From an uncultured Clostridia bacterium (GTDB taxonomy: Bacteria > Bacillota > Clostridia > Oscillospirales > Ruminococcaceae), in NCBI GenBank assembly GCA_947625615.1, contig CANQPB010000005.1, forward strand, positions 1-64,000: 64,000 nt of DNA, read 5' to 3'. The translations under genes and the position numbers were made by a program. Of this stretch, positions 1-64,000 are shown one piece after another (the stretch's first letter is position 1; the number at the start of each line of letters is the position of its first letter). Under the pieces are notes generated by a model. It made no database searches, was not told where the DNA came from, and saw only the letters and a program-made list of their open reading frames with translations.

Positions 1-54
1 CGTGAACGCTATCCTAAAGGCGACCTGCCTTTCGGCTTGGTCGATTTCCTTTAA
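1..54 (+). CDS. C-terminal end of an unidentified protein (partial)
   Basis: Frame 1 from the window edge is open for 17 codons, reading RERYPKGDLPFGLVDFL, and stops at TAA (52-54). It would be the tail of a gene that starts to the left of the window. It lies directly upstream of a clear promoter for the next gene and on the same strand. The peptide is too short to identify or to prove coding, so this is a cautious call. Confidence 0.35.
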   Translation, partial: RERYPKGDLPFGLVDFL

Positions 55-91
55 TGCGGTTGCTTTGGACACTTCCAAAATCCCCAGACGA

Positions 92-120
92 TTGACTAAT
101 CCTTAAAAGTGTGGTATACT
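92..120 (+). promoter_or_regulatory. SigA-type promoter of the 157-1319 gene pair
   Basis: TTGACT (92-97) and TATACT (115-120) are separated by exactly 17 bp. The AAAGGAG ribosome binding site and ATG at 157 follow about 40 bp downstream. This is a near-consensus vegetative promoter. Confidence 0.85.
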
Positions 121-156
121 GTTCTAAGTTACCGCATTTTTAAAGGAGCATGAAAC

Positions 157-906
157 ATGAATAACGACGAACTTTTTTCCGAAACCGAAGACACAAAGCT
201 TAAACGGTTCCTCACCGGCGGCAGGGTATATTCCCAGCTCGCCGTGGCGGTCATCTGCGGGCTTGTCTTTTTGCTGACCATGTCGGGGATAATAGGCATC
301 TACCACAACTGCTCGGAGGCCAAGAATATCTGCGATCTCACCGGGCTCGACGTAAACCGCGATTTAAACGGCCAGTACGTCCAGGGCAACGCCTATAAGT
401 TTTTGGCGAAGCTCGGGCATATCGCCGAAAGCGAGCGCGCGGCCACCCATTTCTACTACTTCATGTATACCGACGCCGCCGACGGCAATCAGTATGTCAC
501 GCTGGTTGAGGCCCCCAAGGAGGCCGACGCCCAGATACAGACCGTAATCGCCGATTTTTTGCAGTACGTCCAGCAGTATTCCTCCGATTCCTCGGCGACA
601 TATCAGCGCTCGATGCTTGAGAACATGACCGGCCGCTTCAAGAACATGACCTCGCAGGAGAAGGAGATGACCGAGGAGAGCCTGCAGATGCTCGGCCTCA
701 CAAACGAGCAGGTGGTGGGCTACACCCTTAAGGTCGGCAAGCTTCCGAAGGGTTCCGATACCGTGGGCTACTGGTTCATAGCGGTTCCGTTCGGAATAGC
801 CGCGGCGGTGGGACTTGTCCTTTTCCTCTACGGATTACACCTTGAAAACCTAAGATACGAGGCCAACAAGAGCCCCTATCCCTACCAGAACAGGAAGAAA
901 AAATGA
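157..906 (+). CDS. Hypothetical two-pass membrane protein
   Basis: This is a 249-residue protein of unknown function. It has a short polar N-terminus, a hydrophobic helix at about residues 28-50 and a second one at about 205-228. Between them is a soluble, largely helical segment of about 150 residues that should lie outside the membrane. The topology resembles small bacterial sensor or chaperone-like membrane proteins, but no catalytic motif is visible. The start is supported by AAAGGAG eight or nine bases upstream. Its stop overlaps the start of the GNAT gene (ATGA), so the two are translationally coupled and co-transcribed from the promoter at 92-120. Confidence 0.85.
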   Translation: MNNDELFSETEDTKLKRFLTGGRVYSQLAVAVICGLVFLLTMSGIIGIYHNCSEAKNICDLTGLDVNRDLNGQYVQGNAYKFLAKLGHIAESERAATHFYYFMYTDAADGNQYVTLVEAPKEADAQIQTVIADFLQYVQQYSSDSSATYQRSMLENMTGRFKNMTSQEKEMTEESLQMLGLTNEQVVGYTLKVGKLPKGSDTVGYWFIAVPFGIAAAVGLVLFLYGLHLENLRYEANKSPYPYQNRKKK

Positions 907-1319
907 CAGTTAAGATAACCGAACATTCCGTTCCGGCCGACGCCGCCCGCATTCGGCAGGAGGTATTTGTCGACGAGCAGGGCTTTGTAGACGAATTCGA
1001 CGAGGCCGACGAAAGATCCGTTCACTTTGTGATGTACGACGGCGATGAGCCTGTTGCCACCCTCAGATATTTTGACGAGGGGGAAGGCTCGGTGCATGTC
1101 GGACGGGTGGCCGTAAAGCGCCAAAGGCGTGGCGAGGGCCTGGGCAGGTATTTAATGGAATACGCCTTCAAAAAGGCCAAGGAGGCCGGGGCCGAAGCGA
1201 TGAGCGTCTCCGCGCAGGAGGACAAATCGGGGTTTTACCTCAGCTGCGGCTTTGAGCCGACGGGTCGCCGCTTTTTCGAGCAGGGCTGTCCTCATGTCGA
1301 TATGATAAAAAAGCTTTAA
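903..1319 (+). CDS. GNAT family N-acetyltransferase (ElaA/YjcF-like)
   Basis: The 138-residue protein is a single GNAT domain, which transfers an acetyl group from acetyl-CoA to an amine. The family-typical N-terminus (IRQEVFVDEQGFVDEFDEAD) is followed by the acetyl-CoA pyrophosphate loop in VGRVAVKRQRRGEGLGRYLM (Q/RxxGxG/A type). The C-terminal FYLSCGFEPTG segment is the usual GNAT tail. Length and the opening VFVDEQ motif match the YjcF/ElaA group, whose substrates are mostly unknown. It overlaps the upstream membrane-protein stop by 4 bp and is followed by a hairpin terminator. Confidence 0.9.
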   Translation: MTVKITEHSVPADAARIRQEVFVDEQGFVDEFDEADERSVHFVMYDGDEPVATLRYFDEGEGSVHVGRVAVKRQRRGEGLGRYLMEYAFKKAKEAGAEAMSVSAQEDKSGFYLSCGFEPTGRRFFEQGCPHVDMIKKL

Positions 1320-1323
1320 ATGA

Positions 1324-1363
1324 AATACCCGCTTTCGGGAGATCCCCAAAGGCGGGTATTTTT
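1324..1363 (+). terminator. Rho-independent terminator after the GNAT gene
   Basis: ATACCCGCTTT and AAAGGCGGGTAT form a stem with a single bulged G, followed by a T run at 1359-1363. It sits five bases after the GNAT stop and may work on both strands, because the DUF1934 gene ends just beyond it. Confidence 0.8.
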
Positions 1364-1382
1364 ATGGAAAAGCGAAGACGTC

Positions 1383-1802
1383 TTATGATTTTTTGACCTC
1401 TATTTCAAGGTCGTAGTCGCCGATGAGGGTGGAGTTAATGTCGAGAACATAGCTCGCCGACACCTTTCCGCCGAGGTCGGTCAGCTTGCTCTCGACGTTT
1501 TTAGCCTGGCAGCCGAGGGTCATCTCTCCGAACGGGGTGCCGTAAAGGCAGAAATTCTTTTTGCCGCGCTCTATGCAAAGCTCGCTGCCGCAGGCGCCGG
1601 TGCGCACGAATTCAATCCTCGAGCCGTCGAGTATCTTGAGGGTGGTTTTGCAGCCCTCAAAGCCGGTGGCGTCGGTCTCGTCGTATTTAAGCTCGTAGCC
1701 CGATTTTATCTTTCTGTACGACCCCGCGGTGATCACCTCGGTCTCGTTTACGCCCTCGCCCTCGCGCATGACGCTTTTTATCGTTATAAGTGCGTTACCC
1801 AT
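1383..1802 (-). CDS. DUF1934 (YwiB-like) beta-barrel protein
   Basis: The 139-residue protein has the features of the DUF1934/YwiB family of small lipocalin-like beta-barrels. These are the opening ITIKSVMREG, the central TGFEGCKTTLKILDGSRIEFVR segment shared in pattern across the family (given here only as a landmark near residues 46-67), and LYGTPFGEM. The molecular role of the family is not established. It is the last gene of a leftward operon that also carries glutamate racemase, 37 bp upstream. It has no signal peptide, so it is cytoplasmic. Confidence 0.8.
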   Translation of the reverse strand: MGNALITIKSVMREGEGVNETEVITAGSYRKIKSGYELKYDETDATGFEGCKTTLKILDGSRIEFVRTGACGSELCIERGKKNFCLYGTPFGEMTLGCQAKNVESKLTDLGGKVSASYVLDINSTLIGDYDLEIEVKKS

Positions 1803-1839
1803 TGAGATCCCTCGCTTTTAACTTTCGTTTTTGGCGCCG

Positions 1840-2643
1840 CTAAAGATCGCAACGCTCTACCGTCGCCCCGCCGATGTCTATGAAGCGGGCGGCGTTTTCT
1901 CTGAACAGCTCCGGGCTGTCGGTGCAGAAAAATCTGAGCCGGCCTGGGGCGTCTTCTTTTTTAAGAAGATCATTTTCCTGAAGATATTTTTTCGCGTAGT
2001 CGGCGGCCTCCGCCCCCGATGAGATAAGCGTCACTCCCTCGCCCATAACCTCCGAGATTATTTCCGAGAGCAGGGGATAGTGCGTGCAGCCGAGAATAAG
2101 GGTGTCTATTCCCTCGTCCCGAAGCGGCTCAAGATATTCCCGCGCTATAAGGGCGGTGGGCTCGCAGCCGGGATAGGTGTAGCCGTTTTCGACGAGCGGC
2201 ACGAACATCGGGCAGGCCTTTGAATATACCTTGACCTCGGGGGAGCGCTGCTTTATAAGCCTCTCATAGCTTCCGCTGCGAACCGAAGCCACTGTGGCGA
2301 TAACGCCGATTTTTTTGTTTTTTGTCGCCGAGCAGGCCTTTGCCACCGCGGGGAGTATGACCCCGGTGCAGAGCCCGCCGAAAAGGCTTTCGCCGGCCAT
2401 AACGCTTGAAACGGTGCCGCAGGCGGCGATGGTGAATTTAACGTCGAAGCGCTTTAAAAATTCAAGATCCTGCGAGGCGTATCTCAATATAGTCTCGCGG
2501 CTTTTTGTGCCGTAGGGCACGCGGGCGGTGTCGCCAAGATAAACAATATCCTCGTTCGGCAGGATCCTTTTCAGCTCGCTTACCGCTGTAAGGCCCCCGA
2601 TACCCGAATCGAATACGCCGATAGGGCGGCTCGACTGTTCCAT
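1840..2643 (-). CDS. murI: Glutamate racemase
   Basis: The product interconverts L- and D-glutamate to supply D-Glu for peptidoglycan. Over 267 residues it shows the N-terminal IGVFDSGIGGLTAV motif, LGDTARVPYG, the first catalytic Cys at about 75 (IAACGTVSS) and the second at about 186 (LILGCTHYP). In most racemases the first motif reads CNTA; here it is CGTV, so a usual substrate-contacting Asn is replaced by Gly. ATG at 2643 was chosen because GGTGA lies five or six bases upstream; the longer TTG start at 2655 has no such site. It sits in an operon with DUF1934 and two membrane proteins. Confidence 0.93.
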   Translation of the reverse strand: MEQSSRPIGVFDSGIGGLTAVSELKRILPNEDIVYLGDTARVPYGTKSRETILRYASQDLEFLKRFDVKFTIAACGTVSSVMAGESLFGGLCTGVILPAVAKACSATKNKKIGVIATVASVRSGSYERLIKQRSPEVKVYSKACPMFVPLVENGYTYPGCEPTALIAREYLEPLRDEGIDTLILGCTHYPLLSEIISEVMGEGVTLISSGAEAADYAKKYLQENDLLKKEDAPGRLRFFCTDSPELFRENAARFIDIGGATVERCDL

Positions 2644-2714
2644 ATGTGTCACCAAAGCTTTCAGTAAAGTCGTTATGTATATAACTATGCGCGAACGGGA
2701 AAACTATTCCCGGT

Positions 2715-3194
2715 TTATTCCTCGCGGTGTTTTTCAAGGACGCTTTCTGTCGGGCGGTTGTCAAATTCCTGCCTACGCTCAATCCTTGCCGCCGCAAGCT
2801 GCCAGATCCTTATTATAAAAAGTACGAGCGCCAGAATCGCAAAGCCTATCACCGGCAGATAGCGCTGCTCGAACGTGGGCTTAAAGGGCACGCCGGTTCT
2901 TGCCGCGCGGTTCACCATCTCCGCCGAGGGTATAAGATATACCGCAAGCCCGGCTACAGTGAAGATCATCTGAACGATATATAATCTGAACCAGCAGAGC
3001 AAAAGCGCTGCCAAAAGAATTGCACTTCCCGCCAGAAACAGATTTGCAAGGCGGACGTTTGAAAGATCGTTAATATAGAAATTCAGCACCGTAACTCCCG
3101 ACCAGAAAAATCCCGACCATAAAAATATGGCGGTCATGGCCAGCTTTACAACTATGTGCGGCGCTTTGTCTATGGGTCTGCGATATTTTGTCAT
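2715..3194 (-). CDS. Hypothetical four-helix membrane protein
   Basis: The 159-residue protein has four predicted transmembrane helices at about residues 13-38, 48-68, 70-90 and 110-135. They are followed by a basic and acidic C-terminal tail (RRQEFDNRPTESVLEKHREE). No family was recognised. Its start overlaps the stop of the upstream DUF2500 gene (ATGA), so it is translationally coupled to it. The 71-bp gap to murI contains no terminator. Confidence 0.8.
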   Translation of the reverse strand: MTKYRRPIDKAPHIVVKLAMTAIFLWSGFFWSGVTVLNFYINDLSNVRLANLFLAGSAILLAALLLCWFRLYIVQMIFTVAGLAVYLIPSAEMVNRAARTGVPFKPTFEQRYLPVIGFAILALVLFIIRIWQLAAARIERRQEFDNRPTESVLEKHREE

Positions 3195-3547
3195 GATCTG
3201 TCTTCTTCCTTATTTTCTGAGGTTTCCGAGGCTTCCTCGGCGGTCTCGGCTATCTTGTCCTCGTCAAAGCCCAAAAATACGTCCCTTCGGAAGCCGAGAA
3301 TTCCCTTTTGCCCGACGCCGAGCGCCTCGAATTCCCGCTTTGATACGTTAAATACCAATGCCCCGCCGTCGGAGGTTGAAAATTCCGCCTTATAAGCGCC
3401 GTCTTCCTCAAATTTTTTTGTCACCTCGGCCGATTCCCTGACGGTTTTGTAGTCCTTTGAGATAAGGCTCTGTACGGCGCCGACCATAACGTATAAAAAG
3501 GCGCCGGCAATTACAATAAAGACGGCTATTAAGACGATCTCTTTCAC
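3191..3547 (-). CDS. DUF2500 (YhhM-like) membrane-anchored protein
   Basis: One N-terminal transmembrane helix (VKEIVLIAVFIVIAGAFLYV) is followed by a small beta domain. Its pattern of YKAEFSTSDGGALVF, then EFEALGVGQKGILGF and FLGFD matches DUF2500, a family of small membrane-anchored proteins of unknown role. A Glu-rich tail closes the protein. GTG at 3547 is preferred (118 aa), since GGGGAG lies nine bases upstream; ATG at 3556 lies only two bases from that same site. It is the first gene of the leftward operon and has a strong promoter at 3608-3636. Confidence 0.75.
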   Translation of the reverse strand: MKEIVLIAVFIVIAGAFLYVMVGAVQSLISKDYKTVRESAEVTKKFEEDGAYKAEFSTSDGGALVFNVSKREFEALGVGQKGILGFRRDVFLGFDEDKIAETAEEASETSENKEEDRS

Positions 3548-3607
3548 AGTGCGCATCTCCCCGCGTTGGTTTGGAACCGGCAAACTGATTTTCCCGGAGC
3601 ATGATAT

Positions 3608-3636
3608 ATTATAGCAGATTTTTTCGGAACATGCAA
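3608..3636 (-). promoter_or_regulatory. SigA-type promoter of the DUF2500-murI operon
   Basis: Read leftward, TTGCAT (3636-3631) and TATAAT (3613-3608) are 17 bp apart. The first gene of the operon starts about 60 bp downstream. Confidence 0.8.
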
Positions 3637-3650
3637 TAGGCAAAACCGAA

Positions 3651-3699
3651 ACAGATGTCAGAAGCCGGATATCGGAATTTCAAGGCGCCGCATGCGGCG
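3651..3699 (-). repeat. Heptad/hairpin intergenic repeat, copy 1
   Basis: Read leftward, this segment begins with the palindrome CGCCGCATGCGGCG (3699-3686). It then carries CCTTGAAATTCCGATATC and 7-bp units CGGCTTC, TGACATC and TGTTTCG. The unit array is clearly related to three other copies at 20369, 43187 and 51641, but here the hairpin precedes the array instead of following it. It lies between the DUF2500 promoter and spoIVB. Confidence 0.6.
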
Positions 3700-3842
3700 G
3701 AAAAGGAAAATAGGGGCAAATCCGCAAACTTCCGCTAAAATTGACAATGAAAATAATACTTGCTTTTCGCCCGGTGTATTTTTTGTGCCCCTGCAAAAAA
3801 TATTCGCACAAACGCTTTTTCAACTGAAAGGATTGATAAAAT

Positions 3843-5030
3843 ATGAATTGGTTATTAAGGCGTGCGGCCGGGCTTTTTGCCGCGATCTGCCTTGTCACGG
3901 CCGCCGCCGCGGGATATCTTAACGGCGCGCTGCCCGAAAGCTATTACGTCTCGGGGGAGGGCTATCCCGACATCGGCGCGTTTTTGGAGATGTCCCCCTC
4001 CGATACCGTTTTGGAGGCCTCCGGCGACTCTCAGACCCGCACCGAAAGCGCGACGGTAAAGCTGTTCGGTCTGATACCTATTAAAGAGGCGAAGATAAAG
4101 CGCACCGACGCGCCGGTGCTTATACCCGGCGGCTCGCCGATAGGAATAAAGCTTCTTACGGACGGCGTCGTGGTGGTATCCACCCAGCAGGTGGCGGGAA
4201 AAATCAGCCCCGCCGAGGACGCCGGCATAAAACCCGGCGACTGCATTTTAAGCGCCGGCGGCGAACGGCTCGATTCCTCCGACAGGCTCGCCGAGATAAT
4301 CATGGGCTCCCACGGCGAGGAGATCTCCATGACTTTAAGGCGGGACGGCAGGGAATTCGATACGCAGCTTACCCCTCTTTTTTCCGAAGAGGAGGGTGCC
4401 TATAAGGCCGGTCTCTGGATAAAGGACAGCTCGGCCGGGGTGGGCACCATGACGTTTATCGACCCCAAGAATTCCACCTTCGGCGCCCTCGGCCACCCTA
4501 TCTCCGATTCGCAGACCCAGAAAATCCTCCCCTTAGGCACCGGCGATATAGTCGACGTGACGATAACCGGCTGCGACCGCGGACAGCCCGGCTGCCCGGG
4601 AGAGCTTTTCGGGACGTTTCTGTCGGGCCTCGCCTCGGGATCTATACAGAAAAACTGCGAGCAGGGGATATTCGGCAGAATAACATATTACGGCAGCCGG
4701 CGCGAGGCCATTCCGATAGCCTTCAGCACCGAGGTGAAAACGGGCCCCGCGACTGTTTTGACTACGGTCTCCGGCTCCGTCCCCGAGGAATATGAGATAG
4801 AGATAGAAAAGCTCGGCCGGGGCGGCGGTACCCGTAACATGGTCATCAAGGTGACCGACCCGCGCCTTTTGAACGTAACCGGCGGGATCGTGCAGGGAAT
4901 GTCCGGCAGCCCGATAATTCAGGACGGCAAGCTTGTCGGCGCCGTCACCCACGTTTTTGTCGGCGATCCCTCCCACGGCTACGGCATATTTATCGAAAAC
5001 ATGCTCGAAGCCGCCGGCAGCCTGAAATAA
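3843..5030 (+). CDS. spoIVB: SpoIVB sporulation peptidase (family S55)
   Basis: This serine peptidase is made in the forespore, crosses into the intermembrane space and cuts SpoIVFA, which triggers pro-sigma-K processing in the mother cell. The 395-residue protein has an N-terminal membrane anchor (about residues 10-27) and a PDZ domain at about 105-175. The peptidase domain has His218 in TFGALGHPISD and the catalytic Ser356 in GIVQGMSGSPII, with the family-typical GAVTHVFVGDPSHGYG close to the C-terminus. It stands alone, with its own upstream region. It is direct evidence that the host forms endospores. Confidence 0.95.
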   Translation: MNWLLRRAAGLFAAICLVTAAAAGYLNGALPESYYVSGEGYPDIGAFLEMSPSDTVLEASGDSQTRTESATVKLFGLIPIKEAKIKRTDAPVLIPGGSPIGIKLLTDGVVVVSTQQVAGKISPAEDAGIKPGDCILSAGGERLDSSDRLAEIIMGSHGEEISMTLRRDGREFDTQLTPLFSEEEGAYKAGLWIKDSSAGVGTMTFIDPKNSTFGALGHPISDSQTQKILPLGTGDIVDVTITGCDRGQPGCPGELFGTFLSGLASGSIQKNCEQGIFGRITYYGSRREAIPIAFSTEVKTGPATVLTTVSGSVPEEYEIEIEKLGRGGGTRNMVIKVTDPRLLNVTGGIVQGMSGSPIIQDGKLVGAVTHVFVGDPSHGYGIFIENMLEAAGSLK

Positions 5031-5037
5031 ATTACCC

Positions 5038-5070
5038 CACCCGCCGAAGCGCCCCACCCGGCGGGTGAAA
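5038..5070 (+). terminator. Hairpin after spoIVB
   Basis: CACCCGCCG (5038-5046) pairs perfectly with CGGCGGGTG (5059-5067), eight bases after the spoIVB stop. The tail (AAATTATCC) is a weak T tract, so efficiency is uncertain. Confidence 0.55.
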
Positions 5071-5107
5071 TTATCCCCCAAAATATAAAAATATTTTCCC
5101 AAACCCC

Positions 5108-5136
5108 TTGCCAAGTCGCTTATAAAATGTTAATAT
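5108..5136 (+). promoter_or_regulatory. SigA-type promoter of the GH94 gene
   Basis: TTGCCA (5108-5113) and TAATAT (5131-5136) are 17 bp apart. AAGGAGG (5154-5160) and the ATG at 5168 follow directly. Confidence 0.7.
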
Positions 5137-5167
5137 ATTCGTGACAATAAAATAAGGAGGCATTACC

Positions 5168-7564
5168 ATGCAATACGGTCATTTCGATCTTAAGAACAAG
5201 GAATACGTCATCACCCGGCCGGACACCCCCGCCCCGTGGTGCAACTACCTCGGCTCGCCCGCCTACGGCGCGATAATTTCAAACAACGCCGGCGGCTACA
5301 GCTTTGTGCAGAGCGGCGCCAACGGCAGAATTTCGCGCTACCGCTTCAATTCGTCGATGGCTTTGCCGGGGCGTTACGTCTACATACGCGACAACGACAG
5401 CGCCGATTACTGGTCTGCAACATGGCAGCCCGTCGGCAAGCCCCTTGAAAGCTACAAGTCCGAGGTTCGCCACGGCACCGGCTATTCGGTGATGAGCGCC
5501 GAATATTCCGGCATTGCTTCCGAGGTGACATATTACGTCCCCAACGGCTGCACCTACGAGGTGTGGCGCGCAAAGGTGAAAAATGTCTCCGACAGGCCCC
5601 GCAATCTCTCCGTCTTCGGATTCATCGAATTCACCAACGACAACAACTACGAGCAGGATCAGGTAAACCTACAGTACACCCTGTTCATCACTCGCACATC
5701 TTTCGAGGGCAACCGCGTAGTCCAGCACATCAACGAAAATTCCGGCCGCGACGCCTCCGGCTCGAACCACCGCGAGCGCTTTTTTGGCCTTGCCGGCCAG
5801 AAGGCCGACGCCGCCTGCGGAAACCTTGACAGCTTCATCGGCCCTTACAGGACATATTCCAACCCGATAGCCGTCGAGACCGGCCGCTGCGACGGCTCGA
5901 TGAACTACAATTCCAACGCCTGCGGCGCCCTGCAGTCGGATATTTCCCTTGCCCCCGGAGAGGAGAAGACCTTTGTCTATATCCTCGGCCAGCGGGACAG
6001 CGCCGCCGCGGCAAAGATCATCGAAAAATACGGGGACGTCTCCGTCGTCGACGCCGAGGTGGAGGAGCTCAAGAGCTTCTGGCACAAAAAGCTTGAGAAT
6101 TTCGAAGTGGACACCCCCTCGGAGGAATTCAACAACATGGTAAACGTCTGGAACGCCTACCAGTGCTTTATCACGTTCACATGGTCTCGCGCGGCGTCGC
6201 TCATCTATTGCGGCCTCAGAAACGGCTACGGCTACCGCGACACCGTTCAGGACATTCAGGGCATTATCCATCTCGACCCCGATATGGCCCTCGACAAGAT
6301 CCGCTTCATGATCTCGGCGCAGGTTGACAACGGAGGCGGACTTCCGCTTGTTAAATTCAATCACAACGCCGGCCACGAGGACACCCCCGATCAGCCCTCC
6401 TACGTTCAGGCCACCGGCCACCCGAGCTACCGCGCGGACGACGCCCTTTGGCTCTTCCCGACGGTGTATAAGTATATCGGCGAGAGCGGAAACACCGCCT
6501 TCCTCGACGAGGTGATTGTTTACGCCAACGGCGGCGAGGACACCGTTTACGGTCACTTAAAGCGCGCCATTAACTTCTCGATGGAGCGCCTCGGCGCGCA
6601 CGATATGCCCGCCGGCCTTCACGCCGACTGGAACGACTGCCTGAGAATGGGCGCCAAGGGTGAATCCACCTTCGTGGCGTTCCAGCTCTACTATGCCATG
6701 AGCCTCATGAGAGACTGGGCGAAGATGCGCGGCGACGAAAGCTATATAAAATATCTGGACGAAATTCAGGGCAGGCTCGGCGCTTCGCTTGAAAAGTGCT
6801 GGGACGGCGACAGGTTTATCCGCGGTATCCGCGAGGACGGCATTGTCGTCGGTGCTGCCAAAGACCCCGAGGCGAGCATGTGGCTCAATCCTCAGAGCTG
6901 GTCGGTCATCTCCGGCTTCGCCACCAAGCAGCAGGGCGACGGCGCCATGGAGAGCGTCCACAGGATACTCAACACGAAGTACGGCGTCAAGCTTCTGGAA
7001 CCGCCCTATGTCGATCACATCTTCGACGGCGCGGTGATGCACATATTCAATCCCGACACCAAGGAGAACGGCGGCATTTTCAGCCAGTCGCAGGGCTGGG
7101 CGATACTCGCCGAATCGCTTTTGGGGCACGGCAACCGCGCGTTTGAATACTTCACCGAAAGCTCGCCGGCGTCCATGAATTCCGAGGCCGAGGTGAGGGT
7201 GATAGAGCCCTACGTTCACGGGCAGTTTGTAGAATCCACCCGCTCGCCCTACGAGGGCAGGGCGCATGTCCACTGGCTCACCGGCACCGCCTCGACGGTA
7301 ATGGTAGGCTGCGTGGAGGGAATCTGCGGCATGAGACCCAACGCCGAAGGCCTTGTCATCGACCCGGCTATACCCTCCGCCTGGGACGGCTTTAAGATTA
7401 AAAAGGTCTTCCGCGGCTGCGAGCTTAATATTAGCGTTGAGAATCCCGATCACGTTGAAAGCGGCGTGAAAGCGCTTATCCTCAACGGCGAGAAGATCTC
7501 GGGAAATCTTGTAAAACAGTCGTCTCTCAAAAAGCAGAACGATATAAAGGTGATCTTGGGATAA
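5168..7564 (+). CDS. GH94 disaccharide phosphorylase (cellobiose/chitobiose type)
   Basis: The 798-residue protein is a full-length family GH94 inverting phosphorylase. It has an N-terminal beta-sandwich (residues 1 to about 270), a helical linker, an (alpha/alpha)6 barrel and a C-terminal jelly roll. The catalytic Asp lies in LHADWNDCL near residue 487. GYGYRDTVQD and HVHWLTGTAS are the other family landmarks. Such enzymes split a beta-linked disaccharide with phosphate, giving a sugar 1-phosphate and saving ATP. The opening (YGHFDLKNKEYVITRPDTPA) and the ending (ENPDHVESGVKALILNG) resemble characterised N,N'-diacetylchitobiose phosphorylases as much as cellobiose phosphorylases, so specificity is open. 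There is no signal peptide, so it is cytoplasmic. An AraC regulator follows. Confidence 0.92.
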   Translation: MQYGHFDLKNKEYVITRPDTPAPWCNYLGSPAYGAIISNNAGGYSFVQSGANGRISRYRFNSSMALPGRYVYIRDNDSADYWSATWQPVGKPLESYKSEVRHGTGYSVMSAEYSGIASEVTYYVPNGCTYEVWRAKVKNVSDRPRNLSVFGFIEFTNDNNYEQDQVNLQYTLFITRTSFEGNRVVQHINENSGRDASGSNHRERFFGLAGQKADAACGNLDSFIGPYRTYSNPIAVETGRCDGSMNYNSNACGALQSDISLAPGEEKTFVYILGQRDSAAAAKIIEKYGDVSVVDAEVEELKSFWHKKLENFEVDTPSEEFNNMVNVWNAYQCFITFTWSRAASLIYCGLRNGYGYRDTVQDIQGIIHLDPDMALDKIRFMISAQVDNGGGLPLVKFNHNAGHEDTPDQPSYVQATGHPSYRADDALWLFPTVYKYIGESGNTAFLDEVIVYANGGEDTVYGHLKRAINFSMERLGAHDMPAGLHADWNDCLRMGAKGESTFVAFQLYYAMSLMRDWAKMRGDESYIKYLDEIQGRLGASLEKCWDGDRFIRGIREDGIVVGAAKDPEASMWLNPQSWSVISGFATKQQGDGAMESVHRILNTKYGVKLLEPPYVDHIFDGAVMHIFNPDTKENGGIFSQSQGWAILAESLLGHGNRAFEYFTESSPASMNSEAEVRVIEPYVHGQFVESTRSPYEGRAHVHWLTGTASTVMVGCVEGICGMRPNAEGLVIDPAIPSAWDGFKIKKVFRGCELNISVENPDHVESGVKALILNGEKISGNLVKQSSLKKQNDIKVILG

Positions 7565-7580
7565 AGCCTTAAACACCGCC

Positions 7581-7610
7581 GCCCGCCGGAATTTTTCCGG
7601 CGGGCGTTTT
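7581..7610 (+). terminator. Rho-independent terminator after GH94
   Basis: GCCCGCCGGAA and TTCCGGCGGGC form a perfect 11-bp stem with a three-base loop, followed by TTTT. It separates the phosphorylase from the AraC gene. Confidence 0.9.
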
Positions 7611-7675
7611 GCGCGAAGGCAGAGGGCATATTTGAGAAAAAGTCAAAAATTGTTAAGAGAAAAAGCCGAAAAAGG

Positions 7676-7704
7676 TTGACATACGAAAAAAACAGTGCTA
7701 TAAT
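7676..7704 (+). promoter_or_regulatory. Consensus SigA promoter of the AraC gene
   Basis: TTGACA (7676-7681) and TATAAT (7699-7704) are 17 bp apart, which is a perfect consensus. The transcript would have a leader of about 60 bases before the GGAGG site at 7756-7760. Confidence 0.9.
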
Positions 7705-7768
7705 CCTCTAAAAAGGAAAACAGGTCGGAACTGAATATTGCGCCGAATCATTTTTGGAGGGTTGCAAA

Positions 7769-8635
7769 ATGTCAGAATGCGAATTGATAACAATGCAATA
7801 TCCCGTCATGTGCTACAGAAAGACCACCGCTCCGGGCGTACAGACCGAAGACTCCGTTCCGTTTCACCGCCACGACGGCTATGAATTCTATCTTTTTTTG
7901 GACGGCAGCGTAAATTCCTATATCGGGGATTCCGTCTTTTCCCCCGTCAGGGGAGATCTTATCATCATGAATCCCGAGCAGGCCCACCGCGCCATAAGCC
8001 TCGGCCCGCAGACATACGAGAGATTTATCATAAACCTGCGCAAGGACAAGATGGACAAATTCATGGGGGACGGCAGCGAGCTCTCCGAGAGCTTTGAGTT
8101 TTCCGATCCCGCCGCCGTCAAGAAGATCCGCCTCGGCGCCGAAAGGATAGAGGAATACTGCGCGGTCGCCGAAAAGCTTTCCACCGCGGTGTATTTGAGA
8201 AAGCCCTGCGACGATCTGCTGGTGGACGCCTACCTTACCGAGCTTTTGGTGCTTATAAGCCGCGAGCTTGAGGGAAACCGCAGCCAGGACGATTCCGAGA
8301 ACATGCCAGAGCTTGTAAGAGAGGTAAAGGACTACATCTTCCGCCACCTCACCGAGCAGATCACCCTCGACGATTTATCGGCGCAGTTTTTCTTCAACGG
8401 CAAGTACATAAGCGCCATGTTCAAGCGCTACACCGGCATGACCCTGCGCTCCTATATCCTCGAGCAGCGCCTCTGCCTTGCCAAGCGCCTTTTGCGCGAG
8501 GGGAGCAACGTCTCGGAGGCGTGCTACCATTCGGGATTTTTGGACTACACCAATTTTATCCGCAGCTTCACAAGAAGCGTCGGCATGTCCCCCGGAAAAT
8601 ATTCAAGGTGCGCCAAAGCCGGCGCCCTGCGCTGA
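7769..8635 (+). CDS. AraC family transcriptional regulator
   Basis: The product has an N-terminal cupin sugar-sensing domain (FHRHDGYEFYLFLDG, then a PEQAHRA motif). Its C-terminal double helix-turn-helix of about 100 residues includes ITLDDLSAQFFFNGKYISAM and the family signature ending in GMSPGKYS. The arrangement is typical of sugar-utilisation regulators. ATG at 7769 is preferred over the upstream TTG at 7754, because the GGAGG at 7756-7760 lies eight bases before it and would fall inside the longer reading frame. It is next to the GH94 phosphorylase and may control it, though it has its own promoter and the two are separated by a terminator. Confidence 0.9.
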   Translation: MSECELITMQYPVMCYRKTTAPGVQTEDSVPFHRHDGYEFYLFLDGSVNSYIGDSVFSPVRGDLIIMNPEQAHRAISLGPQTYERFIINLRKDKMDKFMGDGSELSESFEFSDPAAVKKIRLGAERIEEYCAVAEKLSTAVYLRKPCDDLLVDAYLTELLVLISRELEGNRSQDDSENMPELVREVKDYIFRHLTEQITLDDLSAQFFFNGKYISAMFKRYTGMTLRSYILEQRLCLAKRLLREGSNVSEACYHSGFLDYTNFIRSFTRSVGMSPGKYSRCAKAGALR

Positions 8636-8642
8636 AAAAATA

Positions 8643-8673
8643 CCCGGTCTGTCAAGCGACAGGCCGGTTTTTA
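8643..8673 (+). terminator. Rho-independent terminator after the AraC gene
   Basis: CCCGGTCTGTC and GACAGGCCGG pair with a small offset around the loop AAGC, followed by TTTTTAT. The compound hairpin repeat begins immediately after it. Confidence 0.8.
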
Positions 8674-8678
8674 TAATG

Positions 8679-9067
8679 ATAAAAGTTTTCGCCGGCCTTT
8701 TTCAAAAGGCCGCGCAGGTCGAGGGGCGCGAAGCCCCTCGTCGCGCTCCGCAGAGCGCGAAATCTCCCCGGAGCGGGCCGAGCAGGCACGCTCCGGGATA
8801 ATGCGAAAAAAACGCAGGAGGGGGAGCCCGAAACAGTCCGGTGGACTGTTTCGGGCCGGGGGAACCCTCGTCGGGGGTTCCCCCGGCGAGGCGCCACCGG
8901 TGCCTCGCACACGGAAAGGTGCGCGGGGAAAACCATGTTATAGAAACAGACTGTAAGTTTGGCCGGACCCGTTGGGCTCGGCAGCAGCTGCGCGCAGCCG
9001 GTGCGACAACCGCCAAAGCCCGAGCGCAGCGTGTTGTCCCCGCTTTGCCGAGCGCAAGCGCGGCAAA
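8679..9067 (+). repeat. Compound hairpin repeat, family 1, copy A
   Basis: This 390-bp gene-free stretch is a row of inverted repeats. Stems lie at 8694-8711, 8720-8740, 8741-8760, 8767-8797, 8826-8856 (14-bp arms GCCCGAAACAGTCC), 8856-8886 (12-bp arms CCGGGGGAACCC) and 8886-8908. A unique segment follows, then a closing TTGTCCCCGCTTTGCCGAGC module. The same ordered stems occur at 23871-24173 (opposite strand) and 53528-54070. Arm sequences differ between copies but pairing is kept. Open frames across it are GC-driven and differ between copies, so it is judged non-coding. Confidence 0.85.
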
Positions 9068-9072
9068 ATAAA

Positions 9073-9098
9073 GACGCCCTGTCAGCAGGGCGTCCTTT
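9073..9098 (-). terminator. Terminator of the branched-chain amino acid operon
   Basis: GACGCCCTG and CAGGGCGTC form a perfect 9-bp stem with a four-base loop (9073-9094). Read leftward the stem is followed by TTTATTTT. It lies eleven bases after the stop of the DUF815 gene and is well placed to end the long leftward transcript. Confidence 0.85.
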
Positions 9099-9104
9099 GC
9101 TCGG

Positions 9105-10310
9105 CTATTTTATCTCCGTCTGCGTGCCGGAAAGTATCAGATCGACAAACTGCTTTGCCGCCCTTGCCGAGCGGCTTGCGCGGCCGAGTGCGTATTTTTC
9201 CGCGGCGGCGTCAAGCTTTTCGGGGTCGTAGCTAACGCCGTTTTCGTCGCAGAGATACCGCACTATCTCAAGATAGGTGGCCTTGTCGGGACGGCTGAAT
9301 GTAACGTGCAGCCCGAAGCGCTCGGAAAGCGAGACTATCTCCTGCATGGTGTCGGCGCGGTGAACGTCGTCGCCCTCGCGGTCGGAAAACTTTTCCTTGA
9401 CAAGGTGCCTGCGGTTCGAGGTGGCGTAAATGGCCACGTTGCCGGCTTTCGCCGAAACGGTGCCTTCAAGCATCGCCTTTAAAGCCGAAAAGTTGTCGTC
9501 GTTCTGGGCGAAGGAGAGGTCGTCTATAAAGATGATGAACTTTAGCGGGTTGTGGTTAAGCTCGCTTAAAATTTCGGGCAGAAGCTTAAGCTGCTCTTTT
9601 TTCAGTTCGAGAATCCTCAGACCCTCCGGCGCGAGCTCGTTGACTACCGCCTTTACCGTCGAGGATTTGCCGGTGCCGGCGTCTCCCGTCAGCAGAATGT
9701 TCGCCGCCGGCTTCGAGGCCAAAAGCGCGCGGGTGTTTTCTATGATGATCTCCTTTTCGCGCTTGTAACCGACAAGCTGGCCGAGCCTTATTCCGTCGGG
9801 GCTCTTTACCGGCCTGATGCCGTCGCCGTCGTAGTAAAACGCCCGGTATTTCGCATAGATCCCGTAGCCGTGCTTTGAAATGTCCGAGAGCTGCTCGTGC
9901 ATGTCCCCTATAAGATCCGCCACGGAATTTTCCCATTCGGGCAGCGCGCCGGAATAATCGAGATTTTCACGAAGATCCTTCGGGGTGAGCCCCGCGATTT
10001 TTTGCATTATCGCGATCTCGCGGTCGGCGCTCGCTTTCATGGATTCCGAGGGGGTCTTTCCCTCGCCTATGCGCCTTGCAAGCGGGTTGTCGCAGCATCT
10101 CAGCAGCTCGCCTACATATTTTGAAAGATCAGACGAGCCGGTCTTGTAAAGCTCCGAAACAAAGCCGCAGTAAAGGCTGACTGCCCCGGCGTCGTCGCCG
10201 TCGTATTCAAGAAAGCTGCACAGCGCCGAAATCACGGGGTCATCAAGAATGCTCCGGAAAACGCAGAGGGATTTTAACGATGTGAGAAGATTTTCGGTCT
10301 TTGTGGGCAT
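9105..10310 (-). CDS. DUF815 AAA+ type ATPase
   Basis: The 401-residue protein has a helical N-terminal region of about 170 residues followed by a P-loop ATPase domain. Walker A is GDAGTGKSS and Walker B is FIIFIDDLSF, with a sensor-like IYATSNRRHLV segment and an arginine-containing SDREGDDVHRADT. This is the pattern of the DUF815 family of AAA+ proteins, whose substrate is unknown. It starts 8 bp after ilvD and ends at the operon terminator, so it seems to be co-transcribed with leucine/valine genes. No functional link with that pathway is known. Confidence 0.85.
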   Translation of the reverse strand: MPTKTENLLTSLKSLCVFRSILDDPVISALCSFLEYDGDDAGAVSLYCGFVSELYKTGSSDLSKYVGELLRCCDNPLARRIGEGKTPSESMKASADREIAIMQKIAGLTPKDLRENLDYSGALPEWENSVADLIGDMHEQLSDISKHGYGIYAKYRAFYYDGDGIRPVKSPDGIRLGQLVGYKREKEIIIENTRALLASKPAANILLTGDAGTGKSSTVKAVVNELAPEGLRILELKKEQLKLLPEILSELNHNPLKFIIFIDDLSFAQNDDNFSALKAMLEGTVSAKAGNVAIYATSNRRHLVKEKFSDREGDDVHRADTMQEIVSLSERFGLHVTFSRPDKATYLEIVRYLCDENGVSYDPEKLDAAAEKYALGRASRSARAAKQFVDLILSGTQTEIK

Positions 10311-10318
10311 GGCTCGCC

Positions 10319-11974
10319 TCAGTTAAGGACGGCGCCCTTGGCACCGCTCGAAACGAGCGAAGCATAGCGCTTAAGATAGCCGGAAAGCTCCTTTGTCTTC
10401 GGGACGAACGAAGCCATTCTCTCGTTGAATTCCTCGTCGCTTATCTTGAGATTTATTTTGTTTTCGGGAATGTCGATCTCAATGGTGTCGCCCTCTTTGA
10501 CGATGCCTATCGGCCCGCCCGAAGCCGCCTCGGGCGAGATGTGCCCCACACAGGCTCCGCGGGTGGCGCCGCTGAATCGGCCGTCGGTTATAAGCGCGAC
10601 GCTTTCGCCGAGGCCCATTCCCATAATGGCGGAGGTCGGATTGAGCATTTCTCTCATTCCGGGGCCGCCCTTCGGGCCCTCATAGCGAATCACCACCACG
10701 TCGCCGGGAACTATTTTGCCGGAATTTATCGCCGCCTGGGCGTCCTCCTCGCATTCGAACACTCTCGCGCGGCCGGAATATTTAAGCATCTTCGGCGAAA
10801 CAGCCGAGCGCTTGACCACGCAGCCCTCCGGCGCAAGGTTTCCGCGCAGAACGGCTATGCCGCCCGTCTCGCTGAAGGGGTTCTCAACCGGCCGTATGAC
10901 GTCGTGGTTCAGGTTGACTGCATCTTTGATGTTTTCTCCGACGGTATGCCCGGTTACGGTCATGCAGTCAAGATTCAAGAGGCCCTTTTTCGAGAGCTCG
11001 TTCATTATCGCCCAGACGCCGCCCGCCTCGTCAAGCTCCTCGACATAGGTTCTGCCCGCGGGGGCAAGGTGGCAGAGGTTAGGCGTCTTCGAGCTTATCG
11101 AGTTCGCGATGTCGAGGTTTATCTCAATTCCGCATTCGTGAGCTATCGCAGGCAGGTGAAGCATCGAGTTAGTCGAGCAGCCGAGTGCCATATCTACGGT
11201 CAGCGCGTTCATGAAGGCAGCCTCCGTCATGATGTCGCGGGGGCGGATATCCTTTTTTATAAGCTCCATTACCGCCATGCCGGCGCGCTTTGCAAGCTCT
11301 ATTCTCTGAGAATACACCGCCGGTATGGTTCCGTTGCCCCTTAGGCCCATGCCCAGGGCCTCGGTCAGGCAGTTCATCGAGTTTGCGGTGTACATTCCCG
11401 AGCAGGAGCCGCAGGTAGGGCAGGTCTTGCATTCGTATTCGTGAAGCTTTTCAAGGTCTATTTTGCCGGCGTTGAATTCTCCCACCGCCTCCGAGATCGA
11501 GGAAAAGCTCGTCTTGTGGCCGTCGACATGCCCTGCGAGCATAGGCCCGCCCGAGACGAAGACCGTCGGCAGGTTAAGCCTTGCCGCCGCCATCAAAAGC
11601 CCGGGGACGTTCTTGTCGCAGTTGGGCACCATGACCAAAGCGTCAAAGCCGTGGGCAAGGGCCATAGCCTCGGTGGAATCGGCGATAAGGTCGCGGGTGA
11701 CGAGGGAATATTTCATTCCGGTGTGACCCATGGCAATGCCGTCGCAGACGGCTATCGCGGGGAACACCACTGGGGTGCCGCCCGCCATGGCGACGCCCAG
11801 CTTTACCGCGTCGACAATTTTGTCTATATTCATGTGCCCCGGGACTATCTCGTTATAGGAGCTTACGATGCCCACCATGGGGCGGCTTATCTCCTCCTCG
11901 GTAAAGCCGAGGGCGTGGTAAAGGGCGCGGTGGGGCGCGTTCTGCGGCCCGAATTTAATGTTGTCGCTTTTCAT
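10319..11974 (-). CDS. ilvD: Dihydroxy-acid dehydratase
   Basis: This Fe-S enzyme dehydrates 2,3-dihydroxyisovalerate and 2,3-dihydroxy-3-methylvalerate to the 2-keto acids that precede valine, leucine and isoleucine. The 551-residue protein carries the cluster-ligand region [11 protein letters not shown] and the [20 protein letters not shown] motif around residues 190-210, and GRFSGATRG near the C-terminus. ATG at 11974 has AGGTGAT five bases upstream; the GTG at 11983 falls inside that site. It follows ilvC by about 80 bp in the T-box operon. Confidence 0.96.
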
Positions 11975-12054
11975 AATTATCACCTGATTTTTTTATAAAA
12001 TATGCCGAGAGGCCGGGAACCTTCCGTTCCGGCCCCCGGCTTTATGCTTTTGAA

Positions 12055-13637
<1,583 letters not shown>

Positions 13638-13645
<8 letters not shown>

Positions 13646-15326
13646 TCTGCTCACCCGCCTTTATATCGACCTTTGTGATTATGTCGTCCATCGATCCGCC
13701 CGGCGGCAGCATCGGCAGGACGAACTCGTCCTTGTCTATCATGCATTCCACAACGAAGGGGCCGCCGCTTTCAAACGCCTTTTTCAGCGCCATGTCGAGC
13801 TCCTCAAGGGTTTCGGCCTTTTCGCCGTCCGCCCCGAAGGCCTTTGCCAGCGCGACAAAATCCGTCTTTCTGTTTAAAACGGTGTTCGAGTAGTGCTTGT
13901 CGAAGAATAGCGTCTGCCACTGGCGCACCATTCCCAAAACGCCGTTATTCATTATCAGCACGACGAGCGGAATGTTATAGGTGACCGCGGTAGCGAGCTC
14001 GTTTAGGCACATACCGAAGCCGCCGTCGCCGGTGACCAGAACCGCCCTTTCGCGGGTGGCTATCGCCGCGCCCATCGCGGCTCCCATTCCGAAGCCCATG
14101 GTGCCGAGGCCGCCGGAGGATATGAACCTGCGCACGTTTTTGAATACAAGCGACTGCGCCGCCCACATCTGGTGCTGCCCGACGTCGGTGGCGACGGGTG
14201 TGTTCTCGCCGAGATATTTATTAAGCGTAAGGATTGCCGCGCGGGGGGTAAGTCCGTCGCGGTTGTCAAGGGTGCGGCGCTCCTCGGCCTTTAAGCCCTC
14301 TATCGTCTTTCTCCATTCGGGGAGCTTTTTTTGCGTCAGCAGGGGAATGAGCTTTGAAAGCGTCAGCTTAAGGTCGCCGCGCATGGCGTGTGCCGCCGAG
14401 ACGGTCTTGTCAAGCTCCGCTCCGTCTACGTCTATATGCACTATCTGCGCATGGGTGGCGAATTTTGCGCGGTTGCCGGTCACCCTGTCGTTAAAGCGAA
14501 CGCCGAGCGCTATAATGCAGTCGGCGCGGTGCATCGCCATCGAGCAGGCGTAGTGGCCGTGCATGCCCTGCATGCCCAAAAATCTTGGGTGATCCGTAGG
14601 GATCGCCGAAATTCCCATCAGCGAGCAGCCCATCGGCGCGTCAAGCAGCTCCGCAAGCTCCAAAAGCTCCTTTTGCGCCTCGGAATTTATCATTCCGCCG
14701 CCGAAGTATATAAACGGCCTCTGGGAAAGATTTATGCATTCCGCGGCGTCGCGGATCCTCATCTCCTTGGCGGGCTGGCGCGGCTCGGCCGAAACCGGCT
14801 CCTGCGGGGTATATTCGCAGACGGCGGTCTGAATGTCCTTCGGCACGTCAATGAGAACCGGCCCGGGCCGACCGGACACCGCAAGCCGAAACGCCTCGCG
14901 AATGGTGTCGGCAAGGTCATCTACCGAGCCGACGACGTAGTTGTGCTTTGTTATCGGCAGGGTGATGCCCGTGATGTCTATCTCCTGGAAGCTGTCGGTG
15001 CCGAGCTGGGTGGTGGGCACGTTGCCGGTTATCGCCACCATCGGCACCGAATCGAGATAGGCGGTGGCTATGCCGGTGACAAGGTTTGTCGCGCCCGGGC
15101 CTGAGGTGGCTATAACCACGCCCGGCCTGCCCGAGGCCCTCGCATAGCCGTCGGCGGCGTGCGCCGCGCCCTGCTCGTGGGCGGTGAGAATATGCGTAAT
15201 CTCGTCCTGATATTTATACAGAGAATCGTAGACGTTCAAAATCTGTCCTCCCGGATAGCCGAAGACGACGTCCACGCCCTGCTCTATAAGCGTCCTGACA
15301 ATAATATCGGCGCCTGAAAGTTTCAT
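13638..15326 (-). CDS. ilvB: Acetolactate synthase large subunit
   Basis: This thiamine-diphosphate enzyme condenses two pyruvates to 2-acetolactate, or pyruvate with 2-oxobutyrate. The 562-residue protein shows the N-terminal catalytic Glu region (LTAHEQGAAHAADGYARASG), the central FAD/TPP-fold domain, and the TPP-Mg motif GDGGFGMCLNELATAV ending in NN. ATG at 15326 is chosen because AAAGGA lies nine bases upstream; the ATG at 15335 touches that site. It follows leuB by about a dozen bases. Confidence 0.95.
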
Positions 15327-15339
15327 CTGATTCATTCCT

Positions 15340-16425
15340 TTACTTTTTTGCTTTTATTTCCGCGGAAATAAGATCTCCCATTTTTGAGCAGCCTACGCGC
15401 TTAAGACCCTCGCCGCCGCTCATGATATCGCCGGTGCGGTATCCTTTAGAGAGCACCCTGCCTACGCAGTCCTCAATGTCGTCCGCCTCGGCGGGCATGT
15501 CGAAGCTGTACCTTAACATCATCGCCGCCGAGAGAACAGTGCCTATCGGGTTCGCGACGTCCATTCCGGCTATGTCGGGCGCCGAGCCGTGTATAGGCTC
15601 GTAAAGGCCGTTCGAGGTGGCTCCCAAAGAGGAGGAGGGTATCATTCCTATCGAGCCGGTTATCATCGATGCTTCGTCGGAAAGAATGTCGCCGAACATG
15701 TTTTCGGTGACTATAACGTCGAACTGCGCGGGATTTTTGACTATCTGCATGGCGCAGTTGTCTACGAGCATGTCCGAAAGCTCCACCTCGGGATATTCCT
15801 CGGCAAGGCGGTGCATAACGCTCTTCCAGAGGCGGGAGGTGTCGAGCACGTTGGATTTTTCCACCGAGCAGAGCTTTCCTCTGCGCTTTTTGGCGGTCTC
15901 AAAGCCTATGCGGCCGATGCGCTCAATTTCGCTCTCGGAATATTTCATCACGTCCTCCGAGATCTTCTCACCCTGCTCGTATGTCTTGTGGTCGCCGAAG
16001 TAGATGCCGCCTATCAGCTCGCGCACGATGATGAAGTCGATCCCTTTTTCGACGATCTCGGGCTTCAAAGGAGATGCCGAGGCCAGCTGCGGCCAGATCT
16101 TTGCGGGGCGGTTGTTTGAATATACCCCCATGCCGGCGCGTATCCGAAGAAGTCCCTTTTCGGGGCGCATGTTTCCGGGCACCGAATCCCACTTCGGGCC
16201 GCCCACGGCTCCCAAAAGAACGCTGTCGGCGGCAAGGCACTTGTCAAGCTCGCTTTGGGGCAGGGGGTCGCCGTATTTGTCTATGGCGCAGCCGCCCATG
16301 TCGGCGTCGGTATAAACGAAGGTGTGCCCGTATTTTTCGGCTATGACGTCGAGAACCTTTATTGCCTCGTTCACAATCTCGGGGCCTATGCCGTCGCCGC
16401 GGATAACGGCAATATTCTTTTTCAT
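15340..16425 (-). CDS. leuB: 3-isopropylmalate dehydrogenase
   Basis: The enzyme oxidatively decarboxylates 3-isopropylmalate with NAD+ in leucine synthesis. The 361-residue protein has the N-terminal IAVIRGDGIGPEI, the substrate-binding arginines around RPEKGLLRIRAGMGVY, VDNCAMQIVKNPAQFDVIV with the metal-binding Asp region, and the signature NMFGDILSDEASMITGSIG. The adenine-binding GSAPDIAGMDVANPIGT loop favours NAD+. It lies 4 bp after leuD. Confidence 0.96.
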   Translation of the reverse strand: MKKNIAVIRGDGIGPEIVNEAIKVLDVIAEKYGHTFVYTDADMGGCAIDKYGDPLPQSELDKCLAADSVLLGAVGGPKWDSVPGNMRPEKGLLRIRAGMGVYSNNRPAKIWPQLASASPLKPEIVEKGIDFIIVRELIGGIYFGDHKTYEQGEKISEDVMKYSESEIERIGRIGFETAKKRRGKLCSVEKSNVLDTSRLWKSVMHRLAEEYPEVELSDMLVDNCAMQIVKNPAQFDVIVTENMFGDILSDEASMITGSIGMIPSSSLGATSNGLYEPIHGSAPDIAGMDVANPIGTVLSAAMMLRYSFDMPAEADDIEDCVGRVLSKGYRTGDIMSGGEGLKRVGCSKMGDLISAEIKAKK

Positions 16426-16429
16426 TATT

Positions 16430-16915
16430 TTACCTCGCTTTCAGGGACTTGAGAAGTCCGCCGGCTTTAATTATATTCTGGATAAATTCGGGGAAGGGCT
16501 GCGCCTGATAGGTCTTTTTCGTGGTGAGATCGGTAATAATTCCCGTGTCGAAATCCACGGTCACCTCGTCGCCCGCCGAAATTCCGTCGGCGGCCTCGGG
16601 GCATTCGAGAATAGGCAGGCCTATGTTTATCGCGTTGCGGTAAAAGATCCTTGCGAAGCTCTTTGCGATAACGCAGCCGGTGCCGCATGTCTTTATGACG
16701 AGCGGCGCGTGCTCGCGGGAAGACCCGCAGCCGAAATTCCACCCTGCCACCATTATGTCGCCATTATTGACTTTCTTCACGAATTCCGCGTCAATGTCCT
16801 CCATGCAGTGCTTCGAAAGCTCCTGCGCGTCTGAGGTGTTGAGATATCTTGCGGGGATTATAACGTCGGTGTCTACGTTGTCGGGATATTTAAAAACTTT
16901 TCCTTCGGTGTTCAT
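16430..16915 (-). CDS. leuD: 3-isopropylmalate dehydratase small subunit
   Basis: The 161-residue swivelling domain contains the [18 protein letters not shown] opening and the [15 protein letters not shown] motif that closes over the substrate. At this length it belongs to the short HacB/LeuD type found in archaea and Clostridia, not the 200-residue enterobacterial form. It pairs with the LeuC encoded 2 bp upstream. GGAGG precedes the ATG. Confidence 0.95.
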
Positions 16916-16917
16916 TT

Positions 16918-18177
16918 TCAGTCCTCCTTCGGTGCGGTTATACGGCCCGTAAGGGCGCTTGCGGCGGCGGTCTTAGGGCTTGCAAGGTAAACCTCGCTCT
17001 TAACGTGTCCCATTCTGCCTACAAAATTGCGGTTTGTCGTGGCTATGCATCTTTCGCCCTCGGCCAAAATTCCCATATATCCGCCGAGGCAGGGGCCGCA
17101 GGTCGGGGTAGACACTACCGCTCCGGCGTCTATAAATGCGGTGACGTAGCCGCGCTCAACGCATTCGCGGTAAATTGCCATCGTCGCGGGAATAATTATG
17201 CATCTGAGGCCGTCGGCAACCTTTTTGCCCTTAAGGGTGTTATACGCGGCCTCCATGTCCTCCATTCTGCCGTTGGTGCAGCTGCCGATTACTACCTGAT
17301 CAACCTTTATGTCGGAAAGCTCGCTCGCGGGTTTCGTGTTCTCGGGAAGATGAGGGCAGGCGACGGTGGGGACTATCTTTGAAAGGTCGATCTCTATCAC
17401 CTTTTCATATACCGCGTCGGGGTCGGCGGAAAATTCGCGGGGCTCGCGCTCGGTGCGGCCGCTCATATAGGCGCGGGTGATGTCGTCCACCGGGAAGATG
17501 CCGTTCTTGGCGCCGGCCTCTATAGCCATGTTGCAGATGCAAAGGCGGTCGTCCATAGAGAGCGAGGCCACGCCCTCGCCGGTGAATTCCATGCTCTTAT
17601 AAAGCGCGCCGTCGACGCCTATCATGCCGATGATAGTTAAAATGACGTCCTTGCCGGAGCAGTTTTTCGGGAGTTTTCCCTTAAGCTCGAATTTAATCGC
17701 CGCCGGCACCTTGAACCACGCCGTGCCGGTCGCCATTCCGGCGGCCATGTCGGTCGAGCCGACGCCTGTCGAGAACGCGCCGAGAGCGCCGTAGGTGCAG
17801 GTGTGGCTGTCCGCGCCGATAATGCAGTCGCCGGCGGTGACAACGCCCTGTTCCGGCAAAAGCGCGTGTTCAATGCCCATCTTGCCGACGTCATAAAAAT
17901 GGCTCACGCAGTGGGCGCAGGCAAATTCGCGGCACTGCTTCGACTGCTCCGCCGCCTTAATGTCCTTGTTCGGGACGAAGTGATCTAAAACTATCGCTAT
18001 CCTGTCCTTGTCGAAAACGCCGTCGAAGCCCGCCTTGTTGAATTCGTTCACCGCCACCGGGGTGGTGATGTCGTTTCCCAAAACGAGATCGAGCTTGGCG
18101 GAGATAAGCTGTCCCGCCTCTACGCTGTCAAGCCCGGCGTGCTTGGCAAGGATCTTCTGTGTCATTGTCATTCCCAT
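16918..18177 (-). CDS. leuC: 3-isopropylmalate dehydratase large subunit
   Basis: This aconitase-family Fe-S subunit (419 residues) isomerises 2- to 3-isopropylmalate together with LeuD. Cluster ligands are visible in VIGSCTNGR and in [29 protein letters not shown] is the family substrate motif. The length and pairing with a short LeuD place it in the HacA/LeuC type 2 group. ATG at 18177 has GGGAG eight bases upstream; the longer frame to 18195 overlaps leuA and lacks a site. Confidence 0.95.
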
Positions 18178-18191
18178 GTTATATTCTCCCT

Positions 18192-19859
18192 TCACTTTTT
18201 CTTTGAATTGTTATAGGCGCTCACCAGAGCATAAGCCGAAGCCCTAATAATGTCGGTGTGATATCCCGCGCCCCAGCTCATTTCGCCGTCGGGGGTTCTA
18301 ATTCCTATATAGGCTATCGCCTCGGACTGCGAGGCCTGGTTCATAAGGCTGTGCTCGGTATATACCTCTAAGGAGTAGCTGTCGCCGGTGAGCTTTTTGA
18401 GGGCGTTTGAAACGGCGTCGATAGAGCCGTTGCCCTGCGAATGCATGTTCACACGCTCGCCCTTGAAGTCGAAGAGAATGTCAAGGTCAACTCCCTCGGG
18501 GTGCTCGGTGAATTTCATTCCCTGAATGCATACCGGCTCGACTATCCTGAAGTAGTTGCGGCGGAAGATATCAAGGATCTCATCTGGCTTAAGCTCGCGG
18601 TGCTCGCGGTCGGAAATCCCCTTGCAGATGTAGGAGAAGTGCTCGCGCATCTTTGCGGGGAGGTTGTAGCCGTAGGTGTGCTCCAAAAGGTATCCTATGC
18701 CGCCCTTGCCGCTCTGGGAATTCACGCGGATAACGTCGGCGTCGTAGGTGCGGTTGATGTCCGTCGGGTCGATGGGTATATAGGGGGTAGTCCACTGCTC
18801 AAGATTCTTTTCCTCACGCCATTTCATGCCCTTTGCTATAGCGTCCTGGTGGCTTCCCGAGAACGCCGCGAAGACGAGGGCTCCGGCGTAGGGGGTGCGC
18901 TCGTAAATTCTCATGCCGGTGCATTTCGAGTAGGTGTCGGCGATTGCCGGCATATCCGAAAAGTCGAGCTTCGGGTCAACCCCGTGGGAATACATGTTCA
19001 TGGCAAGGGTGATGATGTCTACGTTGCCGGTTCTCTCGCCGTTGCCGAAAAGGGTGCCCTCCACCCTGTCGGCGCCCGCCAAAAGCGCGAGCTCGGTGTC
19101 GGCGACGCCTGTGCCGCGGTCGTTGTGGGGGTGAAGCGAAAGGGTGACATATTCGCGGTATTTGAGATTTTTGCTCATGTATTCAATCTGCGAGGCGTAA
19201 ACGTGGGGCAGGCTCATCTCAACGGTGACGGGCAGATTTATGATGACGTTGTTGTCGGGGCCGGGCTCCAAAATGTCGAGAACGGCGTTGCACACCTCGA
19301 GCGAGTATTCCGGCTCGGCGCCGGTAAAGCTCTCGGGGGAGTATTCGAAGCGGAAGTTGCCCTCGTATTCCGAGGCAAGCTGCTTTACAAGCTTCGCGCC
19401 GTCGGTGGCGATCTTCTTGATCTCCTCTTTCGATTTTTTGAAGACCTGCTCCCGCTGGGCAACGCTGACGGAATTGTAGAAGTGAACTATCGCCGAGGGC
19501 GCGCCCTTGACGGCCTCGAAGGTCTTTCTTATGATGTGCTCGCGGCACTGGGTGAGCACCTGCACGGTCACGTCCTCGGGTATCATATCCCTTTCGATAA
19601 GCGCCCTAAGAAAGTCGTATTCCGTCTCGGAGGCCGCAGGGAAGCCCACCTCGATCTCCTTGAAGCCGAGCTTTACGAGCATCTTGTAAAAGACCATCTT
19701 CTGATCGAAACTCATGGGAATGACGAGCGACTGGTTGCCGTCGCGAAGATCGACCGAGCACCAAAGCGGCGCCTTTTCGATGCGCTCCTTCTTTACCCAT
19801 TCATAGCACGGTTCGGGCGGCATGTAATAGCCGGGGGAATACTTTTTGTGGTTCATCAT
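18192..19859 (-). CDS. leuA: 2-isopropylmalate synthase (long, fungal/actinobacterial type)
   Basis: The enzyme condenses acetyl-CoA with 2-ketoisovalerate, the first committed step of leucine synthesis. The 555-residue protein begins with a short preamble and [19 protein letters not shown], which holds the metal-binding Asp, and has the [13 protein letters not shown] metal ligands and [13 protein letters not shown]-terminal LeuA dimer/regulatory domain extends to the end. The opening and the length fit the TIGR00970-like group (yeast and Mycobacterium LeuA), not the approximately 510-residue Bacillus type. GGAGAG lies seven bases before the ATG. It is the first gene after the T-box. Confidence 0.95.
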
Positions 19860-19914
19860 GGTGAATCTCTCCTGTTATAAAAGTGATTTTTGCGGAATCG
19901 GGGGCTTCCCTTGA

Positions 19915-20210
19915 AAACCCGGAGCTATAAAAATAACCCGCCCCAAAGTTTTCTTTGAGACGGGTGCATGAATCACGATTCTACGCACTCGCGGTACCAC
20001 TCAAATTGCGGAAAGATTTCCGCCTCTCTTGGAATCCAACAATTCCTATGCGTTAACGCAGCAGTCACGGAAAACCCTAAAGCCAAAGCTCTCAGGTTTT
20101 CGGCTCGGAAGTGAGGGAATTTCGGTGCGCTTTCGCCGGTCTTTCACCAACCGCCGGCTCTCTTTGTCGGCACAGCCTGATTCTTCTTCGTCACAGCCTT
20201 TTAATTGTGC
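19915..20210 (-). promoter_or_regulatory. T-box leader, leucine type
   Basis: Read leftward, the leader contains the invariant T-box sequence TGGTACCGCG (19999-19990), which binds the tRNA acceptor end. It is followed by a terminator stem (19965-19936) with 13 paired positions and a U-rich tail. The upstream Stem I region ends in GAAATTCCCTCACTTCC. A CUC (leucine) triplet at 20115-20113 there is a plausible specifier. Uncharged tRNA-Leu would stabilise the antiterminator and switch on the whole leuA-to-DUF815 operon. The identification of the T-box is secure; the specifier assignment is inferred from position and pathway. Confidence 0.9.
19929..19965 (-). terminator. Conditional terminator of the T-box leader
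   Basis: In the leftward RNA, ACCCGUCUCAAAG pairs with CUUUGGGGCGGGU around an AAAA loop. Two G-U pairs are used, so the structure is favoured as RNA. It is followed by UUAUUUUUAU. Confidence 0.85.
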
Positions 20211-20215
20211 TTTAA

Positions 20216-20244
20216 ATTATACAGATTTGGCGCCGGTTTGTCAA
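20216..20244 (-). promoter_or_regulatory. Consensus promoter of the leu/ilv operon
   Basis: Read leftward, TTGACA (20244-20239) and TATAAT (20221-20216) are 17 bp apart. Transcription would start near 20209, at the 5' end of the T-box leader. Confidence 0.9.
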
Positions 20245-20368
20245 TCAGCGTTTTTCACGAGATTTTTCAAATACGCCTGCGTTTTTGCACATTTACGCCA
20301 AAGCGGGAGGCGTATTCGTTCCGCACACATTATCGGTAATATTCAGATATGCCGCCGCAGACGACACC

Positions 20369-20440
20369 TCGAAACTCTAACTTCTAATATCTGACTTCTA
20401 TCTTCTTGATGTGGCCGTTAGGCCACATCATGGGCCACAT
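20369..20440 (+). repeat. Heptad/hairpin intergenic repeat, copy 2
   Basis: After GAAACTC come four 7-bp units, TAACTTC, TAATATC, TGACTTC and TATCTTC. Then comes TTGATG and the hairpin GATGTGGCC-GTTA-GGCCACATC (20408-20429). A second GGCCACATC follows at once. The repeat ends seven bases before the -35 box of the next gene, between the divergent leu promoter and the AlkZ-related gene. Confidence 0.75.
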
Positions 20441-20446
20441 CTGCCC

Positions 20447-20475
20447 TTGCATTTTTCCTCGCGGCGTAGTATAAT
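20447..20475 (+). promoter_or_regulatory. SigA-type promoter of the AlkZ-related gene
   Basis: TTGCAT (20447-20452) and TATAAT (20470-20475) are 17 bp apart, about 30 bp before the start codon. Confidence 0.8.
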
Positions 20476-20505
20476 ATCCCTATCAACTTTAAAAGGAGCG
20501 CCGAC

Positions 20506-21171
20506 ATGACTATACGCTGCGCTGAGGACATGATCCTGCTCACCGAAAAATGGGGCTTTCTGCCCCTGTTCAGAAATAAAATCCCCGGCTTTTCCGTCGA
20601 GGAGCACACCCCCGCCGAGCTCTGGTTCACCGATATTGACGGCCCCTGGGAGTGGAAAGGCCCCTGCGCGCGCTCGCAAAGGTGCCTTTACGGAAAATTT
20701 TTCGGCGGCCGCGCGGGCTTTGTCAGCACCGAGTGGTTTGCGGATTTCGCCAACTACCGCCGCGACGGCTTCGATTTCGATTCCCGCTACGACTGCGGCA
20801 TGGCGAGCCATAAGGACATGAACATCTACGGCACCGTCGACAGATACGGCACGCTTCTCTCGAAAAAATTAAAGAGCCTTTGCGGCTTCACCAAGGCGGG
20901 CGGCGAAAAGGGCTTCGACGGCGCGATAACCCGGCTTCAGATGCAGACCTACATCTGCATAGCCGACTTTGAATACATGGTGGACAAATACGGCCGCCAA
21001 TACGGCTGGGGCGTGGCGAGATATTCCACCCCCGAAAATCTCTTCGGCTACGAATTCGCCACCTCGGCCTATTCCCGCGAGCCCAAGGATTCGATGCAAA
21101 AAATCGCGGATCACCTAAAAAAGGTTTTCCCCGACGTATCCGAGCGAAACATCATCGGCATAATAAAATAG
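20506..21171 (+). CDS. AlkZ-related protein (putative)
   Basis: The 221-residue cytoplasmic protein resembles, from memory of the pattern, proteins of Clostridia annotated as AlkZ-related. Landmarks are the opening GFLPLFRNKIPGFSVEEH, then LWFTDIDGPWEWKGP, YGKFFGGRAGFVS and a C-terminal YGWGVARYSTPE segment. True AlkZ is a winged-helix DNA glycosylase that removes interstrand crosslinks. This protein is shorter, and the glycosylase QxQ-type active site cannot be confirmed by eye. AAAAGGAG supports the start. The acetyltransferase gene follows after 12 bp. Confidence 0.55.
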   Translation: MTIRCAEDMILLTEKWGFLPLFRNKIPGFSVEEHTPAELWFTDIDGPWEWKGPCARSQRCLYGKFFGGRAGFVSTEWFADFANYRRDGFDFDSRYDCGMASHKDMNIYGTVDRYGTLLSKKLKSLCGFTKAGGEKGFDGAITRLQMQTYICIADFEYMVDKYGRQYGWGVARYSTPENLFGYEFATSAYSREPKDSMQKIADHLKKVFPDVSERNIIGIIK

Positions 21172-21183
21172 GAGTTGATATAA

Positions 21184-21999
21184 ATGACGACCCGGCTTTC
21201 GCAGATATTCAGCCACTGTCTCAGGGGCAGGGTCATAGTTGTCTGGGGGGAGCCCAACCGGCTCCTTAGGCGGATATTAAAGCCCTACGGCTACGCCTTC
21301 ACCGAAAACGTCGACCCCAAGCGCCATTACGTCGTCGCCGTCACCGAGGACGACCTCGCCGACTTTTTATTGGATCACGGCGATAAATTTAAAAATGTCG
21401 AGGATTACATTCTTGCCGACGACGTCGGGCAGGAGCTTCCCTTCGACTGGGAGCTTTACGGCGTGAAAATAGGCAGGCAGACATATTTCGGCGAGGGCGT
21501 TGTGAACGCCTGCAAAAACGGCTACGTCGAATCCATCGGCCGGTATACCTCTATAAATTCTACCGCTGTCATTCACTGCGACCACCATTCGAACATGGCC
21601 TTTGTTTCCGACGAGGTGACCGATTTCTTCTACGGCGAGAACAAGGCAAAATTCAAAAAGCTCTGCGCCCTCGACCCGAAGCACCCCTACGCCATAGGAA
21701 AGCCCCGCGTCACCATAGGCAGCGACGTCTGGATAGGCGCGCACAGCTTCATAAACTGCTCGAAAGTCGTCTCGATAGGCGACGGCGCTATAATCGGCGC
21801 GGGCGCCGTCGTCACCAAGGACGTTCCGCCCTACGCTATGGTGGTCGGGGTGCCGGCAAACGTGATAAAATACCGCTACCCGCCCGATCTTGTGCGCACC
21901 CTGATGAAAACGAAGTGGTGGGAATGGACACCCGAGGAGATAAACAAAAACGCCGACGCTCTTATGTGGCCGGATATCTTCGCCGAGCGCTTTCGCTGA
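21184..21999 (+). CDS. CatB-like hexapeptide-repeat O-acetyltransferase with an extra N-terminal domain
   Basis: Residues from about 110 onward form a left-handed beta-helix of hexapeptide repeats (for example [13 protein letters not shown] and [20 protein letters not shown]). A long loop holds the catalytic His region ([11 protein letters not shown]), as in CatB-type xenobiotic and polysaccharide acetyltransferases. The C-terminal [17 protein letters not shown] is characteristic of that group. The first 90-100 residues ([20 protein letters not shown] onward) are not part of it and may form a small nucleotide- or sugar-binding fold. The acceptor is unknown; surface glycan or antibiotic are both possible. 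Confidence 0.85.
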
Positions 22000-22024
22000 A
22001 CATTTTTGATTTTTGGAGGCTTCA

Positions 22025-22765
22025 ATGAAAAATTTACGCCCGATTCTTTTGGCGGCGCTCGCTTCTGCGCTGGCGCTTTGCCTTTCGTCCTGCAGGGTGG
22101 GCCCGCGTGAGGATTACCCCGCCGGCCCCGAAAATATCCCGCCCGACACGTTAAGCACCGAGGCCGAGATAACCGGGGCGGAGCCCGATGCTCCAGATGA
22201 AACATACGCTACCGAGCCGGTTCCGGTCTTACCGCCCGAAAACCTGCAGACCGCGCAAAACCCCGGCTGGAATGCCGAAGAAGAAACCGGCACCGAGCCC
22301 GTCGAAGCCGATGAAGACACCGTCCCGGCGGAGGACGATGCGGAGTCCGAGCCGGTGATTGCCGATTACGACGAGATCGAGCCGATCGACATGTGGGCGG
22401 AGATTTCCCTGAACGTGCGTTACGGGCCCTCCACCGACTACGAATCCCGCGGAACCATCGCCGAGGGGCAGAAGGTAACCGCAATAGGCGAGGCCGACGG
22501 CTGGTACGTCATAGAATTCCGCTCGCAGCCCGGCTTTGTCAGCGGAAGATATCTTTCGGAAAATCCTCCCGAAGAGGAAAACTCGGAAGACGAAACCGCC
22601 GAAGAGGAAACTCCCGAGGAGGAAACCGTTGAGGAGGAATCCTCCGAAGACGGGACGGCCGAAGACGGGATCGGCGAAGGGGAGATTGCTGAAGACGGGA
22701 CGGCCGAAGATGAAACCGCCGGGGGCGAGGCCTCGGCGCCCGACGATACTGAAAATCCCGAATAA
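22025..22765 (+). CDS. Lipoprotein with an SH3b domain and acidic repeats
   Basis: The N-terminus is a lipoprotein signal (positive MKNLR, hydrophobic stretch, LSSC lipobox at about residues 19-22). An acidic, Pro-rich linker leads to a bacterial SH3 (SH3_3) domain at about residues 123-177 (SLNVRYGPSTDYESRGTI, then GWYVIEF and GFVSGRYL). Such domains bind peptidoglycan or other wall ligands. The last 65 residues are low-complexity Glu/Asp/Thr repeats. GGAGG lies five bases before ATG 22025, so the in-frame extension to 22013 is excluded. It is 25 bp from the acetyltransferase gene and is probably co-transcribed with it. Confidence 0.85.
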   Translation: MKNLRPILLAALASALALCLSSCRVGPREDYPAGPENIPPDTLSTEAEITGAEPDAPDETYATEPVPVLPPENLQTAQNPGWNAEEETGTEPVEADEDTVPAEDDAESEPVIADYDEIEPIDMWAEISLNVRYGPSTDYESRGTIAEGQKVTAIGEADGWYVIEFRSQPGFVSGRYLSENPPEEENSEDETAEEETPEEETVEEESSEDGTAEDGIGEGEIAEDGTAEDETAGGEASAPDDTENPE

Positions 22766-22797
22766 ATATTCACCGGCGTCCTTTGCACGGCGTCGCT

Positions 22798-22836
22798 AAA
22801 AACCTCCGCCCGAAAAAAACCGAGCGGAGGTTTTAA
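22798..22836. terminator. Bidirectional terminator
   Basis: AAAACCTCCGC and GCGGAGGTTTT form an 11-bp stem with an A-rich loop between two convergent genes. It has A and T tracts on both sides and can serve the SH3b lipoprotein and the esterase alike. Confidence 0.85.
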
Positions 22837-22839
22837 ATG

Positions 22840-23721
22840 TTATTTTTTGAAGATCATTCTGAAAAGGTTGTAAAGGTGCGGGCTGACGCTCGTGTGATCG
22901 TGGCCGGTAGATTTCATCACATGCATGAGGTGCGGCTCGTCATGCTCGGTGAGAATGCGGTCATAGGTCATCGGGTTGCCGCCGACAACTCCGTCCGATT
23001 CCGAGCAGCTTATCATCAAAAGGAGCGGTTTTTCGTCCTCGAATTTCAGCTCGTCGTCCTTAAGGTTATAGGGCCAGCCGGTGCTCTCGACAAGTCCCGG
23101 GGCGGGGCAGCATGCGGCGATATATCCGAACAGCTCGGGGTGGCTCACGCCGATGAACAAGGATTCGCGCCCGCCCATCGAAAATCCGGTGATGGCGGTC
23201 TTTTCGCGGTCGGTCGAGACGGAGAAATTCTCCTCTATAAAGGGCTTGAGGTCGGTCATAAAGTCGTTGATGAAGTTGTCGTAGGCAAGGGTGTTCTGGG
23301 TGTCCATGCCGGTGCAGTAGGCGAGATCTTTCGAGCAGAAGATGTAAGGGCAGACTACTATCATCTCCTCGGCCTCGCCGTCGGCGACAAGGTTTGTAAG
23401 CATAGTCGGAATGTGAACGATATCCCTCGCCATCCAGTCCTCGCTGTCCCAATATCCGTGGAGGATATAAAGAACGGGGTATTCCTTGGTTTCGTCATAG
23501 TCGAGCGGCAGCAGTACGTTTACGTTGGTGTTCCGCTCGGCGGTTGAGGAATAGTAGGTGTGCTTTTCAAATTTAGGGTATTCCACGCCCTCGCGGGCCT
23601 CGTAGATCTCCTCTGGCGGGAGCTCGGTCATAAGTTTTTCTGCCTTTTTCATATAGCTGCCTCCTGTACAGCCGCCCAGCATCATTGCGGCGGAAATTAT
23701 GAATGCCAAAGTTTTTTTCAC
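22840..23721 (-). CDS. CE1-like esterase lipoprotein
   Basis: This is an alpha/beta-hydrolase of the esterase D / carbohydrate esterase 1 type (feruloyl or acetyl-xylan esterases). The signal peptide VKKTLAFIISAAMMLGGC ends in a lipobox Cys, so the enzyme is surface-anchored. YPVLYILHGYWDSEDW is the oxyanion region, GFSMGG carries the nucleophilic Ser, and the catalytic His is probably in STGHDHTSV. GTG at 23721 is preferred: the promoter at 23754-23782 would place the RNA start inside the longer frame to 23763. Substrate specificity is not readable from sequence. Confidence 0.82.
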   Translation of the reverse strand: MKKTLAFIISAAMMLGGCTGGSYMKKAEKLMTELPPEEIYEAREGVEYPKFEKHTYYSSTAERNTNVNVLLPLDYDETKEYPVLYILHGYWDSEDWMARDIVHIPTMLTNLVADGEAEEMIVVCPYIFCSKDLAYCTGMDTQNTLAYDNFINDFMTDLKPFIEENFSVSTDREKTAITGFSMGGRESLFIGVSHPELFGYIAACCPAPGLVESTGWPYNLKDDELKFEDEKPLLLMISCSESDGVVGGNPMTYDRILTEHDEPHLMHVMKSTGHDHTSVSPHLYNLFRMIFKK

Positions 23722-23753
23722 GTTAAGCACCGACCCTTCGAATGTTATTATAT

Positions 23754-23782
23754 ATGATAACATTTTAATTTCTTAATGTCAA
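23754..23782 (-). promoter_or_regulatory. SigA-type promoter of the esterase gene
   Basis: Read leftward, TTGACA (23782-23777) and TATCAT (23759-23754) are 17 bp apart, about 30 bp before the GTG start. Confidence 0.75.
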
Positions 23783-23870
23783 TATGAAAATTTTAAAGCG
23801 AATGTTCAGATGCAGAAAATGGCAGGTCATGGCTTTTTTAGAGGGTGGAACCCGTTATTGCGGCGGCTCT

Positions 23871-24173
23871 TTTTGTTTGCCTCGCTTACGCTCGGCAAAG
23901 CGGGGACAATCCCCTGCGGGGTTTTTCCCGCACCCTTTTCCGTGCTGCGAGGCGCCTCGGGCGCCTCGCCGGGGAGACCCCCGGCGAGGGTCTCCCCGCG
24001 AAAAAACTGTCAACCGGACAGTTTTTTCTCCCCGTCCTGCGCTTCGCTTCGCATTACCCGGAGCGCGCCTGTTCGGCTCGCTCCGGGGAGATTTCGCGCT
24101 CTGCGGAGTGCGACAAGGGGCACCGCCCCTCGACCCCGCGGCCTTTTGAAAAAGGCCGGCGAAAACTTTTATC
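23871..24173 (-). repeat. Compound hairpin repeat, family 1, copy B
   Basis: This is copy B on the opposite strand. Read leftward it starts with ATAAAAGTTTTCGCCGGCC and keeps the stem order of copy A. Stems with positions are 24000-24028 (GAAAAAACTGTC paired with GACAGTTTTTTC), 23971-23997 (GGGGAGACCC paired with GGGTCTCCCC) and 23947-23969 (GCGAGGCGCC paired with GGCGCCTCGC). It ends with the TTGTCCCCGCTTTGCCGAGC module also found at the end of copy A. It follows the terminator of the gene ending at 24228, in the same orientation as that gene. It accounts for most of the 500-bp gap. Confidence 0.85.
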
Positions 24174-24177
24174 ATTT

Positions 24178-24218
24178 GGCGCAAAAAACACCGCCGCATT
24201 TTCGGCGGCGGCGTTTAA
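24178..24218 (-). terminator. Terminator of the 25747-24228 sigma/partner operon
   Basis: Read leftward, a GCCGCC-rich arm and GCGGCGGTG form a GC stem around GAAAAT, followed by TTTTTTG. It lies about ten bases after the stop codon and just before repeat copy B. Confidence 0.75.
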
Positions 24219-24227
24219 AATATCTTT

Positions 24228-25256
24228 TTAGCCGATAACCTCCGCGCTGAAGCTCTCCACCTCAAGCGGATATTCCGAGTAAAGATTCGCAAGCGTGAAG
24301 CGGTATTCGCCGCTCAACTTGAGCGGATATTCCAAAACCGTCTCATACTCGTCGAGCGTAATGTGCTGAGGATAGAACCAGCCGTCGCCGGGGCGGTATG
24401 CCGGGCCCTCGGTCTCGCCGGCGGGGTCGGAGGGATTGAGGTAGTAGCCGAGATATACGCTTGAGCCGAGCGCCTCCTCGGGTACGTTTTTGAACTTTAC
24501 CGTGAATCTCACCCTGTCGCCCTTTTTATAGGTTGCGGTGTTCTCGCCTATGGCGACTGTCTCACCTGGCTCTACGGTGAAGTTTTCGGCGCCGTTTTCA
24601 ATCACTCTGACGTCTCCTTCGGGAGTAACAATCATTCCCGTGGGGGTGTAGTCAAGATTTATATGCGTGTCGCCGGTAAGCGGGTAGATGTAGTAGTTAA
24701 AGCCGCAGCCCTCCGAATCGAGCATGACGAATTTGTTTTCGTCCTCCCTTGTCAGGGTGAATTCCGACCAGGGCCCCGCCATGTTTATGCTTCCGCCGAT
24801 CTCAAGCCTGTAGTCGCCGATGTTCTCGATCTCGTTGCCGTCTTTGTCGGTGAAGACGAACGGGCTCGTCTCAAGCTTTTGAAGCTCTTCAAATACGGTC
24901 ATGATCTCCGCCTCGGGATCGCCTAAGTTGTCGGCGGGCATATAAACCATGTTTTTCATTCCCTGGGGGCGGTAGCTTGCCGGGTCGAAAACCGACTGCT
25001 CTATTGCGACTGCATTGCCGTCCTCGTTGAACTCCACCTCAGCCGATTCTCCCCAGATGCCCTCCCTTAAAAACGGCCAGCCGGCCGCGCAAAGAAGCGC
25101 CGCGCAGAGAACCGCCACGAGGGGTATGAGTACCTTTTTGTTAATTTTTTTATTCATGTCAACACTCCTTGTCGTCATGATACCCTTTTCCGCCCTTTCG
25201 TGAAGGCAGGGGGGTATCTCAAGATCTTCAAATATTCTGCGTATATTGCCGTTCAT
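24228..25256 (-). CDS. Membrane partner of an ECF sigma factor (putative anti-sigma factor)
   Basis: The 342-residue protein has about 35 cytoplasmic residues, one transmembrane helix at about 41-60 (VLIPLVAVLCAALLCAAGW) and an external domain of about 270 residues rich in beta strands. Its start overlaps the stop of the sigma-factor gene (ATGA), with AGGAGG eight bases upstream. This layout is the usual one for a membrane anti-sigma factor that holds its sigma factor until an envelope signal arrives. The cytoplasmic part contains a PPCLHERAEKGI segment but no clear zinc-binding HxxxCxxC motif. The external domain was not recognised. Confidence 0.75.
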   Translation of the reverse strand: MNGNIRRIFEDLEIPPCLHERAEKGIMTTRSVDMNKKINKKVLIPLVAVLCAALLCAAGWPFLREGIWGESAEVEFNEDGNAVAIEQSVFDPASYRPQGMKNMVYMPADNLGDPEAEIMTVFEELQKLETSPFVFTDKDGNEIENIGDYRLEIGGSINMAGPWSEFTLTREDENKFVMLDSEGCGFNYYIYPLTGDTHINLDYTPTGMIVTPEGDVRVIENGAENFTVEPGETVAIGENTATYKKGDRVRFTVKFKNVPEEALGSSVYLGYYLNPSDPAGETEGPAYRPGDGWFYPQHITLDEYETVLEYPLKLSGEYRFTLANLYSEYPLEVESFSAEVIG

Positions 25257-25747
25257 TCAGAATACCTCCTACGAAGTTTTTCTATCGCACGGTAACAGAA
25301 CGTCTTGGCCGTGCCGGGCGGAACGCCGAGTATTTTTGCGATTTCTTTGAATCCGCAGCCGAGTGCATGTCTTAAAACCACGGCCGAGCGCTCCTCAGGC
25401 GTAAGTCCGTCAAGAAGCTCGTTTAATGTCAGCCTGTCGAGCACCCTGTTTTCAACGTCCTCCGAGGGTTCCTCGGGCTCCGAAAGCTCTTCAAGGCCGA
25501 CGTCGGGCCGCCTGCTTTTAAGAATGTCCTTGGCGCAGTTTATCGTGACCCTTATGGCCCATGTCCGAAAATATTCCTGTTCGCGCAGCTTTTTAAAGCT
25601 CCGGCAGCAGCGCCACGCCGCCTCCTGAACGCAGTCGAGGGCGTCCTCGCGGTTGCCGAGATAGATAAACGCCATGCGGTAAAGGTCTTTTTCCACCGGC
25701 TCGAACAGCTCGGCAAAGCGCTCCCTATAATCGGATCTTTCGGACAC
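25253..25747 (-). CDS. ECF-type RNA polymerase sigma factor (module 1)
   Basis: The 164-residue protein has the two sigma domains of ECF factors. Region 2 includes YLGNREDALDCVQEAAWRCC and the DNA-melting segment EYFRTWAIRVTINCAKDILK. Region 4 includes LTPEERSAVVLRHALGCG and the helix-turn-helix EIAKILGVPPGTAKTF. GTG at 25747 is preferred because GAGGTGA lies five bases upstream; the GTG at 25756 is inside that site. It is coupled to the membrane partner downstream. A 12-bp palindrome (TGTAAGCTTACA, 25765-25776) sits just before the ribosome binding site. Confidence 0.9.
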   Translation of the reverse strand: MSERSDYRERFAELFEPVEKDLYRMAFIYLGNREDALDCVQEAAWRCCRSFKKLREQEYFRTWAIRVTINCAKDILKSRRPDVGLEELSEPEEPSEDVENRVLDRLTLNELLDGLTPEERSAVVLRHALGCGFKEIAKILGVPPGTAKTFCYRAIEKLRRRYSE

Positions 25748-25764
25748 TTGGGTCACCTCTTTTT

Positions 25765-25776
25765 TGTAAGCTTACA
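25765..25776. promoter_or_regulatory. 12-bp palindrome upstream of ECF module 1
   Basis: TGTAAGCTTACA is a perfect palindrome in the leader of the sigma-factor gene. It could be an operator or a small RNA hairpin. No binding protein can be named. Confidence 0.35.
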
Positions 25777-25851
25777 TATATTAGACTGCGAAATTTTCAA
25801 AATCGCCTTAAAACCGAAAAATTTTTTCTCGGGCGGATTCAATTTTTGCAA

Positions 25852-25880
25852 TTGACATATTCTCGTGAAAATGGTATGAT
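25852..25880 (+). promoter_or_regulatory. SigA-type promoter of the SGNH lipoprotein gene
   Basis: TTGACA (25852-25857) and TATGAT (25875-25880) are 17 bp apart, 35 bp before the ATG. Confidence 0.85.
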
Positions 25881-25915
25881 ATCGTTGACAAAATAAAATA
25901 TCGGGAGGTATAATC

Positions 25916-27172
25916 ATGATCAAAAAAATTCTTTCCCTTGCTTTCGGATTTTCCCTCTGCCTCGGCTGCTGCTCCTGCCAAACCGGCAAGAAGCCCGCAA
26001 AGCTCGCCGAGCCCGAGCCCTCCGACGGCTGGAGCTGCATCTTTGCGGTCTCAACTCAGCCCTCTCAGCTCGACATGCTTCCTAAAAACCCGCATCTTTC
26101 CGATTCCACCTGCCGCCATCAGTTTCAGACGTCGATGTCCGGCTCGAAGATCCGCCTGACGTTTTCTAACGAGCATTCCGACACCCTAAATCCCCCCGAC
26201 AAGCCCCTGACCATAGAATCGGTGCACGTCGCGAAGCTTTTAAAGCCCGGCGAGCCGAATATCGACCTCGATACCGACACCGTTGTCACCTTCGGCGGCT
26301 CCGAGAGCGTGACGATACCCGCGGGGGAAACAGTCACCTCCGACGAGATAGATTTTTCCTACTCGGCCCTTGAATTCATAGCCGTCTCGACGAAATTCGG
26401 CACCGTTCCCGCCTATCCAACCGTCCACCAGGAGGGCGACTGCGGAAGCTGGGTGGCCGAGGGCAACCATGTGAGCGAAAACTTCAGCCCGTCCGAATAT
26501 ATGTGGAGCTACTTCTCCTTCTGCCGCGCCGACGGATATAACGAGGGCTCGCAGGCGCTCGTCTGCTTCGGCGATTCCATAACCGACGGCTCTATCTCCA
26601 CCTGGAACGGCTTCGACGCCTGGCCGGATATCCTTGCCAACGAGCTGCAAGCCGATCCCGCCACGTCTTATATTTCGGTCGTCAATTCGGGAATAGGCGG
26701 CAACGCAATCTGGGGCGGCTCGGGGATCCCCGCAAAGGACAGATTCGAGCGGGACGCCCTTGACATTCCCGGCGTGAGAACGGTCATAATCCTCATCGGC
26801 ACGAACGACATTCCCGGCGCGCAGACCGACACTTCGGAGGACATGATAAAAGAATACAAGGCGATGATAGACGCCTGCCACAAGCGCGGGATAAAGATCT
26901 TCGCCGGAACGATAACCCCCTTCGGCACAAACGAATGGTGGAAGTCAGACCTTCACGAGGGCATTCGCTCGAAGGTGAACGAGTGGCTGATGAGCCCCGA
27001 CAGCGGCTTCGACGGCTGTGTCGATTTCGCCTCGGCGGTCTGCGATCCGTCCGATCCGACAATACTCAAATCCGAGAACGATTCTGGCGACGGCCTCCAC
27101 CCGAGCGCCGCCGGCCACCGTCTTATGGGCGAAGCGGCCGCAAAGGTCATAAAAGAGGCGCTCGGGCAGTGA
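25916..27172 (+). CDS. SGNH/GDSL hydrolase lipoprotein
   Basis: A lipoprotein signal (MIKKILSLAFGFSLCLGCCSC) is followed by an N-terminal beta domain of about 150 residues and an SGNH hydrolase domain. Block I is VCFGDSITDG with the Ser nucleophile, block II is NSGIGGNAIWGG, block III is ILIGTNDIPG, and block V is DGLHPSAAGH with the Asp/His pair. Two-domain proteins of this kind in gut Clostridia are often carbohydrate esterases (CE2/CE3-like). Here, deacetylation of plant polysaccharide is the likeliest but unproven role. GGGAGG precedes the ATG. It is divergent from ECF module 1. Confidence 0.88.
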   Translation: MIKKILSLAFGFSLCLGCCSCQTGKKPAKLAEPEPSDGWSCIFAVSTQPSQLDMLPKNPHLSDSTCRHQFQTSMSGSKIRLTFSNEHSDTLNPPDKPLTIESVHVAKLLKPGEPNIDLDTDTVVTFGGSESVTIPAGETVTSDEIDFSYSALEFIAVSTKFGTVPAYPTVHQEGDCGSWVAEGNHVSENFSPSEYMWSYFSFCRADGYNEGSQALVCFGDSITDGSISTWNGFDAWPDILANELQADPATSYISVVNSGIGGNAIWGGSGIPAKDRFERDALDIPGVRTVIILIGTNDIPGAQTDTSEDMIKEYKAMIDACHKRGIKIFAGTITPFGTNEWWKSDLHEGIRSKVNEWLMSPDSGFDGCVDFASAVCDPSDPTILKSENDSGDGLHPSAAGHRLMGEAAAKVIKEALGQ

Positions 27173-27230
27173 TCCCGCCCGATGAGATGATACCATAAAA
27201 CCGATTCCGTATCAACTCCGTCAGATATTC

Positions 27231-27258
27231 AAAGCCCGTCTTTTTGGCGGGCTTTTTT
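27231..27258 (+). terminator. Terminator after the SGNH hydrolase gene
   Basis: AAAGCCCG and CGGGCTTT form a stem around a T-rich loop, followed by TTTT. Confidence 0.85.
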
Positions 27259-27354
27259 GCGGCAAAATGCCGGAAATTTTCCGGATATTCTCAAAATTGC
27301 CACGCCGCGGCCGCAAAATGCGGACTTTTTGCAAAAATATTCTTAAAAATTCTA

Positions 27355-27382
27355 TTGAAAAATTCTGGCGCTATGCTATAAT
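27355..27382 (+). promoter_or_regulatory. Promoter of the four-gene sugar cluster
   Basis: TTGAAA (27355-27360) and TATAAT (27377-27382) are 16 bp apart. The transcript would cover the four genes from 27429 to 31397. Confidence 0.7.
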
Positions 27383-27428
27383 AATCGAAATGTAATATAA
27401 TTTTTCTGAGATATACGGAGGTTATCAT

Positions 27429-28295
27429 ATGTCAGACAGAAAACCGATGCTTTTCGCCTTTGCCGACGAGGCGGGCGGCGAGCTTTCAAAACAGATTGCG
27501 GCCATGAAGCGAAACGGCCTCATGGGGGTCGAGCTCAGGGGCACCGAATACGGCAACGTGTCGGATCTTAGGCCCGAGCAGGCAAAGGATATAAATTCCC
27601 GCCTTCAGGCCGAGGGGCTTCGGGTGTGGTCTTTAGGCTCCCCGCTCGGCAAGACGAATATTACGGAGCCGTTCGGCCCGGTGCTCGAAAAGCTCAAAAG
27701 AACCCTTGAGACCGCCGAAATACTCGGCGCGCAGAACATAAGGATATTCTCCTTTTACCTGCCAAGAGGGGAGCAGCCGGAGAAATACCGCTCCGAGGTT
27801 ATAGACCGCCTCGGCAAAATGGCGGAAATCGCCGACGCGCTTCACACCGGGGTAACCCTATGCCACGAGAACGAAAAGGGAATATACGGCGACAGCGCCG
27901 AGCGCTGCCTCGACATCTTAAAGAGCACCGGCGTTTTCGGCATATTCGATCCCGCAAACTTCGTCCAGTGCTCGGTGGATACCGCGGCCGCCTGGGATAT
28001 GTTAAAGGACAGGACGAGATATCTGCACATAAAGGACGCCCTTTCTGACGGCCGAGTGGTGCCGGCGGGCTGCGGCGTGGGAAATCTCACAAAAATAGTA
28101 AAGGAATTTATTTCCATGGGCGGCCGTGCGATGACCGTAGAGCCGCACCTTAAGGTGTTCGACGGGCTTGCGGGGCTCGAGCGCGAGGGCGAGCGCTCCC
28201 AGGTGGGGGAGGTATATACATACCCCAGCGCCGACGCCGCCTTTGACGCCGCCTGCGACGCGATAAAAGAGGTAATAGAGGTGATATCTGCATGA
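27429..28295 (+). CDS. Sugar phosphate isomerase/epimerase family TIM barrel (first)
   Basis: This 288-residue AP-endonuclease-2/xylose-isomerase-like barrel has metal ligands visible in order in LCHENEKGIYGD, FGIFDPANFVQCS, YLHIKDALSDG and MTVEPHLKVFDG. The family isomerises or epimerises keto sugars and inosose-type compounds with a divalent metal. No signal peptide is present. It is the first gene of the cluster and overlaps the next gene by 4 bp (ATGA). The pairing with Gfo/Idh/MocA oxidoreductases suggests oxidation of a sugar to a keto form followed by isomerisation or bond cleavage. The substrate is unknown. Confidence 0.85.
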   Translation: MSDRKPMLFAFADEAGGELSKQIAAMKRNGLMGVELRGTEYGNVSDLRPEQAKDINSRLQAEGLRVWSLGSPLGKTNITEPFGPVLEKLKRTLETAEILGAQNIRIFSFYLPRGEQPEKYRSEVIDRLGKMAEIADALHTGVTLCHENEKGIYGDSAERCLDILKSTGVFGIFDPANFVQCSVDTAAAWDMLKDRTRYLHIKDALSDGRVVPAGCGVGNLTKIVKEFISMGGRAMTVEPHLKVFDGLAGLEREGERSQVGEVYTYPSADAAFDAACDAIKEVIEVISA

Positions 28296-29041
28296 AGATC
28301 GGTGCTCAGCTTTACACCGTCCGCGGCTTCACCCAAACCCTCGACGGCTTTGCCGAGGCGCTAAAGCGTGTGGCGGACATAGGTTATAAGACCGTTCAGG
28401 TTTCGGGCAGCTGCCCGTTCGAGGCGAAGTGGCTTAAAGAGCAGCTCGAAAAAAACGGCCTTGAATGCGCCCTTACGCACACGCCGCCCGAGAGGCTTTT
28501 AAACGAGACAAAAAAGGTCGCCGAAGAGCATAAAATTTTCGGCTGCCGCTATGCCGGTCTCGGCTGGAACGCCTTTACCCTCGAAAACGGCGACACCCCC
28601 GAGGAATTCATAAAAAAATACATGCCGGTCGCCGTGGGGCTTTTTGAGTGCGGCGTGAAGCTTATGTATCACAACCACGACCAGGAATTCAAGCGCCCGG
28701 GCGGCAGGCTTATCCTTGAGATCCTCGCCGAGGCTTTCCCGAAGGAGCTTATGGGCTTTACGCTCGACACCTTCTGGGTGCAGGCCGGCGGCGGAGATCC
28801 CGCTTGGTGGCTTAGAAATCTCTCCGGCCGGGTGGACTGCATACATCTTAAAGACTTCGCCTACGGGCGCAGGTTTGCCGTTGTGGGCGAGGGGAACATG
28901 AACTTCGGGGCGATTTTTGCGGCGGCCGAGGACGCGGGCACGAAATATATGCTCGTCGAGCAGGACGACTGCTACGGCGAAGACCCGTTCGACTGCCTCG
29001 CGCGAAGCTATAAATATCTCAGATCCGAAGGCTTTGAATAA
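28292..29041 (+). CDS. Sugar phosphate isomerase/epimerase family TIM barrel (second)
   Basis: The 249-residue protein starts MKIGAQLYTVR, a very common opening in this family. It carries the metal-binding set MYHNHDQEF, TLDTFWVQAGGGDP, CIHLKDFAYG and VEQDDCYGEDP. It is only distantly similar to the barrel encoded just upstream, so the two probably handle different steps or act as an unequal pair. It overlaps its neighbour by 4 bp, and the first oxidoreductase follows after 11 bp. Confidence 0.87.
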   Translation: MKIGAQLYTVRGFTQTLDGFAEALKRVADIGYKTVQVSGSCPFEAKWLKEQLEKNGLECALTHTPPERLLNETKKVAEEHKIFGCRYAGLGWNAFTLENGDTPEEFIKKYMPVAVGLFECGVKLMYHNHDQEFKRPGGRLILEILAEAFPKELMGFTLDTFWVQAGGGDPAWWLRNLSGRVDCIHLKDFAYGRRFAVVGEGNMNFGAIFAAAEDAGTKYMLVEQDDCYGEDPFDCLARSYKYLRSEGFE

Positions 29042-29052
29042 GGAGGATAATT

Positions 29053-30228
29053 ATGGAAAAAATCAGACTGGGAATCATAGGCATCGGCAACATGGGTTCC
29101 GGCCACGCCACAAGAATTAAGGCCGGCAATTGCCCCGACTTCGTTTTGACGGCGGTCGCGGATATAAATCCCAAGAGACTGGAATGGGCCGAAAGGGAGC
29201 TCGGCGACGGGGTAAAAAGGTTCGACAGCGCCGAAGATATGCTTTCCTCGGGGCTCATCGACGCCTGTATAGTTGCGGTGCCCCATTACGATCACCCGAA
29301 ATATGTCATCGAATGCCTTAAAAAGGGCATACACGTCATGTGCGAAAAGCCCGCCGGCGTATACACAAAACAGGTTCGCGAGATGAACGAGGAGGCGAAA
29401 AAGCACCCCGACGTCGTCTTCGGAATGATGTTCAACCAGCGCACAAACTGCGTCTACAGAAAGATGCGCGAGCTTGTTCAGTCGGGAAAATACGGCCAGA
29501 TCAGGCGTACTAACTGGATAATCACCGACTGGTACCGCCCGCAGGCCTATTACAATTCGGGCAGCTGGCGCGCGACATGGTCGGGCGAGGGCGGCGGAGT
29601 GCTTTTGAACCAGTGCCCCCACAATCTTGATTTATGGCAGTGGATCTGCGGCATGCCGAAAAAGGTATCCGCCCACATGCAGTTCGGCAAGTGGCACGAC
29701 ATCGAGGTTGAGGACGACGTTTCGGTCTACTGCGAATATCCCAACGGCGCGACGGGCGTTTTTGTAACCACCACCGGCGACGCCAAGGGCACCAACCGCT
29801 TCGAGATTCAGCTTGACGGCGCAAAGCTTGTCGCCGACTACAGCGGCCTCACCGTCCTTGAATTCGACGTTTCGGAGCCGGAATTCTCCCGCACGAACAC
29901 CGTTCCCTTCGGAAATTTAAGCGCCCACAAGGCGGATATCGAGCTTGACGGCGAAAATCCCCAGCACGACGGAGTGCTGCGGGCGTGGGGCGGCGCCATT
30001 TTAAGGGGCGAGCCCCTTGTGGCCGACGGCAGCGAGGGTATCCGCGGGCTCAAGCTTTCAAACGCCATACATCTTTCGGCGTGGCTCGGCCGCGACATAG
30101 ACCTTGACGAATTCGACGAGGATCTGTTCTATAGCGAGCTTCAGAAGCGCGTCGCGACAAGCCGCAGAAAGACAAACATAGTCGAGCAGGTGGCCGACAC
30201 CTCCGACACCTACGCCGGAAACAGATGA
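29053..30228 (+). CDS. Gfo/Idh/MocA family oxidoreductase (first paralog)
   Basis: This 391-residue NAD(P)-dependent sugar or inositol dehydrogenase-like protein has the Rossmann motif GIIGIGNMGSGHA and the catalytic EKP motif (HVMCEKPAG). Its C-terminal beta-sheet domain contains EGGGVLLNQCPHNLDLWQWI, where the His is the usual general acid/base. It resembles the next gene over its full length. AAGGAGG lies upstream of the ATG. The stop overlaps the next start (ATGA). Confidence 0.9.
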   Translation: MEKIRLGIIGIGNMGSGHATRIKAGNCPDFVLTAVADINPKRLEWAERELGDGVKRFDSAEDMLSSGLIDACIVAVPHYDHPKYVIECLKKGIHVMCEKPAGVYTKQVREMNEEAKKHPDVVFGMMFNQRTNCVYRKMRELVQSGKYGQIRRTNWIITDWYRPQAYYNSGSWRATWSGEGGGVLLNQCPHNLDLWQWICGMPKKVSAHMQFGKWHDIEVEDDVSVYCEYPNGATGVFVTTTGDAKGTNRFEIQLDGAKLVADYSGLTVLEFDVSEPEFSRTNTVPFGNLSAHKADIELDGENPQHDGVLRAWGGAILRGEPLVADGSEGIRGLKLSNAIHLSAWLGRDIDLDEFDEDLFYSELQKRVATSRRKTNIVEQVADTSDTYAGNR

Positions 30229-31397
30229 GCGGCGCGTTAAGGCTCGGCATAGTCGGAATAGGCGGCATAGGCTCGGCGCATTTCAACTGCGTCGGCTCGG
30301 GAAAAATTAACGGCATGACCCTTGCCGCCGTCTGCGACATAAAGCCCGAGAGGCTCGATTACTGCAAGGGAGTTTACCCCGATGTTCCCCGCTTCGACGA
30401 CGTCGATAAGATGATATCGAGCGGCCTTATCGACGCCCTGCTGATAGCGGTGCCCCACCCTTTGCATGCAAAAATCGCAATAAAGGCGCTTTCGGCGGGT
30501 CTTCACGTTCTCACCGAAAAGACGGAAGACATAACCGTCTCGGCGGCTAAAAGGCTCAACGAGGCCGCCGAGGCCTCGGGCAGGGTCTTCGGGATAATGT
30601 TCAACCAGAGGACTAACCCGATTTACCGCAGATGCCGCGAGATAGTGAGATCCGGCGAAATCGGCGAGCTAAAGCGCTCGGTGTGGATAATCACCAACTG
30701 GTACCGCACGCAGTACTACTACGATTCCGGCGAATGGCGCGCAACGTGGTCGGGCGAGGGCGGGGGAGTGCTTTTAAATCAGGCGCCCCACAATCTCGAT
30801 CTCTGGCAGTGGATATGCGGCATGCCCTCCGAGATAACCGCCTTCTGCGACGTCGGCAAGTGGCATGACATCGAGGTCGAGGACGACGTCACCATCTTCG
30901 CAAGATATCCCGGCGGCGCCACCGGCACGTTTATCACCTCGACCGGTGAGCTCCCCGGCACCAACCGCCTTGAGATCACCGGCAGCCGCGGCAGCGTAGT
31001 CGTCGAGCAGGGAAGGCTTATTGAAAAGCTCCTTAAAACCGATGAGCCGACGATCCGCCGGGAATCGAAGGAGAGCTGGCCGAGCGTTGCCCCCGAGATA
31101 AAGGTGTATGCCCCTAAGGATTCCGGGGCGGCGCACGCGGGAATACTCCAGAATTTTGCAAACGCAATTCTTTACGGCGAGGAGCTTTTGGCCCCCGGCG
31201 CCGAGGGGATAAACGAGCTCAGCATATCCAACGCGGCGTATCTTTCCTCCTGGACGGGAAAGAGCGTTAAGATACCCTTTGACTGCGGCGAGTTTGACAG
31301 GCTTCTTGAAAGCCGCCGCTCGGCGAGCGCCCCTAAGGAGGGCGGCTCCCCGCAGACACACGGCGATTACAGCGAGAGGTGGCAGGTGAGGTTTTAA
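30225..31397 (+). CDS. Gfo/Idh/MocA family oxidoreductase (second paralog, EKT variant)
   Basis: The 390-residue paralog of the preceding gene has GIVGIGGIGSAHF as its dinucleotide motif and the same EGGGVLLNQAPHNLDLWQWI segment. The family EKP motif is changed to EKT (HVLTEKTEDIT), keeping the catalytic Lys but losing the Pro that shapes the loop. The duplication with divergence suggests either two oxidation steps, an oxidation/reduction pair on the same sugar, or a heteromer. It is the last gene of the cluster. Confidence 0.9.
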   Translation: MSGALRLGIVGIGGIGSAHFNCVGSGKINGMTLAAVCDIKPERLDYCKGVYPDVPRFDDVDKMISSGLIDALLIAVPHPLHAKIAIKALSAGLHVLTEKTEDITVSAAKRLNEAAEASGRVFGIMFNQRTNPIYRRCREIVRSGEIGELKRSVWIITNWYRTQYYYDSGEWRATWSGEGGGVLLNQAPHNLDLWQWICGMPSEITAFCDVGKWHDIEVEDDVTIFARYPGGATGTFITSTGELPGTNRLEITGSRGSVVVEQGRLIEKLLKTDEPTIRRESKESWPSVAPEIKVYAPKDSGAAHAGILQNFANAILYGEELLAPGAEGINELSISNAAYLSSWTGKSVKIPFDCGEFDRLLESRRSASAPKEGGSPQTHGDYSERWQVRF

Positions 31398-31447
31398 CCG
31401 CCGCCTCGCTTTTTTGATATCGCAGTCCGATTTATGCCCGCGAATGC

Positions 31448-31476
31448 TTGACATTTGCCCCGCTTTGTTGTATCAT
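31448..31476 (+). promoter_or_regulatory. SigA-type promoter of plsY
   Basis: TTGACA (31448-31453) and TATCAT (31471-31476) are 17 bp apart, about 35 bp before the start codon. Confidence 0.8.
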
Positions 31477-31511
31477 ACAGTTAAACCGTTACATAGCGGG
31501 GAGGAAGTATT

Positions 31512-32135
31512 TTGCAGACAAGAGATATCTTATACATATTGGGCGGCTACCTTTGCGGGTCGATGCTCTTTGCGCGGCTTGTCAGCCAGCTTCTATATAG
31601 GCGCGACGTCACCGACGACGGCCCCGACCAGAATCCCGGAACCGCCAACGCCTTTAAGTGCGGGGGATTTTTCTGCGGAGTGCTCACGCTGATCTTAGAC
31701 CTTGCCAAGGGAATTCTGCCCGTTCACTTTTATATCCGCGGTCTCGACGAGGACGACTACGGCATAGCGCTCGCGCTTGTCATCGCCGCGCCGGTTTTGG
31801 GCCACGTTCTGCCCGTGTTCTTCAAATTCAGGGGCGGAAAGGGCATCGCCGTATTTTTCGGCTCCCTGCTGGGGCTGTTCCCCTATATAATGATGCCGGG
31901 GCTTATCCTGGCCGCGGTGTTCATCTTCTTCTCGGTCATCGTGGTGATATCCCCCCACTATTACCGCACCCTCGTCACCTACGTCACCGCCGGCATTCTC
32001 GTTCTTGTCATCGGAAGATGTCCCTTGGCGGTTTCGGTGGGATTTTTGTGCTCCGCGGTCATAATAATCGTTAAGATGCTGCGAAGCACCGAGCAAAAAG
32101 AAGAATTAGAGGTTAAACTTGCATGGAAGCACTGA
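31512..32135 (+). CDS. plsY: Glycerol-3-phosphate acyltransferase PlsY
   Basis: This integral membrane enzyme transfers the acyl group of acyl-phosphate to glycerol-3-phosphate, the first step in phospholipid synthesis. The 207-residue protein has five or so hydrophobic helices and the three conserved loops: DQNPGTANAFKCGG, LILDLAKGILPV and GHVLPVFFKFRGGKGIAVFFG. The start is TTG at 31512, with GGGAGGAAG upstream; no better ATG exists. The last 13 bases overlap the glycosyltransferase gene. Confidence 0.9.
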   Translation: MQTRDILYILGGYLCGSMLFARLVSQLLYRRDVTDDGPDQNPGTANAFKCGGFFCGVLTLILDLAKGILPVHFYIRGLDEDDYGIALALVIAAPVLGHVLPVFFKFRGGKGIAVFFGSLLGLFPYIMMPGLILAAVFIFFSVIVVISPHYYRTLVTYVTAGILVLVIGRCPLAVSVGFLCSAVIIIVKMLRSTEQKEELEVKLAWKH

Positions 32136-33247
32136 TTTTATCCTGCTCGACGGGAGGAGGCCACAACGCCGCAGCCAACGCCGCGGCCGAGGCTCTGAAT
32201 CTTCGCGGGCATAACGTCAGGGTCTTAGACCCCTATACACTCGTCGGAAAGCATGTCGCAAACGCCGTCGGCGGAACGTATGTCAGAATGGTGCAGATAT
32301 CGCCCACGCTTTTCGGCGTGGTATATAAACTCGGCGACACCTACCGCAAGCTGCCTATAAAATCGCCGGTCTACGCGGTGAACCGCCACATGGCAAAGCG
32401 CCTTGCGAGGTATTTCGCCGAAAACAAGACTGACGTCGTTTTATGCACCCACGTCTTCCCCGCCGAGATGCTGTCCTATATGAAAAACAGCGGCATGAAT
32501 GTCCCGAAGATAGTTTTCATCGCCACCGACTACACCTGCATTCCCTTTACCGAGGAGACCAACTGCGACTATTACGCCACCCCCTCGCCGGATCTCAACG
32601 ACGAATATATCCGCTGCGGCGTGCCGGAAGAAAAGCTCGTCCACACCGGGATACCCGTCAAAAAGGGCTTTAGGGAGGATATGCCGAAGCAGGCAGCCAG
32701 GCGGAATCTGGGGCTCGACCCCAAGTCAAGGTATATCATACTTTCGGGCGGAAGCATCGGCGCCGGCAAGCTTCGTACGGCGATAAGGGTTTTGGAGCCC
32801 ACCCTCGAGCCGGAGGACAAGCGGCTGATCGTTCTTTGCGGAAACAACAGCGGCCTTTTCGGCTCGCTCAGCGAGCATTACGCCGACAACCCGCGCATTA
32901 CCGTTTTGCCGAGCACCGGCGACATGCCGACATATCTTCACGCCTGCGACATCTTCATAGGCAAGCCGGGCGGCCTTTCCTCGACGGAATGCGCCAGCGC
33001 CCGCGTGCCGACAATATTTATCTCCCCGATACCCGGCTGCGAGACCCAGAACAGCCGCTTCTTTGCCGGCAGGGGAATGGCCCTCACGGTAAGAAGCATA
33101 CGCCACCGCCTCATTCCCGCGATAAAGCGCCTTGAGAGCGATTCGGCGGTTTCAAAGATGAGGCGCCAGCAGGAAAAATACATCTCAGGCCGCGGCGCCG
33201 AGGAGATCGCCGATCTCTGCGAGCGCATCGCCGGGGAAAGAAACTGA
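32123..33247 (+). CDS. MGDG synthase-like diacylglycerol glycosyltransferase (GT28)
   Basis: The 374-residue GT-B protein has the N-terminal MGDG_synth domain (LILSCSTGGGHNAAANAAAE, PYTLVGKHVANAV, CTHVFPAEML) and a C-terminal nucleotide-sugar domain with GGSIGAGKLR and KPGGLSSTECASA. It is expected to transfer glucose or galactose from UDP-sugar to diacylglycerol at the inner membrane face, making membrane glycolipids or the lipoteichoic acid anchor. Its overlap with plsY fits a lipid-synthesis operon. Confidence 0.88.
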   Translation: MEALILSCSTGGGHNAAANAAAEALNLRGHNVRVLDPYTLVGKHVANAVGGTYVRMVQISPTLFGVVYKLGDTYRKLPIKSPVYAVNRHMAKRLARYFAENKTDVVLCTHVFPAEMLSYMKNSGMNVPKIVFIATDYTCIPFTEETNCDYYATPSPDLNDEYIRCGVPEEKLVHTGIPVKKGFREDMPKQAARRNLGLDPKSRYIILSGGSIGAGKLRTAIRVLEPTLEPEDKRLIVLCGNNSGLFGSLSEHYADNPRITVLPSTGDMPTYLHACDIFIGKPGGLSSTECASARVPTIFISPIPGCETQNSRFFAGRGMALTVRSIRHRLIPAIKRLESDSAVSKMRRQQEKYISGRGAEEIADLCERIAGERN

Positions 33248-33257
33248 TATATAAACC

Positions 33258-33292
33258 GAGCCCCCTCCCGTTTGGGAGAGGGCTTGTTTTAT
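33258..33292. terminator. Terminator between the glycosyltransferase gene and dnaJ
   Basis: AGCCCCCTCCC and GGGAGAGGGCT pair around GTTT, followed by TGTTTTATTTT. It lies between convergent genes and mainly suits the rightward transcript. Confidence 0.8.
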
Positions 33293-34473
33293 TTTCCGAA
33301 TTTTCCTGTCATGCGGTCGAATATGTTCTTTCTGTCCGACTTGTTGCGCTCCTCGAGCGAGTCGTCGAACGCCTTTAAAAGCTCGGCCTGCCTGCGGTTG
33401 AGGTTCTTCGGAACGTCCACCCTTACGGCGAAGTGGTGATCTCCCCTCGTCGGGCGGTAAAGCTTATATACGCCCTTGTTTCTGAGCACGAACACCGTGC
33501 CGTTCTGGGTTCCCGGGGGGATCCTGAATTTCTCGCCGCCGTCTATGGTGGGCACGGTTATCTCGTCGCCGAGAGCCGCCTGAAGATAGCTTATCGGCAC
33601 CTCCGAGTAGATATCCGAGCCCTCGCGCTCAAACATTTCGTCCGGCTTTACGTTGATCCTTATGATGATATCGCCGTTTTCGCCGCCGTTTATGCCGCAA
33701 TCGCCCTCGCCGGTTATCCTGTCGGTGTTGCCGTTGTCAACTCCGCGCGGAATGCTCACCGTCTTTGTGAACGGCCGCCTTACCACGCCCTGTCCCGAGC
33801 AGCCCGGGCATACCTCCCGGATTATCCTTCCGGTGCCGCGGCACCTTGGGCAGACCGAAGTCGACTGTATGACCGCGCCGCCGAATCTTTGCGCCGTGCG
33901 CACCGAGCCGGTTCCCCGGCAGTCGGGGCAGGTCTCGGGCGAGGTGCCCGGCCTCGCGCCGCTTCCGTGGCACTGAGGGCATTTTTCGTTGCGGTTCACC
34001 CTCACGGTGACGTCAACGCCCTTGCAGGCGTCCATGAAGGAAATCTGCACGTCGGTGCGTATATCCTGACCGCGGCGGGGCGCGTTTGGATTCTGTCTCG
34101 ACTGTCCGAAGCCGCCCATTCCGCCAAAGCCGCCGAAGCCGCTGAATATATCCCCGAAGATATCTCCGATATCCCCGAAGCCGCCCATTCCGCCGAAGCC
34201 TCCGAAGCCGCCCGCTCCCGCGCCGGAACCCGCGCCGTAGCTCGGGTCGACGCCCGCAAAGCCCGCGCGGTCATATTTCGCGCGCTTGTCTTTGTCGGAG
34301 AGAACGTCATAGGCCTCGTTTACCTCTTTCATCTTTTCCTCCGCTTCCTTGTCGTCGGGGTGGAGGTCGGGGTGGTATTTTTTGACCATCGCGTGGTAGG
34401 CTTTTTTTATTTCCGCGTCGGTGGCGCTTTTCGAAACGCCGAGGACTTCGTAATAATCTCTCTTTTCTGCCAT
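33289..34473 (-). CDS. dnaJ: Chaperone DnaJ
   Basis: This type I J-protein of 394 residues has a J domain with HPD in KYHPDLHPDD, and a Gly/Phe/Met-rich linker made of GFGGMGG-type repeats at about residues 75-125. A zinc-binding domain carries four CxxCxGxG motifs (CPQCHGSG, CPDCRGTG, CPRCRGTG, CPGCSGQG). C-terminal substrate-binding domains follow. It stimulates the DnaK ATPase and hands over unfolded clients. It is the last gene of the CIRCE-controlled operon. Confidence 0.97.
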   Translation of the reverse strand: MAEKRDYYEVLGVSKSATDAEIKKAYHAMVKKYHPDLHPDDKEAEEKMKEVNEAYDVLSDKDKRAKYDRAGFAGVDPSYGAGSGAGAGGFGGFGGMGGFGDIGDIFGDIFSGFGGFGGMGGFGQSRQNPNAPRRGQDIRTDVQISFMDACKGVDVTVRVNRNEKCPQCHGSGARPGTSPETCPDCRGTGSVRTAQRFGGAVIQSTSVCPRCRGTGRIIREVCPGCSGQGVVRRPFTKTVSIPRGVDNGNTDRITGEGDCGINGGENGDIIIRINVKPDEMFEREGSDIYSEVPISYLQAALGDEITVPTIDGGEKFRIPPGTQNGTVFVLRNKGVYKLYRPTRGDHHFAVRVDVPKNLNRRQAELLKAFDDSLEERNKSDRKNIFDRMTGKFGK

Positions 34474-34498
34474 ATTTTTTCTCCGTTATTTAATGAAT

Positions 34499-34526
34499 GC
34501 GCGGCCCGCAGCTGCGCGGGCCGTGC
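34499..34526 (-). terminator. Hairpin between dnaK and dnaJ (possible attenuator)
   Basis: In the 70-bp gap, GCACGGCCCGC and GCGGGCCGCGC form a GC-rich stem with no T tract. It may stabilise the dnaK message or reduce read-through into dnaJ; it is not a proper terminator. Confidence 0.4.
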
Positions 34527-34543
34527 TTAGGTTACATTCGGGA

Positions 34544-36337
34544 TCAGTTGGCGTTCTGGCCGCCGTTATTGAAATCCTCGGGATTTACCTGGCCGTTCTG
34601 CGAGGCCTGCTGGTAAACCTTTGTGGCGACGGCGCCGAAAGCGGTCTCAAGATCCTTGCGGCGGCTGTTGATTAGCTCGATGTCGCTGCCCTTGAGAGCG
34701 TCTTCGAGGGCCGAGATCTTTGCCTCGACGTCCTGGCGATCCTGAAGCGTCACCTTGTCGCCGAAATCGTCGAGCGACTTGCGGCACTGGAACACCATCT
34801 GATCGGCCTGGTTGCGGGAATCTACCTCCTCGCGCTTGCGCTTATCCTCGGCGGCAAAGCGTTCGGCGTCCTTTACGGCCTTGTCGATGTCCTCTTTGGA
34901 CATGTTCGAGGAGGAGGTTATCGTGATGTTCTGCTCCTTACCGGTGCCGAGATCCTTCGCGGTGACATGAACGATGCCGTTGGTGTCGATGTCGAAAGTG
35001 ACCTCTATCTGAGGAATGCCTCTCGGCGCGGGGGCGATTCCGTCAAGCTTGAACATGCCGAGCTGCTTGTTGTCCTTGGCCATTTCGCGCTCGCCCTGCA
35101 AGATGTTGATGTCGACGGCGGTCTGGTTGTCGGCAGCGGTCGAGAAGACCTGCTTGCGCGAGCAGGGTATGGTGGTGTTTCTCTCGATTATCTTGGTGCA
35201 CACGCCGCCCAAGGTCTCAAGGCCGAGGGAGAGCGGGGTGACGTCGTTGAGAACGAGGCTGGAATCTATATCGCGGTTCAGAATGCCGCCCTGAATGGCC
35301 GCGCCGAGGGCGACGCATTCGTCGGGGTTGATGCCCTTGAAGGGCTCCTTGCCGGTGATCTTCCTTACGGCGTCCAGAACGGCGGGAATTCTCGACGATC
35401 CGCCGACCATGAGGACTTTGTTGAGCTGCGAGGCGGTGAGACCCGAATCGGAAAGAGCCTGGCGGACGGGGCCCATGGTGGCCTCTACGAGGTCTGCGGT
35501 GATCTCGTTGAATTTGGCCTGGGTGAGGGTGTAATCGAGATGCTTTGCGCCGGTGGCGTCGGCGGTAATGAACGGCAGGTTGATGTTAGAGGTGGGCACG
35601 TTGGAGAGCTCGATCTTCGCCTTTTCGGCGGCCTCCTTAAGCCTCTGCATGGCCATCTTGTCGGTGGAGAGGTCAATTCCGTCGGTCTTCTTGAATTCCG
35701 AGACCAAAAGGTCGATGATCCTCTGATCGAAGTCGTCGCCGCCGAGGTGGTTGTTGCCGGCGGTGGCCAGAACCTCGGTCACGCCGTCGCCCATCTCAAT
35801 GATGGATACGTCGAAGGTGCCGCCGCCGAGGTCATAAACCATAACCTTCTGATCCTCTTCCTTGTCGATTCCGTAGGAGAGGGCTGCCGCAGTCGGCTCG
35901 TTAATGATTCTGCGGACGTTGAGGCCGGCAATCTGTCCGGCGTCCTTGGTGGCCTGGCGCTGCGAGTCGGTGAAGTACGCCGGAACGGTGATAACCGCCT
36001 CGGTCACCTTTTCGCCGAGGTAGGCTTCGGCGTCGGTCTTTAGCTTTTGCAGGATCATCGCGGAGATCTCCTGCGGGGTATAGCTCTTGCCGCCCATCTG
36101 GGCCTTGTAATCGGAACCCATGTGACGCTTGATTGATATGACGGTGTTGTCAAAGTTGACTACCGCCTGGCGCTTTGCAACCTGGCCGACAAGCCTGTCA
36201 CCGTTTTTGGAAACGCCGACGACCGACGGGGTGGTTCTTGCGCCCTCGCTGTTGGTGATGACTACTGCCTCGCCGCCCTCCATGACGGCCACGCAGGAAT
36301 TGGTGGTGCCGAGATCGATACCTATGATTTTAGACAT
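34544..36337 (-). CDS. dnaK: Chaperone DnaK (Hsp70)
   Basis: The 597-residue protein has the ATPase domain ([59 protein letters not shown]) and the linker/substrate-binding domain starting near [14 protein letters not shown]. The helical lid follows, and the tail is short and Gln/Asn-rich (GGQNAN). The N-terminal domain lacks the roughly 24-residue insertion of proteobacterial DnaK, as is usual in Firmicutes. It is flanked by grpE and dnaJ. Confidence 0.98.
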
Positions 36338-36408
36338 GTAAAATTACTCCTTTTTATAAAATGTTACTTGTTTTTTTATATGATAACGCTAACGCGCGAT
36401 CAGCATAT

Positions 36409-37029
36409 TTAATTCGCAACCGCAACCATTGCGTGCCTTATAACTTTGTTCCCGAGCTTATAGCCCTTCTGATATACCTGCGCCACGGTGTTCTCGCCCA
36501 AGTTTTCGTCGCTCACCTGGCTCACCGCGTTTTCAAGCGCCGGATCGAAAACCTCGCCCACGCGGTTTATCTCCTCAACCCCGAGCTTCTGAAAAGCCTT
36601 CGAAAGCTGATCGTATATCATCATGACCCCGGCCTTGTACTTTTCGTCGGCGGTCTCGGCCATGGCGGCGCGCTCGAAGTTGTCGGCCAGCGGCAAAAAC
36701 GCCTCTACGGCGTTCGCCGTCGCCTCGGGATATATCTCCTGGCGCTCCTTGGCGCTTCTCTTGCGGAAATTGTCAAATTCGGCGAGCAGCCTCAGGTATT
36801 TGTCCCTGAGCTCCGCGTTTTCGGCTCTCAGCTTTTCCTCCTCGGTGGGCTCGGCCTTTGCCTCCTCCGGGGCTTTTTCCTCTTTGGGCTCCTCTTTGAC
36901 ATCCTCCGTCTTCTCGGAGGCCGCTTCCGCCGCCTTTTCGGCTTTTTCCTCGGCCGCGGGCTCCTTGGGAGCGGTTTTGGTTTCGGCGCCGTTTTCGGCG
37001 TTCTTTTTTTCTTTACTCTTGTCGCTCAT
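36409..37029 (-). CDS. grpE: Nucleotide exchange factor GrpE
   Basis: The 206-residue protein starts with a strongly charged, low-complexity stretch of about 65 residues (Lys/Glu/Ala-rich). A long coiled coil (EKLRAENAELRDKYLRLLAE) and the GrpE beta domain follow. The latter has GVEEINRVGEVFDPALENAV and the closing GYKLGNKVIRHAMVAVAN signature. It releases ADP from DnaK. It lies between hrcA (12 bp) and dnaK. Confidence 0.96.
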   Translation of the reverse strand: MSDKSKEKKNAENGAETKTAPKEPAAEEKAEKAAEAASEKTEDVKEEPKEEKAPEEAKAEPTEEEKLRAENAELRDKYLRLLAEFDNFRKRSAKERQEIYPEATANAVEAFLPLADNFERAAMAETADEKYKAGVMMIYDQLSKAFQKLGVEEINRVGEVFDPALENAVSQVSDENLGENTVAQVYQKGYKLGNKVIRHAMVAVAN

Positions 37030-37041
37030 AAATTATTCCTC

Positions 37042-38094
37042 TCAATCTTCATCGCCCGCATGCTCGCCGTTCGTGAGCTCCGGCGTGCCGGCGCCCTCGT
37101 CGGTGGAGAGCATCTCGGATATCTTATCCGCGAAATACTCCACATAGGGGATCACCTTTTTATAGTTTATCCTCATCGGGCCGATAAGCCCGAGATGTCC
37201 TGCAACCCTGCCGTTTTTCGAAAAATTCGAGCTTATAAGGCTTGAATTTCCGATGACAAAGGATTCGTCCTCGTCGGAGAACATAACGTGAATGCCGCTT
37301 AAGCTGTCGTCTACAAGCTTTCTGAGATCGTCGCGGTGCTCCAAAAAATTCACGATCTCGTTGCGGTCGAATTCCTCGCACTGCAAAAGATTTCCTACGC
37401 CGCTCACGTTTATCTCACGCTCCACAAGCTCGCGGGTCATGTCGAACACCCCCCGCATAAGCGGCGAAAGCGTCAAAAGATACGTTCCCATCGCGGTCTC
37501 GAGCCTTGAAAGCATCTCGTCGCTCAGCACCTCAAGCGGAACGCCCTCGATGTTCTGCTTCAGAAATTCCGCGAAGTAGTCGAGCTGCTCCTGCGTGAGG
37601 TCTATCTCAACTCGGCAGGTGCGGTTTTTTATCTTGCCGTTCGAGGCGATGAGCAAAAGAACATACAGCCGCTTGCCGGTGGGAATAACCTCAACCTTCG
37701 AGATCACCGAGAACTTCGGATTCTCGCTCGAGGCGAAGGTGGCGTACTGCGTAAGCTCTGCCAAAGCGTTTTGCGCCGAGCGCACAATTCCCTCCTCGGA
37801 ATATTCGTCGGTGTCCATCATGCTGTCTAAAAGGAGCTTTTCCTCGGTCGACAGGGGATTTGTCTTAAGCAGGCGGTCGACATAAAGCCGGTAGCCGTTA
37901 TATGTCGGAATCCTCCCGGCAGAGGTGTGGGGCTGCTCGAGATATCCCTGCTTTTCAAGCTCGGCCATCTCGTTTCTTATGGTGGCGCTCGAGGCGCCGA
38001 CATACTTCATTATAGACTTCGAACCCACAGGCTCGCCGGTGACGATGTATTCGTCCACCACCGCGGCAAGAATCCTAAGCTTTCTGTCGTCCAT
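37042..38094 (-). CDS. hrcA: Heat-inducible transcription repressor HrcA
   Basis: The 350-residue repressor binds CIRCE. It has the N-terminal winged helix (ILAAVVDEYIVTGEPVGSKS, SSATIRNEMAELEKQGYLEQ, HTSAGRIPTYNGYRLYVD), the dimer domain and the C-terminal GAF-like region ending in VGLIGPMRI-type sequence (here HLGLIGPMRINYKKVIPYVE). The perfect CIRCE at 38140-38166 lies directly upstream, so the operon represses itself. AGGAGG precedes the ATG. Confidence 0.97.
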   Translation of the reverse strand: MDDRKLRILAAVVDEYIVTGEPVGSKSIMKYVGASSATIRNEMAELEKQGYLEQPHTSAGRIPTYNGYRLYVDRLLKTNPLSTEEKLLLDSMMDTDEYSEEGIVRSAQNALAELTQYATFASSENPKFSVISKVEVIPTGKRLYVLLLIASNGKIKNRTCRVEIDLTQEQLDYFAEFLKQNIEGVPLEVLSDEMLSRLETAMGTYLLTLSPLMRGVFDMTRELVEREINVSGVGNLLQCEEFDRNEIVNFLEHRDDLRKLVDDSLSGIHVMFSDEDESFVIGNSSLISSNFSKNGRVAGHLGLIGPMRINYKKVIPYVEYFADKISEMLSTDEGAGTPELTNGEHAGDED

Positions 38095-38139
38095 GCCCAG
38101 ACCTCCTTTTTGCGGGTTGGCAGTTTGAAGTGCCGATTG

Positions 38140-38166
38140 TTAGCACTCATATTTTCCGAGTGCTAA
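38140..38166. promoter_or_regulatory. CIRCE operator
   Basis: TTAGCACTC (38140-38148), nine bases, GAGTGCTAA (38158-38166): both 9-bp arms match the consensus perfectly. It is the HrcA binding site of the hrcA-grpE-dnaK-dnaJ operon and overlaps the start of transcription. Confidence 0.97.
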
Positions 38167-38171
38167 AATAT

Positions 38172-38199
38172 AGTATACCCTTTTTTCCGAAGATGTCAA
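38172..38199 (-). promoter_or_regulatory. Promoter of the heat-shock operon
   Basis: Read leftward, TTGACA (38199-38194) and TATACT (38177-38172) are 16 bp apart, immediately upstream of CIRCE. Confidence 0.85.
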
Positions 38200-38287
38200 G
38201 GGGTTTTTAAAATTTTTTTGAAATTTTTTAAGAAAAAATATTCCGGCCGAAATTCGGGCCGTTTTTCGGGGAAAATCAGCGCGTTCG

Positions 38288-38311
38288 GGAACATGTTCCG
38301 ACAAAAATTTC
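38288..38311. promoter_or_regulatory. Candidate control region of the spoIIA operon
   Basis: GGAACATGTTCC (38288-38299) is a perfect 12-bp palindrome. Directly after it, read leftward, is ATTTTTGTCGGAA, one mismatch from a Spo0A box (TTTGTCGAA). The spoIIA operon is activated by Spo0A~P with sigma-H in Bacillus and Clostridia, so a 0A box here is expected. No convincing sigma-H promoter could be located, and the role of the palindrome is unknown. Confidence 0.35.
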
Positions 38312-38363
38312 CCGCGGCGTCTGGTATAACCTTATCACAGAAAGCGCGAAAGGAAGTGAAAAG

Positions 38364-38678
38364 ATGGCGGTATATATCAGCGAGGGCAAAAATGGCGAGA
38401 TAATCGCGAAGATCACCGGCGAGATAGATCACCACGCCGCAAGGTGGCTGAGGGCCGACATAGACACGGCCATACAGGACAAAAACCCGAAAAGGCTTTT
38501 GATAGACTTTTCCGGCGTCAGCTTTATGGACAGCTCGGGAGTGGGGCTTGTTATGGGGAGATACAAAAACATGGCGGGCAGGGGCGGAACGGTTTCGCTT
38601 GTGAACATGCCGGAATATATTGAAAAGGTGATGAGGCTTGCCGGAATGGACAGGCTTCTGAGCGGCAAGGAGGATTAA
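38364..38678 (+). CDS. spoIIAA: Anti-sigma-F factor antagonist SpoIIAA
   Basis: This 104-residue STAS-domain protein has the phosphorylatable Ser in SFMDSSGVGLVMGRYK. When dephosphorylated by SpoIIE in the forespore it binds SpoIIAB and frees sigma-F. The position directly upstream of spoIIAB and sigF is the conserved order. GGAAG lies upstream of the ATG. Confidence 0.95.
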   Translation: MAVYISEGKNGEIIAKITGEIDHHAARWLRADIDTAIQDKNPKRLLIDFSGVSFMDSSGVGLVMGRYKNMAGRGGTVSLVNMPEYIEKVMRLAGMDRLLSGKED

Positions 38679-39113
38679 ATGAAAAAGGTTTTGAACGAAA
38701 TGAAGCTCAGCTTTCCGGGTCTTTCCGAAAACGAGCGCTTTGCAAGGGCGGCGGTCGGCGGGTTTGTGAGCATAAAAAATCCCCGCCTTGACGAGCTTAA
38801 CGACATCAAGACGGCGGTGAGCGAGGCGGTGACGAACTGCATAGTCCATGCCTACCGCGACAGCGTCGGCGTAATCGAGCTGACGGCAAAGCTGACCGAG
38901 GAGGGCGTTTACATAAAAATCAGAGACCGCGGCTGCGGAATAGAGGACGTAAAGAAGGCTATGGAGCCGCTTTACACAACACTTGCGGACGAGGAGCGCT
39001 CGGGTCTCGGTTTTTCTGTAATGCAGAGCCTCTGCGACAGCGTGACGGTAAAGAGCAAACCCGGCTCGGGGACGTCGGTGGTGCTTACAAAGAGGCTCAG
39101 AACCAAGTTATAG
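38679..39113 (+). CDS. spoIIAB: Anti-sigma-F factor and kinase SpoIIAB
   Basis: The 144-residue GHKL-type kinase has the N box VSEAVTNCIVHAY, the G1 box IRDRGCGIEDV and the G2 region RSGLGFSVMQS. It binds sigma-F or phosphorylates SpoIIAA according to the ATP/ADP state. It starts at the base after the spoIIAA stop. Confidence 0.96.
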   Translation: MKKVLNEMKLSFPGLSENERFARAAVGGFVSIKNPRLDELNDIKTAVSEAVTNCIVHAYRDSVGVIELTAKLTEEGVYIKIRDRGCGIEDVKKAMEPLYTTLADEERSGLGFSVMQSLCDSVTVKSKPGSGTSVVLTKRLRTKL

Positions 39114-39120
39114 GTGAGCT

Positions 39121-39798
39121 ATGTATACAACAAACGAAGCCTACGCCGAGGCCGCCGAAACGACGGTCGAAGGGAATTTGGGGCTTGTAAGGCTGTGCGC
39201 GGGGCGCTTTCGGGGCAGGGGAATTGAATATGAGGAGCTTTACAGCGCCGGCTGCATGGGGCTTGTAAAGGCGGTAAAGGCCTTTGACAAATCCCGCGGG
39301 GTGAGATTTTCCACCTACGCGGTGCCGGTGATACTCGGCGAGATAAGGCGGCTTTTCCGCGACGGCGGGGCGGTGAAGGTGTCGCGGAGCCTAAAGGAGC
39401 GCGCCGTGAAGATCTCCCGCGAGGCGCAACGGCTCGAGCACGAGCTCGGCCGCGAGCCGAGAATATCGGAAATAAGCGATTCCACCGGCATTCCGCCCGA
39501 AGACGTCGCCGAGGCGATCTGCGTGATGAACCCGGTTGTGAGCCTGACGAGGGAGACCGACGACGGCGCCGAGACCGCAGACATTCCCGTCGAGGCGCCG
39601 GATATAAGGATAACCGATTCGATAGCGCTTTCGCAGGCGCTCGAGAGTCTTGAGGAGCGCGACCGCGCGCTTATCTACATGAGGTTTTTCGCAAACCTCA
39701 CCCAGCAGAAGACCGCCCAGCGGCTGGGAATGACCCAGGTGCAGGTGTCGCGAAGAGAAAAAAAGGTGCTTTCGGAGCTGAGAAAGCTCATGGAATAG
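39121..39798 (+). CDS. sigF: Forespore sigma factor SigF
   Basis: The 225-residue sigma-70-family protein has region 2 (EELYSAGCMGLVKAVKAFD, VRFSTYAVPVILGEIRRLFR), region 3 and region 4 with the helix-turn-helix TQQKTAQRLGMTQVQVSRRE. The gene order spoIIAA-spoIIAB-sigF makes it SigF and not the closely related SigG. It directs early forespore transcription, probably including spoIVB and other sporulation genes. Confidence 0.95.
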   Translation: MYTTNEAYAEAAETTVEGNLGLVRLCAGRFRGRGIEYEELYSAGCMGLVKAVKAFDKSRGVRFSTYAVPVILGEIRRLFRDGGAVKVSRSLKERAVKISREAQRLEHELGREPRISEISDSTGIPPEDVAEAICVMNPVVSLTRETDDGAETADIPVEAPDIRITDSIALSQALESLEERDRALIYMRFFANLTQQKTAQRLGMTQVQVSRREKKVLSELRKLME

Positions 39799-39819
39799 CC
39801 CTGCCGGGGCGGCCCGGCG

Positions 39820-39851
39820 TCGGAGGGAGGAGATCCCTCCGAAATTTTTTT
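39820..39851 (+). terminator. Terminator of the spoIIA operon
   Basis: TCGGAGGGA and TCCCTCCGA form a perfect 9-bp stem around GGAGA, followed by AATTTTTTTT. It is a strong terminator. Confidence 0.93.
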
Positions 39852-39861
39852 GAAAAAACTA

Positions 39862-39890
39862 TTGTATCTTAAAGAGAAATCTGTTATTAT
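39862..39890 (+). promoter_or_regulatory. SigA-type promoter of purA
   Basis: TTGTAT (39862-39867) and TATTAT (39885-39890) are 17 bp apart. No purine riboswitch is visible in the 60-base leader. Confidence 0.65.
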
Positions 39891-39954
39891 ATATGCGTAT
39901 GTGTAAACATGGACACAGGTCATTTCGACTTTAAATACGGAAAGGAACTTTTAT

Positions 39955-41229
39955 ATGTCTAACTGCGCAATAGTCGGCATCAACTGGGGCGACGAGGGCA
40001 AGGGCCGCATGGTAGACCTCATCACCCGCGACCACGACATCGTCGTGAGATATCAGGGCGGGGGAAACGCCGGCCACACCATCATCAACGAATACGGAAA
40101 GTTTGCCCTGCATCTTCTGCCCTCCGGCATCTTCACCGACGGGGTGGTGAACATTCTCGGCAACGGCGTGGCGCTCGATCCCGAAAACCTCTGGAAGGAG
40201 ATAGAGGAGGTAAGGGCGCGCGGGGTGAAGATCACCCCCGAAAATCTCAAAATAAGCGACCGCGCTTCGCTGCTTATGCCATGGCACCGCGAGCTCGATT
40301 CTCTTGAGGAGGCACGCCTTGCGGATAAAAAATACGGCTCTACAAAGCAGGGCATCGCCCCGTTTTACTCCGACAAATACTCCAAAAAGACCGTCCTCGC
40401 CGGCGAGCTCAATTACCCCGAACACTTAAAGGCCCACCTTGAGGACTTGGCGGAGTGGAAAAATCTCACCCTCAAAAACGTCTACGGCGCCGAGGGGTAT
40501 ACCATGGAGCAGCTCGCGGAATGGGTGCGCGATTTCGGCGAGAAGATAAAGCCCTTTGTCTGCGACACCGGCGAATATCTCAAAAAGGCCGTCGCCGCCG
40601 GCAAGAGCGTTTTGTTTGAAGCCCAGCTCGGCGCTTTAAGAGATCTCGACTACGGAATCGTGCCATACACCACGTCTTCGAACACGATAGCGGCGTTCGC
40701 GCCCGTCGGCTCGGGGCTTCCCGGCGTTAAAATCGATAAGATCGTCGGCGTGGTCAAGGCCTATTCCTCCTGCGTCGGCGAGGGCCCGTTCACATGCGAG
40801 TGGTTCGGCGAGGAGGCCGAAAAGCTCAGGGAGGCAGGGGACGAATACGGCGCCAAGACAGGCCGCCCCCGCCGCGTCGGCCCTATTGACATAGTCGCCA
40901 CCCGCTACGGCGTCGAGACCCAGGGGGCCACCGTCATAGCGCTGACAAAGCTTGACGTCCTAAGTTATATGGACGAGATACCGATATGCTCGCAGTATGA
41001 GCTTTTCGGCGAAAAGACCGACCGCTTCCCCTTCCCCGCCGTTCTTGCGGACGCAAAGCCGATAGTCACCCATATGCCCGGCTGGAAGTGCGACATATCG
41101 AAATGCCGCAGCTGGGAGGAGCTGCCCATAGAGGCGAGAAACTACGTCGAATACGTCGAGCGCGAGATAGGCTGCCGCATAGGCTATGTTTCCGTGGGCC
41201 CCGAGCGCGAAAGCATTATATTAAGATAG
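39955..41229 (+). CDS. purA: Adenylosuccinate synthase
   Basis: The enzyme joins IMP and aspartate with GTP to give adenylosuccinate, the first AMP-specific step. The 424-residue protein has the P-loop-like NWGDEGKGRMVDL (usually GDEGKGK; the second Lys is Arg here), YQGGGNAGHTI with the catalytic His (usually GGNNAGHT), the switch region and the GTP-binding C-terminal TKLDVLSYMDEIP. It is the first gene of a purA-NUDIX-purB group. Confidence 0.95.
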   Translation: MSNCAIVGINWGDEGKGRMVDLITRDHDIVVRYQGGGNAGHTIINEYGKFALHLLPSGIFTDGVVNILGNGVALDPENLWKEIEEVRARGVKITPENLKISDRASLLMPWHRELDSLEEARLADKKYGSTKQGIAPFYSDKYSKKTVLAGELNYPEHLKAHLEDLAEWKNLTLKNVYGAEGYTMEQLAEWVRDFGEKIKPFVCDTGEYLKKAVAAGKSVLFEAQLGALRDLDYGIVPYTTSSNTIAAFAPVGSGLPGVKIDKIVGVVKAYSSCVGEGPFTCEWFGEEAEKLREAGDEYGAKTGRPRRVGPIDIVATRYGVETQGATVIALTKLDVLSYMDEIPICSQYELFGEKTDRFPFPAVLADAKPIVTHMPGWKCDISKCRSWEELPIEARNYVEYVEREIGCRIGYVSVGPERESIILR

Positions 41230-41252
41230 ACGCATACGGGGGCTTCGGGCTT

Positions 41253-41705
41253 ATGGGATATATTTCAGACCTGAGAAAAACCGTCGGGCATAAAACACTT
41301 ATGATGCCCTGCGCCTGCCTGATAATAGGCGACGGCAAGGGTAATATCCTGCTTCAGAAAAGAACGGACGACGGCAAATGGGGATATCACGGCGGAGCCG
41401 TAGAGATCGACGAATCCGCCGAGGACGCCGTTTTAAGGGAAGTACAAGAGGAGCTCGGGATAATTCCCGACGGGCTTGAGCTTTTCGGGGTATATTCCGG
41501 CCCGGAATATCACCATGTCTATCCCAACGGCGACGAGGTCTCCTGTATAGACATAGTGTATGTCTGCCACAAATTTCACGGCGAGATCAATTTTTCCGAC
41601 GGCGAGGTGTCCGAGGTCGGCTGGTTCAACAAACAAAGCCTCCCCGAAAATCTCTCGCAGAATCCGCGCCGCCCGATTTCGGACTATCTTTCCCGGTTCG
41701 ACTGA
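41253..41705 (+). CDS. NUDIX hydrolase
   Basis: The 150-residue protein has a complete Nudix box (GGAVEIDESAEDAVLREVQEELGI), described here by its key residues: G at the start, the REVQEEL metal-binding helix and the final GI. It would hydrolyse a nucleoside diphosphate linked to another group. The open frame runs back to 41088 inside purA. ATG at 41253 is chosen because it is where similarity begins and a GGGGG run lies ten bases upstream. Being between purA and purB suggests a nucleotide substrate or housekeeping of damaged nucleotides. Confidence 0.88.
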   Translation: MGYISDLRKTVGHKTLMMPCACLIIGDGKGNILLQKRTDDGKWGYHGGAVEIDESAEDAVLREVQEELGIIPDGLELFGVYSGPEYHHVYPNGDEVSCIDIVYVCHKFHGEINFSDGEVSEVGWFNKQSLPENLSQNPRRPISDYLSRFD

Positions 41706-41728
41706 TTACATAAAAAAGGAGAATAAAA

Positions 41729-43153
41729 ATGCCTACAAACATTTACGAATCCCCGCTCAGCTCGCGCTACGCTTCCCCCTTTATGCTCGAGCTATTTTCC
41801 ATGGACAGAAGGATCCAGACCTGGCGCAGACTTTGGGTCGCTCTCGCGAGGGCGGAATCGAAGCTCGGTCTGCCTATAACCGAAGAGCAGGTCGCCGAGC
41901 TTGAGGAGCACATCGCCGATATCGACTACGAGGTCGAGCGCGCCCGCGAAAAGGAAGTCCGCCACGATGTAATGGCGCATATCTACGCCTACGGCAAGGT
42001 GGCGCCCTCCGCCGCCGGGATAATCCACCTCGGCGCCACAAGCTGCTATGTCACCGACAACGCCGACCTTATTATCTACCGCGACGGCCTTAAATACCTC
42101 CGCGGGGAGGTGGCGAAGGTGCTGAAAAATCTTGCCGATTTCGCCGAAAAGTATAAGGACACCCCCACCCTCGGCTACACCCACTATCAGCCCGCCCAGC
42201 TTGTCACCGTCGGCAAGCGCGCCGCGCTGTGGGCGCAGGATTTTTTGGCGGATCTTGAGGAGCTCGACTTCGTGATCGAAAGCTTTCGGTTCCTCGGCTG
42301 CCGCGGCACCACCGGCACAGAGGCCAGTTTTATGGATCTGTTTGAGGGGGACGGCGAGAAGATAGACAAGATGAACAGAATGATCTCGGTGGAATTCGGC
42401 TTCGAGAAGCTCTTCACCGTTTCGGGGCAGACCTACCCGAGAAAGTTCGATTCCAAAATTCTCAACGTGCTGTCGTCCATCGCCCAGAGCTGCTACAGAA
42501 TGGCGAACGATTTAAGGCTTTTGCAGCACGACCGCCAGGTTGAGGAGCCGTTTGAGAAGAATCAGATAGGCTCGTCGGCGATGGCCTATAAGCGCAACCC
42601 GATGAGATGCGAGAGGATCTGTTCGCTTTCAAGATATCTCATGGCCGACGCCATGAACGCCCCGATGACCGCCTCGACCCAGTGGCTTGAACGCACCCTC
42701 GACGATTCGGCGAACCGCCGCATCTCCCTGCCCGAGGGCTATCTTTGCGCCGACGCCGTTTTAAGGCTCGCCCAGAACGTCACCGACGGCATGCACGTGA
42801 ACGAAAAAATGGTGGAAAAGGCCGTCAGGGAATATCTGCCCTTCATCGCGACCGAAAACCTCATGATGGAGGCCGTGAAGCGGGGCGGCGACCGCCAGAA
42901 GCTCCACGAGATAATTCGCCAATGCTCTATGGAAGCCACCGCAAGAATGAAGGAGGGCGAGAGCTGCGACCTGCTTTCAAGGCTCGCCTCCCACCCGGAA
43001 TTTTCCATGACCGAGGCCGAGATGGAGGCGGTTTTGGAGCCGAGGCTCTATACCGGCCGCTGCGCCGCGCAGGTTGAAAAGCTTGTCGCCGAGGTTCGCG
43101 AGGCCGTCGCAAAAGTCGAGATCACCGACGCCAAAGAGGTAGAGATTCTTTAA
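41729..43153 (+). CDS. purB: Adenylosuccinate lyase
   Basis: This fumarase-superfamily enzyme removes fumarate from adenylosuccinate and from SAICAR. The 474-residue protein has the three superfamily regions: HLGATSCYVTDNADLI, LGYTHYQPAQLVTVGKRAAL and the signature GSSAMAYKRNPMRCERI. The N-terminal SSRYASPFMLELFSMDRRI is typical of the Clostridia type. AAAAGGAG precedes the ATG. Confidence 0.96.
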   Translation: MPTNIYESPLSSRYASPFMLELFSMDRRIQTWRRLWVALARAESKLGLPITEEQVAELEEHIADIDYEVERAREKEVRHDVMAHIYAYGKVAPSAAGIIHLGATSCYVTDNADLIIYRDGLKYLRGEVAKVLKNLADFAEKYKDTPTLGYTHYQPAQLVTVGKRAALWAQDFLADLEELDFVIESFRFLGCRGTTGTEASFMDLFEGDGEKIDKMNRMISVEFGFEKLFTVSGQTYPRKFDSKILNVLSSIAQSCYRMANDLRLLQHDRQVEEPFEKNQIGSSAMAYKRNPMRCERICSLSRYLMADAMNAPMTASTQWLERTLDDSANRRISLPEGYLCADAVLRLAQNVTDGMHVNEKMVEKAVREYLPFIATENLMMEAVKRGGDRQKLHEIIRQCSMEATARMKEGESCDLLSRLASHPEFSMTEAEMEAVLEPRLYTGRCAAQVEKLVAEVREAVAKVEITDAKEVEIL

Positions 43154-43186
43154 AGTAAATAAAAATTCATGAGCGTCAGTTCCGTT

Positions 43187-43246
43187 TGAAATTCCGATAT
43201 CTGACCTCTGACATCTGTTTTCTTGATGCGGCCTTTAAGCCGCATC
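43187..43246 (+). repeat. Heptad/hairpin intergenic repeat, copy 3
   Basis: TGAAATTCC is followed by GATATC and the units TGACCTC, TGACATC and TGTTTTC, then TTGATG. The hairpin GATGCGGC-CTTTAA-GCCGCATC spans 43225-43246. Compared with copies 2 and 4 the stem has changed on both arms (TGGCC/GGCCA to CGGC/GCCG) and still pairs. It lies between the convergent purB and lipoprotein genes. Confidence 0.75.
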
Positions 43247-43250
43247 AAAA

Positions 43251-43284
43251 ACCCCCGCCCCGTTCCCCGGGACGGGGATTTTTA
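43251..43284. terminator. GC-rich terminator between purB and the 44652-43285 gene
   Basis: CCCCGT and ACGGGG pair around TCCCCGGG. The stem is flanked by AAAAA on the left and ATTTTT on the right, so it can end both convergent transcripts. Confidence 0.75.
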
Positions 43285-44652
43285 TCATTCTTTCATGGCG
43301 GCTGCGCGTTCAAGCGTCTCGATGACCGCCTTAGCCTCGGAGGCGGTGTAATGCATGCCTGAAATCTTTAGGGTGAATTCTCCGGTGATCGCGTCGATAT
43401 ACGCTTTTTCGAATTTATAGCTGTCGTCGCTGTTATAGCCCACCGGCCTTATGCACCAAAACGGCCGCAGCTCGTATTCGCACTGCCCGAGCAGCACCGA
43501 GTTTATAACGCTGTAAACCCCGCTGTCCTTGTTATAGGGGTATCCCTTGCAGAACGGAAGATAGTTGAGCTCGGCGGTGTAGTCGTGCCCCAGCCCCTCG
43601 GGCGGCAGCGACTGCGAAAGTATCTCGCCGGCCTTGGCAAGCGTGAGAAGCTTTACGTCGCTCTCCTCGGGCTCCCTCTCCGAAAAAGACCACTCCTTTG
43701 AAAATCGGGTTATCTTCTCCTTTTCGGCGCACCACGCGGTCAGCCCGCAGCCCTTTGCAAAAGCCTCGCCGTTCATAAGCGCCTCGGGGTCGCCTGTTTC
43801 GAACGGATCCATATCTATATGGTTGCCGTTTCGGTCTGTTTTTTCCATGTCAAAGAGATATCCGAAGCTTCCGTCACCGAGATCGCGCACCGTGAAGTTT
43901 CTGACGCGGTAGCTGCATTCTTCGGGGTCTGACGGCGCAACGTAGCCGTTCCAGAATTCCTCCATAAAGGCGACGGCCTCGCCGGCGTTCCATTCGCCGC
44001 CGCGCGACATATCATAGCTCAGGTCTTCCGGCAGGGTCTCGTATAATAGGTCAAACGTCGCGACGGTTTCATAGTTGCCGCTGTAGGCGTTAAGGTTGTC
44101 GAGCGCGCCGGTCTCGGAGCCGCATAGAAGCCCCGTAGAATGCATAAGCGCCTGCATGTTAAGATCCTCTTCGTCCGGCTGAAAGCATTTTATATAGATC
44201 CCTGTGCGGTTGTTTTCTCCCGCCGGGCGGGAGCTGTCTCTGGGGTCGTCGGGGAAGCGCTCTATGTAAAGATCTTCGTTTTCGGTGTCAAATCTTTCGG
44301 CGAAAAATCTCTCGGCGAGGGATTTTACATCGTAGCTCGGGTTCAGCCCGACGTCTATATCCGTCACCGGCATTCCATCGCTGTCCGGCACCCTTGCGCC
44401 GACTATTTTAAAGTTTGGGTATTCTGTTTTAAGGTCGTCTTCAAGACGGCTGCGGACATATTCCAGCCCGCCCGATTCCGAATCCTCAATTTCCGGCAGG
44501 GGCTCCGGCGCAGGGGTAGTCCATTCGGCCGCCGCCGACGTTTCAATATCCGTCACCGCTCGAAAGGTGGTTTTCGGCACCTTGGGGCCCTGCCTCGCGC
44601 AGCCCGTAAGCAGCGCCGCCGCGGCAGCCGCAAGAATAAAAATACGTTTCAT
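43285..44652 (-). CDS. Hypothetical lipoprotein behind ECF module 2
   Basis: The 455-residue protein has a lipoprotein signal (MKRIFILAAAAAALLTGC) and a large external part. This part has a Glu/Asp-rich segment and a C-terminal region with YELRPFWCIRPVGYNSDDSY and EKAYIDAITGEF, the type of ending seen in PepSY-like or regulatory lipoproteins of Clostridia. A DUF6034-like assignment is possible but not secure. It follows the sigma/partner pair on the same strand after 106 bp that include a hairpin. GGAGA lies before the ATG. Confidence 0.75.
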   Translation of the reverse strand: MKRIFILAAAAAALLTGCARQGPKVPKTTFRAVTDIETSAAAEWTTPAPEPLPEIEDSESGGLEYVRSRLEDDLKTEYPNFKIVGARVPDSDGMPVTDIDVGLNPSYDVKSLAERFFAERFDTENEDLYIERFPDDPRDSSRPAGENNRTGIYIKCFQPDEEDLNMQALMHSTGLLCGSETGALDNLNAYSGNYETVATFDLLYETLPEDLSYDMSRGGEWNAGEAVAFMEEFWNGYVAPSDPEECSYRVRNFTVRDLGDGSFGYLFDMEKTDRNGNHIDMDPFETGDPEALMNGEAFAKGCGLTAWCAEKEKITRFSKEWSFSEREPEESDVKLLTLAKAGEILSQSLPPEGLGHDYTAELNYLPFCKGYPYNKDSGVYSVINSVLLGQCEYELRPFWCIRPVGYNSDDSYKFEKAYIDAITGEFTLKISGMHYTASEAKAVIETLERAAAMKE

Positions 44653-44693
44653 AGTCTGTCTCCGTTTTGCCCGCCGAGCTTTTAAGCGGCGCG

Positions 44694-44719
44694 GCGCCCG
44701 GGGGTAAGCCTCCGGGCGC
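44694..44719 (-). terminator. Hairpin between module 2 partner gene and lipoprotein gene
   Basis: Read leftward, GCGCCCGGAGG pairs with CCCCCGGGCGC (one G-U pair) around CTTA. No T tract follows, so it may only attenuate transcription or protect the upstream message. Confidence 0.45.
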
Positions 44720-44758
44720 GGGCGCTGTCATGAGCATTTTCGGCGGACGTTCGACCTC

Positions 44759-45790
44759 TTAAAAGTCGAATTCCATTCCTCTTAATGTGATCTTGTCAAC
44801 GGTGTTCACGTCGACGGGAACTTCAAAGCCGTAGTAGAAGTATTCGGTGCCGGAAACATTCTCGGGGGTGTCGAATTCAGTCCAGCCGCCCTGCGAGCCG
44901 CATATTCCGTAGACGGATTCATAGCTTTCGCCGTCGCCGATAACGGTGCCGTCGGTGAGGTAGAACTGCATGTAGTTATAGCCTATCTCCTTTGAACCCC
45001 TCGAAGTCTTGGGATCGCCGTACTTTGCCTGCCACTGCTCGTAGTCGCAGGAGAGAAGCACGCCGAGCGGCGAGATCTCCGCCTTGAACTCGATGCCGTC
45101 GAAGTAAGAGACATTGAGGGCGGGCGTCGCCTCCATAACCGCAACCTCGGATTTGTTGAGTGTCATGTCGATGCGGCATTCCTTGAGGGTGACGAAGTTG
45201 TAGTTTTCGTCGGTGTAGCCGAGGTCGCGAAGCGTGAATTCCATCACGTCGGGGATCTTCTCCGCGCCGCCCTCATACACCATGACGGTGAGAATGCCGC
45301 CGTCAAGAGAAATGGGGCTGACGCCTGCAGTGGTGCCGCTGAGGTTGGTGTGGCACTTTTTCCAGTCGAAGCCGAGCGTCCTGCCCTCGGGGAGGGCGGC
45401 AAGAACGTCGTCCTCAACCGCGTACTCGACCATCGCGTAGACAAAGTGATCGGAGACCGAGGCGCTGACGAACGCCGCGGTGCCGGTGAGCGGGTGAACG
45501 TCGCTTTCAAGGCCGGTGGCGTAATCGGCGGGGTTCACAAGCGCGGGAAGCTGATCGTATCCCGAAAGATTTGCAGAGCGGTTAGAGAAGAAGCCGGAGA
45601 TCTTTTCAAGCCCGCCAATTCCGGCGGCAGCCGCAACAGTCCCGCAGACCAAAACCGCCGCGCAGGCGGCTATAGCCGCAATTTTTCCTCTGGAATAGCT
45701 TTTATGCTCGCGCTCCCTTGCCTTTTGGGCGTCGCTTAGATAGCGGTCGTCTATCTGCTCCATAGATTCGTAAACGCTGTATTTATTCAT
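44759..45790 (-). CDS. Membrane partner of ECF module 2 (putative anti-sigma factor)
   Basis: The 343-residue protein has about 35 charged cytoplasmic residues (MNKYSVYESMEQIDDRYLSD), one transmembrane helix at about 36-56 (IAAIAACAAVLVCGTVAAAA) and a 285-residue external beta-rich domain. The N-terminal layout is like that of the 1250-residue protein of module 3. ATG at 45790 is preferred, since AAAGGAG lies eight bases upstream; the GTG at 45799 overlaps that site. It follows the sigma gene by about 20 bp. Confidence 0.78.
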   Translation of the reverse strand: MNKYSVYESMEQIDDRYLSDAQKAREREHKSYSRGKIAAIAACAAVLVCGTVAAAAGIGGLEKISGFFSNRSANLSGYDQLPALVNPADYATGLESDVHPLTGTAAFVSASVSDHFVYAMVEYAVEDDVLAALPEGRTLGFDWKKCHTNLSGTTAGVSPISLDGGILTVMVYEGGAEKIPDVMEFTLRDLGYTDENYNFVTLKECRIDMTLNKSEVAVMEATPALNVSYFDGIEFKAEISPLGVLLSCDYEQWQAKYGDPKTSRGSKEIGYNYMQFYLTDGTVIGDGESYESVYGICGSQGGWTEFDTPENVSGTEYFYYGFEVPVDVNTVDKITLRGMEFDF

Positions 45791-45810
45791 TTTCTGCACT
45801 CCTTTTAAAT

Positions 45811-46371
45811 TCAGTAAAAAAGGTTTTTTCCGATAAGATACTCTTTAAGCTCGCCCCTCATTCTGCAAAGCAGGGTCTTTACGTTCGCCTCGGTATAGCC
45901 GGTTGCCCTTGCGATGTCGGATATCCTGTCGGCATAGAAGTAGCGCATTATAAAGATGTTTCTGCGCTCCCTGTTCAAAGAACCGAGCCAGTTGTTCAGC
46001 TCCTCGCCCAAAAGCTTAACGTCAAGCTCGTCTTCGGGGTTGCCGAGGTCTGAGACCGCCTCGCAGAACTCGTCTATCGAAACGTCAAGCTCGGGATTTC
46101 CCCTTTTGCCGCCGCTTCGCTTTCTTAAAATGTCGATTGCGCTGTGGCGCGTAAGCTTTACGAGGTAGCTGCGAAGGTCTGAGGGCCTGTTCGGAGGTAT
46201 GGCGTTCCACGCCTTGAAAACGGCGTCGTTTAAAGCCTCCTCCGCGTCAAGAGTATCTCTTAATATGTTATAGGCGATTTTTGAAAGATATTTCCCGTAC
46301 TTTTCCCTAAGCGCCGATATCGCCTCTTCGTCACGCTTAAATAAAAGTGCGATGATTTTTGCGTCCTGCAT
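45811..46371 (-). CDS. ECF-type RNA polymerase sigma factor (module 2)
   Basis: The 186-residue protein has region 2 (YGKYLSKIAYNILRDTLDAEEALNDAV, with the melting segment following as LRSYLVKLTRHSAIDILRKR) and region 4 (RRNIFIMRYFYADRISDIAR, then TGYTEANVKTLLCRMRGELK). ATG at 46371 is used because similarity starts there (MQDAKIIALLFKRDEEAI) and AAAGGTGG lies upstream; the frame otherwise runs back to 46452. It is closely related to the sigma factor of module 3. A possible self-recognised promoter lies at 46450-46475. Confidence 0.9.
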   Translation of the reverse strand: MQDAKIIALLFKRDEEAISALREKYGKYLSKIAYNILRDTLDAEEALNDAVFKAWNAIPPNRPSDLRSYLVKLTRHSAIDILRKRSGGKRGNPELDVSIDEFCEAVSDLGNPEDELDVKLLGEELNNWLGSLNRERRNIFIMRYFYADRISDIARATGYTEANVKTLLCRMRGELKEYLIGKNLFY

Positions 46372-46449
46372 CTCACACCACCTTTTGAAAACGGTCGGCG
46401 CCGGCAGGGCGTCGGGCACTTTCCGTTTTTTTGGACGTCCACTTAATAT

Positions 46450-46475
46450 CACGCAGAAAAAACCGAAAGGTTACA
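46450..46475 (-). promoter_or_regulatory. Candidate ECF-type promoter of module 2
   Basis: Read leftward, TGTAAC (46475-46470) and CGTG (46453-46450) are 16 bp apart. This resembles promoters read by Bacillus SigW/SigX (TGAAAC or TGTAAC, then CGTA or CGAC). It would give a leader of about 70 bases and make the module autoregulated. Confidence 0.45.
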
Positions 46476-46575
46476 GAAATTCGGGACAAGTATATCATAT
46501 TTTTTCAAAAAGCTCAATCAAAAGGCCGCGATAATTCTTATCCGTGAAAAAATCTTTATCTTCCGAAAAATTATC

Positions 46576-46604
46576 TTGACATTTTATAATGCCTTCGCTA
46601 TACT
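46576..46604 (+). promoter_or_regulatory. SigA-type promoter of the GH26 gene
   Basis: TTGACA (46576-46581) and TATACT (46599-46604) are 17 bp apart, 29 bp before the start codon. Confidence 0.88.
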
Positions 46605-46632
46605 ATACTCATCTTTAACGGGAGGATCTGCC

Positions 46633-47538
46633 ATGACTTCAAAACCTGTAACCCCGAATCTTATATCGCAGGCGGACGAGCTTTACGGCTATATCTGCGA
46701 AAACTTCGGAAAGAAAATTATTTCCGCCGTGCAGGAATGCCCCGGGCACCGGCACCATTCGCTTGAAACCGACTATATCTATAAGACCACCGGCAGGCTG
46801 CCCGCCATGAGGGGCCTCGATTTTATCCACGACGACTACGACGGCGTAGTCAGGCGCGCCAGGGAATGGCATTCCCGCGGAGGGATAGTCACTATATGCT
46901 GGCACACCGGCATTGAGGGAAACTCATATCCCGCTTCGCAAAAAGAGCTCCCCGACTTTGAGCTTTTGTTTGAGGATTCCCCGCTGAGGCAGCTTATGTT
47001 TTCGCGTTGGGACAGAGCCGCCGCCGCTTTAAAAGAGCTCGGCGACGCCGGAATACCCGTTCTGTGGCGGCCCTTTCACGAATTCGACGGCCAGTGGTTC
47101 TGGTGGGGCAAGGGCGGAAAGGACGTCTTTATAAGGCTCTGGAGAATGATGTTCGAGCGCTTCACCGATTACTATAAGCTGAACAACCTTTTGTGGGTAT
47201 ACGGCTATTCGGGAGAGGTCAAGCCGGGGTGGTATGCCGGCGACGACTGCTGCGATATCGTCGGCTCGGACAACTATGACGGCACCACCAATCTCAGGGC
47301 ATGGAAGCTTTTAAAAGAGATCACCGAAAAGCCGCTCGCGTTTCACGAGACGGGCGTTTTGCGGCCGGTGGACGACTATGTTGCCGACGGCTGCCTTTGG
47401 AGCTGGTTCATGAATTGGCATACAAAATACCTCATCGAGGACAACAGCCCCGAGCTGCTGAACGGCGTCTATCACGACAGCCGGGTAGTCACCCTTGAGG
47501 ACTATGTGCAAAAAATGCACCCTGCGCACCCGGCTTAG
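46633..47538 (+). CDS. GH26 beta-mannanase-like glycoside hydrolase (no signal peptide)
   Basis: The 301-residue TIM barrel is of family GH26. The acid/base Glu is in VLWRPFHEFDGQWFWWG and the nucleophile in PLAFHETGVLRP. ICWHTG and DIVGSDNYDG are further family landmarks. The family mostly hydrolyses beta-1,4-mannan. ATG at 46633 follows GGGAGG; the in-frame start at 46576 lies in the promoter. No signal peptide or membrane helix is present, so the enzyme should act on imported manno-oligosaccharides in the cytoplasm. Confidence 0.88.
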   Translation: MTSKPVTPNLISQADELYGYICENFGKKIISAVQECPGHRHHSLETDYIYKTTGRLPAMRGLDFIHDDYDGVVRRAREWHSRGGIVTICWHTGIEGNSYPASQKELPDFELLFEDSPLRQLMFSRWDRAAAALKELGDAGIPVLWRPFHEFDGQWFWWGKGGKDVFIRLWRMMFERFTDYYKLNNLLWVYGYSGEVKPGWYAGDDCCDIVGSDNYDGTTNLRAWKLLKEITEKPLAFHETGVLRPVDDYVADGCLWSWFMNWHTKYLIEDNSPELLNGVYHDSRVVTLEDYVQKMHPAHPA

Positions 47539-47770
47539 CGCGCTTTTTGCGGCTTGCGCGGAATTTCCGCCCTTGCGGCTTACTTCGGGCTGCCAAAAGG
47601 TGGCCGCCTTCGGCGGCGGATTGAATTCGCCCCACCCCCGCCCGGCTCCGCAAAAATAAATGGCCTCCTGCCGCCCCCTCCCCGCCCGGGGAGGGGGCGC
47701 CTTTTGCTTCCCCCAAATCTCCCTTAAAAATCCCGCACCTCCTATTTTTTCAAAAAATTTTCCCGACCCC
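47539..47770. other. GC-rich gene-free stretch with hairpins after GH26
   Basis: No coding region is supported here. GCCGCCTTCGGCGGC is a small hairpin. At 47672-47699, CGCCCCCTCCCC and GGGGAGGGGGCG form a perfect 12-bp stem around GCCC, followed by CCTTTTGCTT. That stem could terminate GH26 transcription, although it is 130 bp from the stop. Confidence 0.5.
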
Positions 47771-47772
47771 CC

Positions 47773-47801
47773 TTGACAGTCGGAAAAAATTGTGGTACCA
47801 T
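47773..47801 (+). promoter_or_regulatory. Promoter of the SPFH/ribbon-helix-helix operon
   Basis: TTGACA (47773-47778) and TACCAT (47796-47801) are 17 bp apart. The -10 box is poor and overlaps the first repeated TGGTACCA box, as expected for a promoter under repressor or activator control. Confidence 0.55.
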
Positions 47802-47822
47802 AGTGGTACCATAGTGGTACCG
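47794..47822. repeat. Three TGGTACCA boxes with 11-bp period (putative operator)
   Basis: GTGGTACCATA is repeated at 11-bp intervals: the palindromic core GGTACC begins at about 47795, 47806 and 47817, with flanking T and A in the first two. One helical turn separates the boxes, so they face the same side of the DNA. They cover the -10 region and the expected transcription start. The operon encodes a ribbon-helix-helix protein, a class known to bind such tandem boxes. Confidence 0.7.
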
Positions 47823-47870
47823 CCTTGACGGATATCACGAAAAATATTGACAAAAAGAGAGGTAATTACA

Positions 47871-48908
47871 ATGGAAGAAAAGGTACTGTCGGTAAAAAAG
47901 AACGGCTTTAAGGCGCTGTTCCTCACGATCCTTATGCTCGTCGCATTTGTGGTGATCTTTGTCCTCGGGGTCGGCATGACCGAAGGCGGCGTTCCCGCGC
48001 TCGGATGGGTTTTTGTCGCGGTCGGCTTTGTGGGAATGCTCCTCGGCTGGATACCGTTTTTGGGTCTTAAGGTTTTAAAGCCGCAGGAGGCGCTCGTTCT
48101 CACCCTCTTCGGCAAATATGTCGGCACGCTTAAAAACGACGGCTTTTACTGGGTCAATCCGTTCTGCACGTCCTTTAACCCCGCCGCGAAGACTAAGCTC
48201 AACCAGTCGGGCGACGTGAACGGCGGCAAAACTCCTCCTGCGGTTGTTTTCGGAGCAAACGGCGCAGTCGCGGGCGAGGGCATGACCGTGCCTAACAACA
48301 AGATCTCCCTGAAGATCATGACCCTCAACAACTCCCGGCAGAAGATAAACGACTGCCTCGGAAATCCCGTCGAGATAGGAATCGCGGTTATGTGGAAGGT
48401 CGTCGACACCGCAAAGGCGGTCTTCAACGTAGACAACTATAAGGAATATCTCAGTTTGCAGTGCGACAGCGCGGTGAGAAACATTGTCAGGATCTATCCC
48501 TACGACGTCGCGGAGAATGTCGACACCACCGGCGACGGCATGGCCGACGAGGGTTCGCTTCGCGGCTCAAGCGAGATAGTCGCCGAAAGAATTAGGCAGG
48601 AGATCCAGCAGAAGGTCGTAGACGCCGGCCTTGAGATCATCGAGGCGAGGATAACATATCTCGCATACGCCCCCGAGATCGCGGCGGTAATGCTCCAGCG
48701 CCAGCAGGCGAGGGCGATAATCGACGCCAGAAAGATGATAGTCGACGGCGCGGTCGGAATGGTGGAGATGGCGCTTGACAGGCTTGAAAAGGGCGGAATG
48801 GTCTCGCTTGACGACGAGCGCAAGGCCGCCATGGTTTCGAATCTTCTGGTGGTGCTCTGCGGAAATCACGACGCACAGCCCGTAGTGAATTCCGGGACGC
48901 TTTACTGA
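47871..48908 (+). CDS. SPFH/Band 7 domain membrane protein
   Basis: The 345-residue protein has two hydrophobic N-terminal helices (about residues 15-35 and 42-62), an SPFH domain ([20 protein letters not shown], then YWVNPF) and a coiled C-terminal region ([23 protein letters not shown], given as a landmark, then [14 protein letters not shown]). SPFH proteins form large membrane scaffolds. AGAGAGG precedes the ATG. The small ribbon-helix-helix gene starts one base after its stop, so the two are co-expressed. Confidence 0.9.
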
Positions 48909-48909
48909 G

Positions 48910-49098
48910 ATGACGAATAAGCGCGATCTGCGGCTTAGGGTCAACGAAAAGCTTTACGCCGAGCTGATGAGATGGTCGGCCGAAGAACTGAGATCAATGA
49001 ACGGGCTGGTTGAATATCTACTGACAGAGGCCGTAAAGAAGCGGTATGGCAGATCCGGCGAAAAACCCGGCGGCGAGAGCGAAAAAGAAGACAAATAA
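48910..49098 (+). CDS. Small Arc/ribbon-helix-helix protein
   Basis: The 62-residue protein has a beta strand (DLRLRVNEKLY) and two helices (AELMRWSAEELRS, then NGLVEYLLTEAVKKR), in the order of Arc/MetJ-type dimeric DNA-binding proteins. The tail is charged (GRSGEKPGGESEKEDK). It begins directly after the SPFH gene. It is the natural candidate to bind the TGGTACCA boxes at the operon promoter. In related genomes Arc-type proteins next to SPFH genes may alternatively be adaptors; that cannot be judged here. Confidence 0.8.
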   Translation: MTNKRDLRLRVNEKLYAELMRWSAEELRSMNGLVEYLLTEAVKKRYGRSGEKPGGESEKEDK

Positions 49099-49430
49099 AA
49101 AAGTTTTCGATCAAACCTTTTTCAAAAGGTTTTTTTAACCTGTCTCACCCCCCCTGCCCCCTCTCCCTCGCGAAGCGTGGGGGTCTCCACCCCGTCACCC
49201 GGCCGTTCACCTTGCGGCGAACGGCGCGACCCCTCCCCTCGAGGGGAGGGGTGTGTTCCCAAAGGCTTGCGCAAAATCGTCGCCGGGTTCGGCACTTTCG
49301 GTGCTGTGCATATCGAAAGTGCTGATTTTATATGCTGTGCCTCTGCAACTGCAAGGGAGAGTGCGTCCCCTATAAGCGCGGCGGCCGGGCAGGCCGATCA
49401 TCTCTGTAAATCCCCCCAAGAAGTGTCAAA
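49099..49430 (+). repeat. Compound hairpin repeat, family 1, copy D (divergent)
   Basis: It starts directly after the stop with AAAAAAGTTTTCGATCAAACC, the same opening as copies A-C, but its first stem is AAACCTTTT/AAAAGGTTT instead of GGCC-based. A perfect 24-bp palindrome (arms ACCCCTCCCCTC) lies at 49229-49252. The part from about 49256 to 49370 (TTCCCAAAGGCTTGC, GGCACTTTCGG, CATATCGAAAG, GCCTCTGCAACTGCAAG) matches the tail of copy C. The middle stems of copies A and B are absent. No gene is supported in this gap. Confidence 0.7.
49113..49137 (+). terminator. Terminator of the SPFH operon
   Basis: AAACCTTTT (49113-49121) and AAAAGGTTT (49124-49132) pair perfectly and run into a T tract. 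It is at the same time the first hairpin of repeat copy D. Confidence 0.9.
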
Positions 49431-49431
49431 T

Positions 49432-49463
49432 TAAAGCGGCGCGGAGTACTCCGCGCCGCTTTA
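49432..49463. terminator. 32-bp perfect palindrome, terminator of the GNAT gene
   Basis: The arms, TAAAGCGGCGCGGAGT and its exact complement, meet with no loop. It lies eight bases after the stop of the leftward GNAT gene and has A and T flanks on both sides. Confidence 0.8.
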
Positions 49464-49470
49464 TGCGTCG

Positions 49471-49983
49471 TCAGTCTTTTGGCCGGGTGTCTATCCAAAT
49501 CCACACCCGCTCGTCGTTTCTTTCGGTTATCACCCCGCCGTTTGCCAGCGCCACGGCTATCGAGGCCGCGTTGTCGGCGTGAACGGTCAGCAAAGCCTTT
49601 TCAATGCCTGCCTCGCGGGCCTTTTGCAAAAGAAGCTTGAGGATAAGATTTCCGTAGCCCTTTCCGCGGTGCTCCGGCGATATCCCGTAGCCGATGTTCC
49701 CGCCTGCCTTTTTAAGCGCGTCGGTGAGAAAGCTGCGCAGGTTGCCGAAGCCCACCGGCACGCCGTCGACATATAGCCAGTAGGTCGTCGAGGGCACCTT
49801 CCAGCCGTCGACAAGCCCGGTTTGCTCCGATTCTTGCTGCTTTTTTGTAAGCCAGATCTTGAACTCGTCATAGCTCAGGCCGTTTGCGTTGTTGATAAGC
49901 CCGTTTTCGTTTTTGGGGATAGTTTGCAGCATGTCGTAAACGTCATGCCCGTCGCCGGGGGAGAGCCTTCTCAGGCCGGTCAT
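49471..49983 (-). CDS. GNAT family N-acetyltransferase
   Basis: The 170-residue single-domain GNAT protein has VPVGFGNLRSF, the acetyl-CoA loop GYGISPEHRGKGYGNLILKL (R/QxxGxG/A) and the C-terminal VHADNAASIAVALANGGVI. It belongs to the large unspecific group of predicted acetyltransferases related to YjbC-like proteins; the substrate is unknown. It follows pyk by 15 bp on the same strand and is likely co-transcribed with it. Confidence 0.88.
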   Translation of the reverse strand: MTGLRRLSPGDGHDVYDMLQTIPKNENGLINNANGLSYDEFKIWLTKKQQESEQTGLVDGWKVPSTTYWLYVDGVPVGFGNLRSFLTDALKKAGGNIGYGISPEHRGKGYGNLILKLLLQKAREAGIEKALLTVHADNAASIAVALANGGVITERNDERVWIWIDTRPKD

Positions 49984-49998
49984 AGGGGATCGCCCTTT

Positions 49999-51411
49999 CT
50001 AAATCCTGTCTATTTTAATTAGGTTGGTGTTGCCCGAGGTGCCGTTAGTCATGCCGCCGGTGGTGACGATGGTGTCTCCCTTCTTAAGGTTGAAGGTCTC
50101 GCGGGCGTTCTGTTTTGCGGCGTAGAAAAGCACGTCGGTCGAATCGAATTTTTCGCAGATCTTCGGCGTCACGCCCCAGGAGAGCGCAAGCTTGCGGCGG
50201 GTCTTTTCGCTGGTGGTGAGACCCAAGATGTCCACCGGGCAGCGGAAGCGTGAGACCATTCTTGCGGTTGCGCCGGAGAGCGAGCACACCGCCATGGCCT
50301 TTGCGCCGACGTCGATAGCCATGCCGCAGGTGGCGTGGGAGATGGCGTCAACGGTGTTGTGAATCCTGAAATCGTTTATCCTGAACAGCGAGGCGTAGTC
50401 GATGCCCCGCTCGGTCTCCTCGGCAATTTTGGCCATTGTCTGCAGCGCGAGCAGAGGATACTGCCCGGCGGCGGTCTCGCCCGAGAGCATTATCGCCGAA
50501 GTGCCGTCGTATATGGCGTTTGCGACGTCTGAGGTTTCGGCGCGGGTCGGCCGGGGATTATGTATCATCGACTCGAGCATTTCCGTCGCGGTGATAACCC
50601 GCTTGCCCAAAAGCCGGCATTTTGTGATGATGTTTTTCTGTATTGCCGGGAGCTTTTCAAAGGCGATCTCAACGCCCATGTCGCCGCGGCCTATCATGAT
50701 CCCCCCGCATTCTTCGCAGATCTCCTCGATGTTGTCCACGCCGGTCTGGTTCTCGACTTTCGCGATGAGGTCGATATCCTGCCCGCCGTTGGCGTTCAGA
50801 AACTCGTGGACGTCTATAAGATCCTGCCTGCAGGAGACGAAGGAGCACGCGATGAAATCGACGTCGTTTTCGATGCCGAAGAGCATGTCCGATTTGTCCT
50901 GCTCGGAGAGATAGACCTGCTTCAAAACCTTCCCCGGGAAGGCCATGGATTTGTTGTTGGAAAGCTCGCCGCCGTCGCGGACGACGGTATTTATCTCCCC
51001 GCCAGAAATCGAAAGCACCTCGAAGCTCAGAAGCCCGTTGTTCAGCAGTATTGTGTCGCCCGCCTCAAGATCGTCGGCGAGGCCCTTATAGCTCACCGAA
51101 ACGCGCGTCTCGTCGCCCTCAACGTCCTCGGTGGTAAAGGTGAAATTATCCCCGGGATTCAAAAAGACCTTGTCGTTTTTGAATTTTCTTATGCGGTATT
51201 CCGGCCCCTTCGTGTCGAGCATTATGGCGACCGGCAGGTCGAGCTCGGCGCGCAGGCGCTTAATGAGGTTGATTTTTTCAAGGTGATCCTCATGCGTCCC
51301 GTGGGAGAAATTGAGCCGCGCCACGTTCATGCCCGAGAGCATCATTTGGCGCAGGATATCCTCGGAGGAGCAGGCGGGGCCTATCGTGCAGATGATTTTT
51401 GTTTTTCTCAT
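49999..51411 (-). CDS. pyk: Pyruvate kinase
   Basis: This glycolytic enzyme makes ATP and pyruvate from PEP and ADP. The 470-residue protein has KIICTIGPACSS, the barrel motifs ARLNFSHGTHEDH and MIGRGDMGVEIAFEKLPAIQ, ATEMLESMIHNPRPTRAE with the catalytic Lys and Mg/K ligands, and the C-terminal allosteric domain. It lacks the extra C-terminal PEP-utiliser-like domain of Bacillus-type enzymes. The ATG follows AAAGGACG. The 380-bp upstream region is unusually structured. Confidence 0.96.
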   Translation of the reverse strand: MRKTKIICTIGPACSSEDILRQMMLSGMNVARLNFSHGTHEDHLEKINLIKRLRAELDLPVAIMLDTKGPEYRIRKFKNDKVFLNPGDNFTFTTEDVEGDETRVSVSYKGLADDLEAGDTILLNNGLLSFEVLSISGGEINTVVRDGGELSNNKSMAFPGKVLKQVYLSEQDKSDMLFGIENDVDFIACSFVSCRQDLIDVHEFLNANGGQDIDLIAKVENQTGVDNIEEICEECGGIMIGRGDMGVEIAFEKLPAIQKNIITKCRLLGKRVITATEMLESMIHNPRPTRAETSDVANAIYDGTSAIMLSGETAAGQYPLLALQTMAKIAEETERGIDYASLFRINDFRIHNTVDAISHATCGMAIDVGAKAMAVCSLSGATARMVSRFRCPVDILGLTTSEKTRRKLALSWGVTPKICEKFDSTDVLFYAAKQNARETFNLKKGDTIVTTGGMTNGTSGNTNLIKIDRI

Positions 51412-51450
51412 TTTGATACCGTCCTTTCGGGTGAAAATTTTTATAATGTT

Positions 51451-51574
51451 ATTATAGCATAAAGCCGAAGGCTTTGTGCTATAATTAGCTATCTTTTGCG
51501 GTTCCCGACGAAGTCGGGGAGCAAAAGGGCGACTTAAAATAAATTATAATAATCGCCTGCGATTATTATAGCAC
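51451..51574. repeat. Inverted-repeat element upstream of pyk
   Basis: ATTATAGCAT at 51451, GTGCTATAAT at 51476 and ATTATAGCAC at 51565 form two overlapping structures. One is a 16-bp-arm hairpin at 51451-51485 (one G-U pair). The other is a 99-bp unit bounded by perfect 10-bp inverted repeats (51476-51485 and 51565-51574). Inside the unit are CCCGACGAAGTCGGG within CTTTTGC/GCAAAAG, and a perfect hairpin with 12-bp arms (TATAATAATCGC) at 51545-51570. Several arms contain TATAAT, so pyk may be transcribed from within it. It could be a small inserted element or a structured leader. Confidence 0.65.
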
Positions 51575-51601
51575 ATTTTTTCGATGTTGTGAAGATGTTT
51601 A

Positions 51602-51630
51602 AAGAAAAAAATCCCCGCCGCCGGGCGGGG
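51602..51630 (-). terminator. Leftward hairpin with T tract, no gene upstream
   Basis: Read leftward, CCCCGCC and GGCGGGG pair around four bases and are followed by ATTTTTTTC. It has the form of a terminator for a leftward transcript, yet the next gene in that direction is read the other way. See findings. Confidence 0.55.
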
Positions 51631-51640
51631 AGGGGAGTTA

Positions 51641-51705
51641 CGCCTTGAAACTCTAACTTCTAACTTCTAACTTCTATCTTCTTGATGTGGCCTGATGGCC
51701 ACATC
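51641..51705 (+). repeat. Heptad/hairpin intergenic repeat, copy 4
   Basis: CGCCTTGAAACTC is followed by three exact TAACTTC units and TATCTTC, then TTGATG. The hairpin GATGTGGCC-TGAT-GGCCACATC spans 51684-51705. This is the most regular copy. It lies 17 bp before the -35 box of the xylanase promoter. Confidence 0.8.
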
Positions 51706-51721
51706 ACGCTTAAATAGCTCC

Positions 51722-51750
51722 TTTACAAATTAACCGCAATGTGATATAAT
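51722..51750 (+). promoter_or_regulatory. SigA-type promoter of the xylanase gene
   Basis: TTTACA (51722-51727) and TATAAT (51745-51750) are 17 bp apart. Confidence 0.8.
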
Positions 51751-51794
51751 ATCCCGCGGATACCTATCCGAAAATCAAGAAAGGAGATGACCTG

Positions 51795-53066
51795 ATGAAT
51801 TTAAAATCTCTGCTCAAAAAGTTTGCCTGTGCGGCGTTGATCGCCGCGCTGCTTGCTTCCTGTCAGGCAGATGTCCCCGGGGCGGAAAACTCCGGCGGAA
51901 AGAGCATCACCCTCACCGACAGCACCATCGGCGAGGAGGACGGCTACAGCTATGAGCTCTGGAAGGACAGCGGAGACACCGTCATGACCCTAACGGGTGA
52001 CGGGAAATTCACCTGCGAATGGCAGAACATTAACAACTGCCTCTTCCGCACCGGCAAAAAATTCGACTGCACCCAAACCTACCGCGATATAGGAAACATC
52101 GCCGTTGAATATGACGTCGACTATCAGCCGGACGGAAATTCTTACCTCTGCCTCTACGGCTGGACTCGCGAGCCGCTGGTGGAGTATTACGTCGTTGAAA
52201 GCTGGGGGAGCTGGAGACCCCCGGGAGGCCTGCCCATTGCCACCATTGAAGTTGACGGCGGCACCTACGAGGTCTACCGCACCCTGCGTGTAAACCAGCC
52301 CTCTATAGACGGCAACACCACGTTCGAGCAGTACTGGAGCGTCCGCACCGAAAAGCGCACCTCCGGCACCGTGAACGCGGCCACCCATTTTGCCGCTTGG
52401 GAGGCTCTCGGCATGAAGATGGGCAAGCTCTACGAGGCTGCCCTCACCGTTGAGGGGTATCAGAGCGCCGGCAAGGCCGAGGTGCGCAAAAACGAGCTCA
52501 CCCTCGGCGGAGAGATAACCGAGCCTAATCTTCCCCCGCCTCCGCCCCCGCAGGAGCCCGACGAAAACGGCTACTACTTCATATCCTCCTTCGAGACCGG
52601 CGCAGACGGTTGGTCGCCGAGAGGGGACACGCACATCTCGTCCGTGGGCGACGCCGCCTTCGAGGGCGAAAAATGCCTTAAGATCACCGGGCGCCGCGAC
52701 GCCTGGCAGGGCGCCTCGATAGAGCTTGACGGCAACACATATCTGCCCGGCGAGACGTTCAGCTTCAGCGCGGCGGTCATGCAGGATTCAAAGGACAGCG
52801 AGGACTTCAAGCTCACCCTGCAATACAACACCCCGAGCGGAACCAACTACGATTGCATTGCCGAGGCGAACGGCTCAAAGGGCGAATGGGTTACGCTCAG
52901 CAACGGCGAATACACCATTCCCGAAAATTCCTGGAGCCTGCTTTTATATGTCGAGACCTCAAGCGGCACCGCCGATTTTTACCTTGACAGCGCCACCGCC
53001 GCCGTAAAGGGCGTTTTACCCGACAGCGTCGCCGAGCCCGCCGAGGCCGTCGACGAAGCGGCGTAG
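51795..53066 (+). CDS. GH11 endo-1,4-beta-xylanase lipoprotein with a carbohydrate-binding domain
   Basis: A lipoprotein signal ([14 protein letters not shown]) leads to a GH11 jelly roll at about residues 35-240: [14 protein letters not shown], the nucleophile Glu in [18 protein letters not shown], the thumb region and the acid/base Glu in [14 protein letters not shown] Pro-rich linker ([15 protein letters not shown]) joins a C-terminal beta-sandwich of about 140 residues resembling CBM4/9/22-type xylan-binding modules ([13 protein letters not shown] onward). The lipobox means it stays on the cell surface. AAAGGAG precedes the ATG. It is the clearest sign that the host attacks plant xylan. 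Confidence 0.92.
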
Positions 53067-53080
53067 CCGGGTGTTAAGCC

Positions 53081-53527
53081 ATGGCATCGCCTGACGCTGA
53101 CGGAATCTTCAACAGGCTGATGAGCCTGCCCACGCTTTGCTACGAGATCCCCGACCCCCGCGGACAGATATACGTCCATCTCGGCGGGGGAAGGGCGCCT
53201 CGCCGCAGATATTCGCGCTCCTATGAGGCGGTGTTTTTGCGCCGCTCTCTTGAGAGAATCTTTTCCGATCCCGGCTTCGATCCCTCCTCGCCGATAGCCG
53301 CCGGCGCGATAGTCCGCCGGATAAATGAGCTGAAAAAGCTTACCTCGGCCCGCTGCGACGGGCTTTACACCCCAGACGAGCAGCGGGGCTTCGTCTTAAG
53401 CCTCAGCCGGGAGCAGCTTAAAAGCCTGTTCTGGCAGATCGAATTTTACGAGGTCTGCCTCGACTATGCCGCGGCAGAAAACGCAAAGCACGCCCGCAGG
53501 AAAGATCTTAAATCCCCAAAAGATTAG
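53081..53527 (+). CDS. Hypothetical protein
   Basis: The 148-residue cytoplasmic protein of unknown family has a basic segment (GGGRAPRRRYSRSYEAVFLRR at about 36-56, here a landmark) and two amphipathic helices. The ending is Lys/Arg-rich. The ribosome binding site is weak (GGGTG seven bases before ATG). It lies 14 bp after the xylanase stop and is probably read through from that promoter. No functional link to xylan breakdown is visible. Repeat copy C begins at the next base after the stop. Confidence 0.65.
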   Translation: MASPDADGIFNRLMSLPTLCYEIPDPRGQIYVHLGGGRAPRRRYSRSYEAVFLRRSLERIFSDPGFDPSSPIAAGAIVRRINELKKLTSARCDGLYTPDEQRGFVLSLSREQLKSLFWQIEFYEVCLDYAAAENAKHARRKDLKSPKD

Positions 53528-54070
53528 AAAAGTTTTCGCCGGTCTTTTCTAAAAGTTGTGCAAGGCCGTGTAAAGCATAACGCAGGAAAGTTCGGCAAAG
53601 CCGGTGTTTGCGTTAGCAAACCTGAGGCAGGCGACGCGATTAAAACTCTTTGAGCACGAGCAGTCTGTCGTTTTTGACTGCGAAGTGCGAAAAGAAAGTT
53701 TTAACGCTTCGCGAAGAGCCGAAGCGGCTTTGCAGCGCAACGCAAAACTAAAGTGCGATTTTGCAGAATTCTTTCGCGTTGCGCTCCGCAGAGCGCGGAA
53801 CCTCCCGGAGTACGCCGAGCAGGCGTACTCCGGATAATGCGAAGCGAAGCGCAGGACGGGGAGAAAAAATCTGTCCGGTGGACAGTTTTTTCGCGGGGAG
53901 ACCCTCGCCGGGGGTCTCCCCGGCGAGACGCCACAGGCGTCTCGCACAATTCCCAAAGGTTTGCTGCAAAGTCGCAATCGGGCTCGGCACTTTCGGCGCG
54001 GTGCATATCGAAAGCGCTAAATTTTTACGTTGTGCCTCTGCAACTGCAAGTGGGGCGTCCCCTTGCTCAG
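53528..54070 (+). repeat. Compound hairpin repeat, family 1, copy C
   Basis: It opens with AAAAGTTTTCGCCGG directly after a stop codon. After a 230-bp segment not found in the other copies it resumes the family order. Stems are 53805-53833 (CCGGAGTACGCC paired with GGCGTACTCCGG), about 53863-53892 (with one bulge), 53895-53921 (GGGGAGACCC/GGGTCTCCCC) and 53923-53945 (GCGAGACGCC/GGCGTCTCGC). The tail from 53947 is the module shared with copy D. It fills most of the 790-bp gap; no gene is supported in it. Confidence 0.85.
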
Positions 54071-54219
54071 CGACAGTCAGCCGTCACTGAGATGCCTGAT
54101 AAAAATCCTCCCTCACCCCAAGCCTCCCTTAGCCCCGGAGGCCTTATTTTTTTGCCCTATACGCTCAAAAACCGGCAAAATTTACAATAAACTCTTCGAT
54201 AACTTGTAAATCATATCAA

Positions 54220-54248
54220 TTGTAAACCGATTTTTTAAATGATATAAT
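54220..54248 (+). promoter_or_regulatory. SigA-type promoter of the solute-binding protein gene
   Basis: TTGTAA (54220-54225) and TATAAT (54243-54248) are 17 bp apart. TTGTAAA occurs twice in direct repeat (at about 54204 and 54220), which could be part of a control site. Confidence 0.75.
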
Positions 54249-54313
54249 ATATATGCGGAGCGCGCCCGCGCGGGCGCTCGGAATCCGCAATTTACTTGGA
54301 AAGGTTGCATAAA

Positions 54314-55786
54314 ATGAAAAGAATCATAGCGTTACTTCTTGCGGCCATACTGCTGATGGCCGCCACCGGCTGCGGCAAGGAAAAGCGCAAGCCGATCCAG
54401 CTCACCCTCTCCACCGAAGACTCCGAGGCCATCATGCGCGCGGCGGGTATCCGCCTGCCCGACGCCGAGGTCGCCCCCGGCGCACATTCGGTCGTGAAAT
54501 GGTTCAGCTGGATAGACATGTTCCAGAACTACAGCGAGGACGAAATTATCCAGACAGGTTACTACACCTTCCAGCAGAAATACGGCGGCTCCATAGAATG
54601 GGTGGAGACCACCTACGACACCCGCAACACAGACCTTGCCAATCTTCTGATGTCCGATTCCTCCCCCGATATGACGAACGCCGGCACCGCCATGCATGCC
54701 ACCTTCCCGATGAACGTCGTAAAGGGAATGTATCAGCCGGTCGATCAGTGGATCGATTACGAAAACGATCCCCTTTGGAAGGACATGAAGGACGCCGGAG
54801 CCTATTACATTTTGGGCGGAAAGCATTTCGCGATCGTCTACGATCTCACCTTCAAGGACGTCATACCCTATAACCGCCGGGTGATGAACGAATACGGTTA
54901 CGACGATCCCTGGGAGCTTTACCTCAACGACATGTGGACTTGGGACGTCTTCAAGGAGATGTGCCTTGATTTCAACGATCCCGACGACAACCGCTTCGCT
55001 GTCGACGGCTGGTATGTCACCTGCAGCCTTGTCGAGGAATCGACCGGCCACTACATAATCGAGCGGGACGACGAGGGGCATTACTTCGCCAATCTTGACG
55101 ATCCCGTCATCGAGCGCGCGCACAACCTTGTCTACGAGCTCGCAAAGAACGACTGCATGTTCCGCGTTGGCAACGACTACTGGGGCATAAATTCCTACGG
55201 CGGCTCGGCCAGCAACTACGGCTACCGCGTCAAGGACGGCCTCACCCTGTTCTGGCCCTGCGACGACGAGGGCTTCATAAGGCCCGTCGAGGAGCTTAAA
55301 AACACCTTCGGCGACGTCACCGACGGCGAGTTCATGATCTGTCCGCTGCCGAGAGACCCCGACGGCGACGGCATATACTACCTCAACGCAATGCCGGACG
55401 CCTATAACCTCATCAAGGGCGCGGAAAATCCCGAGGGCGCAGTGCTTCTGGCGATGTGCACCCGCTTCAAGATTATGGATCCCACCGTCGTCAACATCGA
55501 CCGCAAGCAGCTCAAGGAAAAATACTTCTGGAGCGAGGAGATGTTGAGGGCCTGGGACGAGTGCATGGATCTTGTCAGGGCAAACGTAAGGCTTTACTAC
55601 ACCGGCAATCTCACCGACAGGGTGGAGCAGCTTTACAACCAGTTCGACTGGGGCGTAATGCGCACCGGCGGCTCGAACACCTTCACCCAGATAAGAGAGC
55701 AGAACCGGGATACCCTTGAATATTACCTCGACGACCTCAACGCTCAGATAGACAACTATGTCTATTCCGAGGATTTTGCGGAGTAA
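54314..55786 (+). CDS. Extracellular solute-binding lipoprotein (family 1 type)
   Basis: The 490-residue protein has a lipoprotein signal (MKRIIALLLAAILLMAATGC) and a two-lobed binding-protein fold of the sugar type. Landmarks are EDEIIQTGYYTFQQKYGGSIEW near the start, DMTNAGTAMHATFPMN, and PYNRRVMNEYGYDDPWELYL, typical of ABC sugar-binding proteins of gut Clostridia. It probably captures oligosaccharides. No permease or ATPase gene is adjacent, so its transporter lies elsewhere or it is used as a sensor. ATG at 54314 starts the signal peptide; AAAGG lies ten bases upstream. Confidence 0.85.
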   Translation: MKRIIALLLAAILLMAATGCGKEKRKPIQLTLSTEDSEAIMRAAGIRLPDAEVAPGAHSVVKWFSWIDMFQNYSEDEIIQTGYYTFQQKYGGSIEWVETTYDTRNTDLANLLMSDSSPDMTNAGTAMHATFPMNVVKGMYQPVDQWIDYENDPLWKDMKDAGAYYILGGKHFAIVYDLTFKDVIPYNRRVMNEYGYDDPWELYLNDMWTWDVFKEMCLDFNDPDDNRFAVDGWYVTCSLVEESTGHYIIERDDEGHYFANLDDPVIERAHNLVYELAKNDCMFRVGNDYWGINSYGGSASNYGYRVKDGLTLFWPCDDEGFIRPVEELKNTFGDVTDGEFMICPLPRDPDGDGIYYLNAMPDAYNLIKGAENPEGAVLLAMCTRFKIMDPTVVNIDRKQLKEKYFWSEEMLRAWDECMDLVRANVRLYYTGNLTDRVEQLYNQFDWGVMRTGGSNTFTQIREQNRDTLEYYLDDLNAQIDNYVYSEDFAE

Positions 55787-55812
55787 CCTTTAAAATTTCA
55801 GCGTTATAAATT

Positions 55813-55846
55813 GCCCGGGCGCGGCTTCGGCTGCGTCCGGGCTTTT
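55813..55846 (+). terminator. Terminator after the solute-binding protein gene
   Basis: GCCCGGGCGCGGC and GCTGCGTCCGGGC pair over 13 positions, two as G-U in RNA, around TTCG, and run into TTTTG. Confidence 0.9.
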
Positions 55847-55885
55847 GCGGTTTGACTTTTTAAAAATTTTATTTTTTATAAAACC

Positions 55886-55914
55886 TTGATAACCTTTTTG
55901 TCGGGATATATAAT
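55886..55914 (+). promoter_or_regulatory. Promoter of ECF module 3
   Basis: TTGATA (55886-55891) and TATAAT (55909-55914) are 17 bp apart, 25 bp before the start. The -35 region also reads GATAACC, similar to the TGTAACC of the module 2 candidate, so an ECF holoenzyme may also use it. Confidence 0.7.
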
Positions 55915-55938
55915 AGAAACAGTAAAGGAGTGACGGCA

Positions 55939-56493
55939 ATGCAGGACGACATGATAGTCGAGCTGTTCTGGAAGCGGGACGAAAGCGCCCTTTCGGAGAG
56001 CGAGGCGAAGTATTCGGGGTATCTTAAGCGAATAGCGATGAACATCATCGCAAACCTTGAGGACGCCAAAGAGGTCGTCAATGAGACGCTTTTTCGCGCG
56101 TGGAATTCCATTCCGCCGCAGCGCCCCGACATCTTAAGGACATATCTCGGAAAAATCGCGAGGGAGCTTTCGCTGGACAGATACAGAGCCTCCCACCGGC
56201 AAAAGCGGATAGCCTCGGAATTCACGGTTTCGCTGGACGAGCTTGACGACCTTGTCTCGGACAGCGGGGGCGACATATTCGATTCAAGGCTTTTGGGCGA
56301 GGCTGTGGACGCCTATTTAAAGGGCGTCTCATATGAGGCGCGCACCGCCTTTGTGCAGCGCTACTATTTTGCCGACACCCTGCGCGAGATAGCCGCCCGC
56401 CAGGGCTGCACCGAATCGAAGGTAAAAAGCATGCTCTACCGCACCAGGCAGGGTCTGAGAGCTTATCTTGAAAAGGAGGGCTTCAGTCTATGA
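55939..56493 (+). CDS. ECF-type RNA polymerase sigma factor (module 3)
   Basis: The 184-residue protein has region 2 (YLKRIAMNIIANLEDAKEVV, TYLGKIARELSLDRYRASHR) and region 4 (ARTAFVQRYYFADTLREIAA, RQGCTESKVKSMLYRTRQGL). It is closely related to the module 2 sigma factor. ATG at 55939 has AAAGGAG eight bases upstream, ruling out the GTG at 55930. The stop overlaps the start of the 1250-residue partner (ATGA). Confidence 0.9.
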   Translation: MQDDMIVELFWKRDESALSESEAKYSGYLKRIAMNIIANLEDAKEVVNETLFRAWNSIPPQRPDILRTYLGKIARELSLDRYRASHRQKRIASEFTVSLDELDDLVSDSGGDIFDSRLLGEAVDAYLKGVSYEARTAFVQRYYFADTLREIAARQGCTESKVKSMLYRTRQGLRAYLEKEGFSL

Positions 56494-59400
56494 AAAAGCT
56501 TGATTTTATGGCTGCGCTGAACAGCCTTTCGGACGGGACGATCGCCGAGGCCGCCGACGCGCGCGAAAATAATCCCCCGAAAAGAAATATCCGCCCCCGG
56601 CTTAAATACGGCGCGATTGCCGCCTGCGCGGCGCTCGTAATTCTTGCCGCCGCGGGGATCGCAAGAAATGTTCACATAGAGAGGAGCGATCCCGACGCCG
56701 ATGTAACCGACAGCTCAGTTTCGGATAACGACGGCGCCGTCGCTCCGGTTGCCGACGACGGACTTATGCTTCTTAAACTACCGGAGATAAACTACTTCGG
56801 CGGGGGAAGCCGCGGCGTATTTGCCCGCGACATAAGCGAGATCGCATTTACCGGCCTCGACGAAGACGATGATCTTCCCGGAGAGCTTTCGGTGTATAAA
56901 AACGGTTCAAGGTGGCTGCCCGTCAGCTGGGGAGCGGTTCCCGAGACCGCCGACGTCGAGGGCATGACCGCGGTTTTAAAGGAATACGCAGCCCTCTGGG
57001 GGCTCGACGCCGACAGCCTTGAGATAAAGGGCGAAAACTCCTTTACGGAGAGCGACATCGAAAATTACGAAAAAGAAACCGGCTCCCCCGCGCCGGAGGG
57101 CATGAAGTTCCCTCAGACCCTTGAGGCTTCGCAGAACGGCATAACCGTCAGGGCGGGGCGGAACGAGGTATGCGTTTTTCTTGATGACGGCGATACCGCC
57201 CCGGACTACGACGGCTCCGACCCCGACAGCGTTTACGCCGCCGCGGAATATTTCATGTCCGCCTACGCCGATAAGATAAATTTTGACGACCCCGAAATCA
57301 TTCTCACCGACGGCACGAGAGACGTCTACGGCAAGCGGGAATACGGCGCAAAACTCTGCTCCCGCGGGAAAACGCCGGCCGAGGAGATCCGCAGCCGCGA
57401 ATTTGAAAGCGTCACCCTCGACATCGACGGCGAAGGCAGGCTGAGCTCAATATCATACGGTCTCGGCGAAACCGAAAGCACCGTCGGCCTCTACCCGCTC
57501 ATCACCCCCGAGGAAGCCATTGAGGAATATTCCCGCGGAAATTATATCGGCGCGGAAGAAGACGACGTCGTCTACCCCGAAAACGTCCTTGAAACCGAGC
57601 TATGCTACTTCTTCTTGGATACGGCGGAATATATCCTGCCCTGCTACCGCCTTTGGGTATACGATCCCGACGCCTCTATCGAGCAGGTGATGGACATGAA
57701 ATGCTACGACTGCTATTACGTCCCCGCCGTCGAGCCGAAATATCTTGAGAGCCAAAGCTCCACCTCCGCCGAGGCAAAGCCGCTGAAGCCGTTTTCGGCC
57801 TCCGAGCTCCCAACATACCGGAATCTGGGCTGTTACGACAGCGTGGTGAGCGACTTCAAACCCGTGACCGCCGCCGACGAGACCTTAGAGGAAATTTTCG
57901 CCGACAGCTATGAAAATTCCTTCATCGGCTCCTTCTATAAGGTAAGGGTGAACGGAATTGTCTCCGACGAGGACAGAGTGTGGCTCAACGGCTACGATGT
58001 TCTTTCCGGCGACGGCAGCGCGATGTTTTACGAAGCTACGGTTTTATACGACTACTTCGCCGAAAAGCCGATGAACAAAAACATTATTTTCAGAATGACG
58101 GGAAGCGCGCAGATTCAAAACAGCGGCTCGCCGCCGTTCACGGCGTCCGACACCGTCGCGCTGCTTCTCTACCGGGATTCCGAGTACAGCGACTTTAACC
58201 GCGAGTTCAAATGCTATGAGTTTGTTTACGACGTCGAAAGTATAGACGGCGCGGAATATCTTTTGGCGCGCGGCCGAAGCGTCCCCGAGCTTGAAAGCGG
58301 CCTTACCGACTATCTGACCGACGAAACTGCCTCGGTCGTCACCTCGACGACGGCAAACCCTGCGGTCTACCACGGCGCATACGACCCCGCCGAGCTTTCA
58401 AAAAAGCTTAAGGAGATCGTCGACGGCGCAAAGAAGCTGCCTCTTGAGGAACTGGTTGAAAATACCAACGGCCCCGGCGCGTTAGCCCACGGCGTCGAAG
58501 ATCCCGAGAGCGCCATGGAGGCGGAGCCTTTAGAGTTTGAGAGCAGGCCGCAGTATTCCGCCGCCGAGATATCCGAACCCATAGCGGCGACGGGCGAGCC
58601 GCAGAGCCTGAGCGAGCTTTTGAAATCGTGGCAGGATATGGGAAAAACCGTCCACGGCGTTGAATATCGGATAACCTATGTTTACACCTATGAGGAGGCC
58701 GTGAACCTCTACGGCGAATTTTACCCGCAAAGAACGCTCTACCGCGCCCATGCGTTTTACGACGCCCTAAACGGCTGCCCCCTCGACTACTATTTCGACG
58801 TCGCGGGGTGGGGGAGCGCGGAAATCCAGGAGGAGGGCCGGCCCCCCTATGCCGAGGGCGACAGGCTGCTTTCCTTCTTCGGCGGCGAGGCCTCGGACGG
58901 CTACGAGATCGCCCTGAGCGGGCTTGAATTCATGCTTTTCACCTCAGATTGCAGCATAGCCGGCCACGGCGGCCGGGCGACCGTCGAGGACGTAAAGCTT
59001 GCCTACCACATCGGCGGCGGGCAGTACAGATTTGAAAGCCCGTCCTACCCGAACCTCGACCTTGAGCTTTCCGAGAGCGAAAAGCGGGTGATCACGACGA
59101 CCTCGAACAACCCGATAGTCTTCACCCAAAAATCCACCCTTGCCAGCCTTACGGGATATCTTAAGAACATGCTTTACAATTACGGCCTCTGGGAGCCCGC
59201 AGACGCGCTCGCTGTCAGATTGCCGCAGGTGGTTGCCGAGCCGCAGGTCTACGCGGCGGGCAATGCCTCAGGCTTTGCGGAAAATCTCCCGACGGGACAA
59301 AATCTTCTTGACATGTTAAACCCCGACGGCGAAACAAAAATCCCCGTATACGCAAGAAAGATGTACAGAAATCTCCCCTTAAACGGCATGATAGAAAACG

Positions 59401-60242
59401 TCGACCGCAGCTTCATGCGCGAGCTGCTCAGGTTTTACGCCGTCGGCTTCGGCCTCAACCCCGACGGCATAGAGATTCAGGAGGACAGACTGACTGCGGA
59501 GGAGATCGAAAAAATGTCCGAACTCACCCATTTAGACCTGCCCCCCGAATACGGCGAGCCGACGAGAATGTGGTTTGAGGAGGGCGGCGTAAAGGCGGAA
59601 ATCTATGTCACCGACGGCATGACCTACCGCGCGGACATTATTATTGACAGCGGCTTTGATCTGCCAGAGGGCGCCAAGGTGGACTTCTATTTCGGCGCCA
59701 CCCGCGAGGAGGCCGAAAACGCCGCGCCCGCGCTTTTAATGCGTTACGAATGGCTTTTAGGTTATAACGACGCCGGCAGAACCGAGGTGATCGACATGGG
59801 CGACAACTGCTATGTCTCGATGTATCACCCGCTTGCGGGATTTGAGTATGTTCCCGAGGAGGACGGCAGCATTCCCGAGGAGAGCAATGCCGACATTTTG
59901 CGCACCGTTTTGAACCGCAGCCTTTGCAGCGTAGATTTTATGGCGGACGGCGCCATTTACTGCTACGGCATTCCCGGCGCGTTTGAGGCGGAGTACGAAA
60001 AGGTGGGCGACTACAGAATGCTCCCTCTGCAGGACGCCCTACGGCTTATGGACGACGGTTATTACGACGGCATTCAGGCCTACGGCGGAGCCGAAATGCG
60101 TTCGGAGGACGTCGTTTACACCGAGCTCATCTACGGCATAGACGGCCTGCCCTATTACAAATTCTACGTCCCGCTCGACGGCGGATACGGCACCTACCTC
60201 GTCCCCGCCATAGAGGAAGAATATGTCGTCTGGAACGAATAG
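56490..60242 (+). CDS. Giant membrane partner of ECF module 3 with internal duplications
   Basis: The 1250-residue protein has about 38 cytoplasmic residues (MKKLDFMAALNSLSDGTIAE), one transmembrane helix at about 41-60 and about 1190 external residues. The external part looks duplicated in the order A-B-B'-A'. A (about 95-420) and A' (about 930-1250) share the pattern of leaving ALW/VGF-GL-DS/PDG-IEI, a TESDIE/TAEEIE helix and a beta segment. B (about 440-640) and B' (about 690-915) both end in TTxNPxVF/Y-x(8)-LxxxLKxxx. The parts are rich in Asp, Glu and Tyr and have few Cys. It is probably an anti-sigma factor with an unusually large sensor. It overlaps the sigma gene by 4 bp. Confidence 0.8.
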   Translation: MKKLDFMAALNSLSDGTIAEAADARENNPPKRNIRPRLKYGAIAACAALVILAAAGIARNVHIERSDPDADVTDSSVSDNDGAVAPVADDGLMLLKLPEINYFGGGSRGVFARDISEIAFTGLDEDDDLPGELSVYKNGSRWLPVSWGAVPETADVEGMTAVLKEYAALWGLDADSLEIKGENSFTESDIENYEKETGSPAPEGMKFPQTLEASQNGITVRAGRNEVCVFLDDGDTAPDYDGSDPDSVYAAAEYFMSAYADKINFDDPEIILTDGTRDVYGKREYGAKLCSRGKTPAEEIRSREFESVTLDIDGEGRLSSISYGLGETESTVGLYPLITPEEAIEEYSRGNYIGAEEDDVVYPENVLETELCYFFLDTAEYILPCYRLWVYDPDASIEQVMDMKCYDCYYVPAVEPKYLESQSSTSAEAKPLKPFSASELPTYRNLGCYDSVVSDFKPVTAADETLEEIFADSYENSFIGSFYKVRVNGIVSDEDRVWLNGYDVLSGDGSAMFYEATVLYDYFAEKPMNKNIIFRMTGSAQIQNSGSPPFTASDTVALLLYRDSEYSDFNREFKCYEFVYDVESIDGAEYLLARGRSVPELESGLTDYLTDETASVVTSTTANPAVYHGAYDPAELSKKLKEIVDGAKKLPLEELVENTNGPGALAHGVEDPESAMEAEPLEFESRPQYSAAEISEPIAATGEPQSLSELLKSWQDMGKTVHGVEYRITYVYTYEEAVNLYGEFYPQRTLYRAHAFYDALNGCPLDYYFDVAGWGSAEIQEEGRPPYAEGDRLLSFFGGEASDGYEIALSGLEFMLFTSDCSIAGHGGRATVEDVKLAYHIGGGQYRFESPSYPNLDLELSESEKRVITTTSNNPIVFTQKSTLASLTGYLKNMLYNYGLWEPADALAVRLPQVVAEPQVYAAGNASGFAENLPTGQNLLDMLNPDGETKIPVYARKMYRNLPLNGMIENVDRSFMRELLRFYAVGFGLNPDGIEIQEDRLTAEEIEKMSELTHLDLPPEYGEPTRMWFEEGGVKAEIYVTDGMTYRADIIIDSGFDLPEGAKVDFYFGATREEAENAAPALLMRYEWLLGYNDAGRTEVIDMGDNCYVSMYHPLAGFEYVPEEDGSIPEESNADILRTVLNRSLCSVDFMADGAIYCYGIPGAFEAEYEKVGDYRMLPLQDALRLMDDGYYDGIQAYGGAEMRSEDVVYTELIYGIDGLPYYKFYVPLDGGYGTYLVPAIEEEYVVWNE

Positions 60243-60261
60243 AGCGGTTAAAAGGCGTCGT

Positions 60262-60300
60262 AAAAACCCCGCTCGGGCCAAAACCCGGGCGGGGAAATTA
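60262..60300. terminator. Bidirectional terminator
   Basis: CCCCGCTCGGG and CCCGGGCGGGG pair around CCAAAA, with AAAAA to the left and AAATTATATTT to the right. It lies between the convergent sigma-partner and ABC genes. Confidence 0.8.
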
Positions 60301-60311
60301 TATTTACACTT

Positions 60312-62213
60312 CTAAAAAATCTCCATTGGCGGAATGTTTTCCTTGTCGTAATATTTTGCCTGCGCGTCCCAGAGCTCCTTATATCTTCCGCCCGCCTCAA
60401 TGAGGCTGTCGTGGTCGCCCTGCTCGATGACCCCGCCGTCCTCAAAGACGAGTATATCCCGGCAGAAGCGGCAGCTTGAAAGCCTGTGGCTTATATAGAT
60501 CGCGGTGCGGTCGCCGACTATCTCGTCGAAGTTTTTATAGATCTCCGCCTCGGCAATCGGGTCTAAGCTCGCCGTCGGCTCGTCGAGGACTATAAACGGC
60601 GCGTCCTTATATAGCGCCCTCGCTATCGCGATCTTTTGCTGCTCGCCGCCCGAAACTATGATCCCGTCCTCGTCAAAATCCTTGCCGAGCCAGGTTTCAA
60701 GGCCGTCGTTAAGCTCACGGAGCCTCTCGCCGAAGCCGGCGTCCTCAAGGCATTTTATCGCGCGCGCTTCGTCAACGTCGCAGGAGCCCGCTACGTTCTG
60801 CCCGAGCTGATGCGACATCAGCCAGAAGTCCTGGAACACCACCGAGAATATCGCTATGTATTCGTCATAGCGGTATTTTTTGATATCCACGCCGTTAAGA
60901 AGGATCTGCCCCTCCTGCGGATCGTAGAGGCGGCACAAAAGCTTAATGAATGTCGATTTTCCCGAGCCGTTTTCGCCGACCACCGCAAGCTTTGTCCCAA
61001 CCTCGAATTTCACCGAAACGTGTCTTAGAGCCCATCTGTCCGAATTCGGGTATTTAAAGCTCACGTCCTTAAATTCTATGTTGTATTTTCTGTCGCGGCG
61101 CTTTTCCGTCGTCAGGGTGCCCTGATACATCTTGTTCGGGATATCCAAAAATTCAAAGATGTCCTTCAAAAACTTCGAGTTTACCTTAAGCGTGTTCAGC
61201 ATGATGATGCTGTAGGTGAACGCTCTGACAAATTTTGTCACCGCGCCGACATACTGTGTAACCTCGCCCAATCCGAACGCCCCGCCGAGCGCTTTTAAGC
61301 ATACAAACAGGTATATAACGCACATTAAAAGCTTGCTGCCAAATTCGCCGGCTATGTTCATAAGCCCGCCGAGCCCTTTATAGTATTTGTCAAAAATCCC
61401 TCCGCTGTACCACGGATTCGCGCTTTTAAGCCAGTTATAGTGCTTTATAAAGCCCTCGTTCTGGTTATACATTCTGTAGTCGACCATCGCGTCGGGGTTT
61501 ACGCGTATAAAGCCGAAGTGGGAAAACAGCCTGTTTCCGAATCTCGCCTTGTCCGAAAGGGAGGCGTATTTTTCGTTCCTCTTGTTAGTAAAAAAGGGCG
61601 ATATGGACGCGCATAAAATCATCAGCACTAAAAATCCCAGAACTGCAAGGGGGCTGTTCAAAAACGCAAGGGGGCTTTCCTCGGGAACTTTGTTTACTAT
61701 AAGCCCTACCGACAGCGCCACCGCGCCGAAAACGCTGAACAGGTTTGAAACAAGGCTTTCGAAGCACCACTGTATCCGCGAAAAGCCCCAGCCCGTCCAG
61801 TTTCTGTTCTGCGCTATCTGATCCCTTAAGTCCCGCACCCGCTGATCCTCAACGTCGCCGTAGTCCATCGACATGAATTTTTCGTCCTCGATGCGGTTCA
61901 TGTTGTTCCAGAAGTTTACGGCTTTTACCTCGTAGGCGTGATCCATAACGCCGTTTATAATGGCGAACACCGCCGTTGAAACAAGCTGGAACACCGCCCA
62001 GAAGATAAGCTTTTCGGGGCGCCGATCGCCGGCAAGCTCGCCTATAAGCCTTGCCGTCACAAACAGCGAGGCGTATGAAAACACGGTCTCAAAGAGCACC
62101 TTTATGACGACGTAGGGGAACATCAGCCTGTTTTTTGAATTGAGAAGCTTTATCGCCCTCACGTTTATCTCAAACGCCTCTTTCCAGGACATTTTATCAG
62201 ATTTATTTGCCAT
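60312..62213 (-). CDS. ABC exporter half-transporter (second of a pair)
   Basis: The 633-residue protein is a fused membrane and ATPase unit of the ABCB type. Its N-terminal membrane part has about six hydrophobic helices. In the ATPase domain, Walker A is VVGENGSGKSTFI, the signature is IVSGGEQQ, Walker B is PFIVLDEPTASLDP and the H loop is YISHRLSS. All motifs are intact, so it can hydrolyse ATP. ATG at 62213 follows AGGAGG by nine bases. The upstream frame to 62282 lies within the neighbouring gene. With the next gene it likely forms a heterodimeric exporter of unknown substrate. Confidence 0.92.
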   Translation of the reverse strand: MANKSDKMSWKEAFEINVRAIKLLNSKNRLMFPYVVIKVLFETVFSYASLFVTARLIGELAGDRRPEKLIFWAVFQLVSTAVFAIINGVMDHAYEVKAVNFWNNMNRIEDEKFMSMDYGDVEDQRVRDLRDQIAQNRNWTGWGFSRIQWCFESLVSNLFSVFGAVALSVGLIVNKVPEESPLAFLNSPLAVLGFLVLMILCASISPFFTNKRNEKYASLSDKARFGNRLFSHFGFIRVNPDAMVDYRMYNQNEGFIKHYNWLKSANPWYSGGIFDKYYKGLGGLMNIAGEFGSKLLMCVIYLFVCLKALGGAFGLGEVTQYVGAVTKFVRAFTYSIIMLNTLKVNSKFLKDIFEFLDIPNKMYQGTLTTEKRRDRKYNIEFKDVSFKYPNSDRWALRHVSVKFEVGTKLAVVGENGSGKSTFIKLLCRLYDPQEGQILLNGVDIKKYRYDEYIAIFSVVFQDFWLMSHQLGQNVAGSCDVDEARAIKCLEDAGFGERLRELNDGLETWLGKDFDEDGIIVSGGEQQKIAIARALYKDAPFIVLDEPTASLDPIAEAEIYKNFDEIVGDRTAIYISHRLSSCRFCRDILVFEDGGVIEQGDHDSLIEAGGRYKELWDAQAKYYDKENIPPMEIF

Positions 62214-62214
62214 T

Positions 62215-64000
62215 TCAGACCGCCTCCTCTTTTTTATAGTTTTCCTTATAATATCTCGCCTGAATGTTAAAGAGGTTGGCATATTCCCCGCCGCGCTTCA
62301 AAAGCGCCTCGTGGGTGCCCTCCTCGGCGATCTTTCCGTCCTTAAGGTATAAAATCCTGTCGCAGAACTGCGTCGAGGCCAAGCGGTGTGAGATAAACAG
62401 CGAAGTCTTTCCCTCGGCCATGGCGTTATATTTTTCATACATGTCCCGCTCGGCCAAGGGGTCTAAAGCCGCCGTCGGCTCGTCCAAAACCAGCACAGAG
62501 CCGTTTTTGTAGAGCGCCCGCGCGAGCATAAGCCGCTGCGTCTGCCCTCCCGAGAGCACCACGCCGTCGAGGTATACCTCTCTTCCGAGGTGGGTGTTAA
62601 TCCCGTCGGGAAGCTCGCTTACGGCCTTAGTCAGTCCCGCCTTTTCAATGCAGCTGCGCACCCGTGAAGCGTCGATATTCTTCGCCGACTGCGCCACCGT
62701 CTCGGCCACGGTGATGTCGTACATGTTAAAATGCTGGAACACCGCCGAAAACAGCTTGTAATATTCGTTTCTGTTAAAGGTTTTAATGTCTTTGCCGTTC
62801 AAAAGAATCCTGCCCTCGTCGGGGTCTAAAAGCCCGGTGATAAGCTTTATAAGCGTCGTTTTGCCGGCTCCGTTCAGGCCGACTATCGCCACCTTTTCGC
62901 CCTGCTTAATTTTAAGATCCATTCCGTCGATGATCTTTTTGTCCGATTCGGGATAGGTATAGCTTACGTTTTCAAGCTTTATTTCGTAGGTATAGCTTTC
63001 CGGGATCTTCTCGCCCTCGCCGAAGTTATAAGGCTCGGGGTAGTTTAAGAATTCGAGCATGCAGGAAAAATCGAGGCATTTGTTCTTAAGGTCTAAGAAG
63101 TTATTGAGAACCCCGCTGAACTGCCCGTTAAAGGAATTCACCGCCGAGAAATACAGCATGAATTCCGCCGCGCTCATGCCGTTATCAATGCATATTTTCA
63201 GCAGAATGAATATCACCGCGCCGCTGCGCAAAAATTCTATCGCCATGCTTGAAAATGTGCCTATAAGATAGAATCTGTGCTCCTTTTTGGCGTAGGCCGC
63301 CTTGGCGGCAAAGGCCTTGTCGGTCAGGCGGTTTATCCAGCTTGCGAGGCCGAAGAGCCTTATATCCTTTGCAACAGAAAGCTGTCTCGGAAGCCCCTGC
63401 AAATACCAAGCCTGCCTGTCGATGTGCGCAAGCTCCTCGCGGTGGCGGTAGTTATATTTGTAGACATAGCTCGATATCGCAAAGTCCGCGACGCCTAAAA
63501 CTACCGTCACCGCAAAGACGATCGGGTGGACATGGGTCAGCATCGCCGTGAAGAATACGAACATGGAGATGTTCACGCACAAATTTTGCAGTGTGTGCCA
63601 CGTTGCCTCGGCTGCGGAGGGGTTGTCGCCGCAGGCGCCCGTCGCGCGCTCTGCCGCCCTGAGATACTTGTTGTCGAGGCAGTGGCAGTAGGAGGTCGTC
63701 GCAAGCTTGTCCGAAAGCTCCTGCAAAATCCTCGAGCGCAGCTCTATCTGATAGGCGGATTTGAAGCTGCCTATGTAGTTTACAAGCGCGTCGGAGACAA
63801 AGCACCCGCCTATGAAGAACGCCGCGGTCAGAATAAGCTCCTGCGCGGTGCTGCGGTTTTCAAGCTTTGAAAGTATCATCGGGGACATGTAGAACCCGAA
63901 GACCGCGCTTGAAACGTTGAATAAGATCTGGAAAAACAGCAGCACTATCGTCTCGGGGCGGTATTTTGCCGCCCTCGAGAAGAAATATCCGAGGCATTTG
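62215..64000 (-). CDS. ABC exporter half-transporter (first of a pair, 5' end outside window)
   Basis: The reading frame is open to the right edge of the window: codons beyond the GTG at 63945 read KCLGYFFSRAAKYRPETI before joining VLLFFQILFNVS, so the true start is not in the window. At least 594 residues are present. In the ATPase domain, Walker A is IVGLNGAGKTTLI, the signature is VLSGGQTQ, Walker B is VLVLDEPTAALDP and the H loop is FISHRLAS. Its stop lies one base before the start of the second half-transporter, showing an operon. Confidence 0.92.
   Translation of the reverse strand, partial: KCLGYFFSRAAKYRPETIVLLFFQILFNVSSAVFGFYMSPMILSKLENRSTAQELILTAAFFIGGCFVSDALVNYIGSFKSAYQIELRSRILQELSDKLATTSYCHCLDNKYLRAAERATGACGDNPSAAEATWHTLQNLCVNISMFVFFTAMLTHVHPIVFAVTVVLGVADFAISSYVYKYNYRHREELAHIDRQAWYLQGLPRQLSVAKDIRLFGLASWINRLTDKAFAAKAAYAKKEHRFYLIGTFSSMAIEFLRSGAVIFILLKICIDNGMSAAEFMLYFSAVNSFNGQFSGVLNNFLDLKNKCLDFSCMLEFLNYPEPYNFGEGEKIPESYTYEIKLENVSYTYPESDKKIIDGMDLKIKQGEKVAIVGLNGAGKTTLIKLITGLLDPDEGRILLNGKDIKTFNRNEYYKLFSAVFQHFNMYDITVAETVAQSAKNIDASRVRSCIEKAGLTKAVSELPDGINTHLGREVYLDGVVLSGGQTQRLMLARALYKNGSVLVLDEPTAALDPLAERDMYEKYNAMAEGKTSLFISHRLASTQFCDRILYLKDGKIAEEGTHEALLKRGGEYANLFNIQARYYKENYKKEEAV

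Follow-up and report, generated by a model that had tools for sequence, protein, structure and literature searches.

Fixed-order hairpins with exchangeable parts: a modular intergenic repeat family of a Clostridia genome whose covarying stems probably reflect DNA-level processes

When copies of a repeat carry stems that differ in sequence and nevertheless keep pairing, has the folded form been selected? Functional RNAs are usually proved by covariation, and a 64,000-nucleotide stretch of DNA from an uncultured Clostridia bacterium (hereafter the window) raises this question with three copies, A, B and C, of a compound hairpin repeat. The initial annotation quoted stems of these copies, all of which are present where it placed them, and judged that paired changes at four of them were hard to explain unless the folded form was selected. 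It left three options for the nature of the element: a structured RNA tail, a DNA hairpin array, or a non-autonomous mobile element. Our reading, which we hold to be reasonably probable, is that the element is an intergenic repeat of palindromes, modular and probably non-autonomous, which works in the manner of BOX elements, its stems being kept paired by exchange at the DNA level and by templating of one arm on the other.

Copy A extends over 8675..9072 on the forward strand, with the start motif AAAGTTTTCG at 8682, and reads in that direction as a row of hairpins: the start-motif hairpin hp1 (GGCCTTTTTCAAAAGGCC, 8694..8711); hp2 (8720..8740), in one of its three main versions in the host genome; hp3 (8742..8759); hp4 (8767..8797), whose spacer occurs in both orientations among copies; hp5 (8802..8816); hp6 (8826..8856), which is the large stem of the initial annotation and has here the GCCCGAAACAGTCC version; hp7 (8857..8885), in the GGGGGAACCC version; hp8 (8886..8908); and hp9 (8923..9043), whose arms lie at about 8923-8934 and 9034-9043 and whose loop houses a separate module, M, at about 8936-9033. 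An end hairpin, TTTGCCGAGC..GCGGCAAA, follows at 9044..9067. Copy B (23871..24176) lies on the reverse strand and copy C (53528..54075) on the forward strand; in the latter the start hairpin is a variant, module N (~200 bases) lies between hp1 and hp3, and the tail contains a module that is also found at 49271-49355. A fourth, partial copy (49100..49355, forward strand) consists of the start motif with hp1, followed by other repeat modules.

The window holds further repeats. A second family, made of AACTTCTAACTTCTATCTTCTTGATGTGGCC-like runs that end in a small hairpin, stands at 20364-20430, 43181-43247, 51640-51706 and 3649-3683, and similar TTAGAAGT runs lie within an element at another locus (L200). 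Nine overlapping copies with a 15-base period occupy 22566-22730, inside the open frame 22013-22765, and look by eye like an acidic repeat. Two 300-base stretches in neighbouring ORFs (29416-29715 and 30585-30884) are 74% alike, and these ORFs are probable tandem gene paralogues.

How large is the family? Copies were counted with a strict start motif, AAAGTTTTCGN{3,7}CTTTTTCAAAAG, which a pattern scan places 74 times in the host genome (45 forward, 29 reverse); the same pattern read backwards has 0 places there. The window contributes three of the 74, namely copies A and B and the short one that starts at 49100, and copy C belongs to the family, as annotated, as a copy whose variant start, AAAAGTTTTCGCCGGTCTTTTCTAAAAG, is missed by the strict pattern, so that it is absent from all counts based on the 74. 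A, B and C were also detected as repeats by a repeat search within the window, and similarity matches in the host genome number 66 for copy A and 57 for copy C, these being pieces and not copies. The repeat consists of eight to ten hairpins in constant order and lies between genes; in the copies listed, set side by side and judged by eye, the order is fixed as hp1-hp8 and then hp9 with the end hairpin. Individual hairpins exist as alternative versions across the host copies: hp6 comes in GCCCGAAACAGTCC, GAAAAAACTGTCC and TTGCAAAAACAGTCC types, and examples of hp4 arms are GGAGCG, GGAGTACGCC and GTAGGACGCC. Some copies also house the separate modules M (about 100 bases) or N (about 200 bases). 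Relatives of the same genus gave 85 fuzzy start matches, of which 73 were retained as true starts; by eye, among the matches listed, they retain the hairpin order and have species-specific stems. The element is a high-copy modular repeat of local palindromes in fixed order, with one boundary at AAAGTTTTCG; in some relatives this motif bounds both ends. Unusual arrangements occur as well: two adjacent copies (L035; G000:C44:9623 and 10615) have an unusual inserted module in common and differ in both arms of hp4, and in Neglectibacter timonensis (L165, 4578-4928) five start hairpins stand in tandem with a period of about 81 bases, apparently between two genes.

The copies fold strongly. The 74 own copies contain 5.1 strong hairpins each, whereas their mononucleotide shuffles contain 0.2 and 116 control windows from this genome 0.4, and the median folding z of the copies (10 shuffles per sequence) is -7.3 on the sense strand and -7.2 on the other, compared with -0.5 and -0.7 for the two strands of 80 control windows. 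Paired changes were assessed in the 26 of the 74 own copies that are complete, hp7 being intact and hp6 standing at its standard distance, over six helices laid out from one copy (53 pairs, 1357 cells) and against 500 shuffles that ignore relatedness. The pair count omits hp1, whose two versions are badly gapped in the alignment, and the lower register of hp6 slips by one between versions, which lowers the pairing score. In these 26 copies 95.7% of the 1357 stem cells are paired (shuffled mean 87.7), both sides have changed in 108 cells (on average 38.2 in the shuffles, which leave kinship out of account), and the covariation score is 0.206 (0.079 in shuffles); 0 of 500 shuffles reach any of these three values. 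When the partners are slid by 1-3 columns the score is at most 0.065 and the both-sided cells are at most 19. Pairs with both-sided changes number 14 of 53, against a shuffled mean of 12.2, with 25 of 500 shuffles reaching 14, and the count of further pair types in the same copies is not above shuffles, 465 of 500 having reached it. Only one long-range helix was tested, CTCCCC/GGGGAG around hp4-hp5; none of its pairs has changed on both sides, and it does not differ from its shuffles. The paired changes reported between copies are thus borne out in the local stems. As to their form, the changed cells are 108 both-sided and 9 one-sided (summed over the 26 copies), and with so few one-sided changes they look like block replacement and not like stepwise compensation.

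That the folded form must have been selected does not follow from such changes, because exchange at the DNA level or template switching can give them without selection, and here the changes come largely as whole-hairpin alternatives, with spacer inversions in a few copies and an interior swap at one locus. Template switching is described in PMC8604942 as homogenising arms and inverting spacers, and is proposed in PMC8794818 as a source of both-sided changes in hairpins. Here, whole hairpins exchange as blocks between copies. The spacer of hp4 is inverted in four copies, which have TGCTC where the common form is GAGCA (41 copies by pattern), and that of hp6 is inverted in one (CCACCGG in C18_20498, with arms otherwise as elsewhere); a further locus, L153, has an inverted-type hp6 spacer, CCGCCGG. 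In the four hp4 copies and in C18_20498 the inverted spacer is flanked by arms that are identical or nearly so. An inversion present in few copies could descend from two old versions. One copy, C4_96502, is an hp6 chimera: its left arm comes from one version and its right arm from a different one, so that the lower stem is broken. Module M, seen by eye between the matching arms of three hairpin versions, was found 12 times in the sequences examined; the pairing score of its flanking arms is at least 7 in six of the 12 cases, as do 1.8% of shuffles, and 3 or less in two.

The interior swap was seen between a locus of another species (L077, G007) and its own-genome counterpart at C6:77484-77746. 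The two elements have common boundaries, and their flanks are 95.4% identical over 1318 bases and 92.1% over 216 bases; the interior of L077 is 74% identical over 131 bases to the orthologous own copy and 93.5% over 138 to the copy at C6:72305, ~5 kb from the orthologous one. This replacement is a single case from the one locus that was aligned through: flanking genes of relatives were taken from 28 loci, 13 of which had at least one tblastn match to own stretches, and nine loci (ten pairs) were compared by blastn.

If the element were instead a structured RNA, either a 3' tail or an independent transcript, its fold would be selected and its stems maintained by compensatory changes. We regard this as quite unlikely, even though the strong covariation of local stems and a hairpin order that is, by eye, constant across species are both what it would give. 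Mismatches within stems bear on it directly: a selected RNA is expected to have G-T mismatches on the sense strand clearly above A-C mismatches. A strand-symmetric count over distinct hairpins of 74 own, 73 same-genus and 134 other-genus copies gave 30 G-T to 20 A-C at the strict setting (p 0.20), which speaks against such an RNA, and 134 to 93 (p 0.008) and 223 to 160 (p 0.0015) at two lenient settings, which speak for it, composition alone predicting a ratio of 0.91-1.06. Among the subsets the same-genus copies lean most to G-T (58 to 37, p 0.04; 32 to 14, p 0.011). For comparison, terminator-like hairpins have 140 G-T to 113 A-C, and the acceptor and T stems of 13 tRNAs 10 to 1. The G-T excess of the family is a slight lean, far weaker than that of tRNA; since terminator-like hairpins have a similar ratio, the test has little power against RNAs of terminator type. 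At the strict setting, Watson-Crick positions make up 96.4, 98.6 and 98.9% of the stems in the three copy sets, with a finder that favours good stems.

Strand preference is likewise divided. Fold energy is lower on the sense strand in 58 of 74 own copies, in 14 of 16 from the same genus and in 84 of 119 from other genera, as against 37 of 80 controls, and the sense fold contains more G-U. This would agree with an RNA, as would the median z of the 16 same-genus copies, which is lower on the sense strand (-8.5, and -7.1 on the other); only in this set is it clearly so, the values for other genera being -5.1 and -5.5. The lenient G-T excess and the same-genus z thus lean towards a sense-strand RNA. 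As an argument for the RNA reading, strand asymmetry was nonetheless set aside: the median z is alike on both strands in the own and other-genus copies, and only the 16 same-genus copies depart from this.

Several observations weigh further against an RNA. In the 60 bases upstream of the 74 copies no promoter-like conserved block was found beyond about -8, where conservation begins; beyond -12 it amounts to at most 0.14 bit, and TATAAT-like words are about equally frequent on the two strands (34 and 38 of 74). Copies A and B are placed past a terminator-like hairpin of the upstream gene (according to a terminator scan for A, by eye for B), and the long-range helix, as described above, lacks both-sided changes. 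The comparison with Rfam that the initial annotation had proposed yielded no family matching the elements: there were 0 matches at gathering in the 64-kb window, and at E up to 1 six loci gave three matches, all in L261 and none in elements (TPP, tRNA, and Thr leader below gathering score). Finally, of the 72 copies with an upstream gene call, 40 have that gene in their own sense and 32 have it in the opposite one. The RNA reading is weak on this evidence, and of the three options first offered the structured RNA tail, with this mixed orientation, fits worst; the DNA hairpin array comes second and the non-autonomous mobile element fits best.

Where, then, do the copies reside? With genes called by simple ORF scoring, 72 of the 74 strict copies overlap no called gene and two overlap a called ORF. 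The 65 copies with both neighbours lie between convergent genes in 23 cases, divergent in 16 and codirectional in 26, the 54 gene pairs of the window being 8, 7 and 39, respectively. Placement between transcription units (convergent plus divergent) is therefore found for 39 of 65 copies versus 15 of 54 window pairs (Fisher p 0.0005). Such placement is what one would expect if the hairpins were selected as DNA, as sites for a nucleoid protein, gyrase or recombination, or as two-way terminators or insulators at the boundaries of transcription units. The near-perfect palindromic stems, usable on either strand, agree with this, as does hp6, which in many of the copies listed has by eye the A-tract/hairpin/T-tract make-up of a two-way terminator. 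Against it, a scan of copy A for terminator-like hairpins gave no hit at hp6, A and B are already preceded by a terminator-like hairpin, the 16 copies between divergent genes stand where a terminator is unneeded, and copy A has no match in 10 of 24 other genomes of the same genus. We consider selection of this kind rather unlikely, if somewhat easier to accept than selection of an RNA. Beside the gene of copy A, a related element was found in one other genome (L277, G004) among 14 of 20 loci, own included, a synteny too loose for calling empty sites; the search at the B locus gave no usable syntenic pair.

The distribution of the family is patchy. Similarity to copy A was found in 17 of 41 genomes, a count that includes the host, and in four of the 17 it amounts to a single short match; a query with the B locus matched 25 of 31 genus genomes, many through its genes only. 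The strict motif occurs in 8 of the 148 genomes searched from the family and in 2 of the 398 from the phylum, the host being counted in both, and as it misses carriers of variant starts, the copy-rich G023 scores zero in the family scan. The named collection contains at least 116 stretches with the repeat, mostly from Clostridia metagenome bins and isolates (Neglectibacter, Acutalibacter, Anaerotruncus); among the matches listed, Cloacimonadota and Rikenellaceae are represented by a single record each. The viral collection contains 2 stretches.

As to the ends of the copies, within 1000 bases of the own copies an inverted end is found downstream in 2 of 74 and upstream in 0. In other genera, 13 of 134 starts have a strict motif facing inward within 700 bases and 0 outward (7 distinct pairs at 6 loci); at distances of 700-5000 bases, for which a relaxed motif was used, inward pairs are not over-represented (10 inward, 14 outward, 36 direct). 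The genome G381, which comes from the same family and contains 145 strict motifs, has 9 inward, 1 outward and 2 direct neighbours over 20 stretches searched with the relaxed motif; its inverted repeats extend outward as GCAAAAGTTT..CTTGTCAAGAAA; one of the units consists of nothing but a 46-base palindrome. In that genome (L389-L408) the outer repeat GCAAAAGTTT..CTTGTCAAGAAA around the AAAGTTTTCG ends carries a TTGACA word read outward, and it may mark a larger mobile unit or -35 boxes that point outward. No clear target-site duplication was found in the flanks inspected by eye, and no clean empty site was seen. No mobilising enzyme was found in what was covered, namely Y1 and, by eye for an autonomous transposon within inward pairs, the ORFs of three loci whose pairs lie 1.3-1.8 kb apart, among which no transposase was noted. 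The palindromic, extragenic and high-copy character of the family would suit a repeat of REPIN/BIME type whose mobility depends on a RAYT (Y1) transposase, and Y1 matches do occur in 16 of the 41 genomes searched; with a Pfam model, however, there are 0 in the host genome G000 and none in the copy-rich same-genus genomes G003, G007, G010 and G023. RAYT mobilisation was thus rejected for the host, and such an origin seems to us highly improbable for the family. With ends, duplications and enzyme as described, and with RAYT, which was tested, absent from the host, we do not claim membership in a named family.

For the BOX-like, probably non-autonomous repeat that we favour, the following course may be proposed. 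Copies would spread through a trans-acting activity that uses the AAAGTTTTCG end, and would persist between transcription units, where they are observed, presumably because harm is least there. Recombination between copies would swap hairpins and interiors, as seen at one locus and in one hp6 chimera, and during replication an arm would template its partner, so that arms are matched anew, in keeping with the spacer inversions and the near-perfect arms. Covariation would then be a by-product of these DNA processes and not of selection on an RNA fold.

Strong covariation in this family need not imply a functional RNA. The host carries dozens of copies, and several related species add to them; both arms of the hairpins change together, and the orientation, position and mismatch pattern of the copies are unlike those of a strongly constrained RNA. 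The family would allow one to measure how often DNA hairpin exchange or template switching mimics the proof by covariation. In these gut Clostridia the repeat can also occupy much of an intergenic gap, and it may disturb assembly and the prediction of non-coding RNAs.

Among the papers listed by searches of the open-access literature, a scope that leaves out subscription journals and preprints, none described this family; several known systems resemble it in part. PMC3049150 describes BOX (boxA-boxB-boxC), RUP and SPRITE of Streptococcus pneumoniae as strongly base-paired and intergenic, and BOX as modular; these repeats are enriched between convergent genes, undergo nested repeat insertions, have few ties to gene function, and are proposed there as non-autonomous parasites. 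The present family is like them in these respects and unlike them in that its eight to ten hairpins are all different, follow a set order and individually occur in alternative versions; no target-site duplication was seen. It is like REP, BIME and REPIN in being a high-copy extragenic mosaic of palindromes, and differs from those with RAYT by its much longer ordered array and the lack of a Y1 match in the host. IS elements that insert into REP palindromes, according to PMC1525189, use a repeated palindrome as insertion site, as the loops of hp7 and hp9 seem to be for module M, although this module measures about 100 bases. The TM-ECO intrastrand triplex motif repeats of PMC4666352 are likewise intergenic, without strand bias and tied to local instability; in the present family, which differs in sequence and host group, the purine / pyrimidine / purine order (AAAAG..CTTTTTCAAAAG) was noticed in hp1 only and would by pattern make it a candidate triplex. 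The changes described here also resemble template-switch mutations in inverted repeats, for which PMC8794818 and PMC8604942 report single-event changes of both arms, homogenised arms and inverted spacers; the DNA studied there was that of RNA genes and of yeast coding regions, here it is a bacterial repeat family. It is a tentative possibility that exchange of DNA hairpins and template switching here generate, on a large scale, covariation of the kind taken as proof of RNA, with loops at which further modules dock, so that a self-growing stack of palindromes mimics a conserved RNA. The element falls within a known kind of repeat, and its modularity is unusual.
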